A stretch of 64,000 nt of DNA from an uncultured Dehalococcoidia bacterium (GTDB lineage: Bacteria > Chloroflexota > Dehalococcoidia > Lucifugimonadales > G958296245): positions 2,484,197 through 2,548,196 of the forward strand of contig OY282458.1 of the NCBI GenBank assembly GCA_958296245.1. Reading direction: 5' to 3'. The notes under the pieces are model-generated. The model was not told the DNA's origin. It made no database searches and was given only the letters and a program-made list of their open reading frames with translations. The position numbers and the translations under genes were made by a program. Below, piece after piece: positions 1 through 64,000 of this stretch (position 1 is the stretch's first letter; every line of letters starts with the position of its first letter).

Positions 1-2
1 TG

Positions 3-35
3 CCGAAGGGTGTCCCTCAGATATATTTTCTTCCC
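3..35 (+). repeat. Short intergenic repeat, family B copy 1
   Basis: The block running CCGAAGGGTGTCCCTCAGAT is repeated almost exactly near 4124 and more loosely, inverted, near 4700-4743. In each case it is followed by a GC-rich hairpin (here CCCCTCCTG facing CAGGAAGGGG, roughly 35-56). All copies are outside genes. It may be a small dispersed element or part of a terminator cassette. Confidence 0.4.
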
Positions 36-59
36 CTCCTGTATCAGGAAGGGGTCCGA

Positions 60-310
60 ATGAAGGCTAGGGAGAGTTCCGGCAATCTGCTAGAGGAGTC
101 GATAGGATTGACAGCGGCATCGCCGCCGGACTTGGGCCTCTATCCGGGCGACGTGATGGCCTGGTATCAGGCATGGCCCGCCCCTTCGGACGCATCGCAC
201 GATATGGGATAATGGACGACTATATGACGGCGACAAGGGGAATCGAGGTTCGGGGAATCCCAGCGAAAGACTGGGCGGACTTCTTCAAACATCACAAGGA
301 CGGTGATTAG
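60..310 (+). other. Region upstream of sdhB with two tiny coupled ORFs of unknown status
   Basis: Two small frames fill this stretch: an ATG at 60 read to TAA at 210-212 (50 residues), and an ATG at 212 overlapping that stop (TAATG) read to 310 (32 residues), ending six bases before sdhB. I recognise neither product. The stop-start overlap and closeness to sdhB fit a translated leader or a decayed gene, but the frames are short enough to arise by chance. No clear promoter was found. The flavoprotein subunit expected with sdhB is not in the window. Confidence 0.2.
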
Positions 311-316
311 ACACAC

Positions 317-1276
317 ATGGACGTTTCGCTGAGCGTCAGGCGGTTCAATCCCGACGCGAGTAGGCCAGAACCCTACTTCCAAGAGTACGGGATCCAGGTG
401 GAGAAGTCGGCCACCGTCTTGGATGCGCTGATCAAGATCCGCGAGGAGGTCGACGGGACCCTCACCCTGCGCTGCTCGTGCCGCAGCGCCATCTGCGGCT
501 CCTGCGCCATGAGGGTCAACGGCCAAGCCGCCTTGGCGTGCAACACCAAGGTGGTCGACGCAGTGGAGCAGGCCGGCGGCTCCGTGGTCGTTGAGCCCGC
601 CGGTAATCTGGAGGTGATCAAGGACCTGGTCGTAGACTTTCAGCCCTTCTGGGGCAAGGTGAGAGACGTGGAGCCGTGGCTCCAGACGGCAGGCCCGGAG
701 CCCGAGCAAGAATACATAGCGCCCAACGAGGACATGCTGCACCTGGCGGGCGTCATGAGCTGCATCATGTGCGGCGCCTGCGTGTCGGACTGCACCGTCC
801 TGGAAGTGGACCCCAACTTCCTGGGACCCGCAGCGCTCGCCAAGGCCTACCGCTTCGTCGGAGACCCTCGGGACGACGCCAACGCCGGACGGCTGAGCAA
901 CCTCAACGAGTACGGCGGCGTGTGGGACTGCACCAGGTGCATGCAGTGCGTCGAGGCCTGCCCCAAGGGGGTGGACCCGATGGGCCGCATCATGGCCCTC
1001 CGCGACCGGGCGATGGAGGCGGGCTTTACGAACAGCCACGGCGCCCGTCACGCCGAAGCTTTCACCGAGTCCGTCGAGCACAGCGGCAGGGTGGACGAAC
1101 TCAGGCTCCCGATAAAGTCGAAGGGAGGGATCTTCAACGTGCCCGAGATGCTCAAACTGGTCCCGGTTGGGCTCCGCGCCCAGATGAAGGGAAAACGGCC
1201 TCCCATCATCCACAGGAAGAACCCCGGCCAACATAACGTCCGCCGGATATTCGAGAAGGTTGAGGATAAGAGATGA
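317..1276 (+). CDS. sdhB: Succinate dehydrogenase/fumarate reductase iron-sulfur subunit, E-type
   Basis: 319 residues. It is the electron-transfer subunit that passes electrons between the FAD subunit and the quinone or thiol side of succinate dehydrogenase/fumarate reductase. Cys55, Cys60, Cys63 and Cys75 form the N-terminal [2Fe-2S] ferredoxin motif. The C-terminal half has Cys149/152/155/159 and Cys205/208/211/215. The second set carries an extra cysteine (Cys208) that ordinary SdhB lacks, as in the non-classical E-type and thiol:fumarate reductase enzymes, where the [3Fe-4S] centre becomes [4Fe-4S]. The next gene, with CCG domains, overlaps its stop by ATGA and supports this class. No SdhA or cytochrome b subunit is in view; the flavoprotein gene is probably to the left. 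Confidence 0.92.
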   Translation: MDVSLSVRRFNPDASRPEPYFQEYGIQVEKSATVLDALIKIREEVDGTLTLRCSCRSAICGSCAMRVNGQAALACNTKVVDAVEQAGGSVVVEPAGNLEVIKDLVVDFQPFWGKVRDVEPWLQTAGPEPEQEYIAPNEDMLHLAGVMSCIMCGACVSDCTVLEVDPNFLGPAALAKAYRFVGDPRDDANAGRLSNLNEYGGVWDCTRCMQCVEACPKGVDPMGRIMALRDRAMEAGFTNSHGARHAEAFTESVEHSGRVDELRLPIKSKGGIFNVPEMLKLVPVGLRAQMKGKRPPIIHRKNPGQHNVRRIFEKVEDKR

Positions 1277-2163
1277 AGTACGCATTCTATCCGGGCTGCG
1301 TGTCGCGCGGCGCCGCGCCCGAACTGTTCGCGGCCACCGTCGAGGCGTGCGCTAAGCTCGGCATCGAGCTGGACTTCGAGCCCATGAAGACGGCCTCCTG
1401 CACGGGGTCCGGGGTCCTTCAGGAGAAGAACCAACGGCTGGGCGATACGCTGAACGCCCGCACCTTCGCTCTAGCGGAACGTTCCGGGCTGCCTCTGCTG
1501 ACGATCTGCAGCACCTGCCAGGGGGTGATGTCACAGGCGAACCAGAGGCTCAAGTCCGACCCGGGCTATCTGGCCGAGGTCAACGCGGACCTCTCCGAAG
1601 AAGGACTCGAATACGGAGGGAATGCAGACCCGAGGCATCTGCTCTGGGTGCTCGTCGAGGACCTAGGCCTCGATAAGCTCAAGTCCATGGTTGTTCGACC
1701 CATGACCGGGTTCAGGGTGGCCCCCTTCTACGGCTGCTATCTGGTCCGTCCCTCCTCCGCTCTGGACCTCGACGAGAAGCCGGAGAGGCGCGACTCGCTG
1801 GAAAGGGTCATCGAAGCAGTCGGAGCGCAGGTTGTGGACTTCCCGGGGAAGACCCTGTGCTGCGGTTTCCCCATCCTGATGATCAACGAGACCAATGCCG
1901 TGAAGATGGTGGCCAACCACACGACGGACGCGAAGAGCAGAGGCGCCGACGCCATGGTAACCCCGTGCCCGCTGTGCCACCTGAACCTAGACGGCTACCA
2001 GCCCCAGGCCTCCTCTATGCACGCCCAGCCGATAGACCTGCCGATACTGCATCTGCCCCAGATGCTCGGGCTCGCACTGGGCATCGACCCCAAGGCGATG
2101 CGGCTCAACAAGCACATCGTCTCCACGGAGAAGCTGCTGTCCGAGGTCGCGATCAGCGCCTAA
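1273..2163 (+). CDS. CCG-domain (heterodisulfide reductase B-like) subunit of E-type succinate dehydrogenase
   Basis: 296 residues with two cysteine-rich CCG domains like HdrB and the C-terminal part of TfrB. The second domain is canonical: Cys155, Cys196-Cys197, Cys232 and Cys235. The first has Cys9, Cys43, Cys79 and Cys82, but Ser42 replaces the first cysteine of the usual CC pair, so the two sites probably differ in cluster binding. In E-type succinate dehydrogenases such a protein replaces the membrane anchor and meets the quinone at the membrane surface. The ATG overlaps the sdhB stop (ATGA), so the two are translationally coupled. It could also be a (Fe-S)-binding lactate-utilisation type protein, but the sdhB coupling makes the SDH role more likely. 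Confidence 0.88.
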   Translation: MKYAFYPGCVSRGAAPELFAATVEACAKLGIELDFEPMKTASCTGSGVLQEKNQRLGDTLNARTFALAERSGLPLLTICSTCQGVMSQANQRLKSDPGYLAEVNADLSEEGLEYGGNADPRHLLWVLVEDLGLDKLKSMVVRPMTGFRVAPFYGCYLVRPSSALDLDEKPERRDSLERVIEAVGAQVVDFPGKTLCCGFPILMINETNAVKMVANHTTDAKSRGADAMVTPCPLCHLNLDGYQPQASSMHAQPIDLPILHLPQMLGLALGIDPKAMRLNKHIVSTEKLLSEVAISA

Positions 2164-2401
2164 CGCCCTGGCCCCGCTTCTCAGATAGCCGTGACTCTGG
2201 AAGCCGGGGCAACGCCCCCTTGGTATTTCCCCGCGGTCCTGCCATGAGTAACCGGCACGCGGCGGGCGGTTCCCCGCGAAAGCGGGACCTGGCTCTGAGC
2301 ATCGCCTTATGGATATCCATTGTCCAAAAAAAGGCCTGAAAAATCCTTTAACGGCCTCTAAACGCGGTGCTACCTTCCTGGTAACACTGGCAGGCTAACG
2401 G
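2164..2401. other. Intergenic region with GC-rich hairpin
   Basis: This 238-base gap between the sdh genes and rsmD holds a hairpin near 2268-2288 (CCCGC, GAAA tetraloop, GCGGG) and a run of seven A at about 2328. The hairpin may end the sdh transcript, although no T-run follows it closely. I could not place a convincing promoter for rsmD. Confidence 0.35.
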
Positions 2402-2965
2402 GTGGTAACGAGAATATCAGGGGGGGCGCTAAGGGGTCGGCGACTCAGGGGAGCCCGCTCCAAGGGTCTCAGGCCCACCTCCGAGCGGGTACGGGCAGCC
2501 ATCTTCTCCGTTCTGGGGAGTGGAGCCGTGGAGGGCGCTAGGGTACTGGACCTGTTCGCCGGTACGGGAGCATTGGGGATAGAAGCCCTGAGCCGGGGGG
2601 CATCTCGGGCGGACTTCATAGATATTCATGGGGGCAGTTGCAGGGAAATCCGGAGGAGCCTGAACGAGCTCGGGCTCGGGGAGGCCGGACGGGTGCGCAG
2701 GGGGGCGGTGCCTGGGGCGCTGGACGGGATCGAAGGGGGTTACGACCTCATCTTCTTGGACCCGCCCTATGATCTGGAGGACTGGCAAGGCCTGATGGAA
2801 CGGATTGGAGATCGGGAGCTAATGAGGGAAGCGGGGCTTATGGTAGCGGAACACTCTTCGAGGCGACGACTGGAAAGCGTGTATGGACGCCTGGCGAGGA
2901 ACGCGTACAAGACTTACGGGGACACCTCTTTCTCCATCTTCGTGATGGGGGGCGGAGATGGCTGA
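2402..2965 (+). CDS. rsmD: 16S rRNA (guanine966-N2)-methyltransferase RsmD
   Basis: 187 residues, starting at GTG. It transfers a methyl group from S-adenosylmethionine to N2 of G966 of 16S rRNA during 30S assembly. The Rossmann methyltransferase core shows the SAM-binding motif DLFAGTGALGIEALSRGA at 50-67 and the DPPY catalytic motif at 120-123, both typical of N6/N2 base methyltransferases of this family. Length is normal. The stop overlaps the coaD start by eight bases. The rsmD-coaD pairing is common in bacteria and supports both calls. Confidence 0.93.
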   Translation: MVTRISGGALRGRRLRGARSKGLRPTSERVRAAIFSVLGSGAVEGARVLDLFAGTGALGIEALSRGASRADFIDIHGGSCREIRRSLNELGLGEAGRVRRGAVPGALDGIEGGYDLIFLDPPYDLEDWQGLMERIGDRELMREAGLMVAEHSSRRRLESVYGRLARNAYKTYGDTSFSIFVMGGGDG

Positions 2966-3452
2966 GGCCATCTATCCCGGGACTTTCGACCCGATCCACA
3001 ACGGTCACTTGGACATAGTCAACAGAGCATCAAGGCTGTTCGACCGCCTGCTCGTCGGGGTATATGAAGCGCCTCCGAAGTCGTTGCTGTTCTCTACGGA
3101 AGAGAGGGTTGAGCTATTCAAGGCGTCGGTGGCGGACATACCCAACGTCGTTGTGGTTCCGTTCAGTGGGCTTGCGGTCAAGTTCGCCAGAAGAGTTGGC
3201 GCCCAGTTTATTGTCAGGGGGTTACGGGCCGGCTTCGACTTCGAGAATGAGTTCGAAATGGCCCTGATGTGGCGGAGTTTGGACCCGGGGGTAGACGTCG
3301 TATGCATGATGAGCGCCCTGCAGTACCAGTTCGTCTATTCAAGCCGCATCAAAGAAGTCGCGAGGATGACGGGTGACATAAGCAGCCTTGTGCCGCCGCA
3401 GGTGGCCACCGGGCTCAAAGCTAAGTTCAAGACGGTCTCTCGAGAGACCTAA
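2958..3452 (+). CDS. coaD: Phosphopantetheine adenylyltransferase
   Basis: 164 residues. It adenylates 4'-phosphopantetheine with ATP to dephospho-CoA, the penultimate step of coenzyme A synthesis. The nucleotidyltransferase signature is complete: GTFDPIHNGH at 8-17, with the two histidines (14, 17) of the HxGH motif, RGLR at 87-90, and the YSSRIKEVA segment at 127-135 that forms the ISSTxxR-like phosphate site. It is coupled to rsmD by overlap and followed closely by the coiled-coil gene, probably as one transcript. Confidence 0.96.
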   Translation: MAEAIYPGTFDPIHNGHLDIVNRASRLFDRLLVGVYEAPPKSLLFSTEERVELFKASVADIPNVVVVPFSGLAVKFARRVGAQFIVRGLRAGFDFENEFEMALMWRSLDPGVDVVCMMSALQYQFVYSSRIKEVARMTGDISSLVPPQVATGLKAKFKTVSRET

Positions 3453-3467
3453 AACAGGGGGTGAGCC

Positions 3468-4055
3468 ATCGAAATCGGACATATCGTTAAGGAGATCGAG
3501 GCAATCGCGGATTCGGCGACGAGAGTACCCGGCCTTAGGGGCAAGGTGATGGTCGAGGCGGACAGGCTCGAGAGGATCAAGCAGGAACTGAGTTCCTCAG
3601 TGCCCTCGGACATTCTCGAGGCTAAGGAGATACTGACTCAGAAGGAGAGCATCATCAACCAAGCCCTCCTGGAAGCGCGCCGCGTCAAAGAGGGCGCTGC
3701 GAGGGAGGCTGAGTCTTTGCAGACGACCGCCAGGCAGGAGCACGACGCCAAGGTGGGCGACGCGGAGATCATCCGCGTCGCCCAAACGAAGGTCGATCAG
3801 ATCAACCAGGAAGCCGTGCAAGAGGCTAACCAGATAGTGCAGGAGGCCCAGAGGAACGCCTTCCGCATCATTGCCGACGCCGAGAAGATCGCGACGGCGC
3901 GGCGGGAGGGGGCCGACCAGTACGCGCGGGAGAGCCTCTTCAACCTTGAGGAGCGGCTGGCCAGTCAACTTGGGCAGGTCCGCAGAGGAATCGATGCCCT
4001 CGGCGTCAGGGCCCCGGCCAATCAGCAACCCGTGATGGCGTCAACGGCTTCATAA
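3468..4055 (+). CDS. Conserved coiled-coil protein (ATP-synthase-b/DivIVA-like), probable AUC start
   Basis: About 195 residues, mostly one long charged alpha helix (roughly 65-155) rich in Ala, Glu, Gln and Arg, as in small scaffold or membrane-associated coiled-coil proteins annotated as ATPase subunit B-like. Similar proteins follow coaD in Chloroflexota, from memory of the family. The usable GTG/ATG starts at 3546/3549 would cut off about 26 residues of well-formed coding sequence (IEIGHIVKEIEAIADSATRV) that resembles the family N-terminus. The frame opens after a TGA at 3462-3464. The best start inside it is ATC at 3468, with GGGGGTGA just upstream. A one-base error near 3461-3468 with a GTG start is the alternative. 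Biochemical role unknown. Confidence 0.7.
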   Translation: MEIGHIVKEIEAIADSATRVPGLRGKVMVEADRLERIKQELSSSVPSDILEAKEILTQKESIINQALLEARRVKEGAAREAESLQTTARQEHDAKVGDAEIIRVAQTKVDQINQEAVQEANQIVQEAQRNAFRIIADAEKIATARREGADQYARESLFNLEERLASQLGQVRRGIDALGVRAPANQQPVMASTAS

Positions 4056-4076
4056 CAGGCTGCGGGAATGAGGTGT

Positions 4077-4105
4077 GCAGAGGGGCGGAAGTGTCGCCCC
4101 TCTGC
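4077..4105 (+). terminator. Perfect 11-bp hairpin between convergent genes
   Basis: GCAGAGGGGCG at 4077-4087 and CGCCCCTCTGC at 4095-4105 form a perfect 11-bp stem with a 7-base loop. It lies 21 bases after the coiled-coil gene stop and faces the convergent ribosomal operon. No T-tract follows, so it may be a bidirectional or Rho-assisted terminator. Confidence 0.5.
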
Positions 4106-4123
4106 CGGAAGTCTGAGATCCCG

Positions 4124-4156
4124 CCGAAGGGGTGTCCCTCAGATACATCTCTTTCC
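4124..4156 (+). repeat. Short intergenic repeat, family B copy 2
   Basis: CCGAAGGGGTGTCCCTCAGA and the next bases match 3-35, again followed by a hairpin (CTTTCCTC facing GAGGAAAG, about 4151-4177). It lies between convergent transcription units. Confidence 0.4.
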
Positions 4157-4251
4157 TCACTTGGCGGGAGAGGAAAGCGCGGAACAGTCTTCCGCAGCAG
4201 CCTTCTAGGGCCAAGACGCGCGTGAAGTAAGACAGCCCAGGCTTGTCGCGC

Positions 4252-4605
4252 CTATCCCAGACCAAGGGCGCGCGACAGCCTATCCCTGTCCCTGCCCTGC
4301 ACCAAGCGGCCATCTACCAGCAACAGCGGCCGTCGGATCAGCCTGGGTTCTTTCAGCATCATGGTGATGAGCTGATCGTCGCTGAGGGCATCCCTATCGA
4401 CCCCCAGCTTCTTGAAGGATGGGCTGTTCCATGAGAAGACGTCTGGGGCTGGGGTCCCACGGAGCATGCCGCGCAACTCCTCCTCAGAGAGACGCTCCTT
4501 GAAGAAGTCCCTCTCCTCCAGTTCGATACCTTCCCGTAAGAGCCACGCTCTCACCTGGCGGCAGGTACTTCAGCGGCTCCACGTATAGAAGACTGCCCGG
4601 GGCAT
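4252..4605 (-). CDS. ArsC/Spx-family thioredoxin-fold protein, candidate selenoprotein (UGA at 4570-4572)
   Basis: Read from ATG at 4605, with GAGGT five bases upstream, the product is 117 residues once UGA codon 12 is decoded. The N-terminus then reads VFYTWSR-U-STCRQVRAWL. ArsC/Spx-like glutaredoxin-fold proteins have a Cys-x-x-Cys here, so UGA sits exactly at the first redox cysteine and Cys15 is the second. The rest (DFFKERLSEEEL, then KEPRLIRRPLLLVDGR near the C-terminus) is a normal family body with the conserved Arg-Arg-Pro loop. Immediately downstream the mRNA can fold an 8-bp stem with a GUG loop beginning 24 bases after the UGA, matching bacterial SECIS rules. It follows rpsR. An ordinary TGC-to-TGA error is the alternative. 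Arsenate reduction is only one of several possible redox roles. Confidence 0.78.
4536..4554 (-). promoter_or_regulatory. Candidate bacterial SECIS element
   Basis: On the minus-strand mRNA, GUGAGAGC (4554-4547) pairs with GCUCUUAC (4543-4536) in eight consecutive pairs, one of them G-U, closing a GUG loop (4546-4544). The loop begins with G and lies 24 bases after the UGA. Known bacterial SECIS elements have a G in the first two loop positions and a UGA-to-loop distance of about 16-37 bases. No folding energy was computed. Confidence 0.65.
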
Positions 4606-4699
4606 ATTGGACCTCGACTAGAGAAGTATCCCTCGGCGTGTCGGCGGCTGCTCCCGAAGGCGTTGCAGGCGCGGGGAGGTGTGAGTAAGCGGGATGACT

Positions 4700-4743
4700 G
4701 GGAGGATATGCCTCGAGGGACACACTCCCGGTAAGGGGCTTCG
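4700..4743 (-). repeat. Short intergenic repeat, family B diverged inverted copy
   Basis: On the minus strand this reads CGAAGCCCC, a spacer, then GTGTCCCTCGAGGCATAT. It shares the GTGTCCCTC core and following AT-rich bases with the copies near 3 and 4124. It fills most of the gap between rpsR and the ArsC-like gene. Confidence 0.3.
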
Positions 4744-4765
4744 CCCATCTGCCCCCCGTTTCCTG

Positions 4766-5101
4766 TTAGAAGGGGCCCCTGTGGCTCCGCCCGAAGGGCA
4801 GCATGGCCAGATGCCGCGCCCGCTTTATGGCGAGCGCCAAAGCGCGCTGGTGCTTGGAGCAGACACCGGTCTTGCGCCGCGATTCTATCTTCGCCTCGTC
4901 GGAAAGGTAGCGCCGTATGGCGGAGACGTTCTTGTAGTTTACGTCCTTTATCTTGTTGACGCAGAAGCCGCATACCTTCCTGCGCGTGTAGTACCGGGGG
5001 CGCCTCCTGGGCGGCCGGCCTCCCCCGCCCGGACGTCCTGACGGAGGCCTTGACGGTGGTGGGGAAGCTGTAGCTGGCGCCCCGGGCTGCTCTGTGGTCA
5101 A
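4766..5101 (-). CDS. rpsR: 30S ribosomal protein S18
   Basis: 111 residues from a TTG start with AGGAAGG eight bases upstream. The S18 core (about 36-105) has YYTRRKVCGFC, then DVNYKNVSAIRRYLSDEAKI and the basic tail HQRALALAIKRARHLAMLPF. Cys residues in CGFC and GVCSKHQ give the cysteine-containing version of S18. A Pro/Gly/Arg-rich N-terminal extension of about 35 residues makes it longer than the usual 75-90. It is third in the rpsF-ssb-rpsR operon and binds S6 and 16S rRNA in the small-subunit platform. Confidence 0.95.
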   Translation of the reverse strand: MTTEQPGAPATASPPPSRPPSGRPGGGGRPPRRRPRYYTRRKVCGFCVNKIKDVNYKNVSAIRRYLSDEAKIESRRKTGVCSKHQRALALAIKRARHLAMLPFGRSHRGPF

Positions 5102-5132
5102 TGTCTTACCTTCCTGCTCACTATCCCTGCCC

Positions 5133-5528
5133 TTACCACGGCAGGTCCTCCGTCGCGTCGGCTCCTGCCTCTCTCGGAGGTCCGGCCTCGGAGCCGGCGC
5201 TGGGCCTGCTTAGGAATTTTACCTCAAAGGCGTTTATCTCGTTTCCGGAGCGGGGTTGTCCGTCCTGCGTGATGTAGGGGCTGCTTCTCAGCCGCCCCTC
5301 CACGTATATCTTCATCCCTTTGGTGACGTACTGGTTGCATGTTTCGGCAAGCCTGTTCCAAGCGGCAACCCTGAACCACTCGGTCTCCTCTCGCTGCTCG
5401 CCGTCGGCGGTCGTATATCTCCTGTTCGTCGCGACGCTGAAGTTGGTTACCGGGTTGCCGTTGGGCGTGTAACGCATCTCCGGATCGGAGCCAACGTTTC
5501 CGATAACTGTCATCTTATTGAGAGTCAT
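5133..5528 (-). CDS. ssb: Single-stranded DNA-binding protein
   Basis: 131 residues. An OB-fold spans about 1-105 (MTLNKMTVIGNVGSDPEMRY, EETEWFRVAAWNRLAE, GMKIYVEGRL), followed by a short flexible linker and the acidic tip EDLPW. That tip replaces the usual DDLPF and is the docking site for SSB partner proteins. It coats single-stranded DNA in replication, repair and recombination. It sits between rpsF and rpsR, the standard bacterial arrangement. The linker is shorter than in E. coli SSB. Confidence 0.96.
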   Translation of the reverse strand: MTLNKMTVIGNVGSDPEMRYTPNGNPVTNFSVATNRRYTTADGEQREETEWFRVAAWNRLAETCNQYVTKGMKIYVEGRLRSSPYITQDGQPRSGNEINAFEVKFLSRPSAGSEAGPPREAGADATEDLPW

Positions 5529-5553
5529 CCGATCCTGGGCCTCCTCCGAACGC

Positions 5554-5850
5554 TTACGTCTTCATCACCAGGAACCTCAGAACGTCTTCCGACGCCTGAA
5601 GGTTGCGGTTCAGTTCCGCGACGGACCCCGGCTCTAGGGAGAACCTAGTCAGCAGGTAGTTGCCCTCATTGAACTTCCTTACCGGGAATGCGAGCCGCTT
5701 CAGCCCCCAGCTTTCATGCTCGGTAATGGTTCCGCCGTTCTCCTTGATCATCTCATCAACGGTCTGAACGGCCGCGGCGACCTCATCTTCGGTCGTCTCG
5801 GGATTGAGAACCACCACTAGTTCATAGTTGCGGGCCGACTCTACTACCAC
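5554..5850 (-). CDS. rpsF: 30S ribosomal protein S6
   Basis: 98 residues from GTG, with AAGGAG upstream. The S6 ferredoxin-like fold is recognisable from NYELVVVLNPETTEDEV at the start, the central GLKRLAFPVRKFNEGNYLL segment and LRFLVMKT at the end. It pairs with S18 in the 30S platform. It is the first gene of the operon continuing through ssb, rpsR and probably the ArsC-like gene. Confidence 0.96.
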   Translation of the reverse strand: MVVESARNYELVVVLNPETTEDEVAAAVQTVDEMIKENGGTITEHESWGLKRLAFPVRKFNEGNYLLTRFSLEPGSVAELNRNLQASEDVLRFLVMKT

Positions 5851-5880
5851 TTCTTCTCCTTGCCATGCGGGCAGCGTCAG

Positions 5881-5886
5881 GTTATA
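5881..5886 (-). promoter_or_regulatory. Candidate -10 box for the rpsF operon
   Basis: TATAAC on the minus strand lies 31 bases upstream of the rpsF GTG. No good -35 hexamer is seen at 16-18 bases, so this is a weak call based on position and the one clear -10-like hexamer. Confidence 0.3.
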
Positions 5887-5924
5887 GCGTGCCGTCGGAG
5901 GCGTTAGGCGGACACTCCCACGCG

Positions 5925-6245
5925 CTAGGCTTGGGGCGGCCTGTAGTTGACGTTCCTCTTCACCGCGGCGTCCATAGTTGCGGGGTCGATCAACACCGTG
6001 GTCCTGACCGAGATTGCGCCAGCGGCAGTCGCCGCGAGTGAGATGGCTGCTGCCGACTCCTCGTCCGGGAGTTCGGCAATGGCGTATACGTCGCTCTCAC
6101 CGAAGGCGAAATAGAATGCGTCCAGGTTTCCGCCCATACTCTTGACGGCGCCCTCGATGACGGCGGCGCGGCTGGAGCCGCCTTCCTTCATCAGCCCTCT
6201 GATTCCTTCCACTGTATACGATGCCTGGAACAGGTATCTCGGCAT
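5925..6245 (-). CDS. GYD domain protein
   Basis: 106 residues. This small alpha/beta protein matches the GYD family in its N-terminus (MPRYLFQASYTVEGIRGLMKEGG), the AFGESDVYAIAELPD strand and SVRTTVLIDPATMD near the end. Family members are dimeric ferredoxin-like proteins of unsettled role. It stands alone between the rpsF operon and the Nudix gene, separated from rpsF by 74 bases. Function unknown. Confidence 0.8.
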   Translation of the reverse strand: MPRYLFQASYTVEGIRGLMKEGGSSRAAVIEGAVKSMGGNLDAFYFAFGESDVYAIAELPDEESAAAISLAATAAGAISVRTTVLIDPATMDAAVKRNVNYRPPQA

Positions 6246-6373
6246 GTCCTAGCCTCCTGATTTCAACTGGGTCTCCGCACGCCCGACGGGATTGATTCTA
6301 ACACACCCCGGAGTCAGGGCGCATCCAAAGCCCTCGGGGCCGGTGTCTGTCCTCGGGCCGTAACAATTACCAG

Positions 6374-6877
6374 TCACCTCGTGTCCCGTGCGCCCCGTGG
6401 ATCCCGCCCTACAATTTCGAAGGCATGCAGGGCCAAGACCCTGACGTCTTGGGGCGGCGCTTCCGGCGGGCCGCCGTCACGCTTCAGCAGGGCTGTCGTC
6501 TCGATCTGTTCCCTGCTAACCCAGCGCCAACCGGGCGCCAGAGGGTCTGCCGGGCCCGTCAGGCGGCAGAAGTAGATCATGTCGATGTGCTGATGGTAAC
6601 CGGCGTCGGGGTCGTCGATGTCCTCTATCATGATCGTGAAGGGGGGTTCAACCTGCGCCGGGTAGCTGAGGTCAAGCCGCTGCGCGGTCGGCGCCACCTC
6701 GACGACCAAGCCGGTCTCTTCCTCCACCTCCCTCAGCACTGCTTGGACGGGGTCCTCGTTTTCGTCGACGTGCCCGCCCGGCGGCAACCACGCCTCCACT
6801 TTGGGGTGCCAGTGGAGGGCGACGCGGCCGCAGTGTACTATGAATGCGGTAGCGGTGAAATGTCGGACTGAAGCCAT
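6374..6877 (-). CDS. Nudix hydrolase
   Basis: 167 residues. The Nudix box is complete at 35-57: Gly35, Glu41, Arg49-Glu50, Glu53-Glu54 and Gly56 in the GX5EX7REUXEEXGU pattern. The surrounding fold (HFTATAFIVHCGRVALHWHPK, then WRWVSREQIE) is typical of MutT-like enzymes that hydrolyse nucleoside diphosphates linked to other groups. The substrate cannot be told from sequence. It is divergent from the thi operon. Confidence 0.88.
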   Translation of the reverse strand: MASVRHFTATAFIVHCGRVALHWHPKVEAWLPPGGHVDENEDPVQAVLREVEEETGLVVEVAPTAQRLDLSYPAQVEPPFTIMIEDIDDPDAGYHQHIDMIYFCRLTGPADPLAPGWRWVSREQIETTALLKRDGGPPEAPPQDVRVLALHAFEIVGRDPRGARDTR

Positions 6878-7131
6878 ACTTGGGCCGGCTACGCCTCGTC
6901 GAAGGTCCGACCTGCACGTTGGGAATCGGACGCGGCTTGTCCGGCAAGACGCCGGCCGCCCCTTGCGGGATTACGGACTGGGCCGAGGGTGCCGGCCCAT
7001 ATTATGATGAGAAGAGCATCGAGACAAGCCCCGGATGGGCCGGTGCGTATTGACTTTTGGTAGTATGGTGGACAGGTCAGCGGCCCTTGGCGTTGGCTGA
7101 TCTGATACCGGGGACCGCCCAGGGAGGCATA

Positions 7132-7923
7132 ATGGAAGACCCTCTGATCATCGCCGGTAAGCAGTTCGAGTCCCGGCTAATGGTCGGCACCGGCCGTCAC
7201 AGGAACGCCGAGGAGATGATGGCGTCCATCGGCGCGTCGGGTGCGCAGATCATTACGGTGGCCATACGCCGCCTGGACCTCGATAACCCCAACGAGAAGA
7301 GCATCCTGGACTACTTCGACTGGGACAAGTACACGGTCCTGCCGAACACCGCCGGCTCTAGGACGCCGGATGAGGCAGTCTTTACGGCCAGGCTCGGCAG
7401 GGAGGTCACCGGGAGCAACTGGGTCAAGCTGGAGGTGCAGCCTGACCCGGCTTCGCTGCTGCCGGACCCGGTGGGCACGTACGAGGCGGCGCAGCGGCTG
7501 ATCGACGACGATTTCGTCGTGCTGCCCTACATCCACGCCGACCCGGTGCTCGCCGCCAAACTGGAGGAGATCGGCTGCGCCACGGTGATGCCCTTGGGGT
7601 CGGCTATCGGCTCAGGCCGAGGAATCCTGACCATCGACGAGGTGCGCCTCATCATCGAGGCAGCCAACGTGCCGGTGGTGGTGGACGCGGGCTTGGGAGT
7701 GCCGTCGGAGGCCTCCCAGGCGCTGGAGGAGGGCGCGGACGCGGTGTTGGTCAATACGGCCATCGCGCAGGCTGCCGATCCGGCCGGCATGGGCGAGGCG
7801 TTCAAGCTTGGGGTCGAGGCGGGGCGAAAAGCGTATCTCTCCGGTCGCATCGCGCCCAAGCATCAGGCCGGCGCGAGCAGCCCCACAGAGGGAATGGCGG
7901 CGCCGGCCGGGTCCCGTGGGTAG
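7132..7923 (+). CDS. thiG: Thiazole synthase
   Basis: 263 residues from ATG at 7132, preceded by AGGGAGG. A longer frame from 7057 lacks a comparable ribosome site. ThiG condenses deoxyxylulose phosphate, dehydroglycine and the ThiS thiocarboxylate into the thiamine thiazole. Lys99 in WVKLEV matches the Schiff-base lysine. The phosphate-binding [12 protein letters not shown] loop and VVVDAGLG strand of the TIM barrel are present. First gene of thiG-thiE-thiS. ThiF and the dehydroglycine-forming enzyme (ThiO or ThiH) are not in this window. Confidence 0.95.
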
Positions 7924-7929
7924 GGGTTC

Positions 7930-8589
7930 ATGGCCCCACTGACGCTGCCAGTGCTATGCCTCGTTACGGATCGGGACCTGTGCCGAGGCCGCGATCTCGA
8001 GCAGGTGGTGGAGGCGGCGGTCGAAGGGGGATGCAACATGGTGCAGCTCCGTGAGAAGGACCTGCCTGCCGGCAAGCTGTTCGATCTCGCCTCGAGGCTG
8101 CGCTCGATAACGTCCGGCAGGGCGCTGCTCATAATCAACGACCGTGCCGACGCGGCTCTGGCTGCCGGCGCGGACGGCGTCCAACTCCCTGAGGACGGCC
8201 TCCCGGTAGATGCAGCGAGGATGATAGGCAGCCGCCTGCTCGTAGGCCGCTCCGTGCATAGCGTCGCAGGCGGCGTAAGGGCCGTTGCGGACGGGGCCGA
8301 CTTCCTGATCGCCGGGAGCGCGTTTGCCACGGCTTCCCACCCCGGAGCCGCTCCCCAAGGCCTGGGCCTGATAAGCGGCTTGGCTGATGCCGTAGGCGCT
8401 CCGGTAATCGGGATCGGGGGCATCGACGCGGGGAACATCGATTCGGTGATGGAGTCGGGGGCTTCGGGCGCGGCGGTGATTCGGGCAATCACCGAGAGCG
8501 AAAGCCCAGGGCTGGCGGCGCGCGAGCTAAGGCGGCGCATGATTCGGGCCTGGGAGTCCGCGTCCAGCCGCTGTGAGGTCATGGCTTGA
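7930..8589 (+). CDS. thiE: Thiamine phosphate synthase
   Basis: 219 residues. It couples hydroxymethylpyrimidine diphosphate with thiazole phosphate to give thiamine phosphate. The TIM-barrel signatures are present: VTDRDL at 12-17, MVQLREKDL at 37-45, INDRADAALAAGADGVQLPE in the middle, GRSVHS, and the C-terminal IGIGGIDAGNI phosphate loop. It lies six bases after thiG, and its stop overlaps the thiS TTG start. Confidence 0.95.
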   Translation: MAPLTLPVLCLVTDRDLCRGRDLEQVVEAAVEGGCNMVQLREKDLPAGKLFDLASRLRSITSGRALLIINDRADAALAAGADGVQLPEDGLPVDAARMIGSRLLVGRSVHSVAGGVRAVADGADFLIAGSAFATASHPGAAPQGLGLISGLADAVGAPVIGIGGIDAGNIDSVMESGASGAAVIRAITESESPGLAARELRRRMIRAWESASSRCEVMA

Positions 8590-8831
8590 TCAAGCTAACA
8601 GTCAACGGCAAGGAGGAGGGCCTGCCTCAGCCGACTCCCCTCCTGAGCTACCTGGAGTCGTTGGGAGTTAACCTGCGCCGCATCGCGGTTGCCTACAACG
8701 GGGTGGTGGTGCGTCGGGACGGCCTGGCCGAGGTGACGCTATCCGACGGCGACTCCCTGGAGATAGTACATGCCGTCGGAGGCGGGGCTGACCCGTGTCA
8801 GGAATCCAGCCGCGTCCATATGGTCATGTAG
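8586..8831 (+). CDS. thiS: Sulfur carrier protein ThiS with an unusual C-terminal tail
   Basis: 81 residues from TTG (overlap TTGA with thiE). ThiS is a small ubiquitin-fold protein that carries sulfur as a thiocarboxylate on its last glycine for ThiG. The body MIKLTVNGKE to DSLEIVHAVGGG (1-67) is typical, but Gly-Gly-Gly is followed by 14 more residues (ADPCQESSRVHMVM), whereas active ThiS normally ends at GG. The tail runs 34 bases into the convergent methyltransferase gene. Either the tail is trimmed, or a single-base change in the G-run near 8780-8786 hides the true stop. Confidence 0.85.
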   Translation: MIKLTVNGKEEGLPQPTPLLSYLESLGVNLRRIAVAYNGVVVRRDGLAEVTLSDGDSLEIVHAVGGGADPCQESSRVHMVM

Positions 8832-9613
8832 GGCGGGGCCACCGACGCGAAGTGCTCCCAGGAGCCAGGCTTGGGGTCGGCCTCGGCGCTGACGTCTTCC
8901 CACAGGCCGAGCAGTACCAACCGGATCTCGGCGAGGCTGTTCAGCAGCGTGCTCAGCGTGTGCCGGAACTCCCTGGGGCCTACGACCCTCTTGTCGGTCC
9001 CGTCAAACCCTTCGAACTCCCAGTGAGGGTCCTCGTCGTCGAGTTCGGCGTCCTCGTAGCGGACGTTCAGGACGTAGCCATCCCCGTTCCAGCGGGAATA
9101 CAGCCCGTGGACGAAGGGGTTGGAGCAACGCAGCATGTATAGCCCCCCGGGGCGCAGCACCCGGGCGACCTCCCGGAAGACCGGCATGGGGTCGGGGACG
9201 AAGTTGATGGAGTGGGCCTGATGCACGAGGTCGAACGCGCCGGCGTCGAATGCCGACAGGTCCCTCATGTCGCCTTGGACCGTGCGCACGTCTAGGCCGT
9301 AGTGCGCTGCCGCTTCGCGGTCTCTCTTCAACTGCGTCTCCGTCAGGTCGAGCACCGTCACCGCCGCGCCCAAGATCCCAAAGGCGGCCGACTGCTGCCC
9401 ACCCGCGCCGGCCAGACACAGCACGTCCTTACCTGCGACGTCTCCGGCGACCCCCTGAGGGTCCACCATTGCAAGCGACGACTCGGCGTCCAGGTCCAGG
9501 GTGGGTCTGGTGTACTCCAAGCCCTGAACGGCGAGCTCCTCCCAGCGCTCCTGGTTGTACCGGGCAACGTCGTCGAAATAGGTCAATCTACCCTCCTGGC
9601 CTTGCCTCATCAC
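8798..9613 (-). CDS. Class I SAM-dependent methyltransferase
   Basis: 271 residues. Motif I VLCLAGAGGQQS at 64-75 and Asp89 at the end of strand beta-2 form the SAM pocket. GDMRDLSAF and FDLVHQAHSINFVPDP follow the Methyltransf_11/25 pattern, and VLRPGGLYMLRCSNP is the post-IV region. Substrate unknown. Its 3' end overlaps the ThiS tail in convergent orientation. Confidence 0.85.
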   Translation of the reverse strand: MMRQGQEGRLTYFDDVARYNQERWEELAVQGLEYTRPTLDLDAESSLAMVDPQGVAGDVAGKDVLCLAGAGGQQSAAFGILGAAVTVLDLTETQLKRDREAAAHYGLDVRTVQGDMRDLSAFDAGAFDLVHQAHSINFVPDPMPVFREVARVLRPGGLYMLRCSNPFVHGLYSRWNGDGYVLNVRYEDAELDDEDPHWEFEGFDGTDKRVVGPREFRHTLSTLLNSLAEIRLVLLGLWEDVSAEADPKPGSWEHFASVAPPYMTIWTRLDS

Positions 9614-9632
9614 GCTCCGGGAAAGGCTGGAC

Positions 9633-9708
9633 TGGTGGCCCCAACGGAATTCGAATCCGTGTTTGCGGCTTGAAAGGCCGCCGTCCTAGTCCACTAGACG
9701 ATGGGGCC
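9633..9708 (-). tRNA. tRNA-Glu (TTC anticodon)
   Basis: The 76-base gene folds as a cloverleaf. GGCCCC at the 5' end pairs with GGGGCC before the discriminator A, and CCA is encoded at 9635-9633. The anticodon stem GCGGC/GCCGC encloses loop CTTTCAA, giving anticodon TTC. The T-arm contains GGATTCGAATTCC. Confidence 0.96.
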
Positions 9709-9861
9709 GCGATGGGTCTCGGCCAGCAGCCGGAAGCATGAACCGACGTGCGAGGCTCCGCACCCCAGCCACAGGGTATTCTAGAGAATGAGGAGGCTCT
9801 GCGACAAGGGACGTAGTGAGGATTATAGGGGAAGTGTAGCTGACCTAGCAGATGCGCTACC

Positions 9862-12261
9862 TCACCGAGCCCGAGCTGTGAGACTTGGAAACCGAGAGGC
9901 TAGCCGTTGCGATTCGGAGAGTGTATTGGGATCGTTAGGATGTTCATTTCGCCAGAGCGTTAGAGAATCACCCAATAGTCGAATGTACCGACTTTCACTT
10001 CCGCTATCCTGTTCGGATTGACTAATGCGTACAAGATGCTCGTAGTTGATCACTGTTGCCCGATGGACTTGACTATGAAATTCAAATTGCCCGCTCTCGA
10101 GGTCGTTCATATCGAGAAGTGCATCCTTCAGATGTGTTTCGGCACGAAGAGCTTCTTGTTTCGCACGCCCAAAGTGCGCCTGCTGGTAGAGATCTTTAGC
10201 GAGTCTACTACGAGCCTGACCAGCCAAGTACGAAAGCCGCTCGGATGAATCAACGGTCTCAAGGCCTCGTTCAGCAGTCTCCGCCGCAGAAGTCCACTCC
10301 GATTGCCTTAACTCCATTTGCGCCCAATGCCAATACGTATCCTCTCTTGAAGATCGAAGCTCCGACGCTCGGGCAAATCTACTCCGCGCATCGGTATACC
10401 GGTGCCAAGCTTTATAGACCCATCCAAGACTGCCGTGCAAATCAGCGGCCTCAGGGTACGAGCCAATCGCGTTTAAGAGAGTCGACTCAGCTTCGGTGTA
10501 CTGTTTCAACTTGACGAAGCTCACAGCCTGGCGTATACGTTGCCCGATTTGTTCTCTAAGAGCTGGAGTTGGTTTCGCCTGCCCAATAAGGACTTTGATT
10601 ACACTCGAGATACGTTGAGCTAAGTCAGTTTTCCCGTAAACCTCCGCTACTAGCCGACGGGTGTTGGTGTTCAGGCCAAATCTCGGTGCTTCCTCGATAA
10701 AGGGCGTTTTAGGTAACAGAAATAATCGTTGCAATTCCTGAATAGCTATGTGGCTTTCGTCCTTTGAAACTTCAGCGGCTACCTCGATTTCCGGCGTAGA
10801 GACTGATCCTGGGAACAATGCACAGGTTAGCAGGACTCGCTTGGCCGAGTCAGACAGCATCTCGAATTCACGTTGTAGAGCATACTTGCGGGCAGGTTCC
10901 CCTTGTCGCTCTGTCCACAGTTTAATCGCACTGTTGGGAGTCTCACCAACTACGCACAGTCTTAGAAGGTCCTGAACGAATAATGGACTCCCATCACAGG
11001 CTTTCAGAATGCGGTTCTTGACTGATTTGTTGAACTGACCAGTGTCTAGTTCGTAGATGTCTATCCGACTGTCTATGAACTTGATACCTTCCTCACTCGC
11101 TATTTCAAATCCAGTGACTTGCGTACTTCTAGAACCCATGCCAAAAGGAATTCGACGAGAAGTTAGCAGGACTTTCGAGGGTGTGCCGTGAACTCTCTCA
11201 GTAAAGAAGTTGATTACGTCATCATTTTCACCCTCGAGAGAGTCCACGTCATCAAGAATGATGAGGGCCGGCAGTAGTTTTAGATATTCAAGGCATCGTT
11301 GAATCTTTGCGCGAGTATCTTCCTCAACGAAATCAACTTCCCCGTAAGCCCGCAATACGCAGTCGAGCACGGAATGCAGATCCCAGAAGTCTGGAGACTC
11401 AATATCGAATGACCGCCCGAACTCGAATCGTCGAGCCTTGGCACTTAACCAAATGACAATTTCCAGAAAAGCAGGGGGGTTATTCTTCGTCGCAACTGCG
11501 AATTCGTAAGCTATGGCTGTTTTACCCTTGCCACCATCGCCTGCGAGCATCCAAACGCGAGAATCCGGATCGTTGCACCACTCATTCAGCTTAGCCAGTT
11601 CGGATTGCCTACCAACGAACCGCGGAGCTATTGACTCCCGTGAAGGGAGCGTGCTGGCCTCTACCACTCTCTCATCGTCCATATCTTCTACATCTTCAAC
11701 CATAAACGTTAGTTCACCCTGACGGAGACCATCCCAGAGCTTTCCTACTCGCTCGGCAGCGCATGGATCAATGAAACTCAAGATTCTTCTAGAGGAATCC
11801 AACATCGAGAGTGCGTCCGGGATACTAATATCATCATCCGCCGGATGCCCTATGACTGGATCCCTCATGTTCTTTATTGATCGAGCCCAGCCTAAGACGG
11901 CCTGTTTCTGCTGTTTACGTTCGTTGGTGATCATGCTATTGGCACTAGGGAACAGGTCCTCGAAGTACTTTTCGAATACGTTGTAGAAGTGGTTCACCCC
12001 CAAGATGTCAAACTCATCCCGCAACTGAGCGCCGAGTTCACCGGTCTGACGCCTCAACCGTGCGTTATCTGTAATCTCGTCCCACTCCTTCTTGAACAGA
12101 GTTTTGAGGCGAACTAGGTAATCGTCCGGGTACTTTTCCAGAAATATGTGCCGTATATGGTGGACAACTGACGTTCGATAAATCCTACAGATCCCTTCGA
12201 AACAAACTGTATTCGTCGACACTACCGGTGATCCTTCCATTTGAGGCATCGTTACGTACAC
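9862..12261 (-). CDS. HEPN-STAND NTPase with TPR repeats, probable defence/abortive-infection protein
   Basis: 799 residues in three parts. The N-terminal ~165 residues look like a Swt1-type HEPN domain, including RDPVIGH (Arg133-His139), the Rx4-6H arrangement of HEPN ribonucleases. A STAND/NB-ARC-like ATPase follows: FVGRQSEL at 215-222, Walker A GDGGKGKT at 241-248, Walker B LIILDDVD at 333-340, TSRR at 367-370 and a GSPLF motif near 428. The last ~230 residues are helical TPR-like repeats, a likely sensor. Proteins of this build act as signal-triggered NTPases that unleash an RNase in antiviral defence. Base composition is clearly AT-richer than the neighbours. The start is GTG at 12261 or ATG at 12249, directly after the argC stop. 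No partner gene is present. Confidence 0.85.
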   Translation of the reverse strand: MYVTMPQMEGSPVVSTNTVCFEGICRIYRTSVVHHIRHIFLEKYPDDYLVRLKTLFKKEWDEITDNARLRRQTGELGAQLRDEFDILGVNHFYNVFEKYFEDLFPSANSMITNERKQQKQAVLGWARSIKNMRDPVIGHPADDDISIPDALSMLDSSRRILSFIDPCAAERVGKLWDGLRQGELTFMVEDVEDMDDERVVEASTLPSRESIAPRFVGRQSELAKLNEWCNDPDSRVWMLAGDGGKGKTAIAYEFAVATKNNPPAFLEIVIWLSAKARRFEFGRSFDIESPDFWDLHSVLDCVLRAYGEVDFVEEDTRAKIQRCLEYLKLLPALIILDDVDSLEGENDDVINFFTERVHGTPSKVLLTSRRIPFGMGSRSTQVTGFEIASEEGIKFIDSRIDIYELDTGQFNKSVKNRILKACDGSPLFVQDLLRLCVVGETPNSAIKLWTERQGEPARKYALQREFEMLSDSAKRVLLTCALFPGSVSTPEIEVAAEVSKDESHIAIQELQRLFLLPKTPFIEEAPRFGLNTNTRRLVAEVYGKTDLAQRISSVIKVLIGQAKPTPALREQIGQRIRQAVSFVKLKQYTEAESTLLNAIGSYPEAADLHGSLGWVYKAWHRYTDARSRFARASELRSSREDTYWHWAQMELRQSEWTSAAETAERGLETVDSSERLSYLAGQARSRLAKDLYQQAHFGRAKQEALRAETHLKDALLDMNDLESGQFEFHSQVHRATVINYEHLVRISQSEQDSGSESRYIRLLGDSLTLWRNEHPNDPNTLSESQRLASRFPSLTARAR

Positions 12262-12265
12262 ACTC

Positions 12266-13288
12266 CTACGGATAGAGCGCGAGGCCTTCCAGACCCTGGC
12301 TCTCCCTGAGTCCGAACATCACGTTCATGTTCTGGACGGCCTGGCCCGCTGCTCCCTTTACCAGATTGTCGAGGCAGCCGACCACAATGAGCCTGCCCGA
12401 ACGACGGTCGATCACGGGATGGATTATGCAGGTGTTGCTTCCCAGGGTGTGCTTGGTCATCGGCGGCTCGCCGACCACGTCGACGAACGGGGCGTCCTCA
12501 TAGAATGAGCGGTATGCTTCCATCACCCGGCCTTGGGTGGTGGAACCGTCCAACAGAGGCGCGTAGCAGGTGGCCAGTATGCCGCGGGTCATCGGTACGA
12601 GATGCGGTGTGAAGCTGAGCCGGACGTCTCCATTCCTAGAGTAGGAACTCAGCGTCTGTACGATCTCCGGGTGGTGTCTGTGGCCGCCTATGGAGTATGC
12701 AGAGACGCTTTCGTTGACTTCGGAGTACGGGTACTTGCCGCGCCCGGCGCCCGATACTCCCGATTTCGCATCGACGATCAGGTCGGTCTCGACGAGTCCG
12801 GCGCTGATCGCGGGAACCAGCGCCAGTATCGCAGCCGTCGGGTAGCAACCCGGGTTAGCCACGATCTGCGCGCCGGCGACCTCGGCGGCGTACAGCTCCG
12901 GCAGGCCGTATGCGGCGTCCCCCAGGCGCTGGGGAGAAGGATGGTCTACCTTATACCACTCGCGGTACTCTTTCGGGTCGCGCAGGCGGAAGTCGGCGCT
13001 GATGTCCACGGCCCGGACGCCCTGGTCCAGAACAGGGCCGAGTCGCTCCGCGCTGACGGCATGAGGCAGCGCGGAGAAGACGAGATCGACGCTGCCGGTT
13101 AGTTCCTCGGTGATGGTGAGGTCTATGGAGCCGAGATGAGGGACGGCCTCACCCAAGCGCTTCCCGGCGGCGCTACGCCCAGTAACCGAGGTTATCTCCA
13201 CCTCGGGGTGTCCGTGTAGGATGCGCGCCAACTCCATGCCGGAGTAGCCGGTGACGTTGATGATGCCAGCCTTCACTTCGACCTCCAC
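12266..13288 (-). CDS. argC: N-acetyl-gamma-glutamyl-phosphate reductase
   Basis: 340 residues. It reduces N-acetylglutamyl phosphate to the semialdehyde with NADPH in arginine synthesis. The Rossmann start GIINVTGYSGMEL (8-20), the catalytic Cys148 in NPGCYPT and the GGHRHHPEI segment are intact. No other arginine genes are in the window. The AT-rich STAND gene begins four bases after its stop. Confidence 0.96.
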   Translation of the reverse strand: MEVEVKAGIINVTGYSGMELARILHGHPEVEITSVTGRSAAGKRLGEAVPHLGSIDLTITEELTGSVDLVFSALPHAVSAERLGPVLDQGVRAVDISADFRLRDPKEYREWYKVDHPSPQRLGDAAYGLPELYAAEVAGAQIVANPGCYPTAAILALVPAISAGLVETDLIVDAKSGVSGAGRGKYPYSEVNESVSAYSIGGHRHHPEIVQTLSSYSRNGDVRLSFTPHLVPMTRGILATCYAPLLDGSTTQGRVMEAYRSFYEDAPFVDVVGEPPMTKHTLGSNTCIIHPVIDRRSGRLIVVGCLDNLVKGAAGQAVQNMNVMFGLRESQGLEGLALYP

Positions 13289-13322
13289 GGGGATGCAGCC
13301 TTGGGCCGCCGGCCCTGTAACG

Positions 13323-13328
13323 ATTATA
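13323..13328 (-). promoter_or_regulatory. Candidate -10 box (TATAAT) upstream of argC
   Basis: A perfect TATAAT on the minus strand lies 34 bases before the argC ATG. The -35 position has no strong hexamer, so the promoter is supported mainly by the -10 and its placement. Confidence 0.4.
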
Positions 13329-13432
13329 GGTCAGAATGCGGGAATACGCTTCTGGCTTCCTTGTCCCCCTCGCTTCCCTTCCAATATGAGGAGAAGGCCC
13401 CTGCCCTCCACGTAATTCACCCAGACTGATAA

Positions 13433-14176
13433 TTAGACTGCTGGGGAAATGCCGGCGTTTCGCGCGCTGCGGGGGCCGTCCCTCCTTCCCGCGCCGCGGC
13501 GGGCTCCCGGCCTGGACGGACACCCCTCAGCTATTACACACTCGCCGCACCGGGGGCGCTGAGCCTTGCACACACGGCGCCCGTGGTTGATCAGGTAGAG
13601 GTGGAAGGCGAATACCTCCCCGGGTTCGACCATGGGCTCGAGGATGTCGTGGGCCTGATCGGCGTTGACCTTGGGGCCTATGAGTCCCAACCGCTTGGAC
13701 ACCCTGAAGATGTGCGTGTCCACCGGCATCGCGGGCATTCCCAGCGAGAAGCAAAGGATGATGGCGGCCGTCTTGGGTCCGACGCCGTCCAGTCGGCGCA
13801 GCCAGGCCTTGGCCTCGTCAAGCGGCATCTCCCCCAAGAAGGACAGGTCGAAGGATCCCACCTCGTCCCTGACACGCTCCAAGACGGCCTTGATCCTCGG
13901 CGCCTTGACTCTAAACAGACCGGCCGTCTTGATGGCGTCCTCGATCTCGGCAACCTCCGCGCGGGAGACGGCTTCGAGGGAGCCGAAGGTGTCCATCAGG
14001 TTCCTGAAGGCGCGGTGGGAGTTGACGTCGGAGGTGTGCTGAGAAAGGATCGTGTAGACGAGCTCCGACGCGGGGTCGTAACGCGGCTCCCAGTGGAACG
14101 GCCCGTACTCGTCCTCCAGCAGCCGCATCACCTCGGCTGCCCTCGCGCGCTTTGCTGGGTTGGGTTTTCGCGCCAC
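13433..14176 (-). CDS. nth: Endonuclease III
   Basis: 247 residues. This base-excision-repair glycosylase/AP-lyase removes oxidised pyrimidines. The helix-hairpin-helix LDGVGPKTA holds the catalytic Lys135, Asp153 in MPVDTHIFRV is the second catalytic residue, and Cys203, 210, 213 and 219 (C-x6-C-x2-C-x5-C) bind the [4Fe-4S] cluster. A basic tail of about 27 residues follows the cluster. The first Met lies in a basic N-terminus MARKPNPAKRAR. Confidence 0.94.
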   Translation of the reverse strand: MARKPNPAKRARAAEVMRLLEDEYGPFHWEPRYDPASELVYTILSQHTSDVNSHRAFRNLMDTFGSLEAVSRAEVAEIEDAIKTAGLFRVKAPRIKAVLERVRDEVGSFDLSFLGEMPLDEAKAWLRRLDGVGPKTAAIILCFSLGMPAMPVDTHIFRVSKRLGLIGPKVNADQAHDILEPMVEPGEVFAFHLYLINHGRRVCKAQRPRCGECVIAEGCPSRPGARRGAGRRDGPRSARNAGISPAV

Positions 14177-14230
14177 CTTCCGCTCCTAGGGTAAGTCCAC
14201 CGCCCACGTTCGGCGGCCCTGCGGCTCAGG

Positions 14231-14770
14231 CTAACACAACGACCGCAGCTCCGACTTGTAAATCCCGTGGTCCCCATCCGAGAAGGATACGAACGTGACG
14301 TTCTCGATGCCCGGGTGGGCGTCGAGGCTATCGAGGATCTGGCGGACGGCGATCTTGGCCGCGCGCTCCTTGGGGAAGCGGTAAACCCCTGTGCTGATAG
14401 AGGGGAAGGCGATGGTTCGCAGGCCGCGCCCGGCGGCGGCCTCCATCGAGTTCCTGTAGCAGGACGCGAGGAGCGCGTCTTCGTTCGCGCCGCCGCCATT
14501 CCAGACCGGGCCCACGGTGTGGATTACATGTTTCGCAGGCAGGTTGTAGCCGCCGGTAATCCTGGCCTCGCCGGTTGGGCAGCCGCCGACCGCCCTGCAC
14601 TCCTCCAGGAGCCCGGGTCCGGCGGCTGCGTGGATCGCACCGTCGACGCCGCCACCGCCGAGCAGCGAGTTATTAGCCGCGTTGACGATCGCATCCACTG
14701 CAAGCTTGGTGATGTCGCCCCGTACAAGGGTGATCCGATCCTTCGCACTCGGATAGTTCGTTCCAGTCAT
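14231..14770 (-). CDS. Macro domain protein (O-acetyl-ADP-ribose deacetylase type)
   Basis: 179 residues, one MacroD-type macro domain. GDIT (18-21), [18 protein letters not shown] (30-47) and the phosphate loop [10 protein letters not shown] (124-133) are the ADP-ribose-binding and catalytic elements shared with E. coli YmdB-like enzymes. It likely hydrolyses O-acetyl-ADP-ribose or ADP-ribosylated targets. It is encoded 54 bases upstream of nth on the same strand, with the nth start after a short gap. Confidence 0.92.
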
Positions 14771-14890
14771 CGGCTCTTACCCCCTGAGATGAGATGCTCG
14801 ATTCGGGGCGGCTACCCCTCGGGCGCGACCCCTCGGCCTCTGACGATAATATGCTATCCGCCGGGCGAGTCAAACGGAGTCGGCGGCGTG

Positions 14891-14972
14891 TAACCGTTCA
14901 GACTCAGTGAGGCGAACAGGGAATCGCCATCCCCTGTTCTGTCATTCTGAGGAGTGCAGCGACGAAGAATCT
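14891..14972. repeat. Solo MITE end plus dispersed GAAG/ATCT motif
   Basis: TAACCGTTCAGACTCAGTGA at 14891-14910 matches the end of the MITE-like elements seen elsewhere but has no body after it. Next comes a hairpin (GAACAGGG facing CCCTGTTC, 14914-14939) and then GTCATTCTGAGGAGTGCAGC with ACGAAGAATCT. A related motif recurs near 33930-33953. The stretch lies in the 302-base gap between the macro-domain gene and the nitroreductase. Confidence 0.5.
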
Positions 14973-15072
14973 AGAGCCCTTGCACACGCGCCGGGCTCAT
15001 AATAGGCCCGTCGTGGTAACCTAGGGGGGGACGCAGCGAGGCCGCCGCATCGGAAGCATATAGGAGGGACAG

Positions 15073-15588
15073 ATGGACGTCTACGAGTGCCTCAGGAGCC
15101 GGCGTACGGTCCGGGAGTTCAAGCCCGACCCGGTCTCCGACGAGACGTTGGCGAAGATTCTCAGCGCGGCGCGCTGGGCGCCCAGCTCCCGCAATCAGCA
15201 GCCTTGGCGACTGGTGGTCATCCGCCTCGCCGAGACGCTGGCCCAGATAGGCGAGACCGCCCGGACGGGGTCCTTCATCGCCCGGGCGCCGCTGGCGATT
15301 GCGCTCGTCATGGAGAACGCAGACCAACCCCAGATGGACGGGGGTAGGGCGTTGCAGCAGATGGAGATCATGGCCTGGGCGGAGGGCATGGGCACCTGTT
15401 TCGTCACGCTGACGGAGGACGAGCGCAGGCGGGTTTCGGAGATCCTGAATATCCCGGAGACCATGGAGCTGATCACGGTGCTGCCGTTCGGCTACCGGCG
15501 CGATGACTTCCGGGGCCGAGGCGCTCCCCGCCTACCCATGTCCGACATGGTGCACGTGGAGGCGTTCGGGAATCCATACGGCGGTTGA
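15073..15588 (+). CDS. Nitroreductase family protein
   Basis: 171 residues. This FMN-dependent fold begins MDVYECLRSRRTVREF, in which Arg9-Arg11 contact the FMN phosphate, followed by AARWAPSSRNQQPWR for the flavin ring. The C-terminal LPFGYRRDD segment is typical. Members reduce nitro compounds, quinones or flavins with NAD(P)H; the substrate is unknown. TAGGAGGGACAG precedes the ATG. Confidence 0.9.
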   Translation: MDVYECLRSRRTVREFKPDPVSDETLAKILSAARWAPSSRNQQPWRLVVIRLAETLAQIGETARTGSFIARAPLAIALVMENADQPQMDGGRALQQMEIMAWAEGMGTCFVTLTEDERRRVSEILNIPETMELITVLPFGYRRDDFRGRGAPRLPMSDMVHVEAFGNPYGG

Positions 15589-15738
15589 AGATGCGGCGGA
15601 GATTGGCGGCAGCTTCACCCATCGGCGCACTTGACAGGAAGGGGCCGATAGGGTCAGAATATGGTCAGTCGGGAGGGTTGCTAGCTTAACCCGTCAGGTG
15701 CTTGCCTGCCCGACTGCTCTTCTTCCTGAGTGGTGCGG

Positions 15739-15892
15739 ATGCACGTACTCTATCTTGACGAATCTGAACCGCAGAGCCACCCTGTTCGCCTGTGCGGTTG
15801 AGAAGAAACGGGCCCAAAACCAGAACTTCGACGCCTACGAACACTCCTTCGAGCAAGTGGTCAGCCGCTTCGACATGCTTCTCCAGGATGGC
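15739..15892 (+). pseudogene. Degraded DUF3800 gene remnant
   Basis: ATG at 15739 starts MHVLYLDES, the usual N-terminus of DUF3800 proteins. That frame stops after 20 codons. A different frame (about 15779-15892) then gives LFACAVEKKRAQ and AYEHSFEQVVSRFDMLLQDG, which resembles an internal part of the same family. The two pieces are out of frame and the region between and after them is missing, so this looks like a deletion remnant. It fills the 386-base gap between the nitroreductase and XdhC genes, with nothing else recognisable there. Confidence 0.55.
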
Positions 15893-15974
15893 TCGCCGCA
15901 GTCAGCCGTAGCCTCATCTGAGGCGGCGGTTCTGGTAAGCTAGAGGGGACGCATTCACACCGTGAGGGGAGAAG

Positions 15975-17144
15975 GTGGAAGAGGTATTCCGTGAGGCCGT
16001 GAACCAACTGGAGCAGGGGGAGCCCTTGGTCGTGGCGACCGTGGTGCGCACGAAGGGATCGACCCCGCAGAAGCCGGGCGCCAAGCTGTTGGTGCGCCGT
16101 GACGGCAGCGGCGTGGGGACCCTGGGTGGCGGCTGCGTGGAGGGGGACATCTGGTTCGCGGCGAACGAGTTGATGAAGCGCGGCGGGCCGCCTGAGCACC
16201 GCGACTATCTGCTCAACGAGGAGCTCGCGGCCCAAGACGGTCTGGTGTGCGGGGGGACTATGTACTTCCTGATAGACCCGGTGTACACGCCGGGCGAATA
16301 CCTGACCTACGCGACGGAGATAGACCGCGCCTACCAGGGCGGCCCGGGCGTTGCAGTAGCGACGTTGATCAAGGCCGCGGTGGGCGGTTCGCCGGAGGCG
16401 ACAGGCCAGAAGCTCTTCATCCGCGAGTACGGCCCAACAGAGGGCACGCTGGGCTCCGCCGCGCTCGACGACGAGGCGGTCGAGAAGGCGCGTGGGTTGA
16501 TGGCCCACGGGCGCAGCGACTACGTCACCGCAGCGGACGGCGCGGAGTACTTCGTCGAGGCGTATACGACGCCACCTCAACTCGTCCTGTGCGGAGGCGG
16601 GCACGTGTCCAAGGCGATAGCGCCGCTGGCCAAGAGCCTGGGGTTCCTCGTCTACGTCACCGACGACAGGGAAGAGTTCGCCAACGCCGAGCGGTTTCCC
16701 GAGGCCGAGAGGATCGCGGCGGCAAAGCCCGAGGCGGCGCTGCCGACGCTGCCGATCAACGCCAACACGTTCATCATCATCGCCACGCGCGGCCACCGTT
16801 ACGACAACGTGGCCCTGGAGGCGGCGGTCGCCACGCCGGCCCGCTACGTCGGCCTGCTGGGCAGCAAGCGCAAGACCGTCCTCATATACGAGGACCTGAT
16901 GCGCAGCGGCATCCCCATAGAGCGCGTCAAAGAGATCAGATCGCCGGTCGGGCTGGACGTTCACGCCCGGACGCCGGAGGAGATCGCGGTCAGCATCATG
17001 GCAGAGATACTGATGTTCCGGCTGGGGGGCACCGGACTCCCCATGAAGTTGGAGGAGTGGCGCGTCGAACGGCTCCGCGATAAGGTAGCAGGCGAAAGGG
17101 CAACCGCGGCTGCCTCGGCCGAGGCGCCGGCTCAGACTCTGTGA
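15975..17144 (+). CDS. XdhC/CoxI family protein
   Basis: 389 residues from GTG. The N-terminal XdhC_CoxI domain has VVATVVRTKGSTPQKPGAK and the GTLGGGCVEG segment. The C-terminal Rossmann domain begins PPQLVLCGGGHVSKAI (about 201-216) and ends near GLLGSKRK. XdhC proteins deliver sulfurated molybdenum cofactor to xanthine dehydrogenase or CO dehydrogenase-type hydroxylases. The next gene is a MobA-like nucleotidyltransferase, which strengthens the molybdenum link, but no hydroxylase is in the window. Confidence 0.9.
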   Translation: MEEVFREAVNQLEQGEPLVVATVVRTKGSTPQKPGAKLLVRRDGSGVGTLGGGCVEGDIWFAANELMKRGGPPEHRDYLLNEELAAQDGLVCGGTMYFLIDPVYTPGEYLTYATEIDRAYQGGPGVAVATLIKAAVGGSPEATGQKLFIREYGPTEGTLGSAALDDEAVEKARGLMAHGRSDYVTAADGAEYFVEAYTTPPQLVLCGGGHVSKAIAPLAKSLGFLVYVTDDREEFANAERFPEAERIAAAKPEAALPTLPINANTFIIIATRGHRYDNVALEAAVATPARYVGLLGSKRKTVLIYEDLMRSGIPIERVKEIRSPVGLDVHARTPEEIAVSIMAEILMFRLGGTGLPMKLEEWRVERLRDKVAGERATAAASAEAPAQTL

Positions 17145-17211
17145 CCGCCGCCGCACGCGGTTCCCTCATGGGCGGCACCATGATCGTAAGGGCGCCCGTC
17201 GCGGGCGGCCA

Positions 17212-17811
17212 TTGATTCCGGGGTTGGTCTTCGTCTCCGCGATACTCACGGCGGCGGGGGAATCGACCCGCATGACCCGACCCAAGCCCCTGCTGCCCTG
17301 GCGCGGCTCGACGCTGATACGCTACCAGATAGACAGCCTGCTGCAGGGAGGCGTCGACGAGGTGGTGGCGGTGCTGGGGCACGTACACGAGCAGGTAGCG
17401 CCCCACGCGGCGGGCCCCGGTGTGAGGCGCGTGCTCAATCCGGGGTACAGGACCGGGCGCACCAGCTCGATCAAGGCAGGACTGGCGGCGCTGGACCCCA
17501 AGACCGACACGCTGCTGCTGCTGGGGGTGGACCAGCCCAGACCGCCGGAGATAATCAGAGCGGCGCTGAAGGCCCACGCCTGCGGCGGCGCCGCGATCAC
17601 CGCGCCGCGACACCGTGGGCGCGGTGGGCATCCGGTGGTGTTTGCCGCGGCCCTGCTCCCAGAGTTGGCGCATATCTCGGAGGGGCGGCAGGGCGTCCGT
17701 GAGGTATACGAAGCCCACCGCGACGAGGTGCAGAGGGTCGAGATGGACGACCCCGTGGTACACCTGGACCTGAACACCCCGGAGGACTACGAGGCCGCGG
17801 CGGGGCGTTAG
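17212..17811 (+). CDS. MobA-like NTP transferase (molybdenum cofactor type)
   Basis: 199 residues from TTG; the start is uncertain. The nucleotidyltransferase signature LTAAGESTRMTRPKPLLPWRG lies near the N-terminus, with a single A-A-G-E-S-T-R-M loop. LLLGVDQPR is the metal-binding Asp strand and GHPVVFAAALL a C-terminal core segment. The family includes molybdopterin cytidylyl- and guanylyltransferases. Position after XdhC suggests a cofactor nucleotide for a molybdenum hydroxylase. Confidence 0.85.
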   Translation: MIPGLVFVSAILTAAGESTRMTRPKPLLPWRGSTLIRYQIDSLLQGGVDEVVAVLGHVHEQVAPHAAGPGVRRVLNPGYRTGRTSSIKAGLAALDPKTDTLLLLGVDQPRPPEIIRAALKAHACGGAAITAPRHRGRGGHPVVFAAALLPELAHISEGRQGVREVYEAHRDEVQRVEMDDPVVHLDLNTPEDYEAAAGR

Positions 17812-17861
17812 GGCGCGCCCTCTGGCGATAGGGCTAAGGCTGCCCGGCTCGTCTTCCCCCG

Positions 17862-17965
17862 TAACTGTTCAGACTTCGTGAGGTCTTTTTCGACTGGCGT
17901 AGCCCCCAGACCCCTGAGAATCTCTCTGGACTTCCCCCTTCAGGCCTCACAGGGGCTGAACAGTC
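17862..17965. repeat. MITE-like element, copy 1 (internally deleted)
   Basis: It is bounded by TAACTGTTCAGACTT and CTGAACAGTCT, imperfect inverted ends. The body matches the reverse complement of the element at 26191-26360 (GACTGGCGTAGCCCCC and CTCTCTGGACTTCCCC blocks) but lacks the middle part. It lies in the 269-base gap before the DAO oxidoreductase gene. Confidence 0.75.
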
Positions 17966-18080
17966 TTCTTCCCGCTGCGCGCCTTGACGGTCTGCCGCTC
18001 GATGCAGGGTGGGGTTGCGATGGTATCATTGTACCGCGAGCGGGGCCGCTTCACGCTGGGCCAACAGGAGCAAGCGCGCT

Positions 18081-19211
18081 ATGGTCGAGTCTTCCGACGT
18101 CGTGGTGGTTGGGGGGGGGATCACGGGGGTCTCGACTGCCCTCTACCTGACCAAGGAGGGCGTCAGCACGGTCCTGATCGAAAAGGACTCGGTGGGCAGC
18201 CATGCTTCGGGGTTCGCATACGGAGGCCTTGGGTCGCACGGTTCGTCCGCCGTCGGAGGGGCTGCCTTCGACCTAGCGTCCGAGGGTATGCGTCTGCACC
18301 GACAGCTTGCGGAAGAGCTGCCGGAACAGACGGGCATCAATACCGAGTACAGACCGCGTTCGAGCCTTTCCCTGGTGTTCGACGAGGATGAGGCCGAAGC
18401 GGCCAGAGCGGCGTTGCCGTCGAAGCAGGGGCAAGGCGGCTACTCCATGTCCTGGGCAGACCCCCGCGCACTAAAGGAGATAGATCCCCGGATTTCTGAC
18501 GCAGCATTGGGAGGAGTCCACGTTGGGGGCACAGCCGACGTGGATCCCTACAGGCTTGTCCTCGCCATGGCGCAGGCGGCCATGCGCTCCGGTGCGGAGA
18601 TACGACGCGGCCGAGTCCACGGCGTGAGTCGGGAGGGGAACGGATACCGCATCAGCACAGACGGGAGGAGCCTGGCGTGCGGCAGCGTGGTGCTGGCAAT
18701 GGGGCCGTGGGGGGGTGGGGCGTCGTCCTGGCTGGGCGTTCCCATTCCAGTCCGCCCCCTGAAGGGCCAGATTCTGCGGCTATGGGCGCCTGGGCCGCCT
18801 GTGCGATGCTCCATCGGCTGGGATGGCAATTACGCCACGACAAAGCCGGACGGCCTCCTGTGGGCGGGCACCACAGAGGAAGAGGCCGGGTTCGATGAGA
18901 CCCCAACCTCGGAGGGCAGGAGCCGGATCATGGCCTCCTTGCTGAAGATGTTTCCGTCCCTGACGGAGACGCAGTTGGTACGTCAGACCGCGTGCCTCAG
19001 GCCTCTGTCGGCTGACGGCCTCCCGGTGCTGGGCGAGGCGCCCGGCTGGGACGGGGTCCACGTCGCCACCGGCGCGGGGCGCTCCGGGATAGTGTTGGGC
19101 CCGGCGATGGGGCGGATCACCGCCAACCTGATCATCACGGGCGAAGCCGGTATGTCAATCACCCCTTTCGAGCCCCGCCGCTTCGTGGACAGCGGCACGG
19201 CGGCCTCTTGA
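18081..19211 (+). CDS. FAD-dependent oxidoreductase (DAO family)
   Basis: 376 residues from ATG at 18081, after AGGAG. The open frame extends upstream but without homology. The dinucleotide-binding GGGITG (11-16) in VVVVGGGITGVSTALYL and the C-terminal GVHVATGAGRSGIVLGPAMG segment fit D-amino acid dehydrogenase/sarcosine oxidase-like enzymes. It probably oxidises a secondary or D-amine, passing electrons to oxygen or the respiratory chain. The substrate is unknown. A lactate-permease-family transporter follows 48 bases later, so the two may import and oxidise one compound. Confidence 0.88.
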   Translation: MVESSDVVVVGGGITGVSTALYLTKEGVSTVLIEKDSVGSHASGFAYGGLGSHGSSAVGGAAFDLASEGMRLHRQLAEELPEQTGINTEYRPRSSLSLVFDEDEAEAARAALPSKQGQGGYSMSWADPRALKEIDPRISDAALGGVHVGGTADVDPYRLVLAMAQAAMRSGAEIRRGRVHGVSREGNGYRISTDGRSLACGSVVLAMGPWGGGASSWLGVPIPVRPLKGQILRLWAPGPPVRCSIGWDGNYATTKPDGLLWAGTTEEEAGFDETPTSEGRSRIMASLLKMFPSLTETQLVRQTACLRPLSADGLPVLGEAPGWDGVHVATGAGRSGIVLGPAMGRITANLIITGEAGMSITPFEPRRFVDSGTAAS

Positions 19212-19259
19212 ATCCCGCCAGCGCGTCGGAGGGCGCGCCCGAGCCGAGAAGGCGGCGTA

Positions 19260-20849
19260 ATGCCTGACGGGCCGGAGCTCAACCTGGTCAACGCCGCGCT
19301 GGCATTCCTGCCGATCCTGGCATTGATGGCCACGATCTTGATGCTCAAGTGGGGCGCTCCCAAGGCCGGGGCAGTGTCTTGGCTGGCCGCCGGGTCGATA
19401 GCCGTCCTCTTCTTCGGCGCCGACGCGGCTCTTCTGGGGATCGCAAGCGCCAAGGGCCTCAGCCTCACCCTGTTCGTCCTGTCCATCATCTGGACGTCCG
19501 TGTTGCTCTACAACGTCATAGACCGCCTGGGGGGCATTGCGATCATCGGCTCGACGATGACGCGCCTAGTGAGGGACCCGTTGGCGCAGGCGCTGGTGAT
19601 CGGCTGGTCGTTCTCCGGCTTCATGCAGGGCGTCGCCGGCTTCGGAGTCCCGGTGGCCGTGGTGGCCCCGCTCATGATCTTCATGGGCTTTGCGCCGGCG
19701 CGGGCGGCAGCCATCGTCCTAGTGGGCCATGCTTGGGCCGTAACCTTTGGCTCTCTGGGGTCGTCGTACTACACGATCCAGCTCGTAACGGGCATCCCCG
19801 GAGAAGAGATAGGGCCTCACTTGGCCCTCCTCTTCATCCTGCCCATCGTGATTTCGGGGTTCGCAGTGGCCCACCTTCAGGGGGGTATGGCATCGGTTCG
19901 GCGGGGGGCGTTACTCATCGTGACAGCCGGCGCCGCCATGGGACTCACCGTCTGGATCATGACGGTCATAGGCGCTCCCCAGATCGCCTCAATCGTTTCG
20001 GGCCTTGTGGGGGGCGCGGCGGGATGGCTGCTCAGCCGGACGCCTCTCCTGAGCAAGGGCGCGGAGCAGCAGCCGGAGCGAGAAGACAGCGTGGCGGGCG
20101 TTCACGAAGGACCCGGCTTTCACCTCGCATTCCTTCCCTACTACCTGATACTCTTCCTGAGCGTGTTGGCGCAGATACCGATGATAAGGGAGCTCAGCGC
20201 GGGCCTGCAGTGGGGGTTGGACTACCCGGCCACCGAGACGAATTTGGGCTTCGCGGTCGAGGGCAAGGACAGCTACGCAAGGATAGCGCTCCTGAAGCAC
20301 CCGGCCCCGCTGATCATGTTCTCTCTGGCCGTCACGTATTTGGTCTACGTAGTGATGGGGCGCTGGAAGGCCGGGACCGGCGCGGCCCTGAAGAGCACCT
20401 ACGATCAGTGCGTACCCGCAAGCGTGGGGATCGCCATGATGGTCATGATGGCGATCGTAATGACCGACACCGGGATGACCGTCCTGCTGGGCAGGACGAT
20501 AGCCAACGGCGCAGGGGATGTCTTCCCGCTGTTCTCTCCTTACATTGGCGTGCTCGGCACCGTCATGACCGGGAGCAACACCAACTCCAACGTGATGTTC
20601 GGCGCCCTCCAGTTCGAAACGGCGGCAGCGCTGGGAATTAGCACCGTGACGGTAGCCGGCACCCAATCGATCGGCGGCTCGCTAGGGTCGGCCATCGCGC
20701 CTGCCAAGGTGCTAGTGGGGTCAGCCGTCGTTGGGCTATCGGGCCAGGAGTCTCAGGTTATGCGGCGGACAATCCCGTACTGCTTGGGTATCGTGCTCGT
20801 CGTTGGCATACAGGCGCTGATCCTTACCAGGCTCTTCGAGGCAAGATGA
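19260..20849 (+). CDS. L-lactate permease family transporter
   Basis: 529 residues, a polytopic membrane protein with about 12 hydrophobic segments. The LctP signature SGFMQGVAGFGVPVAV is at 119-134. A second conserved region, GVLGTVMTGSNTNSNVMFG, lies in the C-terminal half, followed by the QSIGGSLGSAIAPAKV segment. LctP/LldP proteins carry lactate or glycolate with protons. It lies between a DAO oxidoreductase and a tiny membrane protein. Confidence 0.92.
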   Translation: MPDGPELNLVNAALAFLPILALMATILMLKWGAPKAGAVSWLAAGSIAVLFFGADAALLGIASAKGLSLTLFVLSIIWTSVLLYNVIDRLGGIAIIGSTMTRLVRDPLAQALVIGWSFSGFMQGVAGFGVPVAVVAPLMIFMGFAPARAAAIVLVGHAWAVTFGSLGSSYYTIQLVTGIPGEEIGPHLALLFILPIVISGFAVAHLQGGMASVRRGALLIVTAGAAMGLTVWIMTVIGAPQIASIVSGLVGGAAGWLLSRTPLLSKGAEQQPEREDSVAGVHEGPGFHLAFLPYYLILFLSVLAQIPMIRELSAGLQWGLDYPATETNLGFAVEGKDSYARIALLKHPAPLIMFSLAVTYLVYVVMGRWKAGTGAALKSTYDQCVPASVGIAMMVMMAIVMTDTGMTVLLGRTIANGAGDVFPLFSPYIGVLGTVMTGSNTNSNVMFGALQFETAAALGISTVTVAGTQSIGGSLGSAIAPAKVLVGSAVVGLSGQESQVMRRTIPYCLGIVLVVGIQALILTRLFEAR

Positions 20850-21013
20850 AGGGCATCAACAAGGCCGTCCTGCGGCAGGTGGTGTTGGCGGCTGTGGTCG
20901 TCGATTTCCCGCTGCTCTACGCCGGAGCCGTGGGGATCGAGAGCGCGGCCATGACGGCAGCGGCCCTGGCCGTCATGGCCGCAGCGGCCCTCGTGGCCGC
21001 GATAGTCTACTGA
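20846..21013 (+). CDS. Small membrane protein
   Basis: 55 residues, coupled to the permease stop by ATGA overlap. Two hydrophobic stretches (about 8-29 and 35-54) are separated by GVGIES-like polar residues, making a two-helix hairpin. I do not recognise it. Coupling to the permease suggests an accessory subunit. Confidence 0.65.
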   Translation: MKGINKAVLRQVVLAAVVVDFPLLYAGAVGIESAAMTAAALAVMAAAALVAAIVY

Positions 21014-21029
21014 GCCGAGCGGGGCGGCG

Positions 21030-22211
21030 ATGGCTATGGATGCCAACGTCCTGGTAATGCAGTCCGGCGGGAGCACCGCCGTTTGGAATCGGAGCCTGTA
21101 CGGCATCTTGGACGAGGCGGCGGCGCGCGGGGGCTTCGGGACGATCTACGGGGCCGTTCACGGTCTGGAAGGGCTGCTGGCCCGTAACGTAGTTCGGCTG
21201 TCGGGTCTCTCCGGCAGCGGGCTCCTGCGGATTGCGCGTACCCCCGGGGCGGCCCTGGGGTCGTCGCGCCGGATGCTCCGGGAAGAGGACGTCCCGGCCC
21301 TGATGGACACCCTGTCGAGGCTGTCCATCAGCTTCTGCTTCATCATCGGAGGCAACGATTCGGCGGAGACGGGCCATTTCATGGCCATGCAGGCACGCGC
21401 CGCGGGAACACCGTTGACGGTTATCAACGTGCCCAAGACGATCGACAACGATCTGGCGCGCACCGACCACACGCCCGGCTATGGCAGCGCGGCGCGCTTC
21501 GTCGCGATGGCGGCCATGGGGGCAGGTAAAGACGCGGAGGCGATGGGGCGCGCCGCGCCGGTCGCGGTGATCGAGGTCATGGGACGGGACGCGGGATGGC
21601 TTGCGGCCGCCTCGGTGCTGGGAAAACGCGAGGATCGCGACGCGCCGCACGTCGTGTGCGTGCCAGAGGTCCCGGTGGACACGGACCGCTTCGTGGAGCT
21701 GGTCGAGGCCGCGTACCGGCGCTACGGCTTCGCGGTGGCGGTCGTCTCCGAGAGAGCGCGTGGGGCCGAAGGCGTCTTGGGTCGGCAGGGGAATCCCCTG
21801 TACGTCGACGATTTCGGCCACGAGTACCACGAAGGGGCGGGGCGGTACCTCTCTGCGGCGGCCGGGTCCGCGCTGAAGGTCCGCGTCCGGTATGAAAAGC
21901 CTGGGACTATCCAACGCTCTATGGTAGCATCGACATCACGGAGCGATGCCCAGGAGGCGGAGATGGTAGGCCGGGCGGCAGTGCGCCGCGCCCTCGAGGG
22001 CGCAAACAGCCAGATGGTGACGCTCGTTAGGGAGCCGGAGCCTGAATATCGATGCTCCACCGGCTTGGCGCCCCTCGAAGACGTTGCCGGGGCGGTGAAA
22101 TCCATGCCCCAGAGTTTCCTCAACGCGAACGACTACTCGATCGATGATTCCTTCTACAGCTACGCGGGTCCATTGGTGGGACCCCTGCCGGAGTTCGGGC
22201 GCATCTCGTAG
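21030..22211 (+). CDS. 6-phosphofructokinase, probably pyrophosphate-dependent
   Basis: 393 residues. It phosphorylates fructose 6-phosphate. In the donor loop IIGGND (105-110), Asp110 stands where ATP enzymes have Gly, and Lys136 in PKTIDND (135-141) replaces the Gly of ATP enzymes. Both residues mark PPi-dependent enzymes. The substrate motif MGRDAGWLA and the late GTIQRS segment are present. A PPi enzyme would run reversibly between glycolysis and gluconeogenesis. Confidence 0.9.
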   Translation: MAMDANVLVMQSGGSTAVWNRSLYGILDEAAARGGFGTIYGAVHGLEGLLARNVVRLSGLSGSGLLRIARTPGAALGSSRRMLREEDVPALMDTLSRLSISFCFIIGGNDSAETGHFMAMQARAAGTPLTVINVPKTIDNDLARTDHTPGYGSAARFVAMAAMGAGKDAEAMGRAAPVAVIEVMGRDAGWLAAASVLGKREDRDAPHVVCVPEVPVDTDRFVELVEAAYRRYGFAVAVVSERARGAEGVLGRQGNPLYVDDFGHEYHEGAGRYLSAAAGSALKVRVRYEKPGTIQRSMVASTSRSDAQEAEMVGRAAVRRALEGANSQMVTLVREPEPEYRCSTGLAPLEDVAGAVKSMPQSFLNANDYSIDDSFYSYAGPLVGPLPEFGRIS

Positions 22212-22236
22212 CCGGAGCGGAAATTGAGGTGTAGGC

Positions 22237-22830
22237 ATGGCCTTTCTAAGCAACAAACGGGTCTGGATCGGCATAGTAGTAGTGGTGCTGATTCCCGTGC
22301 TGGGAGCCGCATGGTGGCTGGTGTCGCCGCTCTTCATCGACAGGACGGTTGAGGAGGAGTTCCCGTTTGCCTCCGGTGCAACTGTCCCAGACGACATGAC
22401 GATGAAGGAGATCGAAGGCGCAATGAGCACCATGGCCAAGGTCGACTCGGAGATGACGGAGCCGATGGGCGAGCCGATGGCCGAGGCCGCGGCCTTGAAG
22501 TCGGGCCGGTTCCGAGACGCCGACTCCTTCCACAAGGGATCGGGCGCGGCGACAGTGTACCGATTGCCCGAAGGGGAGGTCGTCCTTCGCCTGGAGGACC
22601 TGAAGGTCACCAACGGTCCCGACCTTCGCGTCATCGTTACGCCAAACGAGCAGCCGGGGAACAGCGCAGACGTCCGGCAGGAAGGATATATCGAGCTGGG
22701 CAAGCTGAAGGGGAATATCGGCAACCAGAACTACCCGTTCCCGGACGGGGCCGACCCGGCAGTGTTCAACTCGGTCGTCATCTTCTGCAAGCCCTTTCAG
22801 GTGATCTTCACGGTGGCGGAGCTGCGCTGA
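22237..22830 (+). CDS. Membrane-anchored DM13 domain protein
   Basis: 197 residues. One N-terminal membrane helix (about 9-31, IGIVVVVLIPVLGAAWWLV) leads to an acidic Met/Glu-rich linker and a DM13 domain from about 88 (SGRFRDADSFHKGSGAA). The late FCKPFQVIFTVAEL carries the cysteine conserved in this family. DM13 domains are proposed redox or electron-transfer modules outside the membrane; substrate unknown. Its stop overlaps the mtnA start by one base. Confidence 0.85.
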   Translation: MAFLSNKRVWIGIVVVVLIPVLGAAWWLVSPLFIDRTVEEEFPFASGATVPDDMTMKEIEGAMSTMAKVDSEMTEPMGEPMAEAAALKSGRFRDADSFHKGSGAATVYRLPEGEVVLRLEDLKVTNGPDLRVIVTPNEQPGNSADVRQEGYIELGKLKGNIGNQNYPFPDGADPAVFNSVVIFCKPFQVIFTVAELR

Positions 22831-23891
22831 TGGCGACCGAAGCCCCGCCGCTCACGCCCATCCGCTGGCGCGGCAGGTCCGTACTGGTCCTAGACCAGAC
22901 ACTCCTTCCCGGGGAGGAGGTCTGGTTGGAGCTGACGGACTACGGGGCGGTGATAGACGCTATCCAGAACATGCGGATCAGGGGTGCGCCGTGCATTGGA
23001 GTCGCGGGAGCTTACGGGGTCGCGCTGGCTGCCCTGGAGTACTCGGCGGAGCCGGGACGCCTGGCGCGGAGGCTCCGAACTGCCGCCGACCAGATCCGCC
23101 GCGCGCGGCCAACCGGCGCAAACCTGGACTGGGCCGTTAGGCGCATGATGAACGTAGCCGCCGAGCACGCATCCCGCCCCGAGGCCGCAGCCGACGCCCT
23201 GGTCGCGGAGGCGCAGCGGATCCAAGCCGAAGATCAGGACGCCAACGCGGCGATAGGCCGCCTTGGCGCCGAGCTTCTCCCTACCGAGGCCTCCGTGCTC
23301 ACTCACTGCAACACTGGATCCCTGGCGACCGGAGGCGGGGGGACCGCTCTGGGCGTGATCACAACCGCTTGGAGCCAGGGCAAGTTGGCCCGCGTATACG
23401 CCACCGAGACCAGGCCGTTGCTGCAGGGCGCCAGACTGACCGCGTGGGAACTGGCGCGGGCCGGCGTTGACGCCACGGTCTTGCCCGACTCCGCGGCGGG
23501 ATCCCTGATGCGCCGTGGATGCGTAACCGCCGTCGTCGTTGGCGCCGACCGGATAGCGGCCAACGGCGACGTCGCCAACAAGATCGGCACGTACACCCTG
23601 GCAGTCCTGGCCAGGGAACACCACGTGCCCTTCTACGTCGCGGCCCCCACGAGCACGGTCGACCTCGACCTGCCCAACGGCAACGCGATCCCCATAGAAG
23701 AGCGCCCCGACCACGAAGTGACCCACGTCGCCGGGGTCAGAATCGTCGCGGAGGGGGTATCCGTGCTGAACATGGCGTTCGACGTCACTCCGGGCGAATA
23801 CGTCAACGCCATCGTCACCGAGAACGGCGTAGCTAGAGGCGGGCCGGCGTCCCGGGGTCTCGCCAGGATGATGGAGCATTCCCATGCCTGA
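22830..23891 (+). CDS. mtnA: S-methyl-5-thioribose-1-phosphate isomerase
   Basis: 353 residues. It converts methylthioribose 1-phosphate to methylthioribulose 1-phosphate in methionine salvage. RGAP at 51-54, the catalytic Cys160 in THCNTGSLATGG, and Asp240 in VVGADRIAANGDVANKIGTY are conserved. The stop overlaps mtnP by eight bases. It may equally take 5-deoxyribose 1-phosphate, as no downstream mtnB, C or D genes are visible. Confidence 0.95.
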   Translation: MATEAPPLTPIRWRGRSVLVLDQTLLPGEEVWLELTDYGAVIDAIQNMRIRGAPCIGVAGAYGVALAALEYSAEPGRLARRLRTAADQIRRARPTGANLDWAVRRMMNVAAEHASRPEAAADALVAEAQRIQAEDQDANAAIGRLGAELLPTEASVLTHCNTGSLATGGGGTALGVITTAWSQGKLARVYATETRPLLQGARLTAWELARAGVDATVLPDSAAGSLMRRGCVTAVVVGADRIAANGDVANKIGTYTLAVLAREHHVPFYVAAPTSTVDLDLPNGNAIPIEERPDHEVTHVAGVRIVAEGVSVLNMAFDVTPGEYVNAIVTENGVARGGPASRGLARMMEHSHA

Positions 23892-24759
23892 GGCAGCGGT
23901 TGCGTTAATCGGCGGCTCCGGCCTGTACGAGATGGAGGGGCTCAGCAACGTCGAACAGGTATCGACGGTCACGCCCTTCGGCGCCCCCAGCGGCGACGTC
24001 GTGATCGGAACGCTGTCCGGCGCCCGTGTGGCCTTCCTGCCGCGCCACGGCAAGGGGCACAGACTCCCGCCGGGCGCGGTGCCTGCCCGCGCGAACATCT
24101 ACGCGCTCAAGACGCTGGGCGTCGAGCGCATCGTATCGATCAGCGCGGTCGGCAGCCTCAGAGAGGGTATCCGCCCGCTGGACATGGTCGTTCCCGATCA
24201 GATAATCGACCGGACGAAGGGGCGGGCCGACACCTTCTTCGACGAGGGTATCGCCGTACACGTCGGGCTCGCCGACCCCTTCTGCCCCGACCTCAGCGCC
24301 TCCCTGCTCCGTACCGCCCGCCGGCAGGGGGTCAACGCCCACGACGGCGGGACCTACGTCGCCATAGAGGGGCCTCAGTTTTCCACGCGGGCCGAGTCGG
24401 AGCTGTACAGGTCGTGGGGAGCCAGCATCATCGGGATGACGGCGATGCCGGAGGCAAGGCTGGCCCGCGAGGCGGAGATGTGCTACGCGACCCTGGCCCT
24501 GGTGGCCGATTACGACTGCTGGCACGAAGCCGAGGACGACGTGACGGTCGACATGGTGGTAGCCAACCTTCAGAAGGGCGCGGCGGCGGCGCAGAACGTG
24601 GCCCGCGGCCTGGTCCAGACGATGCCGCCGATCCGCGGCTGTCAATGTGGGACAGCTCTGAGCAACGCTATCGTGACAAGCCCGGACGCGGCGGACGACG
24701 CAGTTAAGGCGAGGCTGTCGCCGCTCTTGGGCGGGTACATGGAGATTCCAAAAGAGTAG
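23884..24759 (+). CDS. mtnP: S-methyl-5'-thioadenosine phosphorylase
   Basis: 291 residues. It splits methylthioadenosine with phosphate to adenine and methylthioribose 1-phosphate, the substrate of the overlapping mtnA. IGGSGLYEM, FLPRHGKGHRLPP, the GTYVAIEGPQFSTRAES block and GMTAMPEARLAREAEM are the phosphate, ribose and base sites of this phosphorylase family. The late VADYDCWHE carries the conserved Asp that contacts the adenine. Confidence 0.95.
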   Translation: MPEAAVALIGGSGLYEMEGLSNVEQVSTVTPFGAPSGDVVIGTLSGARVAFLPRHGKGHRLPPGAVPARANIYALKTLGVERIVSISAVGSLREGIRPLDMVVPDQIIDRTKGRADTFFDEGIAVHVGLADPFCPDLSASLLRTARRQGVNAHDGGTYVAIEGPQFSTRAESELYRSWGASIIGMTAMPEARLAREAEMCYATLALVADYDCWHEAEDDVTVDMVVANLQKGAAAAQNVARGLVQTMPPIRGCQCGTALSNAIVTSPDAADDAVKARLSPLLGGYMEIPKE

Positions 24760-24776
24760 AGTTAGAGGGGGACGAC

Positions 24777-25130
24777 ATGCCGCGAAAAGAACCGGGTGAG
24801 CCCTACCACAGGCTCACTGTTGCGGAAGCAGCGGAGATGCACGGACAGGAGAACGTAGCGTTCATAGACGTTCGCAGGCCGGACGAATACCACGCCGGGC
24901 ACGTGAAGGACGCGGTGTTCATACCGGTAGATGACGTGCTCGCCCGCATCGACGAGCTGCCGGACGACAAGAAGCTCCTGTTCGTCTGCGCTCAGGGCGT
25001 ACGCAGCGGTCTGGCCTGCGAGATGGCGGCGGCAATGGGCATCGACACGGAGCGGCTCTTCAACATCGAGGACGGTACTCCGGCCTGGGTAGAGAAGGGG
25101 TTCCCAACCAGTTACGGAACGGACCCGTAA
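24777..25130 (+). CDS. Rhodanese-like domain protein
   Basis: 117 residues, one rhodanese domain. FIDVRRPDEYHAGHV (29-43) is the CH2A-like start, and the active-site loop is CAQGVRS with Cys71. It is a likely sulfurtransferase or persulfide carrier. It lies between mtnP and a PfkB kinase in the same operon. Sulfur handling tied to methylthio-compound breakdown is possible but not shown. Confidence 0.9.
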   Translation: MPRKEPGEPYHRLTVAEAAEMHGQENVAFIDVRRPDEYHAGHVKDAVFIPVDDVLARIDELPDDKKLLFVCAQGVRSGLACEMAAAMGIDTERLFNIEDGTPAWVEKGFPTSYGTDP

Positions 25131-25147
25131 CCGGGCCGGGCGCGAAT

Positions 25148-26098
25148 ATGTCGCTGTTGGTAGTCGGATCCGTTGCGTACGATTCGGTCGAGACCGGAGC
25201 CGGTAGCCGGAAAGATGCCCTGGGGGGGTCGGCTGCGTACTCCTCGGTCGCGAGCAGCTACTTCACCCGCGTCGGCATCGTAGCCGTCGTTGGGGATGAC
25301 TTCAGGCCGGAAGACCTGGAGTTGATAGTGTCCCACGGCGTGGACACCGCCGGCCTCGAGCGCCGCGCAGGCAGGACCTTTCGTTGGTCCGGCGTATACG
25401 GGACTGAGGACGTCAACACACGGCGCACGCTGGACACACAGCTAAACGTCTTCGCCGACTTCAATCCGGTGCTGAGCCATCGAGACCGCAGCCAACCCTA
25501 CGTCTTCCTGGCCAACATCGACCCCGAGCTACAGATCTCGGTCTTGGAACAGATGGAGGTCCGGCCCAAGCTCGTTGCGCTGGATACGATGAATTTCTGG
25601 ATAGAAGGCAAGGGCGACGCCCTGCGCCGGGTCATTGAGCAGGTCGACGTCCTATTCGTGGACGAGGGCGAGGCCCGAGAGCTTACAGGGGAGTCGAACC
25701 TCGTCAGAGCGGCAAGGTCGGTCATGGAGATGGGGCCAACTGCGGTCGTGGTGAAGCGGGGCGAGCACGGGGCGTTGCTGCTCCACGGCGGTTCGCTATT
25801 CGCCGCGCCGGCGCTCCCGCTGGATACCGTGGTCGACCCGACAGGCGCGGGCGACTCCTTCGCCGGCGGCTTCATGGGCTACCTGGCGGCGTCAGGCGAC
25901 CTTGGTCACGCGGCGTTCCGAAGGGCCGCCGCCGTGGGCTCGGTAATGGGATCGTTCGCGGTAGAGAGATTCAGCCTCGATGGGATTGCCGCCCTGACCG
26001 GCGGCGACATCGAGGAGCGGCTCAGGACGCTTACAGACCTAACCACGCTCCCGCCGCTCGGCTGCGGCGAGCGTCTGCCGATGCGCAACGCCCCCTGA
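25148..26098 (+). CDS. PfkB family carbohydrate/nucleoside kinase
   Basis: 316 residues. The PfkB signatures are the N-terminal GGSAAYSSVA substrate segment and the C-terminal DPTGAGDSFAGGF, whose Asp is the catalytic base of the anion hole. Substrate is not determined. In this operon with mtnP and upstream of ahcY, adenosine or a methylthioribose-like sugar are reasonable guesses. The operon ends in a hairpin. Confidence 0.88.
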   Translation: MSLLVVGSVAYDSVETGAGSRKDALGGSAAYSSVASSYFTRVGIVAVVGDDFRPEDLELIVSHGVDTAGLERRAGRTFRWSGVYGTEDVNTRRTLDTQLNVFADFNPVLSHRDRSQPYVFLANIDPELQISVLEQMEVRPKLVALDTMNFWIEGKGDALRRVIEQVDVLFVDEGEARELTGESNLVRAARSVMEMGPTAVVVKRGEHGALLLHGGSLFAAPALPLDTVVDPTGAGDSFAGGFMGYLAASGDLGHAAFRRAAAVGSVMGSFAVERFSLDGIAALTGGDIEERLRTLTDLTTLPPLGCGERLPMRNAP

Positions 26099-26156
26099 TA
26101 TGGTCTGCTCCATCGCTCCCGGCGTGGGCCGGGGGTGACGGGTAGGGAATTGGCTT

Positions 26157-26178
26157 CCCGCTTCCGCAGGAAGGCGGG
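26157..26178 (+). terminator. Hairpin after the mtnA-mtnP-rhodanese-PfkB operon
   Basis: CCCGCTTCC pairs with GGAAGGCGGG, with one bulge and a short loop, followed by CCTTCTATT. It lies about 60 bases after the PfkB stop and just before a MITE-like element. Confidence 0.5.
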
Positions 26179-26190
26179 CCTTCTATTCGA

Positions 26191-26360
26191 AACTGTTCAG
26201 TCTCCGTGAGACCCGAAAGGGGAAGTCCAGAGAGGTTCTTCCCCTACGGCGGGGGTCTGGGGGCCGTGCCCCCGGTTACCAAGGGGCGGGCGGGGATCAA
26301 AGACGTCTGCTCTATCGGGGGGCTACGCCAGTCGAAAAGGACCTCACCAAGTCTGAACAC
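26191..26360. repeat. MITE-like element, copy 2 (full form)
   Basis: AACTGTTCAGTCTCCGTGAG on the left faces CTCACCAAGTCTGAACA on the right, imperfect inverted ends. The 170-base body contains a GC-rich hairpin core (GGGGGTCTGGGGGCC followed by GTGCCCCCGG) and the ATCAAAGACGTCTGCTCTAT block. It accounts for about half of the 355-base gap before ahcY. No coding potential. Confidence 0.8.
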
Positions 26361-26405
26361 TACTCTATTCTCATAGGCAAGCGGGACATCTTAGTCGCGT
26401 GCTAG

Positions 26406-27725
<1,320 letters not shown>

Positions 27726-27791
27726 GACCAGATTCATATCTGCGGTCCACCCCTTCGGCAGCTCAGGGCGGGACCTCAGACCCCCGGCAGA

Positions 27792-27818
27792 GGCTGCGCC
27801 CCGTGTTTTTCCGCAGCC
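27792..27818. terminator. Hairpin between convergent ahcY and EVE genes
   Basis: GGCTGCG and CGCAGCC form a 7-bp stem around a 13-base loop that contains TTTTT. It sits three bases past the EVE gene stop on the minus strand and 66 bases past the ahcY stop. No T-tail follows on either strand. Confidence 0.35.
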
Positions 27819-27820
27819 TG

Positions 27821-28291
27821 CTAGGCCTGCCCCATCTCCAGGATCAGGTCCCACTCGGCCTTGGTTACGGGATGGATGGAGATCCTGGGCCGCCTGAACA
27901 GTGACATCTCCCGGAGCGCCGGGGTCGCCTTGATCTCCGGCAGCGTTACCTCTTTCGCAAGCGCGGCCTCGCCTTTGACGTCCACCATGAACCAGATAGG
28001 CTTGTCCGGCGTGCTCTTCGGGTCGGGATGGTCCGAATCAGGGTCCCAAGCCGTATCGTCCGGGTACCCCTCGCGCACCACGACCGCCATGCCCACGACC
28101 GCCGGCGGCTTGACGTTGGAATGGTAGAAGAGCACCCCGTCTCCCACCTTCACGTCGTCGCGCAGGAAATTGCGCGCCTGGTAGTTGCGCACGCCGTCCC
28201 ATTCTGCCGTTCGGTCCGTCTCGCCCATCAGGTCCGAGAACGAGTAGCTGCTTGGTTCTGACTTGAACAGCCAGTACTGGCGGTCTCTCAT
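27821..28291 (-). CDS. EVE domain protein
   Basis: About 156 residues from ATG at 28291, seven bases after GGGAGG; ATGs at 28297 and 28312 are alternatives. YWLFKSEPSSYSFSDL, WDGVRNYQARNFLRDD and GVLFYHSNVKPPAVVG are the signature blocks of the EVE (PUA-like) fold, which recognises modified bases in DNA or RNA. The target is unknown. It is divergent from the dehydrogenase at 28372 and convergent with ahcY. Confidence 0.92.
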   Translation of the reverse strand: MRDRQYWLFKSEPSSYSFSDLMGETDRTAEWDGVRNYQARNFLRDDVKVGDGVLFYHSNVKPPAVVGMAVVVREGYPDDTAWDPDSDHPDPKSTPDKPIWFMVDVKGEAALAKEVTLPEIKATPALREMSLFRRPRISIHPVTKAEWDLILEMGQA

Positions 28292-28371
28292 TGCCATGCC
28301 TCCCAATTGCATCGCTGTCGCTGCCGTGTAATTATGTCAGAACTCCATGAATCACGTGATGAGGTAGAGCA

Positions 28372-30831
28372 ATGGCAAACAGGCTGCCGGATAGGGCCCG
28401 CGTCGTAATCATCGGCGGCGGTATAGTGGGATGCAGTATCGCCTACCACCTGACCAAACTGGGATGGAAGGACGTCGTAGTCCTGGAGCGCCACGAGGTC
28501 ACGAGCGGTACGACCTGGCACGCAGCCGGACTGGTAACGCAGTTCAGGACCACTAAGACCCTCATAGAGATCGCCAAGTACGGCGTCGAGCTCTACGGGA
28601 CCCTCGAGGACGAGACCGGCTTGCCCACCGGATTCAGGCAGTCCGGCAGCATCGCCGTCGCCGGCTCCAAGGGGAGGGCCGACGAACTCAAGCGGATCAT
28701 GTCCATGAGCCGCGCCTTCGGCGTCGAAATGGCCGAGATCAGCCTTCGAGAGGCAGCGGACAAATGGCCTCTGCTGAATACCGACGGGCTGGAGGGCGCT
28801 CTGTTCATCCCCGGGGACGGCCAATGCCTCCCAGACAAGACCACGCTCGCAATGGCAGAGGGCGCGAGACGCGGAGGGGCAACCATCATCGAGCACGTCA
28901 GGGTGACGGGCGTGGATACCCTCGGCGGCGCGGTCACCGGGGTCAGGACCGATCAGGGGAACGTCGAGTGCGAGGTCGTCGTCAACTGCGGGGGCATGTG
29001 GGCGCGCGAGATAGGCGCTCTCTGCGGCGTCAGCGTTCCGCTCCACGCGGCCGAGCACATGTACCTGATCACCAACCCCATGGGCATCCCCCGTGACATG
29101 CCCTCGCTGAGAGACCCCGACAGCCAGATATACTTCCGCCGCGATAAAGAGGAAGAGGGCGCGATGCTGATGGGCGGGTTCGAGTCCGTGGCCAAGCCCT
29201 GGGGCATGGACGGGATCCCCAAAGATTACAACTTCGCCCTGCTCGACCCCGACTGGGACCACTTCAAGGTCTTCTGGGAGCACGCGATCCGCCGGGCGCC
29301 TGCCATGGAGGAGGCCGGGATCGACCGATTCTACGTCAGCGCCGAGAGCTTCACCCCTGACAACAGATACCTGATGGGCGAGTCGCCCGAGGTGCGCAAC
29401 TTCTGGGTCGCCGCCGGCATGAATTCCACGGGAATCGCCGGCGCGGCGGGCGTAGGCAGGGCGATGGCCGAGTGGATCGCGCAAGGGTATCCCAGCATGG
29501 ATCTCGCCGAGGTGGACATTCGGCGCTTCCACCGTTTCAACAACGGCTCTCGGTTCCTTCACGACCGCACGGTGGAGGCGGTCGGCCTGATCTACGGAAT
29601 GCACTGGCCTCACCTACAGCCTGAGACGGCCCGCCCTGTCCGGCGCTCGCCGCTGCACGACCGGCTCACGCTGCAGGGGGCGTGCTTCGGCGTTAGCGCC
29701 GGGTGGGAGCGCCCGTACTGGTTCGCCCCGGAGGGGGTCGAGCCGAGGTATGGGTATTCCTTCCGGCGGCAAAACTGGTTCCCCTACTCCTGCCAGGAAC
29801 ACAAAGCCGTCCGCGAGCGTGTCGGGCTGTTCGACCAGACGTCCTTTGCCAAGTTCCTCATGCAGGGCCGTGACTCGGAGGCGGTGCTACAACGCCTGTG
29901 CAGCAACGACGTAGGCGTGCCGAATGGGCGCGTGGTCTACACCGCCATGCTCAACGAACGGGGCGGCATAGAGACCGACTTGACCATTACCCGCCTCGCG
30001 GAGGACAGATTCCTCATCGTCACCTCCGGCGGCTCAGGCACACGCGACTTCGATTGGATCACGAGAAACACCCCTGAGGGAGCGCACGCAGTCCTTACGG
30101 ACGTAACCTCGGCGTATGCCGTCCTTGGCGTCATGGGGCCGCAGTCGAGACAATTGTTATCTCACGTCACCGGCGCGGACCTGTCCAATGACGCCTTCCC
30201 CTTCATGTCGTCGCGCGAGATCGAAGTTGGCTATGCGCCCGTGCGGGCCACTCGCATCACCTACGTGGGGGAGCTGGGCTGGGAGATCTATATACCCACG
30301 GAGTTCGCCCTGACCGTATACGATTCCATCCGGGGAGCCGGCCGGCGCGTTGGACTCGGCAACGCCGGATTCCATGCCATGGATTCGCTCAGGCTGGAGC
30401 GGGGCTACCGGGCATGGGGGTCGGACATAACGGACCAGGAGACCCCCATCGAGGCCGGCTTGGGATTCGCCGTCGCCTTCGAAAAGGACGCCGATTTCAT
30501 CGGCAGAGAGGCCCTGCTCCGCCAACGAGAGACCGGCGTAAGCAAACGCCTAACGATATTCACCCTGGATGACCCCGAGCCCGTACTGCTGGGGGAAGAA
30601 CCCATATACCGCGACGGCGAGTTGATAGGGCGGACGAGCTCCGGGACGTTTGGCCATACCCTTGGCCGGTCGGTCGGTATCGCCCACGTACACGCCCCCG
30701 GACGCTCCCGGGTGACCACCAAATACCTCCGTTCAGGCAGCTACGAGATAGAGGTGCTTTCGGAAAGGGTCCCAGCGACCCTTCACCTGCGCCCGCCCTA
30801 CGACCCTAAAGGCGTTCGCGTCCGGGCGTGA
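28372..30831 (+). CDS. FAD-dependent dehydrogenase with GcvT domains (dimethylglycine/sarcosine dehydrogenase-like)
   Basis: 819 residues. The DAO domain (about 10-370) has GGGIVG at 15-20 and TTWHAAGL, with His50 at the position that covalently holds FAD in dimethylglycine dehydrogenase. An FAO_M linker follows, then GcvT aminomethyltransferase N- and C-terminal domains (about 430-810). Such fusions demethylate glycine betaine derivatives and pass the one-carbon unit to tetrahydrofolate. Choice among dimethylglycine, sarcosine or another N-methyl amine cannot be made from sequence. Confidence 0.92.
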   Translation: MANRLPDRARVVIIGGGIVGCSIAYHLTKLGWKDVVVLERHEVTSGTTWHAAGLVTQFRTTKTLIEIAKYGVELYGTLEDETGLPTGFRQSGSIAVAGSKGRADELKRIMSMSRAFGVEMAEISLREAADKWPLLNTDGLEGALFIPGDGQCLPDKTTLAMAEGARRGGATIIEHVRVTGVDTLGGAVTGVRTDQGNVECEVVVNCGGMWAREIGALCGVSVPLHAAEHMYLITNPMGIPRDMPSLRDPDSQIYFRRDKEEEGAMLMGGFESVAKPWGMDGIPKDYNFALLDPDWDHFKVFWEHAIRRAPAMEEAGIDRFYVSAESFTPDNRYLMGESPEVRNFWVAAGMNSTGIAGAAGVGRAMAEWIAQGYPSMDLAEVDIRRFHRFNNGSRFLHDRTVEAVGLIYGMHWPHLQPETARPVRRSPLHDRLTLQGACFGVSAGWERPYWFAPEGVEPRYGYSFRRQNWFPYSCQEHKAVRERVGLFDQTSFAKFLMQGRDSEAVLQRLCSNDVGVPNGRVVYTAMLNERGGIETDLTITRLAEDRFLIVTSGGSGTRDFDWITRNTPEGAHAVLTDVTSAYAVLGVMGPQSRQLLSHVTGADLSNDAFPFMSSREIEVGYAPVRATRITYVGELGWEIYIPTEFALTVYDSIRGAGRRVGLGNAGFHAMDSLRLERGYRAWGSDITDQETPIEAGLGFAVAFEKDADFIGREALLRQRETGVSKRLTIFTLDDPEPVLLGEEPIYRDGELIGRTSSGTFGHTLGRSVGIAHVHAPGRSRVTTKYLRSGSYEIEVLSERVPATLHLRPPYDPKGVRVRA

Positions 30832-30961
30832 CCCCGAGCCTGAGCAGGATGCTGATACCTAGCGCCCAGTTTCCATAAGTCGGAGTAACGTTGTTTGAGG
30901 CTACCGGGCCTTAGTACCAGGGGAGAGAGCAGGTCGAAAAGATAGCTGGACCGGCAGCCCC

Positions 30962-30989
30962 TTGGCAGGTGACGCGCTCGCGCTATAAT
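30962..30989 (+). promoter_or_regulatory. Sigma-70-type promoter for the NEW3 genes
   Basis: TTGGCA at 30962-30967 and TATAAT at 30984-30989 are separated by 16 bases, about 90 bases before the first NEW3 gene. One of the best promoter matches in the window. Confidence 0.65.
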
Positions 30990-31079
30990 TAGATAGTCGA
31001 CGGTCGGGGGCACCTGAGATAATGGAACGGAATTTCAACCGGACAGCCGGCAACCCTTCGGCTGAATAGGGTTTGACAG

Positions 31080-32285
31080 ATGAGGGCGAACGCAGTCAGG
31101 GCGATACTCCTACTCGCTGCCTTGTGGGCGATGGCGCACGCGGCATCAGGGATAGTTGCTGCGGAGCCGGATAGCCCGCTGAGCCTAGTCCCGCAATGGT
31201 TCCACGTAATCAGCAAGCCCGGCGAACAGGCTGTCGTCATCATTGAGTCGGAGAACACCGGCGCGGCGCCCATCGAGTTCTCGGTGGATTTCGTAGAGAC
31301 GCCGCCCGGCTGGAACGTCGAATTCAAGGGGAACCCCACTTCGTACGAGATCCGGGGCATCTCGTTGGTCAAGGAGGAAGAGCGGAACCTGACCCTCGAG
31401 ATCAACATCCCTGAAGACGCCGAGCCGGGGGACTACCGGATCACCTTGAGGGCATCCTCCGACGACGGGTTCGAGACCACGCTCTCCATCACGACTACAG
31501 TGGTCCCGCCGACTGCGATCGAGCCGAAAGGGCCCGGTGCAGTCGAGTTGGAGGAGCCCAGGTACACCTCGCTTACGGGCCCCAACGATGGCGAGTTCGC
31601 CTTCAACGTCGTCATCCGCAACAGAACCCTGGATCCCGTCAACCTCGACCTGGGATCCATAGCCCCCCCCGAATGGACGGTCAGCTCCAGGCCTGCGTTC
31701 GCGGAAGGAAGGCGCATTACTTCGGTGAGCATCACACCGGGGGGCGGCGAGACGGTTACCGTAGACGTGGAGCCGCCGGCAGGGGCCTTACCGGGGCGGT
31801 ACGAGGTGCAGTTCTTGGTGAACGGCCCGAATACGGCCCTAACGACACCTTTGGAGGTGGTGCTTACCGGCAGGAACGAGCTGTCGGTGAACGCGCCGGC
31901 CGGTCGGCTCAATGCAAGAGCGGCCGCCGGACGCCGGACGCCTATAACCATACTCGTCACCAACTCCGGGACCATACCACTCACCGCCGTGAGCCTGATC
32001 AGCCAGGCTCCAAGCGGCTGGGAAGTCGCCTTCGAGCCCCCTGTGGTCGATACCGTGGAGGCGGGTGTCACGCAGGAGGTCATCGCGCAGTTGGAGCCGC
32101 CCGGCAACGCCGTACCGGGAGAATATGGGGTCTCCATCGTGGCCCTCTCCGGCGCAGCCGGCGACAGGATGGAACTCGTCGTGACCGTTACCCAGTCCAC
32201 CGTCTGGCGATGGGTGGGGGCGGCGCTGGTGGTCCTCGTGCTCGGCGGACTGACGAGCCTGTTCATCCGGCTGGGCAAGAGGTAG
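31080..32285 (+). CDS. NEW3-domain cell-surface protein A
   Basis: 401 residues. A signal peptide (1 to about 26) is followed by extracellular beta-sandwich repeats related to the NEW3 domain of alpha-galactosidases (about 35-125, 160-240, 265-350, with PPGWNVEF, APPEWTV and PSGWEVAF marking the W-containing strand). One membrane helix (about 375-395) and a short basic tail RLGKR end it. No catalytic domain is seen, so it is probably a surface or envelope binding protein. It forms an operon with a paralogue six bases downstream. Confidence 0.85.
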   Translation: MRANAVRAILLLAALWAMAHAASGIVAAEPDSPLSLVPQWFHVISKPGEQAVVIIESENTGAAPIEFSVDFVETPPGWNVEFKGNPTSYEIRGISLVKEEERNLTLEINIPEDAEPGDYRITLRASSDDGFETTLSITTTVVPPTAIEPKGPGAVELEEPRYTSLTGPNDGEFAFNVVIRNRTLDPVNLDLGSIAPPEWTVSSRPAFAEGRRITSVSITPGGGETVTVDVEPPAGALPGRYEVQFLVNGPNTALTTPLEVVLTGRNELSVNAPAGRLNARAAAGRRTPITILVTNSGTIPLTAVSLISQAPSGWEVAFEPPVVDTVEAGVTQEVIAQLEPPGNAVPGEYGVSIVALSGAAGDRMELVVTVTQSTVWRWVGAALVVLVLGGLTSLFIRLGKR

Positions 32286-32291
32286 GCGTCC

Positions 32292-33530
32292 ATGCACAGG
32301 CTCGCCACCCCTGCCCAGCGCCTCGCGGCAGCCGTCCTGCTGGCACTGGCCGCCCTGACCGCCGCCCACGTACCCGTTGCGGCCGACGCGGGGGAAGACG
32401 TCGTCGTTCAGCCCAAGTGGCATCACGTCGTCACCAAGCCCGGAGCCGATTTGCTGATAAACCTGACCGTGGAGAACAATGGAGGGGCGGCGGTCGCGCT
32501 CTCCTTAGAATTCGTTGAAACCCCTGGCGCGGATTGGGAAGTGGGGATACGCGGCGCTCTGACCAACTACCCGGTCATTGGCGTTTCGCTGGGCCCGTCC
32601 GACGAGCGTTCGATGCCTTTGGAGTTCAAGGTCCCCGACGACGCCGTCCCGGGGGACCACAAGTGGGTACTGCGGGCCGCCGCTGCCGACGGCTCCTTCG
32701 AGAAGCTGCGAGAGATCGTGATGACCGTAAGGCCTCCCGAATCGGAGGACCCGGCCGAGGCGCTGCCCGGGATACTGGAGATGACCGCGCCCCGGTACTC
32801 GTCCCTCAGCGGCGCAGCCGACAGCGACTTCGAGTTCAACGTCTCGGTGAAGAACGGCACTGAAGAGGCCGTCGACCTGGACCTCGACGGCAAGGCCCCC
32901 GAAAGCTGGGCGCTTGAGTTCGTGCCTGCGTTCGGCAGCCAGGACGCGCAGGAAAAGAAGATTACCTCCCTCAGCCTGGAGGCAGGCAGCTCGGAGACGA
33001 TCGTCGTAAGGGTCAGGCCCGTCCGCGACGAGACCCCCGGCCAATACGGGATAGAGTTCACGGCCACAGGGGGCGACCGCCCCCTGTCCGCTGTGTTCCA
33101 GGTAGACATCGTCGGGAGCACGGAACTTCAGATCGTTCCTCAGACCGGCAGACTCACGGCGGAGGCCGTCCCCGGCCAGGCGACCGCGTTCAACCTCTTA
33201 GTTGCGAACACGGGGAACGAGGTAATCTCCACGATCGACCTGATCAGCAGGCCGCCGGAGGGATGGCGAGTCGAGTTCACTCCTCCGGACCTCCGGTTCG
33301 TGGGCCGGGAGGAGCAGAAAGAGGCGCAGGCGGTGATAACGCCGCCCGAGGGCGCGGCAGCCGGCGATTACCTGATCGTCCTGATAGCCCACTCCGAGGG
33401 CGTCACCGACAGCCTCGACCTGATGGTCACCGTGCCGGAGGAAAGCGTGATGGGCTGGATCTGGGCCGGCATAGGACTGCTAATACTCGCCGGCCTCGCC
33501 GCGCTGACCTTCCGGCTGCGCAGGGCCTAG
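32292..33530 (+). CDS. NEW3-domain cell-surface protein B
   Basis: 412 residues with the same plan as the preceding gene: signal peptide (to about 31), three NEW3-like repeats carrying matching motifs (ADWEVGI, APESWALEF, PPEGWRVEF), a C-terminal membrane helix (about 385-405) and tail FRLRRA. The shared PKWHHVVTKPG / PQWFHVISKPG opening shows tandem duplication. Function unknown; the pair may work as a heteromer at the membrane. Confidence 0.85.
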   Translation: MHRLATPAQRLAAAVLLALAALTAAHVPVAADAGEDVVVQPKWHHVVTKPGADLLINLTVENNGGAAVALSLEFVETPGADWEVGIRGALTNYPVIGVSLGPSDERSMPLEFKVPDDAVPGDHKWVLRAAAADGSFEKLREIVMTVRPPESEDPAEALPGILEMTAPRYSSLSGAADSDFEFNVSVKNGTEEAVDLDLDGKAPESWALEFVPAFGSQDAQEKKITSLSLEAGSSETIVVRVRPVRDETPGQYGIEFTATGGDRPLSAVFQVDIVGSTELQIVPQTGRLTAEAVPGQATAFNLLVANTGNEVISTIDLISRPPEGWRVEFTPPDLRFVGREEQKEAQAVITPPEGAAAGDYLIVLIAHSEGVTDSLDLMVTVPEESVMGWIWAGIGLLILAGLAALTFRLRRA

Positions 33531-33748
33531 CAGGGGACTTAGGGCCCGGCTTTACCCACTTCAGCGGCCTGCAAGTGGGGCTGATTCCATACGTGGAGGC
33601 ACTCCGCAGCGGAGACCCACGTTCCGGGGTGATGGGTCCGGATGCAGGGGCGCTGAGGCCGAGGACCAGACGCCCGGCTCCTCCGAAATGACGTGGGGTG
33701 GTGGAGTCCTTCGCCCCGGGCCGCTCGGGCTCACGCAGGGTGAGGGAT

Positions 33749-33824
33749 TGGCAGGAGCGGCAGGATTCGAACCCGCGACCTGCGGTTTTGGAGACCGCTG
33801 CTCTACCGGCTGAGCTACGCTCCT
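33749..33824 (-). tRNA. tRNA-Trp (CCA anticodon)
   Basis: A 76-base cloverleaf with AGGAGCG paired to CGCTCCT, discriminator G and encoded CCA (33751-33749). The anticodon stem GCGGT/ACCGC encloses CTCCAAA, giving CCA. The T-arm is CGGGTTCGAATCCTG. Confidence 0.96.
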
Positions 33825-33907
33825 CCCCTACAGCCGATTCTAGTCGCGCATCCGCGTCAGGTCAAACCGGGATTTCCTACGGACCTGTCCCAGACTCACC
33901 AACACCC

Positions 33908-34020
33908 AGGGCCTTTCCAAGGTCCGTCACCGTCACGCTGAGCGAAGCCGAAGCATCTGTCGCGCCGCGTGCTCAGACCTAGTTATCCGAGTTTTAACAC
34001 CCTGACTTTGGAAAGGCCCT
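33908..34020. repeat. 113-bp element with 17-bp inverted ends
   Basis: AGGGCCTTTCCAAGGTC at the left faces GACTTTGGAAAGGCCCT at the right (one mismatch over 17). Inside are CGTCACGCTGAGCGAAGC and GAAGCATCTG, a motif related to the one near 14940-14972. CACCAACA occurs just outside both ends, with a three-base offset on the left. It lies just upstream of the terminase promoter. Confidence 0.6.
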
Positions 34021-34038
34021 CACCAACATCTCGTGGGG

Positions 34039-34068
34039 TTGACAGTTACAGTACTTATGTTCTAATAT
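34039..34068 (+). promoter_or_regulatory. Strong sigma-70-type promoter for terminase-portal genes
   Basis: Perfect TTGACA at 34039-34044 and TAATAT at 34063-34068 with an 18-base spacer. The ATG at 34095 lies 27 bases downstream behind GGGGTGA, which helps choose that start. Confidence 0.7.
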
Positions 34069-34094
34069 CCTCTCTCGTGGGACGGGGTGACTCG

Positions 34095-35555
34095 ATGGAG
34101 GGAGGGGGACCGTCCTTTCGGGGCGAGGCGGGACGATGGGCGGAAGCGCGGTTGTGGGGGTGGATGATGGGAAAGGGCGTGCATGGGAAGGGCAGCGTAA
34201 GGAAGGGGAATCGGAGGAGCGGCAGGGATGAACGAGAACGGATCAAGGAGGCGGACTATAGTCTGTCGCCCGTCGACTTCGTTCGCGAGGTGCTTGGGGA
34301 CGACCCATACTCCAAGCAGGAAGAGCTGCTGGTTGGGGTTGCGGAATCCCGCAGAACGTCGGTAGTGGGGTGCAACGGGTCGGGGAAGGACTGGGCCGCG
34401 GCGCGCGCGGTCCTTTGGTGGCTGCACACGCGGAGTCCGTCGAAGGCGGTTGTGACGGGGCCCACCACTCGTCAGGTGGACCACATCGTATGGAACGAGG
34501 TCAGATACGCGTACGCGGGGGCCAAAAGGCGGCTCGACGGGCGAATGTTCAGGACGTCCCGATACGAGGTTGACGATCAGACCTTTGCGATCGGGTTCGC
34601 CACAAACTCGCCCTATAACCTTCAGGGGTTTCATTCGCCGAACCTGCTCGCCGCGATTACGGAGGCTCACGCCGTAAGCGACGGGGACATGGAGGCCATC
34701 CGCCGATTGAATCCGTCTAGGCTGCTGATGACCGGCAATCCGTTCGTGTCTGCGGGGGCCTTCTACGATTCGCACCATTCTCGGCGGAGCCTATACCGGA
34801 CGGTGCAGATAGGCGCTGAGGACACGCCGAACGTCATCGAGGGAAGGACGATAGTTCCGGGCATGATCACGGCCGAGGACATTGCCGACCGCAAGGCGGA
34901 GTGGGGAGAGGATAACGCGCTGTTCATCGGTGGGGTTCTCGGTCAGTTCCCCGAGGGTTTGGAAGACGTAATGGTGCCTCTTCGTTCGGCGACGGAGGCG
35001 GCGCGCCGCCGGCTGGAGCCGGCTGGGCCGGTGGTGCTTGGCTGCGACGTGGCGCGGTTCGGGCACGATAAGACCGTCGTCGTGCGGAGGCAGGGGCCGG
35101 TAGCGCGGGTCGCGTGGAAGAGGAGGGGGGCCGACACGATGGATACGGCGGGGTTCCTCAAGGATTACTGCGAGAACAACGACGTGGACGTGGTGGTGGT
35201 CGACGATTCGGGCGTGGGCGGCGGGGTGGTGGATCGACTGAAGGAGACGCGGCCCCGACGGGCGCGGGTGATACCGTTCATCGCGGGCGCTAAGGCCCTG
35301 AATAAGGAGCGCTTCTGCAACCGTTCGGCGGAGGTCTGGTGGCTGATGGCGCGGGAGTACGTGGAGGGCAGGTTGGACACGGAAGACGACGCGGACCTGA
35401 TCGGGCAGGTGTCGAGCCGCAGGCGGGTCAACAAGAGCGACGGGCGCATATGCTTGGAGAGCAAGAGCGGGATGCGGAGGTCCACGGACGAGGCGGACGC
35501 TCTGGCGATGACGTTCGCGGCGCCCCGTGGGGAAAGGGTCAGGATATGGGTGTGA
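34095..35555 (+). CDS. Phage terminase large subunit
   Basis: 486 residues from ATG at 34095. The packaging ATPase has Walker A GCNGSGKD (92-99) and a LLAAITEAH strand (184-192) with Glu190 as likely catalytic glutamate. The RNase H-like nuclease has Asp318 in GCDVARFG, Asp370-371 in VVVVDDSGVGGG and Asp465/Asp468 in STDEADAL. All sites look intact. Terminase motors cut and pump DNA into proheads. The first ~50 residues are basic and Gly/Arg-rich. A portal gene overlaps its stop by ten bases, but no small terminase, protease or capsid gene is nearby. Confidence 0.9.
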   Translation: MEGGGPSFRGEAGRWAEARLWGWMMGKGVHGKGSVRKGNRRSGRDERERIKEADYSLSPVDFVREVLGDDPYSKQEELLVGVAESRRTSVVGCNGSGKDWAAARAVLWWLHTRSPSKAVVTGPTTRQVDHIVWNEVRYAYAGAKRRLDGRMFRTSRYEVDDQTFAIGFATNSPYNLQGFHSPNLLAAITEAHAVSDGDMEAIRRLNPSRLLMTGNPFVSAGAFYDSHHSRRSLYRTVQIGAEDTPNVIEGRTIVPGMITAEDIADRKAEWGEDNALFIGGVLGQFPEGLEDVMVPLRSATEAARRRLEPAGPVVLGCDVARFGHDKTVVVRRQGPVARVAWKRRGADTMDTAGFLKDYCENNDVDVVVVDDSGVGGGVVDRLKETRPRRARVIPFIAGAKALNKERFCNRSAEVWWLMAREYVEGRLDTEDDADLIGQVSSRRRVNKSDGRICLESKSGMRRSTDEADALAMTFAAPRGERVRIWV

Positions 35556-36763
35556 GGGAGTCGTTGTCGAAGCTGGCGCCGGCGTTGCTGCGTGAGGCGT
35601 CCGCTTTCCGCAGGCGGAGGCGGGAGAGCGCGGCGTGGGCGGCGGCGAGTGATCGGTGGGAGCAACTGTTCGGGGACGGCGGGCGGTCCTGGCCGCTGAT
35701 GAGCTTCGGGGAGTATTACCCGAAGTCGGCGCTGGTGTACTCGGCGATCAAGACGAGGCAGGACGCGGTGTCCCGGGCGCCGTTGAAGGTGTACCGACGG
35801 GCTCGCGGCGTCCGGGCGCGGACGGAGCCGGTCGGGGAAGACCACCCGGCGCAAAGAGTGGTCGACTTTCCCAACCCGTTCTGGACGCGCAGCGGTATAT
35901 GGCGGGCGACGGAGACTTACTTAGGGCTTTGGGGGGCGGCTTTCTGGGGGCTGGAGCGCGACGGAGGAGGGCGGGTCTCGGAGATATGGCCTCTGAGGCC
36001 CGACCGCATGAAGATAGTGCCCGACCCTCGGGACTACGTTCGGGGCTTCGTGTACTACCCAGGGCAGGGGCGCCCTTTCGTCTCATACGTCCCTGAGGAC
36101 ATCGTGTGGATGCGGTACTTCAATCCGCTGGACGAGTACGCGGGGCTGTCGCCCATAGCGCCGTTGCGGCTTTCGGTGGACATGGCGATGGACGCCCTAA
36201 AGGCGGGGCGGACCAGTTTGTCTAACGACAGCGTGCCGGGCCTGTTCATCGAGACGTCGGACACGCCGACGGACGAGGAGGCGCGGGAGTTCTACGAGCG
36301 GTGGGAGTCACGGTTCCGAGGGCCTGACAGGGTGAACCGTCCTGCGCTGCTGAGCAGCGGTATGAAGGCCGTCAACTTGGGCTTCAGCCCGCGTGAGATG
36401 GAGCACGTGCAGAGCCTGCGTTGGAGCTTGGAGGACGTCTCGCGTGTCTACGGAGTGCCCAAGCCCCTTCTGGGCGATTTGGAACACGGCACATTCGCCA
36501 ACTTCGCCACTGCGAGGCGCACCTTCTGGGAAGACACTATAGTGCCGCAGTTGACGATGTACCAGGATACGCTCAACCAGAGGCTTGTCCCCAGCCTCGG
36601 CGACCCGTCGCTGCACCTGGAGTTCGACCTGGCGGCCGTGGAGGCCCTGCGGGAGAACGAGAACGACAAGGCCCAGCGCCGGCAGATATACGTCAAGGCA
36701 GGGATCATGACGGTGGACGAGGTCCGCGCGGAGATGGGGATGGGGCCGTTGCGGAGGGAGTGA
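35546..36763 (+). CDS. HK97-family phage portal protein
   Basis: 405 residues from ATG at 35546 inside the terminase 3' end. It matches Phage_portal proteins: an N-terminal YYPKSALVYSAIKTRQDAVSRAPLKVYRR region, then WPLRPDRMKIVPD, VPEDIVWMRYFNPLDEYAGLSP with the following helical stem, and YGVPKPLLGDLEHGTFANF near the end. Portals form the 12-subunit ring on which terminase docks. The gene is full length and undisrupted, and with terminase forms a minimal packaging pair. Confidence 0.9.
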   Translation: MGVRESLSKLAPALLREASAFRRRRRESAAWAAASDRWEQLFGDGGRSWPLMSFGEYYPKSALVYSAIKTRQDAVSRAPLKVYRRARGVRARTEPVGEDHPAQRVVDFPNPFWTRSGIWRATETYLGLWGAAFWGLERDGGGRVSEIWPLRPDRMKIVPDPRDYVRGFVYYPGQGRPFVSYVPEDIVWMRYFNPLDEYAGLSPIAPLRLSVDMAMDALKAGRTSLSNDSVPGLFIETSDTPTDEEAREFYERWESRFRGPDRVNRPALLSSGMKAVNLGFSPREMEHVQSLRWSLEDVSRVYGVPKPLLGDLEHGTFANFATARRTFWEDTIVPQLTMYQDTLNQRLVPSLGDPSLHLEFDLAAVEALRENENDKAQRRQIYVKAGIMTVDEVRAEMGMGPLRRE

Positions 36764-36795
36764 GGGCGGCGGCTGCCGTGGAGGAGGTAGACAAA

Positions 36796-36975
36796 ATGCA
36801 GGACAAGGCGATTGCGATCCGGTGCGACCACGACGGGTTGAAGATGGCCGAGATCAAGGACGGCCACCTGATTCTCCGCCGGAAGCATCACGGAGAGACG
36901 CACGTCAAGATCGTGCAAATTGGGAGGCTGGCGGGACTTCCGGGTATGGAACGGGGGCGGGGGCCTGTTGCATAA
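36796..36975 (+). CDS. Small hypothetical protein of the phage module
   Basis: 59 residues from ATG at 36796 behind a strong GAGGAGG. It begins MQDKAIAIRCDHDGLKMAEI and has GHLILRRKHHGETHVK, His- and Lys-rich with a single Cys. Its small size, good ribosome site and position 32 bases after the portal suggest a third gene of the phage-derived operon. I do not recognise a family with certainty. Confidence 0.6.
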   Translation: MQDKAIAIRCDHDGLKMAEIKDGHLILRRKHHGETHVKIVQIGRLAGLPGMERGRGPVA

Positions 36976-37106
36976 TGGGGGCGCCATCGCCCGGCGGAGG
37001 GTCCGTTTCAGCGGCATCCGCTGCGCCGGGTTCCGGCGAAGCGCCTTGGGGGCGGCTTCGTGATACGGGGCCGCGCCCGAGGGCGAGTCCAAAACCGGGG
37101 GCTGCC

Positions 37107-39443
37107 ATGACGCCGTTAACCATCTCCGCACAGGACCTCCAAGCGGCTCTGCCTGACACTTCGTCCGGCGTGATCTTAGACGGGCCGGACGACGCCATCA
37201 CCATCTACCGCGACGGCCTGGGCGTGCCGCACGTCAAGGCGGCCACGGTTCACGACGCCTTCTTCGGGCAGGGCTTCGCCACGTCGCAGGACAGGCTCTG
37301 GCAGATGGACTATGACCGAAGACGCGCATACGGCCGTTGGGCCGAGTACGTGGGGCCGGAGGGTCTGGAGCAGGACTTGATGATGCGAACGCTCCGCCTC
37401 CGTAGCTCGGCGGTGCGCGACTACCTGGCGCTCGACGCAGCAAGCAGGGGCATGGTGGAGGCGTTCGCCGAGGGCGTTAACGCTTTCATAGGCGGCACGC
37501 GGTCGCTGCCGATAGAGTACGACGTCGTGGGGGCGTCCCCGGAGAGGTGGGAGCCGTGGGACTGCATGGCGGTGTTCAAGGTGCGCCACGTGATGATGGG
37601 GTTGTTCGAGAGCAAGCTATGGCGGGCGCGTCTCGTCAAGGCCCTGGGCGCCGAGCGCGCGGCCCGGATCGTGCCCGGGCAGCAGGGGCGGCTGCTCATG
37701 GTCCCGCCCGGCGCGGAGGACGAGGCGCATCTGCCGACGGAGGCCGCGCTGGAGCATCTCCGGGCCGGGGCGGGCGCCGTCAGCCGGATGGGCGCTGCGG
37801 AGGCGGGAAGCAATAATTGGGCGTTGGCCGGAAGCCGGACCGCATCGGGCAAACCTCTGCTTGCGGGAGACCCGCACAGACCGTTGGACGTGCCCAACGT
37901 CTATTACCAGAACCACGTATCGTGTCCCGACTTCGACGTCATCGGGCTGTCTTTTCCCGGGGTCCCCGGTTTTCCGCACTTCGGACACAACGCGCAGGTC
38001 GCGTGGTGCGTGACCCACGCCCAGGCGGACTACCAGGACCTGTACGTGGAGAGGTTCGAGGCGGGTACCGGGGAGCGCTACCAGTACCGCGGCAAATGGC
38101 TGGAAGCGGAGGTCGAGGAAGAGGAGGTCAGGGTGAAGGGCGGGGAGTCGGTGCGTCTCTCGATCAGGTCGACGCGCCACGGGCCGGTCATAGCGGGCGA
38201 TCCGGCCTCCGGGACGGCTATAACGATGAAGTACACGGGCACACATGGGGCGAACCGGTCTTTTCAATGCCTGCTGGGCATGTTGGGAGCGTCTTCGGTC
38301 GGGGAGATGGACGAGGCGATGCGGGAATGGGTGGACCCGTCGAACAACTTCGTGACCGCCGACGTCCACGGCAGCATCGGCTACCTGAACCGCGGGCAGT
38401 TGCCCGTGAGGCCGCCGGCGAACGCGTGGCTCCCCGTGCCGGGGTGGGACGGGCTTCACGAGTGGGCGGGCTTCGTGCCGTTCGAGGAGTTGGTCAGGGC
38501 GCGCGATCCAGAGACGGGTTACATCGTTACGGCCAACAACCAGATTGCCGGCGGGGACTATCCGCACTACATCTCGCTGCAGTTCGGCCCGGACCACAGG
38601 GCGCGGCGCATAACGGAGCGGCTGAAGGATCTCCGGGGAGCGACGGTACAGGACATGGCGGCGGTGCATGCGGACATAGGGTCGATTCCGGCCACTCGCT
38701 ACGTGGGGTTGCTTGCGGGGGTTCAGGTGCAAGGGGAAGAGGCGTTGGAGGCCAAGCGGTTGCTGGAGGGTTGGGACGGCTCCATGGACCGCGACTCTGC
38801 GGCGCCGACCATATACAGCGCGTTCAGGCTGGAGGTGGAGAAGCGCATTCTGGAGAATCTGCTTGGGCCGCTTGCGGAGGAGGCTCTCAATGCCTCGGGG
38901 CGCGGCGCGCCGTTCCACGTCGGTCAACTGCGCGCCCGTATCTCCGCGATGGCTGCGGAGGGGGACACGTCATACCTGCCCGCCGGCGCCGACTGGGAAG
39001 CGTTGGCGTCAGAGGCTTTTTCCCGGGCGGCGGCGTATCTGAAGGACCGCCTGGGAGGGAATGCGAGCGCCTGGACATGGGGGCGGATGCACTTCACCCA
39101 GCCACGTCACACGCTGTCGGCGGCCTTTCCGGGCCTAGCGGACGTGCTCGATCCTCCGTCCGTGCCGATGAGCGGGGATGGGGACACGCCGCAATCGGGC
39201 AGCTACTCTCCGGGCGAGCCGTTCACGGTGACGGGCATGTCCGCGGCGCGCTACGTGTTCGACCTTTCCGACTGGGACGGGTCGATCTGGATAACCCCGC
39301 TTGGCGCTTCCGGCCACCCGGGAAGTCCTCACTATGCGGACCAGGCGCCCGCTTGGTCTGACGTGAAGGCGGCGCCGATGCTCTATAGCTGGGACAGGAT
39401 AGCGGAGGAGGCGGAGAGCGTGCAGGTGTTGAAGAAGAGGTAG
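37107..39443 (+). CDS. Penicillin acylase family Ntn-hydrolase
   Basis: 778 residues from ATG at 37107; earlier starts add no homology. The proenzyme would self-cleave before Ser235 in GSNNWALAG (234-242), giving a 234-residue alpha chain and a beta chain with N-terminal serine nucleophile. DGLGVPHVKA and QDRLWQMDYDRRRAYGR in the alpha chain and HFGHNAQVAWCVTHAQADYQDLY in the beta chain are family blocks. No signal peptide is seen, so it may act in the cytoplasm. Substrate could be an amide such as an acyl-homoserine lactone. Confidence 0.93.
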   Translation: MTPLTISAQDLQAALPDTSSGVILDGPDDAITIYRDGLGVPHVKAATVHDAFFGQGFATSQDRLWQMDYDRRRAYGRWAEYVGPEGLEQDLMMRTLRLRSSAVRDYLALDAASRGMVEAFAEGVNAFIGGTRSLPIEYDVVGASPERWEPWDCMAVFKVRHVMMGLFESKLWRARLVKALGAERAARIVPGQQGRLLMVPPGAEDEAHLPTEAALEHLRAGAGAVSRMGAAEAGSNNWALAGSRTASGKPLLAGDPHRPLDVPNVYYQNHVSCPDFDVIGLSFPGVPGFPHFGHNAQVAWCVTHAQADYQDLYVERFEAGTGERYQYRGKWLEAEVEEEEVRVKGGESVRLSIRSTRHGPVIAGDPASGTAITMKYTGTHGANRSFQCLLGMLGASSVGEMDEAMREWVDPSNNFVTADVHGSIGYLNRGQLPVRPPANAWLPVPGWDGLHEWAGFVPFEELVRARDPETGYIVTANNQIAGGDYPHYISLQFGPDHRARRITERLKDLRGATVQDMAAVHADIGSIPATRYVGLLAGVQVQGEEALEAKRLLEGWDGSMDRDSAAPTIYSAFRLEVEKRILENLLGPLAEEALNASGRGAPFHVGQLRARISAMAAEGDTSYLPAGADWEALASEAFSRAAAYLKDRLGGNASAWTWGRMHFTQPRHTLSAAFPGLADVLDPPSVPMSGDGDTPQSGSYSPGEPFTVTGMSAARYVFDLSDWDGSIWITPLGASGHPGSPHYADQAPAWSDVKAAPMLYSWDRIAEEAESVQVLKKR

Positions 39444-39512
39444 GGCGGTGCGGTCGAGCGGCGGGACCCAGTTCGGGGGACGCGCTAGTACTCATCCGGG
39501 GCCTCTGGGCGT

Positions 39513-40091
39513 ATGAAACTTCTCGCGAACGGTCTTCTTCTCGCGGCCACGGCTGCGTCGCTTGCCGGCGGCGTGCTGCTGATTATCCGGCATTCGGACG
39601 CAGGCGGCATGGAGATCGTGTTGCCCACGCCGGGGGGCCAGCCCGCAACCGCAACGGGGGGGCAGTCGGGGGAGATCAAAGTGTACGTGACGGGCGGGGT
39701 GGCCGCGCCGGGCGTCTACGCGGTCGAAGCCGGAAGCCGCCTCGAGGACGTGATAGAGGCCGCCGGCGGCCTGACGGGCGACGCTGATCCGGAGGCCGTG
39801 AACCTCGCCGTTCGGGTCAAGGACGAGCAGCGCTGGCACGTACCCCGCGTGGGCGAAAGTGCGGCGGCGGCGCCAGCGGCAGGGCGATCGGCCTCCGGTA
39901 AGATCGACCTGAACAGCGCCTCGGCCCGAGACCTGGAGGAGTTGCCCGGTATAGGGGCTGTCAAGGCGCAATCGATAGTAGCCTACCGCGAGGCCAACGG
40001 TCCCTTCTCCCGTATCGAAGACCTCCTGGGCGTGCGCGGCATCGGACCGGCGACCATCGAGTCGATCCAGGACCTGATAGACGTGCGTTAG
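39513..40091 (+). CDS. comEA: ComEA family DNA-uptake protein
   Basis: 192 residues. A membrane helix (about 6-26) is followed by a Gly/Thr-rich linker, an SLBB domain (about 53-115, with VTGGVAAPGVY) and a helix-hairpin-helix DNA-binding domain (about 128-192, DLNSASARDLEELPGIGAVK). ComEA binds incoming double-stranded DNA and passes it to ComEC, encoded seven bases downstream. Confidence 0.95.
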   Translation: MKLLANGLLLAATAASLAGGVLLIIRHSDAGGMEIVLPTPGGQPATATGGQSGEIKVYVTGGVAAPGVYAVEAGSRLEDVIEAAGGLTGDADPEAVNLAVRVKDEQRWHVPRVGESAAAAPAAGRSASGKIDLNSASARDLEELPGIGAVKAQSIVAYREANGPFSRIEDLLGVRGIGPATIESIQDLIDVR

Positions 40092-40098
40092 CCGTGGG

Positions 40099-42525
40099 AT
40101 GAAACTGCTGCTGTCTGCTCTGGCCTTCGCCTCCGGGGTCTTCTTAGGGGGCGAGATGCAGCTGTCCGGCGCGGGGCTTCTGCTGACGGCCTGCTCGGCC
40201 TCGGCTGGGGCGCTCTTCCTCAAGATGCACGGCAGGGCCTATCTGCCTGCGATCTTCCTGGCGGCGCTCCTGTTTGGCGCCGCCAGGGGTACGGCGTTCG
40301 ACCCCAACGGCGCGGGGCCGCTGGCCGGCTACCACGGCGTGGAGGGCCTGAATGCCTCGGGCTGGGTGGCGAGCGATCCCGAGACCACGGGACGGGCGGT
40401 CCGTTTCCGTTTCCGCGTGGAGGAGATAGGGGGCAGCGTCGAAGCCGAGGCCGGCGGGGACGTGCTGGTGACCCTGGGCGACTCGCGGGCGCTTGGCGCG
40501 ACCGTCGAGGGGCGCGGGGTGAGGTATGGCGATCGGCTGCTCCTCTCAGGGGAACTGGAGGCGCCTGCGGCATTCGGCGACTACGGCGCGTTCCTTGTCC
40601 GGCGGGGGGTAGGCTCAATAATGTCATTCCCGGACGCGGAGGCGCTGGACGGGAATGGAGGCCCGCTGGTCTCCAGGGCGTTGATGGGTCTGCGGCTCAG
40701 CCTTGCGGACTCCATAGAGCGGGTTGTGGCGGAGCCCCAGGCGGCGTTTGGCCAGGCCGTGTTTCTGGGGATACGGGACCGTCTGCCACCCAAGCTGGTG
40801 GACGACTTCAGGGCGTCGGGCGCGTCCCATCTGTTGGCGATATCGGGGCTGCACGTCGGCATACTGGCCGGCCTGAGCCTGACCGCGAGCCGGTGGCTGT
40901 TGGGGCGCCGTCGGGGTCTATACCTGATCGCGCCGCTGGCGCTTCTCTGGGTGTACGCCGCTGTCGCGGGCATGTCCCCTTCGGTGACGCGGGCGGTGAT
41001 AATGGCGAGCGTGTATATCTTGGCAATGGCGTCGGGGCGCCCCCGGGCCATCCTCCCCTCGCTGGGTCTGGCGGCGGCGGTTATGGCCGCGGTGGATCCG
41101 AAAGTGCTCTGGAGCGTATCCTTCCAACTGAGCTTCGCGGCCATGGCGGGGATCGCGGCGTTCGCGGAGCCGGCCACGGCGTTGCTGAGCCGGTCGATGG
41201 GCGGACCCGGCAGCGGTCCGGACGAGTCCCGGCTTCGTCAATTCATCGCGTCGGGGTTGGCGATGGGCGCGGCGGCAACGCTGGCCACGTGGCCTCTGGT
41301 GGCCTTCTACTTCGAGCGGGTCTCGTTCACCGGGCTCCCGGTGACGCTTCTGACTCTTCCGGCGCTACCGGTCGTTCTGCTGGCCCACGGCTGTGCGGCT
41401 GTGGCGGGGCTATTCGCCTCCTGGCTGGCGGCGCCCTTCGGCTGGGTGGCATGGGCTGCAGGCGCCTACGTGACGGGCCTAGCGAGCGCCGCCGCCCGAC
41501 TGCCGGCTTCGGATGCCGAGGTTGGGCGCATGGCGCCCATTCTGATCTGGGTATATTACGCCGTACTGGGCAGCGCCGCGCTTGGATGGAGGCGTATAGT
41601 CAGCTTGGCGAGACGCGCCGCAGCGATGATCCCCCCGTCCGGGTGGAGGGTGTCCTTACCGAGGCGGGCTCCTCTGTGGCTACTCGCTCCGGTGTCGGCG
41701 GCGGCGGCGCTCATATGGGTGGCCGCCCTGTCTCTTCCCGACGGCAGGCTGCACGTAACGTTTGCCGACGTCGGTCAGGGCGACGCAGCTTTCATCGTCA
41801 CCCCAGGGGGGGCGCAGATCATGATGGACGGCGGCGCAGACCCCGACGCAGCGGTGAGGGTAGCGGCGTCGCGGATGCCCTTCTGGGACAGGACCATCGA
41901 CCTGGTGATACTCACGCACCCGCACCACGATCACGTTGCCGGACTTACGGAGGTGCTCGGGCGGTACCGGGTGCTGCACGTACTGGAGCGCCGGGTAGAG
42001 TACGACGGCGCAAGTTACCGCGCTTGGAGGGATGCGGTGGAGGCGGAGGGGGCGTCGGTGACGCAAGCCGTTGCGGGACAGGTCATCACGTTTGGGGACG
42101 GGACCACTCTGGAGGTCGTCAACCCACCGGAACGCCCGACGTGGGACGCCGGTTCAGACGTGAACAACTCCTCGGTGGCCGTCCGGCTTGCGCACGGCGC
42201 GGTGAGCTTCATGCTTACGGGCGACATGTACGCGGAGGCTGAGTCGCGGCTCTTGGGCTCCGGGCTGCGGGTGGACTCCGACGTGTTGAAGGTAGCGCAT
42301 CACGGCAGCAGGACGTCTTCGTCGGAGGAGTTTCTGCGGAGGGTGAGCCCTTCGGCGGCGGTCATCTCCGTCGGCGAAGGGAACCGTTACGGCCATCCGC
42401 ACCCCGACGTTCTCCGCGCCGTGGGGAGCTGGGTACCCGATGGGCAGACGTTCCTAACGTCGGACAGGGGGACGGTGGAGTTCATCTACGACGGCGCGCG
42501 GCTCAGGGTCAAGACGGAGAAGTAG
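40099..42525 (+). CDS. comEC: ComEC/Rec2 DNA internalisation channel
   Basis: 808 residues. An N-terminal DUF4131 region follows two or three membrane helices. The Competence domain (about 225-500) has SHLLAISGLHVGILAGL and further helices. The C-terminal metallo-beta-lactamase domain (about 550-800) has VGQGDAAFIVTPGG and the metal motif THPHHDH. It is the channel for single-stranded DNA entry in natural transformation and may degrade the other strand. With comEA it indicates a competence capacity, though pilus genes are not in view. Confidence 0.95.
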   Translation: MKLLLSALAFASGVFLGGEMQLSGAGLLLTACSASAGALFLKMHGRAYLPAIFLAALLFGAARGTAFDPNGAGPLAGYHGVEGLNASGWVASDPETTGRAVRFRFRVEEIGGSVEAEAGGDVLVTLGDSRALGATVEGRGVRYGDRLLLSGELEAPAAFGDYGAFLVRRGVGSIMSFPDAEALDGNGGPLVSRALMGLRLSLADSIERVVAEPQAAFGQAVFLGIRDRLPPKLVDDFRASGASHLLAISGLHVGILAGLSLTASRWLLGRRRGLYLIAPLALLWVYAAVAGMSPSVTRAVIMASVYILAMASGRPRAILPSLGLAAAVMAAVDPKVLWSVSFQLSFAAMAGIAAFAEPATALLSRSMGGPGSGPDESRLRQFIASGLAMGAAATLATWPLVAFYFERVSFTGLPVTLLTLPALPVVLLAHGCAAVAGLFASWLAAPFGWVAWAAGAYVTGLASAAARLPASDAEVGRMAPILIWVYYAVLGSAALGWRRIVSLARRAAAMIPPSGWRVSLPRRAPLWLLAPVSAAAALIWVAALSLPDGRLHVTFADVGQGDAAFIVTPGGAQIMMDGGADPDAAVRVAASRMPFWDRTIDLVILTHPHHDHVAGLTEVLGRYRVLHVLERRVEYDGASYRAWRDAVEAEGASVTQAVAGQVITFGDGTTLEVVNPPERPTWDAGSDVNNSSVAVRLAHGAVSFMLTGDMYAEAESRLLGSGLRVDSDVLKVAHHGSRTSSSEEFLRRVSPSAAVISVGEGNRYGHPHPDVLRAVGSWVPDGQTFLTSDRGTVEFIYDGARLRVKTEK

Positions 42526-42551
42526 CCCGATTACCTGCTAACGCAGGTCGG

Positions 42552-42672
42552 TCAGACCGATACGCCGCGCGGCAATCTGCCCCGGACTTTACTCATGGCG
42601 TCCAGCAGGACCCGCGCGTCATCTATGGCAAGGCGTACCTCGTCCGACTCCCAAATCTCATCATAGAAGTTT
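42552..42672 (-). pseudogene. Possible C-terminal gene fragment
   Basis: On the minus strand the frame after a TGA reads HVNFYDEIWESDEVRLAIDD, then ARVLLDAMSKVRGRL, to a stop at 42552-42554. It has the look of the end of a real helical protein but no start codon, and a MITE copy lies just upstream in the reading direction. The family was not identified. Confidence 0.3.
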
Positions 42673-42740
42673 ACGTGCCCTCAGACCCCCACTCTAGCAC
42701 GGCGGGCGCATCGGCTTGCCTGGAACCGTATGTCTCCTTC

Positions 42741-42926
42741 AGACGCGCGTTTTGATCCCCACCCACCCGCCCTTTGGTAACTGGGGGCACAGCCCCCAGA
42801 CCCCCTGCCAGAGGGGAGAACGATTGCACCAGAGGCGATATCCCGGGGCACAGCCCCCAGACCCCTGCCGGAGGGGAGAACCTCTCTGGACTTCTCCCTT
42901 CAGATCTCACAGAGTCTGAACAGTTT
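42741..42926. repeat. MITE-like element, copy 3 (internal duplication)
   Basis: Same orientation as copy 1. The block GGCACAGCCCCCAGACCCC with GGAGGGGAGAAC occurs twice in a row (about 42785-42820 and 42846-42880). The right end CAGAGTCTGAACAGTTT is present and the left end is missing. It accounts for much of the 484-base gap between comEC and the transglutaminase gene. Confidence 0.75.
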
Positions 42927-43009
42927 CAAGCAGACGCTACACTTCCTTGAGAAGGTGGCAGGCCGGGACGTGGATATATTCAGATGTTCCGTATGCCTGT
43001 ATGCAGGCG

Positions 43010-43888
43010 TCAGACCCACTCCTGAGTAGGCGTCTCCACAGGCCGCATCCGCACCTCCACTTCCAGCCTGCTATCCCCGCCGCCGAGCAGCACGCCGCGG
43101 GTCGGAGCCACGTCCTGGTAGTCGCGTCCCACCGCAACGCGCACGTGACTTTCGCCGGACATGCGCCCGTTGGTGGGGTCGAAGCCGATCCAGCCGAGGC
43201 CGGGCAGCAGGCACTCGACCCAGGCATGAGACGCCGACACCAGCGCCGTACTGCCGGAATCCAGCGGCACATAGCCCGAGACGTATCGCGCGGGCACGCC
43301 CCAAGAGCGGGCAATGGCGATCATTACGTGGGTGTAGTCCTGGCAGACGCCCTGACCGGTCTCCAGTACGTGATCGATTGGCGAGTCCGCCGACGTGACT
43401 CCAGGGACGTATTCGAAGATGCGGTGGAGCGTGTCAGAGAGCCGGGTCAGGGCTTCCAACGGGTCGCCGGCCGGCCGGATGTCCGTCCGATCGACGAAGT
43501 CGCCAAGGGCGGAGGAGGGCCGGGCGAGGGCGCTTGGGTGCGTGAAGTCCCAGTAGGCGAAGGACTCGCTCCACGAGCGCATCTCCTCCCAGGCGTCGGC
43601 GCCCAGGGATGCGGAGGGCGGGGCGGCGGCGGTCTCGCTCGTCGAGAGGGCGGTAATCTCCAACGCCTCATGCTCGCGGTGGATGTTCAGAACGTGCCTG
43701 GTGTTGCCGAAATAGTCCGTTTCGCTGTTCACGGGGCCCTGAGGCGCGGTTGTGAGTTCGAACCTCAGGAGGCGTTGTCCCAGTTCGTCGCTCGGCTTCA
43801 GGCAGAGCGACATTATGCAACCCCGAGCCGGCGAGGCGTATAGATAGCGGGATACGTGGCTTATCTCGTAGCGGATCGCGCTGGCCAT
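43010..43888 (-). CDS. Transglutaminase-like protein (bacterial N-terminal plus core)
   Basis: 292 residues. The first ~80 form the bacterial transglutaminase N-terminal beta domain (YEISHVSRYLYASPARG). The core has Cys182 in GQGVCQDYTHVMIAIAR, His221 in SHAWVECLL and Asp237 in GFDPTNG, the papain-like triad. It may be a peptidase or a transamidase. Last gene of a three-gene operon with alpha-E and ATP-grasp proteins, a conserved set thought to make or process a peptide-like product. Confidence 0.92.
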   Translation of the reverse strand: MASAIRYEISHVSRYLYASPARGCIMSLCLKPSDELGQRLLRFELTTAPQGPVNSETDYFGNTRHVLNIHREHEALEITALSTSETAAAPPSASLGADAWEEMRSWSESFAYWDFTHPSALARPSSALGDFVDRTDIRPAGDPLEALTRLSDTLHRIFEYVPGVTSADSPIDHVLETGQGVCQDYTHVMIAIARSWGVPARYVSGYVPLDSGSTALVSASHAWVECLLPGLGWIGFDPTNGRMSGESHVRVAVGRDYQDVAPTRGVLLGGGDSRLEVEVRMRPVETPTQEWV

Positions 43889-43889
43889 G

Positions 43890-44855
43890 TCAACTTGCGC
43901 TGAAGTCTTCTACCGGGTAGTCGAAGTATGCGGAAGCCACGAGATGATGCAGTTCCCTTCCGTATCCGCGCACCTGCCGCAGGAGCTCCTCGCGGTCATC
44001 CCGGTCCGGCCACTCGCAGCGTATCAGGGCGTCCACGTGTCCGGCAATCCGCATGACGTCGGCGCTGGAGCGCGCATCCGGCCCGGGGCCGATGGAGTCG
44101 AGCTCGGCGGCCACCACGTCGAGGGAGTGGGACAGCGAGTCGGGCAGCATGGGGTCCGTCGCCAGCAGGTCCAACACCTGCCCCGGCCGCACCTCGACGC
44201 CGTATCTGCGGTCATACGCCTCGAAGGCGTGATAGGCGCGCAGCAGGCTCGTCCAATCCGCCTCCGAGTCCTCCGTGGACGCCGTGTCGGCGGCCAATTG
44301 GGTCAGCAGCAGTGAGGTCGAGATCTGCACGCGCTCGACGAATCGGCCGATCTGTAGGAAGCTCCAACCTTCGTCGCGGTACATGGTGGAGGCGGCCACT
44401 CCCGAGAAGGTGTCGATCTCGGCCACCGTTTCATCATAGAAGCTCTCGGGGGCCCTCCATATCTCCTGGATGTTCAGCTTCTGAATTCGTAGATAGGCCA
44501 GGTTCAACCGGGTCCACATCTCGGCGCTGATGCAGTGCCGCATCTGCCGGGCGTTCTCCCGTCCAAGCGTGATGCAGCTCCAGACCGAGTCCGAGTTGGA
44601 GCGCTCGAACGTGAGGTCGTCCGCCAGGGTGTAGGAGTCGGCCAGGGTGAAAGAATCGTCGCCGCCGAAATCGAGGCCACCGCCGGGAGGCTCTCGGCTC
44701 ATGCTGCCGTAGATGCGGCTCCAGCCGAAGTGGATTTCCCTGAGCGGCCGGTCCACCAGGGCCTCCGTCTGTAGCCGCAGCAGGCGGCATAGATGCCCAG
44801 CCCGCTCCAGATAGCGGCCCATCCAGTAGAGGCCCTGTGCGCTGCGCGAGAGCAT
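43890..44855 (-). CDS. Alpha-E domain protein
   Basis: 321 residues, almost all helical, beginning MLSRSAQGLYWMGRYLERA, the typical N-terminus of the Alpha-E family (DUF403). The usual FERSNSDSVWSCITLGRENARQ and YRDEGWSFLQIGRFVERV blocks are present. Alpha-E proteins have no proven chemistry and are nearly always found with the circularly permuted ATP-grasp and transglutaminase genes, as here. One base separates it from the transglutaminase gene. Confidence 0.92.
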   Translation of the reverse strand: MLSRSAQGLYWMGRYLERAGHLCRLLRLQTEALVDRPLREIHFGWSRIYGSMSREPPGGGLDFGGDDSFTLADSYTLADDLTFERSNSDSVWSCITLGRENARQMRHCISAEMWTRLNLAYLRIQKLNIQEIWRAPESFYDETVAEIDTFSGVAASTMYRDEGWSFLQIGRFVERVQISTSLLLTQLAADTASTEDSEADWTSLLRAYHAFEAYDRRYGVEVRPGQVLDLLATDPMLPDSLSHSLDVVAAELDSIGPGPDARSSADVMRIAGHVDALIRCEWPDRDDREELLRQVRGYGRELHHLVASAYFDYPVEDFSAS

Positions 44856-44859
44856 CCCT

Positions 44860-46293
44860 TCAGTCCTCCAGCACCCAGAGGTCCTTGCCGCCCCCTCCCT
44901 GGCTGGAGTTCACCACGAGGCTGCCCTTTCGCAGGGCGACGCGGCAGAACGCCCCGGGCACTATGCGAGTCTCGCGGCCGCACAGCACGAACGGGCGCAG
45001 GTCGACGTGGCGCGGCTCGAACCGGCCATCGATCAGGCACGGCGAACGGGAAAGGGCAAGCACCGGTTGGGATATGAAGCCGGCCGGGTCGGCACGCACC
45101 TGCTTGGCGTACTCGCCGCGCTCCTCCGGGGTCGAGTGTGGGCCGATCAGCATCCCATAGCCTCCGGACTCCCCCACGCGCTTGACCACCAGGTCCTGCA
45201 GGTTGTCTAGGGTGTACTCCAGGTCCTCGGGCCGGCGGCAGAGCTTGGTCTCGACGTTAGCTAGGATGGGATCCTCGCTCAGGTAGTAACGGATCATGTC
45301 GGGCACGTAGGCGTAGACGCTCTTGTCGTCCGCCACGCCCGTTCCCGGCGCGTTAGCCAGCGTGACGTTGCCGAGCTTGTAGGCGTGCATCAGGCCGGGT
45401 ACGCCGAGCAGGGAGTCGGGGCGGAAGACGAGCGGGTCGATGAAGTCATCGTCCACGCGGCGGTACACCACGTCGACGCGCCGCAAGCCCCTGGTGGTGC
45501 GCATGTAGAGGAAGCCGTCGTTGACGAGGAGGTCCCTACCCTCCACGAGCTCGGCGCCGAGCTGGCGGGCCAAGAATATGTGCTCGTAGAAAGCGGAGTT
45601 GTAGACGCCGGGTGTCAACAGCACGATGGAAGGATCGGACCGCCCTTCCGGCGCGAGCTCCCGCAGGGTCTCCAGAAGCACACGCCCATAGTGCGAGACC
45701 TCCCGCACGCGGGAGCTTCGATATAAGCGGCGCAGGCTCGACTTGGCCGCCTTCCGGTTCGCGAGCATGTAGGACACGCCGGATGGGACGCGCAGGTTGT
45801 CCTCGAGCACTCGGAAGCCGTCGTTGGTGCGCACTAGGTCGGTGCCGCAGATGGCGACCCAGGTCCCTTGAGGCGCGGAGAAGCCGCGCATCTCGATCCT
45901 GTACTGGGGACAGCCTCGCACCACGTCGACGGGGATCAGGCCGTCATGGACGATCCTCGCCTCCCCGTAGATGTCTTCCAGGAAGAGGTTCAGAGCCGAG
46001 AGACGTTGGGTCAGCCCCGCCTCGAGATGCCGCCAATCGGCACTCGAAATTATCCGTGGCAGACAGTCGACGGGGATGGTACGCTCGTCGGCCTCGTCGT
46101 CCCCGTAGACCGCGAAGGTGATGCCCTCGTGGGAGAACGAGCGCGTGACCCGCTCCTGGATGCTGACGAGCTCCTCTGCGGAGAGCCGGGTCAGGGTCTC
46201 GTAGAGTTGCCGGCAATGCTCCCTAGGGGAGCCGTCCGGCAGGAACATCTCATCGTAGATGGAGGGGTCGAAGTCGTAGTTGTCGAAGTCCAC
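44860..46293 (-). CDS. Circularly permuted ATP-grasp protein
   Basis: 477 residues, DUF404/DUF407 type. RVTRSFSHEGITF, GTDLVRTNDGFRVLEDNLRVPSG, and VVKRVGESGGYGMLIGPHS with the late CRVALRKGSLVVNSSQGGGGKD are the permuted ATP-grasp motifs. ATP-grasp enzymes form carboxylate-amine bonds, so it may join amino acids to a peptide or glutamyl acceptor. First gene of the operon, followed after four bases by the alpha-E gene. Confidence 0.93.
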   Translation of the reverse strand: MDFDNYDFDPSIYDEMFLPDGSPREHCRQLYETLTRLSAEELVSIQERVTRSFSHEGITFAVYGDDEADERTIPVDCLPRIISSADWRHLEAGLTQRLSALNLFLEDIYGEARIVHDGLIPVDVVRGCPQYRIEMRGFSAPQGTWVAICGTDLVRTNDGFRVLEDNLRVPSGVSYMLANRKAAKSSLRRLYRSSRVREVSHYGRVLLETLRELAPEGRSDPSIVLLTPGVYNSAFYEHIFLARQLGAELVEGRDLLVNDGFLYMRTTRGLRRVDVVYRRVDDDFIDPLVFRPDSLLGVPGLMHAYKLGNVTLANAPGTGVADDKSVYAYVPDMIRYYLSEDPILANVETKLCRRPEDLEYTLDNLQDLVVKRVGESGGYGMLIGPHSTPEERGEYAKQVRADPAGFISQPVLALSRSPCLIDGRFEPRHVDLRPFVLCGRETRIVPGAFCRVALRKGSLVVNSSQGGGGKDLWVLED

Positions 46294-46417
46294 GTCAGCC
46301 CGCCGAGCCCGTCAACTGTTCGGGGAACAGTCGTCTAGGATAGCGTGTTAGGGCGCATCCGGTGCGCACGTCTATATTGCCTAAAAGCATATGGCCTTGC
46401 AAGTTGGAGTTACCGTT

Positions 46418-46434
46418 GTAACCGTTCAGGGTTG
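46418..46434. repeat. Solo MITE end
   Basis: GTAACCGTTCAGGGTT matches the end of the MITE copies (TAACTGTTCAGGGTTCGTGA on their reverse strand), with no element body. It lies just upstream of the rph promoter. Confidence 0.4.
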
Positions 46435-46465
46435 GGGCGCTTCGGCGGAGGCGTCTGGTTCGGTC

Positions 46466-46474
46466 TGCTATACT
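46466..46474 (+). promoter_or_regulatory. Extended -10 promoter element for rph
   Basis: TGCTATACT carries the TGN extension before a TATACT -10 box, 29 bases upstream of the rph TTG. An extended -10 can work without a good -35, which is absent here. Confidence 0.45.
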
Positions 46475-46502
46475 CGCGGCACTAGGAAGAGGGGGGTGAC
46501 GG

Positions 46503-47216
46503 TTGCGCCCGGACGGCAGGGGGGCATCGCAGCTCAGGGAAGTCCGCATCAGTACGGACGTGCAGGAGTTCGCCGAGGGCTCGGCGCTGATCGAGGCGGG
46601 CCGCACGCGGGTGCTGTGCGCCGTCAGCGTCGAGGACGGAACGCCGCCCTTCCTGAAGGGCACGGGGAACGGCTGGATAACGGCCGAGTACAGTATGCTT
46701 CCCAGGTCCACCCATACGAGGACTCCAAGAGAGGTCCGGGGCAACCGGGGGCGCACCCAGGAGATTCAGCGCCTCATAGGCAGGTCGCTGAGGGCTGCGG
46801 TTGATCTGCGGCGGCTGGGAGAGCGCACGCTCACGGTCGATTGCGACGTACTCCAAGCGGACGGCGGTACGCGAACGGCAGCCATAACCGGGGCCTACGT
46901 AGCTCTTCACCGGGCCGTCGAGGGACTGGTACGCGGCGGCAAGCTCGAGAAGTCCCCGATCAGGTACGCGGTAGCATCTACGAGCGTAGGCATAGTGGAT
47001 GGAAGGCTGCTCTTGGACCTATCGTACGAGGAGGACTTCAAGGCTGACGTAGACTTCAACATCGTGATGACGGCCTTGGGCGAGTTCGTCGAGGTCCAGG
47101 GGACCGCTGAAAGCGGGCCGTTCTCACGGGACGCCCTAGACGAGGTGCTGGCGCTGGCCGAGTCGGGCATATCTTCCCTCCTGCGGACACAGGAGGCCGT
47201 TCTGGGTGGGTATTGA
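46503..47216 (+). CDS. rph: Ribonuclease PH
   Basis: 237 residues from TTG. This phosphorolytic 3'-5' exoribonuclease trims tRNA 3' ends. The N-terminus [33 protein letters not shown] and [20 protein letters not shown] are diagnostic, as is [18 protein letters not shown]. The gene is monocistronic between the ATP-grasp operon (divergent) and a MITE copy. Confidence 0.95.
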
Positions 47217-47237
47217 CCCGCGCGGGCGTGGTGTGGG

Positions 47238-47383
47238 GTTTCCCTCAGGGGACATTCTCCCCTCTGGCAGGGGGTCTGGGGGCTGTGCCCACAGTTACCA
47301 AGGAGCGGGCGCGTGGGAATCAAAGACATCCGCTTTATCGTGGTTACGCCAGTCGAGAAGGACATCACGAACCCTGAACAGTT
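47238..47383. repeat. MITE-like element, copy 4
   Basis: Same orientation as copy 2: GGGGGTCTGGGGGCTGTGCC, GAATCAAAGACATCCGCTTT, TACGCCAGTCGAGAAGGAC, ending CGAACCCTGAACAGTTA. The left inverted end is missing. It occupies the gap between rph and the zinc dehydrogenase. Confidence 0.75.
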
Positions 47384-47475
47384 ACCTCAACGCCGGATCC
47401 CTTGACACTATCGCACCCCTGATAGAAGCTACGGCATAGGTCACGGATAGCTCGTCCACGTCTGGAGGATTCCCA

Positions 47476-48534
47476 ATGAAGGCGATGGTGTACCACGGCA
47501 ATAGGGACGTGCGGCTCGGGGACGTGGAGGAGCCGAGGCCCAGGCCCGGCGAGGCAAAGCTCCGCATCGACTATTGCGGCATCTGCGCCACCGACATCGA
47601 GGAATACATCTACGGGCCCGCGTTCATATCCCACGACGAGCCGAATCCGCTCACCGGGAAGAAAACCCCCAGAATCATCGGCCACGAGTTGACCGGTACG
47701 GTAGTGGAGACCGGGGCGGGGGTGAGGAACGTCCAGCCGGGGGACCGCGCGGTGATCAACGGCACCCTGACGTGCGGCGGGTGCTGGTGGTGCCTCCGCG
47801 GCGAGGCCAGCCAGTGCCCATCGATGACGGCTGTAGGTTTCGGCAAAGACGGCGGCTTGGCCGAATACATAGTCTGGCCCGCAGCGCAGGTAGTTACGCT
47901 CCCTGCGAACGTCACCAGCCGTGAGGCGGGCCTCGTGGAGCCTGCCGCGGTGGGCCATCACGCGGCCATTCGCGGTCGTGTCAAGCCAGGCGAAACCGTC
48001 GCGGTCGTCGGCGTGGGTCCGGTGGGGATGTTGGCCATGCAGGCCGCCAGGACCATGGGCGCCAGGGTGTTCGCAGTCGACAAGCGTGAGATGAGCCTGA
48101 ATCTAGCCTTGGAGCTGGGGGCCGGCGGGGCTGTCAACGCGGACGAGGGCGACCCGGGCAAGGCGCTGCGCAACCTCAACGGGGGCAGAGGGCCGGACGT
48201 AATAATCGACGCCGCCGGCGGACCCGGCAGCACGCAACAGTCCGTAGAGTGGGTCAGGAACGGGGGGCGGGTGGTGCTGGTGGCGATTCACACGTCGAAG
48301 CCTGAGTTTGATTTCGTCAACGTCGTTGCCAAGGAGGTCGAGATCATAGGCTCCCTCGGCTATCTTCAACACGACGTAGAGGACGTGGTCCGCCACATCT
48401 CGTCGGGGACGATGGTGACGGAGCCCCTCATCTCGGACGTCATCGGCTTGGATCAGGTGATAGACGTTGGATACGCCAAGATGATGTCCGACGCGAAGGA
48501 CTTCTTCAGGATTCTGGTATCGCCCTCACGGTAG
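47476..48534 (+). CDS. Zinc-dependent medium-chain dehydrogenase
   Basis: 352 residues. The catalytic zinc site includes Cys in YCGICATDIEEY and His-Glu in GHELTG. The structural zinc is held by four cysteines in CGGCWWCLRGEASQC. The Rossmann motif VAVVGVGPVGMLAMQAAR follows. The PNPLTGKKTPRIIGHE region is like butanediol or sorbitol dehydrogenases. Substrate unknown. A D-aminoacylase gene follows after 33 bases. Confidence 0.9.
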   Translation: MKAMVYHGNRDVRLGDVEEPRPRPGEAKLRIDYCGICATDIEEYIYGPAFISHDEPNPLTGKKTPRIIGHELTGTVVETGAGVRNVQPGDRAVINGTLTCGGCWWCLRGEASQCPSMTAVGFGKDGGLAEYIVWPAAQVVTLPANVTSREAGLVEPAAVGHHAAIRGRVKPGETVAVVGVGPVGMLAMQAARTMGARVFAVDKREMSLNLALELGAGGAVNADEGDPGKALRNLNGGRGPDVIIDAAGGPGSTQQSVEWVRNGGRVVLVAIHTSKPEFDFVNVVAKEVEIIGSLGYLQHDVEDVVRHISSGTMVTEPLISDVIGLDQVIDVGYAKMMSDAKDFFRILVSPSR

Positions 48535-48567
48535 GGCCGCCCCGCAAATAGGGCTGGCTTCAAGGAG

Positions 48568-50154
48568 ATGGACATGTTCGACGTGCTCATAGCCGGCGGC
48601 ACAGTGGTCGACGGTACGGGAAGGCCCGGCTACCCCGCGGACGTCGGCGTGGTTGGGGAGAAGATCGAAGCGGTCGGGGATCTGTCCGCCGCCGAGGCGC
48701 GCCGTGTCATAGACGCGACCGGGCACGCGGTCTCCCCGGGGTTCATAGATACGCACGCCCATTCGGACGGGATGCTGCTGGTAGACCGACAACACGCGGC
48801 GGGCCTGCGGCAGGGCATCACGACGGAGATCCTTGGTCAGGACGGGCTGTCCTACGCTCCGCTGTCGGCGGAGAACTACAGGGTCTACCGGCGGTACCTT
48901 GGGGGGATACTAGGCGACCCGCCCGAAGATCTGGACATGAGCAGCGTTGCCGCCTTCCGGTCGCACTACCACGAGAGGTGCGCGGTAAACACGGCCTACT
49001 TGGTCGCTCACGGGGCCGTCCGTCTGGAGACGGTGGGGTTCCGGGACGCGCCGTTGACCGGAGACGGCCTCGAGAAGGCCAAGGGGCTCATCAGGGACGG
49101 AATAGAGCAGGGCGCGGTGGGCTTCGCTACCGGCATGTCCTACCACCCCAACTCCTGGAGCGACACCACCGAGATGATCGAGCTATGCCGCGCCGCCGAA
49201 GAGATGGGCGGCGTATACGTTACCCACCTCCGCAACGTGAACACGGACCGCGCATTCGGGGGCGGAGGCGTACCGGAGGCGTTGGAGATCGGACGGCGCT
49301 CGGGAGTGAAAGTCCACTTTTCCCACACCCGGACCGGCCCGGATACAGCCGGGAAGGTGGATGAGCTCCTGGCCGAAATAGACGCTGCCAAGGCCGAGGG
49401 GGTGGACTGCACGCTGGAGCTATACCCCTATGCTTCCGGCAGTTCGCTGGCTCTGAGCAGCCTGCCGAGCTACGCCAACGACGGGGGGCCGGACGCCATG
49501 CTGGCGAGGCTGACCGACGCGGAAGAGAGGAGCAAGCTGGCCCGATCTCTCGAGGACAGCCGGCGCAGGCCGATCGGCGACACGGTAATCTCCTACGCTC
49601 CGCGCAACAGCCACCTGGAGGGCATGGCGCTTGCGGACATCGCCCGCCAGCGCGGCCTGTCCATGGGGGAGACGTTGCTGGAGCTGCTCGTCGAGGAAGA
49701 TTTGCAACTGGGCTTCTGGGGGACGCCTCCCGATAGCGTCAGGGTGTGGGAGCAGATAAGCCGGGACTCGATGGACCTGCTGTCCAGACCGGACTACATG
49801 GTGGGGTCGGACTCGGTGCCGATTGGCCGCCTGCCGCATCCCAGGGCTTACGGGACCTTCCCCCGGTTCCTGGGCCGCCTACGGCGTCGGTTCCCGGTCA
49901 TGAGTCTCGAGCAGATGGTGCAGCGGATGACGGACAACGCGGCGCGGCGCTTCGGGCTGACGCGCCGAGGGCTCATAGAGAAGGGGTACTTCGCCGACGT
50001 CGTGGTGTTCGACCCTGGCCGCATCATCGATACCGCCACCTACGACGACCCCCGACAATTTCCGGTCGGAATCCCCCACGTACTGGTGAACGGACAGATA
50101 GCCGTTGACCACGAGCAATGCACCGGGGTGCTCGCCGGGCAGGCGGCGCCGTGA
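48568..50154 (+). CDS. D-aminoacylase / N-acyl-D-amino-acid deacylase family amidohydrolase
   Basis: 528 residues. The amidohydrolase start LIAGGTVVDGTGRPGYPADV and metal-binding DTHAHSDG are followed by GITTEILGQDGLSYAPL, characteristic of the D-aminoacylase family. VHFSHTRTGP and MVGSDSVPIG supply further site residues, and the C-terminal YFADVVVFDPG rebuilds the small beta domain. It likely cleaves an N-acyl D-amino acid or related amide. It is followed directly by a SelA-like PLP protein. Confidence 0.9.
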   Translation: MDMFDVLIAGGTVVDGTGRPGYPADVGVVGEKIEAVGDLSAAEARRVIDATGHAVSPGFIDTHAHSDGMLLVDRQHAAGLRQGITTEILGQDGLSYAPLSAENYRVYRRYLGGILGDPPEDLDMSSVAAFRSHYHERCAVNTAYLVAHGAVRLETVGFRDAPLTGDGLEKAKGLIRDGIEQGAVGFATGMSYHPNSWSDTTEMIELCRAAEEMGGVYVTHLRNVNTDRAFGGGGVPEALEIGRRSGVKVHFSHTRTGPDTAGKVDELLAEIDAAKAEGVDCTLELYPYASGSSLALSSLPSYANDGGPDAMLARLTDAEERSKLARSLEDSRRRPIGDTVISYAPRNSHLEGMALADIARQRGLSMGETLLELLVEEDLQLGFWGTPPDSVRVWEQISRDSMDLLSRPDYMVGSDSVPIGRLPHPRAYGTFPRFLGRLRRRFPVMSLEQMVQRMTDNAARRFGLTRRGLIEKGYFADVVVFDPGRIIDTATYDDPRQFPVGIPHVLVNGQIAVDHEQCTGVLAGQAAP

Positions 50155-50204
50155 CCGGTACGCCGCCCGAGGCCGGATTCCACTATTCTTCAAGGGAGGG
50201 AACT

Positions 50205-51353
50205 GTGACTGAAAACTCGAGCAACCGATTCTACGAAAAGCTCGGGGTGCGAAGGTTGATCAACGGGGCATCGTGGCGCACGGTGCTGGGCGGCAGCATC
50301 ATGCCGCCCGCCGTAGTGCAGGCGATGGATGAGGCGTCGCGGTGGTTCGTAGACCTCAACGAACTAAACCTCAAGGCGGGAGAGGTCATCGCGAGGGTGA
50401 CAGGAGCCGAGGCAGGCCTCGTAACGGCGGGGTCCGCCGCCGGGATGCTCCTAGAGGCGGCGGCGTGTATGACGGGCGCCGACCCGGCCCGCGTGCGCCG
50501 GCTCCCTGATACCACCGGGATGAAGAACGAGATCGTCATCCAAAGACAGCACAGGGTGACGTATGATCGCAGCTTCGTCGCTGCCGGCGCGCGGTTGGTG
50601 GAGGTAGGCGTCAACGGGCCGGTGCAGGAATGGGAGCTCCACGACGCAATCGGCGACCGGACTGCGGCGGTGGCGATAATCGTCGCCGCCAGCAAGGCCG
50701 GCGCCCTGCCGTTCTCCAAGGTCATAGAGATCGCCCACTCTCGAGACGTTCCGGTCATCGTGGATGCCGCGGCCATGCTCCCGCCGGTGGAGAACCTGAC
50801 GCGGTTCGTATCCCTGGGCGCCGACATGGTCAGTTTCAGCGGAGGCAAGGGCGTCCTCGGCCCGCAGTCGACCGGCATCCTGTGCGGACGCGCCGACTTG
50901 ATGGAAGCGGCCTACATGAACGCGGCTCCGAACAGCGACAGCATTGGCCGGGCGGCCAAGGTGTGCAAGGAAGAGATCGCCGGGCTCGTGACGGCCTTAG
51001 AGATGTTCGTCGACGCCGACCACGACGCCGAGATGGCAGGATGGCGGGCCAAGTGCGGGCACGTCGTATCCGCCCTAGCGGGTATTCCGGGCGTGAGGGC
51101 CGAACTGGACGACGCTGAGCCGGAGTTGGACGAGTACCAGCGTACCAGCCCCGGGGTGCGGGTGAGCCTGGACGGGGCATGGACCGGCCCAAGCCCCCAG
51201 GAGATCGTGGACAGCCTCGCGGAGGGCGACCCGTCGATCCGCGTTTACGAACCCGACCATCGCGGCGTAATTACCATCAGCCCCGTAAACCTACAGGACG
51301 GCGACGAGGAGATCCTGGCATCCCGCTTTAGGCGCGTACTCACGGCTGAATAA
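50205..51353 (+). CDS. SelA-like PLP-dependent enzyme
   Basis: 382 residues from GTG at 50205, preceded by AGGGAGG. Fold type I: Asp187 in PVIVDAAAM stacks on the cofactor and Lys215 in SFSGGKGVLGPQ forms the Schiff base. GLVTAGSAAGMLLEAAACM is the N-terminal cofactor phosphate region. The family is related to selenocysteine synthase but lacks its tRNA-binding N-terminal domain; relatives act as D-glucosaminate-type ammonia lyases or racemases. It probably works with the upstream D-aminoacylase on one D-amino compound. Confidence 0.85.
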   Translation: MTENSSNRFYEKLGVRRLINGASWRTVLGGSIMPPAVVQAMDEASRWFVDLNELNLKAGEVIARVTGAEAGLVTAGSAAGMLLEAAACMTGADPARVRRLPDTTGMKNEIVIQRQHRVTYDRSFVAAGARLVEVGVNGPVQEWELHDAIGDRTAAVAIIVAASKAGALPFSKVIEIAHSRDVPVIVDAAAMLPPVENLTRFVSLGADMVSFSGGKGVLGPQSTGILCGRADLMEAAYMNAAPNSDSIGRAAKVCKEEIAGLVTALEMFVDADHDAEMAGWRAKCGHVVSALAGIPGVRAELDDAEPELDEYQRTSPGVRVSLDGAWTGPSPQEIVDSLAEGDPSIRVYEPDHRGVITISPVNLQDGDEEILASRFRRVLTAE

Positions 51354-51430
51354 TAGACGCTCTATAAAGGCGGATCTCCGGGTTGGGATGCAGGAAACAG
51401 ACGCCGGGCCGTCGAGGAATGGCCCGGCCC

Positions 51431-51530
51431 CAATGGCAGTTACCAATGGGCGGGCGGGTGGGAATCAAAGACGTCTGCTCTATCGGAGCTACGCCAAGCG
51501 AAAAGGACCTCACGAACCCTGAACAGTTAC
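51431..51530. repeat. MITE-like element, copy 5 (5' truncated)
   Basis: GGGAATCAAAGACGTCTGCT, then TCGGAGCTACGCCA and CGAACCCTGAACAGTTA match copies 2 and 4. The GC-rich hairpin half is absent and an unrelated palindrome (GGCCGTCGAGGAATGGCCCGG) precedes it. It lies between the SelA-like gene and oppD. Confidence 0.7.
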
Positions 51531-51608
51531 TGCGCATGGGGTGACTTGTGAGCCCAATTAGTGATACTCTTCACAGTGAGGGATAAAAGCACCTTGAGGG
51601 GAAGGTAG

Positions 51609-52616
51609 ATGGCCAAGTTACTAGAGGTAGACAACCTAACGACCCACTTCGAGACCCAAGACGGCGTCGTCAAGGCGGTGGATGGGATTAGCTACAGCCT
51701 CGAGGAGGGCGAGATCGTGGGCATCGTCGGGGAGAGCGGATGCGGCAAGAGCGTACACGCTCTGTCCATTATGCGCCTCGTTGCCAGCCCCCCCGGCAAG
51801 ATAGTGGCGGGGAAGGTGCTCTTCGAGGGCGAGGACCTGCTGGGCATCTCCATGGCTCGCATGAGGTCCGTGCGAGGGAACCGCATCGGGATGATCTTCC
51901 AGGAACCCATGACCTCCCTAAACCCGGTCCTCAGCATCGGGCGGCAGCTGACGGAGACGCTGGAACTCCACATGAGCATGACCAGGCAGCAGGCCTTGAC
52001 CAGGGCCGCGGAGCTTCTGGCCATGGTGGGCATTCCGGACCCTGAGCGGCGGTTGAAGGACTACCCGCACCAGCTCAGCGGGGGGATGCGGCAGCGGGTC
52101 ATGATCGCCATGGCCATCAGTTGCAGCCCGCGCCTGATGATCGCGGACGAGCCCACGACCGCGCTAGACGTTACGATCCAAGCTCAGGTGCTCGAACTGA
52201 TGAGGTCGCTGGCACTCGAGTTGGGCATGTCCCTGATCGTGATTACGCACAACCTCGGCGTCGTCGCCCGGTACGCCAACCGCGTCATCGTGATGTACGC
52301 GGGCAACATAGTCGAGACGAGCACGGCAGAAGAGATCTACCACAACCCCAGACATCCATACACTCTTGGGCTGCTGAAGTCTGTGCCTCGCTTGGACGAG
52401 CCGACCGGGGAGAAACTGGACCCCATCGAGGGGCTGCCGCCCGACCTGATAGACCTGCCGGAGGCATGCGCTTTCGCGCCGCGCTGCAGGTTCGCGATCG
52501 ATCGTTGCCTCAAGGAATCTCCGACTCTGATGGACGTGGGCGAGGAGGCTGCCCACCAGTCGGCGTGCTTCCGAGCCGCCGAGCTGAACGAAGTCGCCAG
52601 TGAGACGACAGCCTAG
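51609..52616 (+). CDS. oppD: Oligopeptide/nickel ABC transporter ATPase OppD-like
   Basis: 335 residues. Walker A GESGCGKS is at 41-48, the signature LSGGMRQRV and Walker [13 protein letters not shown] are intact, and the oligopeptide C-terminal [14 protein letters not shown] cysteine motif is present; some DppD-type proteins hold an Fe-S cluster there. It energises uptake of peptides or similar substrates. oppF follows, but no permease or binding-protein gene is nearby. Confidence 0.92.
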
Positions 52617-52621
52617 GGAGG

Positions 52622-53695
52622 ATGACTTTGGCACAGCCACAGACACAAGAGCAACAGGGGCAGAACGGCCATTCGGCCCAAGGCGAGGTACTCATCGACG
52701 TCAAGGACTTGAGGATGTACTTCCCTGTGACGTCGGGGGTCGTATTCCAGCGCAAGATAGCCGATATCAAGGCTGTCGATAACGTCAACTTCTTCATCAG
52801 ATCCGGCGAGACTCTCGGCCTGGTTGGGGAGAGCGGGAGCGGGAAGACGACCGTCGGCAGGTGCATACTCCAGCTATACAAGCCAACGTCGGGAGAGGTG
52901 ATCTTCGAAGGGAAGGACCTGGTAAAGATGTCCTCCAAGAACCTGCGGCCCGTACGCAGGAACATGCAGGTCATCTTCCAGGACCCGTATGGGTCGCTGA
53001 ACCCCAGGCTCACCTGCGGTGACATCATCGGCGAACCGCTGGTGGTGCACAAGTTGACGGGGAACAAGAAGGAGTACAGGGACAGGATCGCCGAGCTCCT
53101 GACCCTGGTCGGGCTGAACCCCTATATGGCTGACCGGTACCCGCATGAGTTCAGCGGGGGGCAGAGGCAGCGGATCGGGATAGCCCGTGCGCTCGCGGTG
53201 AACCCCAGCTTCATCGTCTGCGACGAGCCCGTCTCGGCGCTCGACGTGTCCATTCAGGCCCAGGTCATCAACCTTCTCGAGGAGCTGCAAGAGCGGCTCA
53301 ACCTGACCTACCTGTTCATCGCGCACGATCTCTCGGTGGTGCGGCACATCAGCGACCGTGTGGCGGTAATGTACCTCGGTCACATTGTCGAGATCGCAGA
53401 CCGCAATGAGTTGTACGAGAACCCGTTGCACCCCTATACCAAGGCTCTCCTATCGGCGGTGCCCATCCCGGACCCCGTCGTGGAATCGCAGCGCGAGCAC
53501 ATGATCATCCCGGGCGAAGTTCCCAGTCCCATGAACCCGCCGAAGGGGTGCGTCTTCAATACGAGGTGTCCGATAGCCATAGACGATTGCCACGTCGAGA
53601 TGCCCGATCTGCGCGAGGTGAGCCCGGATCATTGGGTCGCATGTCTCCGAGCGGACGGATACGGCCCGTGGAACCCCGCCGGACTCCCCGAATAG
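52622..53695 (+). CDS. oppF: Oligopeptide ABC transporter ATPase OppF-like
   Basis: 357 residues as drawn from ATG at 52622. A TTG at 52628 has better spacing from GGAGG (six bases) and may be the real start. Walker A GESGSGKT, signature [15 protein letters not shown], Walker [13 protein letters not shown] and the C-terminal [14 protein letters not shown] are intact. The Gln-rich first 20 residues are unusual. It pairs with OppD as a heterodimeric motor. Confidence 0.92.
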
Positions 53696-53737
53696 CCATT
53701 CCGCGCCGCTCCAAGGCTCCCGTCCCATCGGCATCGG

Positions 53738-53936
53738 CTTAGAACCGGGGCGCCGGGCCTACGTGAGCGGCCCATGCAGCGATCCGGTCGCCGGCGTGAC
53801 GCCCAAAGATGCCCTCATGGTGAAGGTGGCGGACGCCCTCGAAACCCTCAGACTTCCGGCAAGGAAGGCGCCCGCCCCTCTGCACACCGTGTTTCCGCAG
53901 CCCGATAGGCCGCCCCCGAAGGACGTATCGACATGA
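53738..53936 (+). pseudogene. C-terminal remnant of a Gfo/Idh/MocA oxidoreductase
   Basis: The frame reads GLEPGRRAYVSGPCSDPVAG, then VTPKDALMVKVADALETLR, to a TGA at 53934-53936, like the end of Gfo/Idh/MocA dehydrogenases (DPVTGVTxxDGLxAxxVAxAALES). The N-terminal Rossmann domain is gone, and the oppF stop lies only about 40 bases upstream. The TGA overlaps the next gene's ATG (ATGA), so coupling to the dehydrogenase has survived the truncation. Confidence 0.5.
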
Positions 53937-54904
53937 CCAAGATGGCTAGGCTCGAAAAGCTGGAGGGCTTTGGCAACGTCCGGATGGTCGAGGTAGACGT
54001 ACCCTCGCCCGCGCCGGGCGAGATACTGGCGCGGGTGAGCCGCAGCCTGATCAGCCGCGGCTCCGAGCTCTTCCGCCGCTACGTGATGGAGGAGAGCGTA
54101 TCTCCGGAGATGATGGGTTACTCGGATGCGGGCGTCGTCGTGGAGGTTGGCGCGGACGTGGAGGGCTTCGAGGCAGGTCAGCGAGTCTCCATTAGCGCGC
54201 CTCACGCGCAGTACGTCACGGGTTCGACTTCGGGAGAGGCCGCAGCGACATTTGGGATACCCGCCGAGATGAGCTACGAGGACGCCGCCTATCTGCCCCT
54301 GGTGTCCGGGGCGGTAGCCTGGATGGGAATCCCCCCGATTGAGCCGGGCGACACCGTGGTCTTCAACGGGCAAGGTCTGGTCGGCAACCTGTGCTCCCAG
54401 GCCGTGCGGGCGCGCGAGCCGGGAAGGGTTGTCACGGTCGACGCTACCGGGCTTCGATGCGGGATATCGAAGGAGTGCGGCGCGGACGAGGTCATCAACG
54501 TCTCGGAGACGGACCCGGTGGAGGCGGTGCTGGACATGACGGAGGGCAGGGGCGCCGACGTCGTGGTGGAGTGCGTAGGCGGCTTTGCGGGGGTTGCGTC
54601 GTTCCAGGCAGCCCAGCGCATGGTCAAGAGCGATGGGGTGATCCACCTGATAGCCCTGTACCAAGGACAGGCGCTTCCCTTGGACACAACCCTGTCCGCG
54701 GACAGGATCATCATCGGCGGCTACTTCAGGTCCATGCCGCGCGCCGCACGCCTGGAGCTGGCGGCAAAGGCCCTCATGGAAGGCCGGATAAAGACCGGCC
54801 CGCTCACGACTCACCGTATGCCGTGGCAGAAGACGGCCGAGGCGTACCACCTCCTCTACAACAACCCGGAGGAAGCCCTCGGGGTAATACTGGAGTGGGA
54901 TTAG
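53933..54904 (+). CDS. Medium-chain dehydrogenase/reductase (zinc-type family, non-canonical)
   Basis: 323 residues. MARLEKLEGFGNVRMVEVDV, the GYSDAGVVVEVGADVEGFEAGQRV block and GDTVVFNGQGLVGNLCSQ place it in the MDR superfamily. The usual catalytic Cys is replaced in SRSLISRGSELFRR and the structural-zinc cysteines are missing. Such MDRs are often fused or paired with Gfo/Idh domains, and a Gfo/Idh remnant precedes this gene. Substrate unknown. Confidence 0.82.
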   Translation: MTKMARLEKLEGFGNVRMVEVDVPSPAPGEILARVSRSLISRGSELFRRYVMEESVSPEMMGYSDAGVVVEVGADVEGFEAGQRVSISAPHAQYVTGSTSGEAAATFGIPAEMSYEDAAYLPLVSGAVAWMGIPPIEPGDTVVFNGQGLVGNLCSQAVRAREPGRVVTVDATGLRCGISKECGADEVINVSETDPVEAVLDMTEGRGADVVVECVGGFAGVASFQAAQRMVKSDGVIHLIALYQGQALPLDTTLSADRIIIGGYFRSMPRAARLELAAKALMEGRIKTGPLTTHRMPWQKTAEAYHLLYNNPEEALGVILEWD

Positions 54905-54941
54905 CGCCCCGAGTGCGCGCCCGCCGGAAAGGTTACGACAG

Positions 54942-55400
54942 ATGCCGCTAGTAGGCGTGATAATGGGGAGCAAGTCGGATAGGTCGTATGTCGACGAGAC
55001 CGTCGAGGTACTGGACCAGATGGGGGTCGACCACGAGGTTGTTGTGGCGTCGGCGCACCGCACGCCGGATAGGGTGCGTGAGTACGCGCAATCTGCCCGT
55101 GGGCGCGGCGTCGAGGTGCTGATAGCCGCGGCGGGCGGGTCAGCCGGCCTGCCGGGTGTGCTCGCGTCGTGGACGACGTTGCCGATTATCGGGGTCCCGC
55201 TGCCCACCAGCGACCTGAAGGGCGTGGACGCGCTCCACGCCATAGCACAGATGCCGCCCGGCATCCCGGTGGCGTGCGTCGCCGTCGGCTCCTGGGGCGC
55301 CCGCAACGCCGCGTTTCTAGCGGCGCAGATATTGGGGAACAAGCACGAGGGGATACGGCGAGCCTACGACGACTACCGGGAGGGGTTGAGGACGAGGTAG
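54942..55400 (+). CDS. purE: N5-carboxyaminoimidazole ribonucleotide mutase
   Basis: 152 residues. It rearranges N5-CAIR to CAIR in purine synthesis. MGSKSD (8-13), the essential SAHRTP (37-42) and MPPGIPVACVAVG are conserved. The loop that reads AAHLPG in E. coli is SAGLPG here (67-72), without its histidine. purK is not nearby. The remainder is a normal class I sequence. Confidence 0.9.
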   Translation: MPLVGVIMGSKSDRSYVDETVEVLDQMGVDHEVVVASAHRTPDRVREYAQSARGRGVEVLIAAAGGSAGLPGVLASWTTLPIIGVPLPTSDLKGVDALHAIAQMPPGIPVACVAVGSWGARNAAFLAAQILGNKHEGIRRAYDDYREGLRTR

Positions 55401-55490
55401 GGGAAACGGTCCCCGTCCAGCAGCAAGTTCACGGACTTCATGACGGGGATTGTGTGGATGTTCAGGATTGGGATAGGGGAGAGGCGGGTT

Positions 55491-56030
55491 TCAGAACCCA
55501 TCCCAGCCGGGCAGGGCAGCCGCCTGCCGGACCCAGGCCGCCATTTGCTCCACGTCGAATCCCCCCTCGTAGACGTCGATCCAGCGTGCGTCCTTGTCCT
55601 TGCCTGAGCCGGGCGGGGCGGGTTGCAGCGACGCGCCTCGGAAGAAGGTCACCTTGACGTAGTGGGTAAAGACGTGGAATGACACGAACCACCCCTGACC
55701 CTCGACGCCATAGAAGGGCGAGTTCCACCTAACGGCCTTGCGCACGTCAGGCACGTTATGCGCGATGAGGTCGTCGAGGCAGCGCCCGAGGCCGCTCTTC
55801 CAGCCGGGCATAGCCGCGACGTAGGCCTGCACCGGGGCGTCGCCGTCGCCCTTAGCGATCTGCGGGTTGCCGCCTGAGAGGAGCACCGGCCCCACGTCGG
55901 CCGGCCTGGGGCGGTCTTGTCCACGGCCTCTGTTGGTTTCCTGGGCGTCTTTGCCGGACATTGCGTTCACGCCAACCCCGCGCTTCACGCGGCTGTCACC
56001 GCTGGCCGCCTCATCCACTTCCACGTTCAT
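55491..56030 (-). CDS. DUF1801 domain protein
   Basis: 179 residues from ATG at 56030. After a disordered, charged N-terminus of about 65 residues the YdhG-like DUF1801 core begins (PVQAYVAAMPGWKSGLGRC, VRKAVRWNSPFYGVEGQGWF, VKVTFFRGASLQPAPPG). Function unknown; members are small soluble proteins. It lies just downstream of the giant repeat gene on the same strand. Confidence 0.8.
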   Translation of the reverse strand: MNVEVDEAASGDSRVKRGVGVNAMSGKDAQETNRGRGQDRPRPADVGPVLLSGGNPQIAKGDGDAPVQAYVAAMPGWKSGLGRCLDDLIAHNVPDVRKAVRWNSPFYGVEGQGWFVSFHVFTHYVKVTFFRGASLQPAPPGSGKDKDARWIDVYEGGFDVEQMAAWVRQAAALPGWDGF

Positions 56031-56080
56031 ACTTGGGTCTCCTCTGTGAGGAGGTCGTCCAAGACTACGATGGGCAAACT

Positions 56081-59000
56081 CTAAGACGCCGCTGGCGGCC
56101 TTCCAATCCCGAGGCGCCTGCGGTTCTTGACGACCAGGGTCACCGCCGTGGCGATGAGCAGCAGCAACAACAGAATCCACAAGACCGGGCTAACGCCTCT
56201 GTCCAGCGTGGACGGCAGCACCGCCGGCGGCGCCGGCGTAGGGGCCGGCGTGATGCGAGGCACGTCCTCCGTGACACGCACGAGCGGGCCCCTGGCGGCC
56301 GGCGTGGGAGTCGGCTCAGGCGTCGCGGCGGGCACGGGCGCCACGGCGCCGGCCGGCCCCGGAGTCGGCGTGGCGGTTGGGGTCCGCTCGATAGCGGGCG
56401 CGCGTACCGGACGCCTCGCGTCATCCGCAGGGGGCACGCCAACGTTAAGTTGGCTCTCCGGCGTCGGCGTGGCCGGCTCCGGTGTGGGTGTCGGCGTCGG
56501 CGTGGCCGGCGCAGGCGTGGGCGTGGGTGTCGGCTTGGCCGGCTCCGGTGTCGGCGTCGGCGTGGCCGGCCCCGGTGTGGGTGTCGGCGTCGGCGTGGTC
56601 GGCGCAGGCGTGGGCGTAGGCGTCAGCTTGGCCGGCTCCGGTGTGGGTGTCGGCGTCGGCGTGGTCGGCGCAGGCGTCGGCGTGGTCGGCGCAGGCGCCG
56701 GCGTGGTCGGCGCAGACACCGGCGTGGTCGGTGCAGGCGTTGGCGTTGGCGTGGTCGGCTCTGGCGTCGGCGTCAGCAGCGTCGGCGGCTCATCTTTAGT
56801 GCTGAGATCCTTCACAGTTATGAAGAAGCTGATCGAAGCCGTCTCGCCCCTCTCGTCCGTGACGCTCCACGTGTATAGGGTTAGCGCCCTGGGTGCTTCC
56901 GGCGTGCCGCTGACCCCGTGCGTAGCGTCTCGAACCACCCCGGATGGCAAGCTAGGGCTGAGCGTGTATCTGAGATCGCCTTCGCCGCCGCTCGCAGGGG
57001 GCAGAGTGAACTCCGTTATCGGCTGATCCCGAGTCCAGCTCTTATCCTTGATGAGGGAGTCGAAGGTCGGCCCGGGAACGTCTACGACTGGGGCACTTAC
57101 TACCTCGATGTTGAAGGTCAACGATACTTCGTCGCCGTCGGCGTCGGTCGCCGTCCACGTGTATTTCGTCTTCTTCATGGTCGCGGTCGGAGTGCCGCCG
57201 ACCTCACGGGTAGTCTCGCCCCGATTCACCCCGGCTGGCAGGGCTGGGCTGAGAGTGTAGCTGAGACTGCCGTCGCCCCCGCTCGCGGTGGGCAGCGTAA
57301 ACGCTGACACCTGCTCATTCTGCACCCAACGACGGTCGCCGATGGTCGCCGAGAACGTCGGCCTAAGGTCTTCGGAGACGGTTATGTAGAACGTCAGGCT
57401 CGCCGTGTCGCCGTCGTCGTCCTCGACCTTCCAGGTGTACTCCGTCCGCCCCATGAACTCGCTGGGCGTGCCGTTCACGCGGTGGCTGGAGTGCTTGGCT
57501 ATTCCGGCGGGCAGGGCTGGGCTGAGAGTGTAGCTGAGACTGCCGTCGCCCCCGCTCGCGGTGGGCAAAGTGAATGCCGACACCTGTTCATTCTGCACCC
57601 AACGGCGGTCGCCGATGGTAGCCGAGAACGTCGGGATCAGGTCTTCTTCGGAGACGGTTATGAAGAACGTCAGCTCCGCCGTGGCGCCTTTGGCGTCGAC
57701 GACCTCCCAGGTGTACCTCGTCCGCTCCATGGACTCGCTGGGCGTGCCGCTCACGCGGTGACTGGAGTACTTCGTTACCCCATCGGGCAGTTCAGGGCTG
57801 AGAGTGTAGCTGAGCCCGCCGCCGCCGCCGCTCGCGGTGGGCAGCGTAAACGTTGGCACCTGGCGACCCTCCGTCCAGTTCTGGTCGCTGATCCTCCCGG
57901 AGCCGAAGCCCAGCGGCTTGACGTTGGTGGGACCGCCGCCGCCTCCGCCTCCGGGCGCCACAGTTATGTTGAACGTCAGTTCATCCGTGCCGCCATTGGC
58001 GTCGGTGACCGTCCAAGTGTATGCGGTCTCTTCCTGCCGCCCGGTCGGCGTACCACTCACGCGGTGGGGGGTCGTGGTCGCGCCGAGGACTACGCCGGCG
58101 GGCAGCGCGGGGCTCAACGCGTACGTCAGCGGACTCTTACCGCCGGTTGCATCCGGAAGAGTGAACGGACTTATCTGCCGACGCCGCGTCCACGACTGGT
58201 CCGCGATGGGGGAGCCGAAGCTTGGAGGTGAAATGTCTAGGATCACCTCGTCCGCCACCTCAATGTCGAATGTAAGCTCCGCCGAGTCGCCGTCCTCGTC
58301 CTCGACCCTCCACGTGTAGGTGGTCAATGCCTGGTATGCCGTCGGCGTGCCGCTCACCTCGAACGTGGTGGTGGTCGCTACGCCTGCCGGCAGCGCAGGG
58401 CTAAGCGTGTACGTCAACGCGCCATCGCCGCCGGTTGCCGTCGGCAGATCGAACCCCGTGATCGCCCGATGCTGCGTCCACGACTTGTCGGGGATGGTCT
58501 TGTCGCCGAAACTGGGAATCGTACCGCGTATCGGGTTCGGCAGGGTCCCCACAGCTGCCACTTCGATGTCGAATGTAAGCTCCGCCGAGTCGCCGTCGGC
58601 GTCCGTCGCCGTCCACGTGTAGGTCGCCGCGGTCTGGTGGCCCGTCGGCGTTCCGCTCACGCTGTATGGGGTTGTGGTTGCGAGGGTTACACCCGCTGGC
58701 ATGTCAGGGCTGAGCGTGTACGTCAGGCTGCCGTCGCCGCCGGTTGCCTCGGGCAGGGTGAACGCGGTTATCGCCTGACGCTGCGTCCAGAACTGGTCGT
58801 CTATGGCCTGAGCGCCGAAGGTCGGTACGCCGTCAACCGCTATGTCGAACGTCAAGCTTGCCGTGTCCCCGTCGCCGTCCGTCGCCGTCCACGTGTACTC
58901 CGTGCTCACCAACTTCACGCTCGGCGTACCGCTCACGCGGTGGCTGGCGTTCTTGCTCACGCCCGCGGGCAGCGCAGGGCTCAGCGTGTACGTCAGAGTC

Positions 59001-62000
59001 CCGTCGCCGCCCGTCGCCGCCGGCAGCGTGAACGCCGTTATCGCCTGTCGCTGCGTCCACGTCTTGTCCGCGATGGTCGTCGAGCCGAAGGTCGGCACGC
59101 CGTCAACTGCAATGTCGAACGTCAGGCTTGCCGTGTCCCCGTCCCCGTCCGTCGCCGTCCACGTGTACTCCGTGCTCACCAACTTCACGCTCGGCGTACC
59201 GCTAACTTGCCGCGTCGTGAGGTTCCGCGTTACCCCCGCCGGCAGCGCAGGGCTCAGAGTGTACGTCAGAGTCCCGTCCCCGCCCGTCGCCGTCGGCAGC
59301 GTGAACGCCGTTATCGCCTGCCGCTGCGTCCACGCCTGGTCCGCGATGGTCGTCGAGCCGAAGGTCGGCACGCCGTCAACCGCTATGTCGAACGTCAGGC
59401 TTGCCGTGTCTCCGTCCCCGTCCGTCGCCGTCCACGTGTACTCCGTGCTCACCAACTTCACGCTCGGCGTACCGCTAACTTGCCGCGTCGTGAGGTTCCG
59501 CGTTACACCGGCCGGCAGCGCAGGGCTGAGGCTGTACGTCAAGGACCCGTCCCCGCCCGTCGCCGTCGGCAGTGTGAACGCCGTTATCGCCTGTCGCTGC
59601 GTCCACGCCTGGTCCGATATGGTCGTCGAGCCGAAGGTCGGCACGCCGTCAACCGCTATGTCGAACGTCAGGCTTGCCGTGTCTCCGTCCCCGTCCGTCG
59701 CCGTCCACGTGTACTCCGTGCTCACCAACTTCACGCTCGGCGTACCGCTTACGCGATGGCTGGCGTTCTTGCTCACGCCCGCGGGCAGCGCCGGGCTGAG
59801 GCTGTACGTCAGCGTCCCGTCCCCGCCCGTCGCCGTCGGCAGCGTGAACGCCGTTATCGCCTGCCGCTGCGTCCACGTCTGGTCCGCGATGGTCGCCGAG
59901 CCGAAGGTCGGCACGCCGTCAACCGCTATGTCGAACGTCAGGCTTGCCGTGTCCCCGTCCGCGTCCCGCGCCGTCCACGTGTACTCCGTGCTCGCCAACT
60001 TCACGCTCGGCGTACCGCTAACTTGCCGCGTCGTGAGGTTCCGCGTTACACCGGCCGGCAGCGCAGGGCTCAGAGTGTACGTCAAGGACCCGTCCCCGCC
60101 CGTCGCCGTCGGCAGCGTGAACGCCGTTATCGCCTGCCGCTGCGTCCACGCCTGGTCCGCGATGGTCGTCGAGCCGAAGGTCGGCACGCCGTCAACCGCG
60201 ATGTCGAACGTCAGGCTTGCCGTGTCCCCGTCCGCGTCCCGCGCCGTCCACGTGTACTCCGTGCTCGTCAGCTTCACGCTCGGCGTACCGCTAACCCGGT
60301 GGCTGGCGTTCTTGCTCACGCCCGCGGGCAGCGCAGGACTGATGCTGTACGTCACCGGGGTGTCCCCGCCGATCGCCGTCGGCAGCGTGAACGCCGTTAT
60401 CGCCTGCCGCTGCGTCCACGTCTTGTCCGATATGGTCGTCGAGCCGAAGGTCGGCACGCCGTCAACCGCTATGTCGAACGTCAGGCTTGCCGTGTCCCCG
60501 TCCGCGTCCCGCGCCGTCCACGTGTACTCCGTGCTCGTCAGCTTCACGCTCGGCGTACCGCTAACCCGGTGGCTGGCGTTCTTCGTTACGCCCGCAGGCA
60601 GCGCAGGGCTCAGCGTGTACGTCAGCGACCCGTCGCCGCCCGTCGCCGTCGGCAGCGTGAACGCCGTTATCGCCTGCCGCTGCGTCCAAGACTGGTCGGC
60701 GATGGTCGCCGAGCCGAACGACGGCGCTAGGTCCTCGGCTATCGTGATGGTGAAGGTCAGCTCCACCGCGTCCCCGTCGCCGTCCGTCGCCTTCCACGTG
60801 TAGGTCGTCTCGGTCTGGTGGCCCGTCGGCGTCCCGCTCACGCGGTGGCTGGCGTTCTTCGTTACGCCCGCTGGCAGCGCAGGACTGATGCTGTACGTCA
60901 GAGACCCGTTCCCACCCGTCGCCGCCGGCAGAGTGAACGCGGTTATCGCCTTGTTCTGCGTCCACGTCTTGTCACCTATGGTCTGAGCGCCGAACGTCGG
61001 CACGCCGTCAATCGCAATGTCGAACGTCAGGCTTGCCGTGTCCCCGTCCACGTCCCGCGCCGTCCACGTGTACTCCGTGTTCGCCAGCTTCACGCTCGGC
61101 GTACCGCTAACCCGGTGGCTGGCGTTCTTCGTTACGCCTGCGGGCAGCGCCGGGCTGATGCTGTACGTCAGGTCGCCGTCCCCGTCCGTCGCCGTCGGAA
61201 GCGTGAACGCCGTTATCCCGTCATACTGCCGCCACGTCTTGTCCGCAATGGTCTGAGCGCCGAACGTCGGCACGCCGTCAACCTCGATGTTGAATATGAG
61301 CGACATACTGCCGTCTGCGTCGGATATGCTCCACGTGTAACGTGTCCGGGGCATCGTCCCGGTGGGAGTGCCGCTAATCTCGATCCTATCGTCGGTGGTG
61401 GTTGCCAAACTCACGCCGGCGGGCAGCGCCGGGCTCAACGTGTAGGTCAGCAAGCCTCTCCCGCCGGTTGCCTGCGGGAGATCGAACGCCGTTATCGTCT
61501 GACGCTGCGTCCAGGACTTGTCCTCTATATCACCCGGGATATCCAAGGGGTCATTCGAATCCGTCGGCTTGCGCTTAGCCTCCGGGTCACGAAGCGCATC
61601 TGCGACCACGCTTAAGCGGAACTCGAGGCTCGCGGTGTCGCCGTCCGCGTCCGTCGCCGTCCAGGTGTACGTGGTGTGGTCCTGGTAGGTGGTCGGCGTA
61701 CCACCCACGCGGTTGGGGGTCGTGGTTGCGCCGCGGACTATGCCGTCGGGCAGCGCGGGGCTGAGGGTGTACGTCACCGGGGCATCCCCGCCGATCGCCA
61801 TCGGCAGCGTGAAGTGTTCTATTTCACGACCCCGCGTGAAGTCAGCGTTGGCTGCGACATCCAGGAAGCGCGGCACCCCGTCAATCGAAATGTTGAACGT
61901 CAGGCTTGCTATGTCCCCGTCATCGTCCGTCGCCGTCCACGTGAACTCTGTGGTCGTGGTCGCCAGCGTCACGCTCGGCGTACCGACCACATCGCGGGTC

Positions 62001-64000
62001 GTGGTCGCGCCGAGGTCTACGCCAGTAGGCAACGCCGGGCTCAGCGTGTACTTCACCGGGGCATCCCCGCCGATAACCTCCGGCAGCGTGAACGCGGTTA
62101 TCGCGTCATACTGCCGCCACGACTTGTCGCCGATGGTCGTCGAGCCGAATGTCGGGATGCCGTCAACCGCGATGTTGAACGTCAGGCTTGCCGTGTCCCC
62201 ATCGGCGTCCGTCGCCGTCCACGTGTACTCCGTGCTCGCCAACTTCACGCTCGGCGTGCCGCTAACCCGGTAGGGGGTCGTGGTCGCGCGCGTTACGCCC
62301 GATGGCAGCGCGGGGCTGAGGGTGTACGTCAACGTGCCGTCGCCACCGGTGGCCGTCGGCAGCGTGAACCCGGCTATGGCCTGACGCTGCGTCCATGACT
62401 TGTCGCCGATGGTCGCCGAGCCGAACGACGGCACGCCGTCAACCGCAATATCGAATGTCAGGCTTGCCGTGTCTCCGTCCCCGTCCGTCGCCGTCCACGT
62501 GTACTCCGTGCTCGCCAACTTCACGCTCGGCGTACCGCTGACCTGGCGCGTCGTGAGATCCCGCGTTACCCCTGCCGGCAGCGACGGGCTCAGCGTGTAC
62601 GTCACCGGGGCATCCCCGCCGGTGGCCGTCGGTAGCGTGAACCCGGTTATCGCGTCATACTGCCGCCACGACTTGTCGCCGATGGTCATCGAGCCGAAGG
62701 TCGGCACGCCGTCAACCGCAATGTCGAACGTCAGGCTTGCCGTGTCTCCGTCGGCGTCCTCCGCCGTCCACGTGTACTCCGTGCTCGCCAACTTCACGCT
62801 CGGCGTGCCGCTGACCTGGTGCGTCGTGAGATCCCGCGTTACCCCTGCAGGCAGCGAAGGGCTCAGCGTGTACGTCACCGGGGCATCCCCGCCGGTTGCC
62901 GTCGGCAGCGTGAACGCGGTTATCGCGTCATACTGCCGCCACGACTTGTCGCCGATGGTCGTCGAGCCGAACGTCGGCACGCCGTCAACCGCAATGTTGA
63001 ACGTCAGGCTTGCCGTGTCCCCGTCCGCGTCCTCCGCCGTCCACGTGTACTCCGTGCTCGCCAACTTCACGCTCGGCGTGCCGCTAACCCGGTAGGGGGT
63101 CGTGGTCGCGCGCGTTACACCCGCTGGCAGCGCGGGGCTGAGGCTGTACGTCAACGTGCCGTCGCCGCCGGTGGCCTCAGGCAGATCGAACGCGCTTATC
63201 GCCTGCCGCTGCGTCCATGCCTGGTCGGATATGGTCGCCGAGCCGAAGGTCGGCACGCCGTCAACCGCGATGTCGAACGTCAGGCTTGCCGTGTCTCCGT
63301 CGGCGTCCTCCGCCGTCCACGTGTACTCCGTGCTCGCCAACTTCACGCTCGGCGTACCGCTGACTTGGCGCGTCGTGAGATCCCGCGTTACCCCCGCAGG
63401 CAGCGCAGGGCTCAGCGTGTACGTCACCGGGGCATCCCCGCCGGTTGCCGTCGGCAGGGTGAACCCGGTTATCGCCTGGTTCTGCGTCCACGTCTGGTCC
63501 GCGATGGTCGTCGAGAACGACGGCGCCAGGTCCTCCGCTATGGTTATCGTGAAGGTCAGCTGCACCGCGTCTCCGTCGGCGTCCGTCGCCTTCCACGTGT
63601 AGGTCGTCTCGGTCTGGTGGCCCGTCGGCGTGCCGCTCACCTCGTGGCTGGCGTTCTTCGTTACGCCCGCGGGCAGGTCAGGGCTGATCGTGTACGTCAC
63701 CGGGGCGTCCCCGCCGGTCGCCGTCGGCAGCGTGAACCCGGTTATCGCCTGACGCTGCGTCCACGTCTTGTCGGATATGCTCGTCGAGCCAAAGGACGGC
63801 GCTAGGTCCTCCGCTATGGTTATGGTGAAGACGATCTCGGCCTTGTCGCCGTCGCCGTCGGTGGCCTTCCACGTGTAGGTCGTCTCGGACTGATACCCCG
63901 TCGGCGTGCCGCTCACCTCATGGCTGGCGTTCTTCGTTACCCCTGCGGGCAGCGACGGGCTGATCGTGTACGTCAGCGTGCCGTCCCCGCCGGTTGCGGT
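56081..64000 (-). CDS. Giant Ig-like (He_PIG) repeat surface protein, N-terminus beyond window
   Basis: At least 2,638 residues; the frame is open to the right edge. It holds about 26 tandem repeats of ~88-93 residues, each with a [20 protein letters not shown] opening, [13 protein letters not shown] and [17 protein letters not shown] strands, typical of putative Ig (cadherin-like) He_PIG domains with acidic DxDGD loops that may bind calcium. Repeats 3-7 and 13-19 are nearly identical; the C-terminal ones diverge. A Pro/Thr-rich stalk (about 220 residues) and one membrane helix ([19 protein letters not shown]) with a basic tail anchor it. It is probably a long adhesin or filament at the cell surface. 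Confidence 0.9.

Follow-up and report, generated by a model that had tools for sequence, protein, structure and literature searches.

A predicted U-x-x-C selenoprotein with an Spx/ArsC-like fold in SAR202-like Chloroflexota

ArsC-like selenoproteins were described in deltaproteobacteria in 2006 (PMC1794560). For the ocean metagenomes of the Global Ocean Sampling (GOS), the 2008 report lists a group named 'Arsenate reductase 2', with 42 sequences, the domain cd03032, and a UxxC motif (PMC2398784). The preliminary description of this locus had mentioned a prediction of ArsC-like selenoproteins in marine metagenomes, and the 2008 report bears this out. The protein encoded in the 64,000-nucleotide stretch of DNA analyzed here (the window) and the GOS group, as presented there, have in common the Spx-side domain (cd03032, ArsC_Spx), the UxxC motif, and an origin in marine bacteria. 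Judged by motif and Spx-side affinity, the window lineage is likely identical to 'Arsenate reductase 2'. Another UxxC ArsC-like selenoprotein is represented by the curated NCBI model NF041106, ArsC_rel_Se_1 (PMC13188914), but the window protein scores only 21.9 bits with this model, versus a cut-off of 85, and falls into a different subfamily. The best E-values for this model among the relatives were 2.2e-10 and 8.1e-15, from which we infer that no relative reaches the cut-off. In the literature on SAR202 or Chloroflexota together with selenoproteins, nothing was found on a UxxC Spx/ArsC family. The UxxC protein is probably an unnamed subfamily of the already known ArsC-like selenoproteins.

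The fold is also found in proteins of the Spx/MgsR family (TIGR01617; structures 1z3e, 3gfk, and 7f75), which share with the window protein about 33% identity at 2 Å, the position of the CxxC motif, and an invariant Arg92. The window protein differs from them by Sec in place of Cys10, by a shorter loop without Gly52, and by an Arg60 position that is not conserved. Glutaredoxin-dependent ArsC (TIGR00014, 1i9d) and the UxxS group 'Arsenate reductase 1' likewise share the fold and the position of the catalytic residue. The window protein, in contrast, carries a UxxC motif where these have a single Cys or UxxS, and it is far below the TIGR00014 cut-off.

The gene is located on the minus strand of the window. 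Its frame runs from the ATG at 4605 to the TAG at 4254-4252 and contains one in-frame TGA, at codon 12 (4572-4570). The following features were assigned to it:

4252..4605, minus strand: gene for the predicted U-x-x-C Spx/ArsC-like selenoprotein, 117 residues, with Sec as residue 12 and Cys as residue 15
4570..4572, minus strand: in-frame TGA, predicted Sec at residue 12, where the CxxC motif begins; among the 32 genomes of the order that carry the gene, 29 have TGA at this codon and 3 have Cys
4561..4563, minus strand: TGC encoding Cys15, the resolving residue of UxxC, unchanged in 34 of 34 homologues
4611..4615, minus strand: putative Shine-Dalgarno sequence GAGGT, 5 nt 5' of the ATG, assigned from sequence only

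The translation of this frame is MPRAVFYTWSRUSTCRQVRAWLLREGIELEERDFFKERLSEEELRGMLRGTPAPDVFSWNSPSFKKLGVDRDALSDDQLITMMLKEPRLIRRPLLLVDGRLVQGRDRDRLSRALGLG. The preliminary description had opened the frame at the ATG at 4605 and matched the TGA of codon 12 to the leading Cys of CxxC; re-translation agrees, and with U read as C the protein matches the Pfam ArsC family (PF03960; 61.4 bits, E 1e-16, gathering cut-off 24). A start at the GTG at 4554 loses both active-site residues, as had been claimed. Genome-wide reassignment of TGA was ruled out, since 18 of the 39 frames in the window that stay open over 330 codons or more terminate at TGA.

A hairpin is located immediately downstream of the TGA:

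4536..4554, minus strand: bSECIS hairpin with an 8-bp stem GUGAGAGC/GCUCUUAC and the loop GUG (4546-4544); position conserved, with compensatory changes, in 31 homologues

Published rules for bSECIS elements include an apical loop of 3-9 nt, a stem of 4-16 bp, a G within the first two positions of the loop, and a distance of 16-37 nt from the UGA (PMC13188914). An 8-bp stem with a GUG loop inside such limits had been proposed beforehand, and this was borne out: the loop begins 23 nt past the UGA. In the window sequence alone, 8 of 8 pairs are formed, which is mildly unusual by synonymous-codon randomisation (p = 0.024). The fold energy of a 48-nt segment gives z = -2.2, and longer window segments are not significant (z = -0.30 and -0.99). 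As the p value for the window is only 0.024, the claim of a hairpin rests on a comparative test with 31 distinct TGA homologues from order-level and named genomes, in which the randomisation leaves each protein unchanged. In these homologues the stem starts 15 nt after the UGA, 93.5% of cells are paired, and the mean is 7.48 of 8 pairs, versus a null mean of 4.62 and a null maximum of 5.35 in 2000 synonymous randomisations. Changes on both sides were found in 6 of the 8 stem pairs. Covariation was 0.464 versus 0.268 in shuffled data (0 of 500 reach the observed value), and at most 0.180 with the partner slid. The hairpin is absent from the three order-level Cys homologues, which form 2-3 of 8 pairs. 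In L029, also a TGA homologue, the stem at the fixed position is broken, with 4 of 8 pairs formed, although a bulged version can be drawn. A Rfam scan of the window detected no SECIS family at the gathering score, as expected because these hairpins are short and gene-specific.

The gene was found in 32 of 59 genomes of the same order; the 29 with TGA include the window's own genome. A homologue search had been suggested in the preliminary description, and both UGA and Cys forms of codon 12 were found: the order-level Cys forms are G040/L030, G031/L034, and G041/L046, and those at the phylum level are L067, L082, and L090. In the alignment, Sec/Cys12 and Cys15 are invariant, and the sequence is conserved on both sides of the TGA. 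The named relatives are Chloroflexi/SAR202/Dehalococcoidia genomes. At the phylum level, 48 of 400 genomes match, most with one TGA, and a SECIS-like hairpin accompanies nearly all the fetched TGA genes, L088 being without one by a simple rule. The UGA form is widespread across the phylum. A tree of 62 proteins, built on few columns and with many forks unresolved, requires 5 changes between Sec and Cys. One relative, G007, has two TGA-containing gene copies (C9:3660 and C14:12482).

The host genome is a single closed contig of 2.69 Mb. As the preliminary description had recommended, it was searched for sel genes, and all four were found: selA (525.6 bits), selD (373 bits), selB (343 bits, along with its neighbours in the frame), and the tRNA-Sec gene selC (65.9 bits, anticodon UCA). 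The selD gene (L001, C1:4795-5715, minus strand) contains a single in-frame TGA, located at the classical site (SCAGUASKF). By its sequence, SelD of the host is itself a selenoprotein, so that Sec would be needed to make Sec. Among the genomes compared, selA was above the cut-off in 26 of 28 with TGA and in none of the three with Cys (Fisher p = 0.002, a count that ignores relatedness). The two TGA genomes without a full selA are G024 (81% complete) and G055 (88% complete, with a selA fragment). In the Cys-form genome G040, the first 55 positions of selA were matched, by search only, in a 145-aa frame (C169:3716-3871), possibly a relic of recently lost Sec use or an assembly fragment.

A mechanical ORF caller yields a 100-aa frame at this locus, as would be the case if the TGA truly ended translation, or were a sequencing error, and a truncated protein of 100 residues started from the GTG at 4554. 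This has a negligible probability, given the dozens of genomes with TGA at the same codon and coding sequence conserved on both flanks, the covariation of the SECIS, the presence of selA tracking the UGA form, and the loss of the active site from such a protein. A read error in particular is excluded in practice, because TGA occupies the same codon in the 29 genomes of the order. The reading of UGA as Sec made in the preliminary description, with a U-x-x-C redox protein as the product, is supported by the relatives, the hairpin, and the sel genes. From this genomic evidence, Sec recoding appears strongly supported; the UGA at 4572-4570 is almost certainly decoded as Sec, and the product is predicted to be a U-x-x-C redox protein of the Spx/ArsC fold.

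No gene neighbour is conserved throughout the loci of the relatives. Genes rpsF-ssb-rpsR and/or coaD were found near the gene in several relatives and an SDR gene in others. In one branch (L041, L047, L048, and L058-L061), the gene follows mutS in the same orientation and mutL lies farther along; most of these loci also have a HAD-like gene in between. Elsewhere in the window, at 15666-15716 on the plus strand, the Rfam motif DUF3800-VI RNA was detected with a score of 35.8 (gathering score 35).

The UxxC protein is the sole member of PF03960 found in its own genome. The Spx/ArsC fold is a confident prediction of AlphaFold2 (AF2; pLDDT 91.6), with Spx, YffB, and ArsC as the closest solved folds (1.9-2.5 Å). 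For the role, a thiol-disulfide (seleno)reductase is our preferred reading, held with moderate confidence. The protein would act in the cytosol as an Spx/ArsC-family oxidoreductase with a thioredoxin fold and the active site U12-x-x-C15. SelB with Sec-tRNA(UCA) would bind the hairpin at 4554-4536, just downstream, allowing the ribosome to read the UGA as Sec. The selenolate would attack an oxidised substrate, Cys15 would resolve the intermediate to give a selenenylsulfide, and the latter would be re-reduced by thioredoxin or another thiol system. The reductase is favoured because the protein is below the Spx/MgsR and ArsC cut-offs, has no conserved Gly52, and belongs to a family variable at the Arg60 position; UxxC and Arg92 are invariant.

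The main rival to the reductase is a transcription regulator of the Spx/MgsR type, in which the Sec-Cys pair would form an oxidation-sensing switch acting via the RNA polymerase alpha subunit. This is unlikely, even though Spx proteins are the nearest solved sequences (88 bits, where YffB reaches 57 and E. coli ArsC 44), Arg92 is invariant, and the C10xxC13 motif serves Spx as its redox switch (PMC2801614). Gly52 of Spx is required for the contact with alpha-CTD (PMC2801614), but the UxxC protein has no conserved Gly at this place; its loop is two residues shorter, with an ambiguous placement of the gap. Moreover, the position of Spx Arg60 is occupied by Asn in the window protein and is variable in the family. 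TIGR01617 (Spx/MgsR) is the top NCBIfam model for the window protein, yet its score of 71.4 bits is below the cut-off of 75.05. A more specific form of the regulator, a Chloroflexota-wide Spx selenoprotein branch with a selenenylsulfide in place of the disulfide switch and oxidants sensed through selenium, seems less likely still.

That the protein is a genuine ArsC-type arsenate reductase in which Sec acts as the nucleophile is improbable. Such a role would be consistent with the match to the Pfam ArsC family (61 bits), with the resemblance of the fold to that of E. coli ArsC (2.2 Å over 114 residues), and with Arg92, which lies at the position of ArsC Arg94. On the other hand, the TIGR00014 score of 44.5 bits is far under the cut-off of 106.05, and no conserved Arg is present around the region of ArsC Arg107. 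Classical ArsC has one catalytic Cys, unlike the UxxC motif with its invariant resolving Cys. No ars gene was seen among the recurrent neighbours.

These results place a selenoprotein class formerly restricted to metagenomes in a named lineage, the SAR202-like Chloroflexota and the wider phylum. Such genes are truncated or missed by ordinary annotation, and the hairpin is directly testable. The repeated switching between Sec and Cys follows the loss of selA, and it provides natural pairs in which to ask what selenium adds to this fold.
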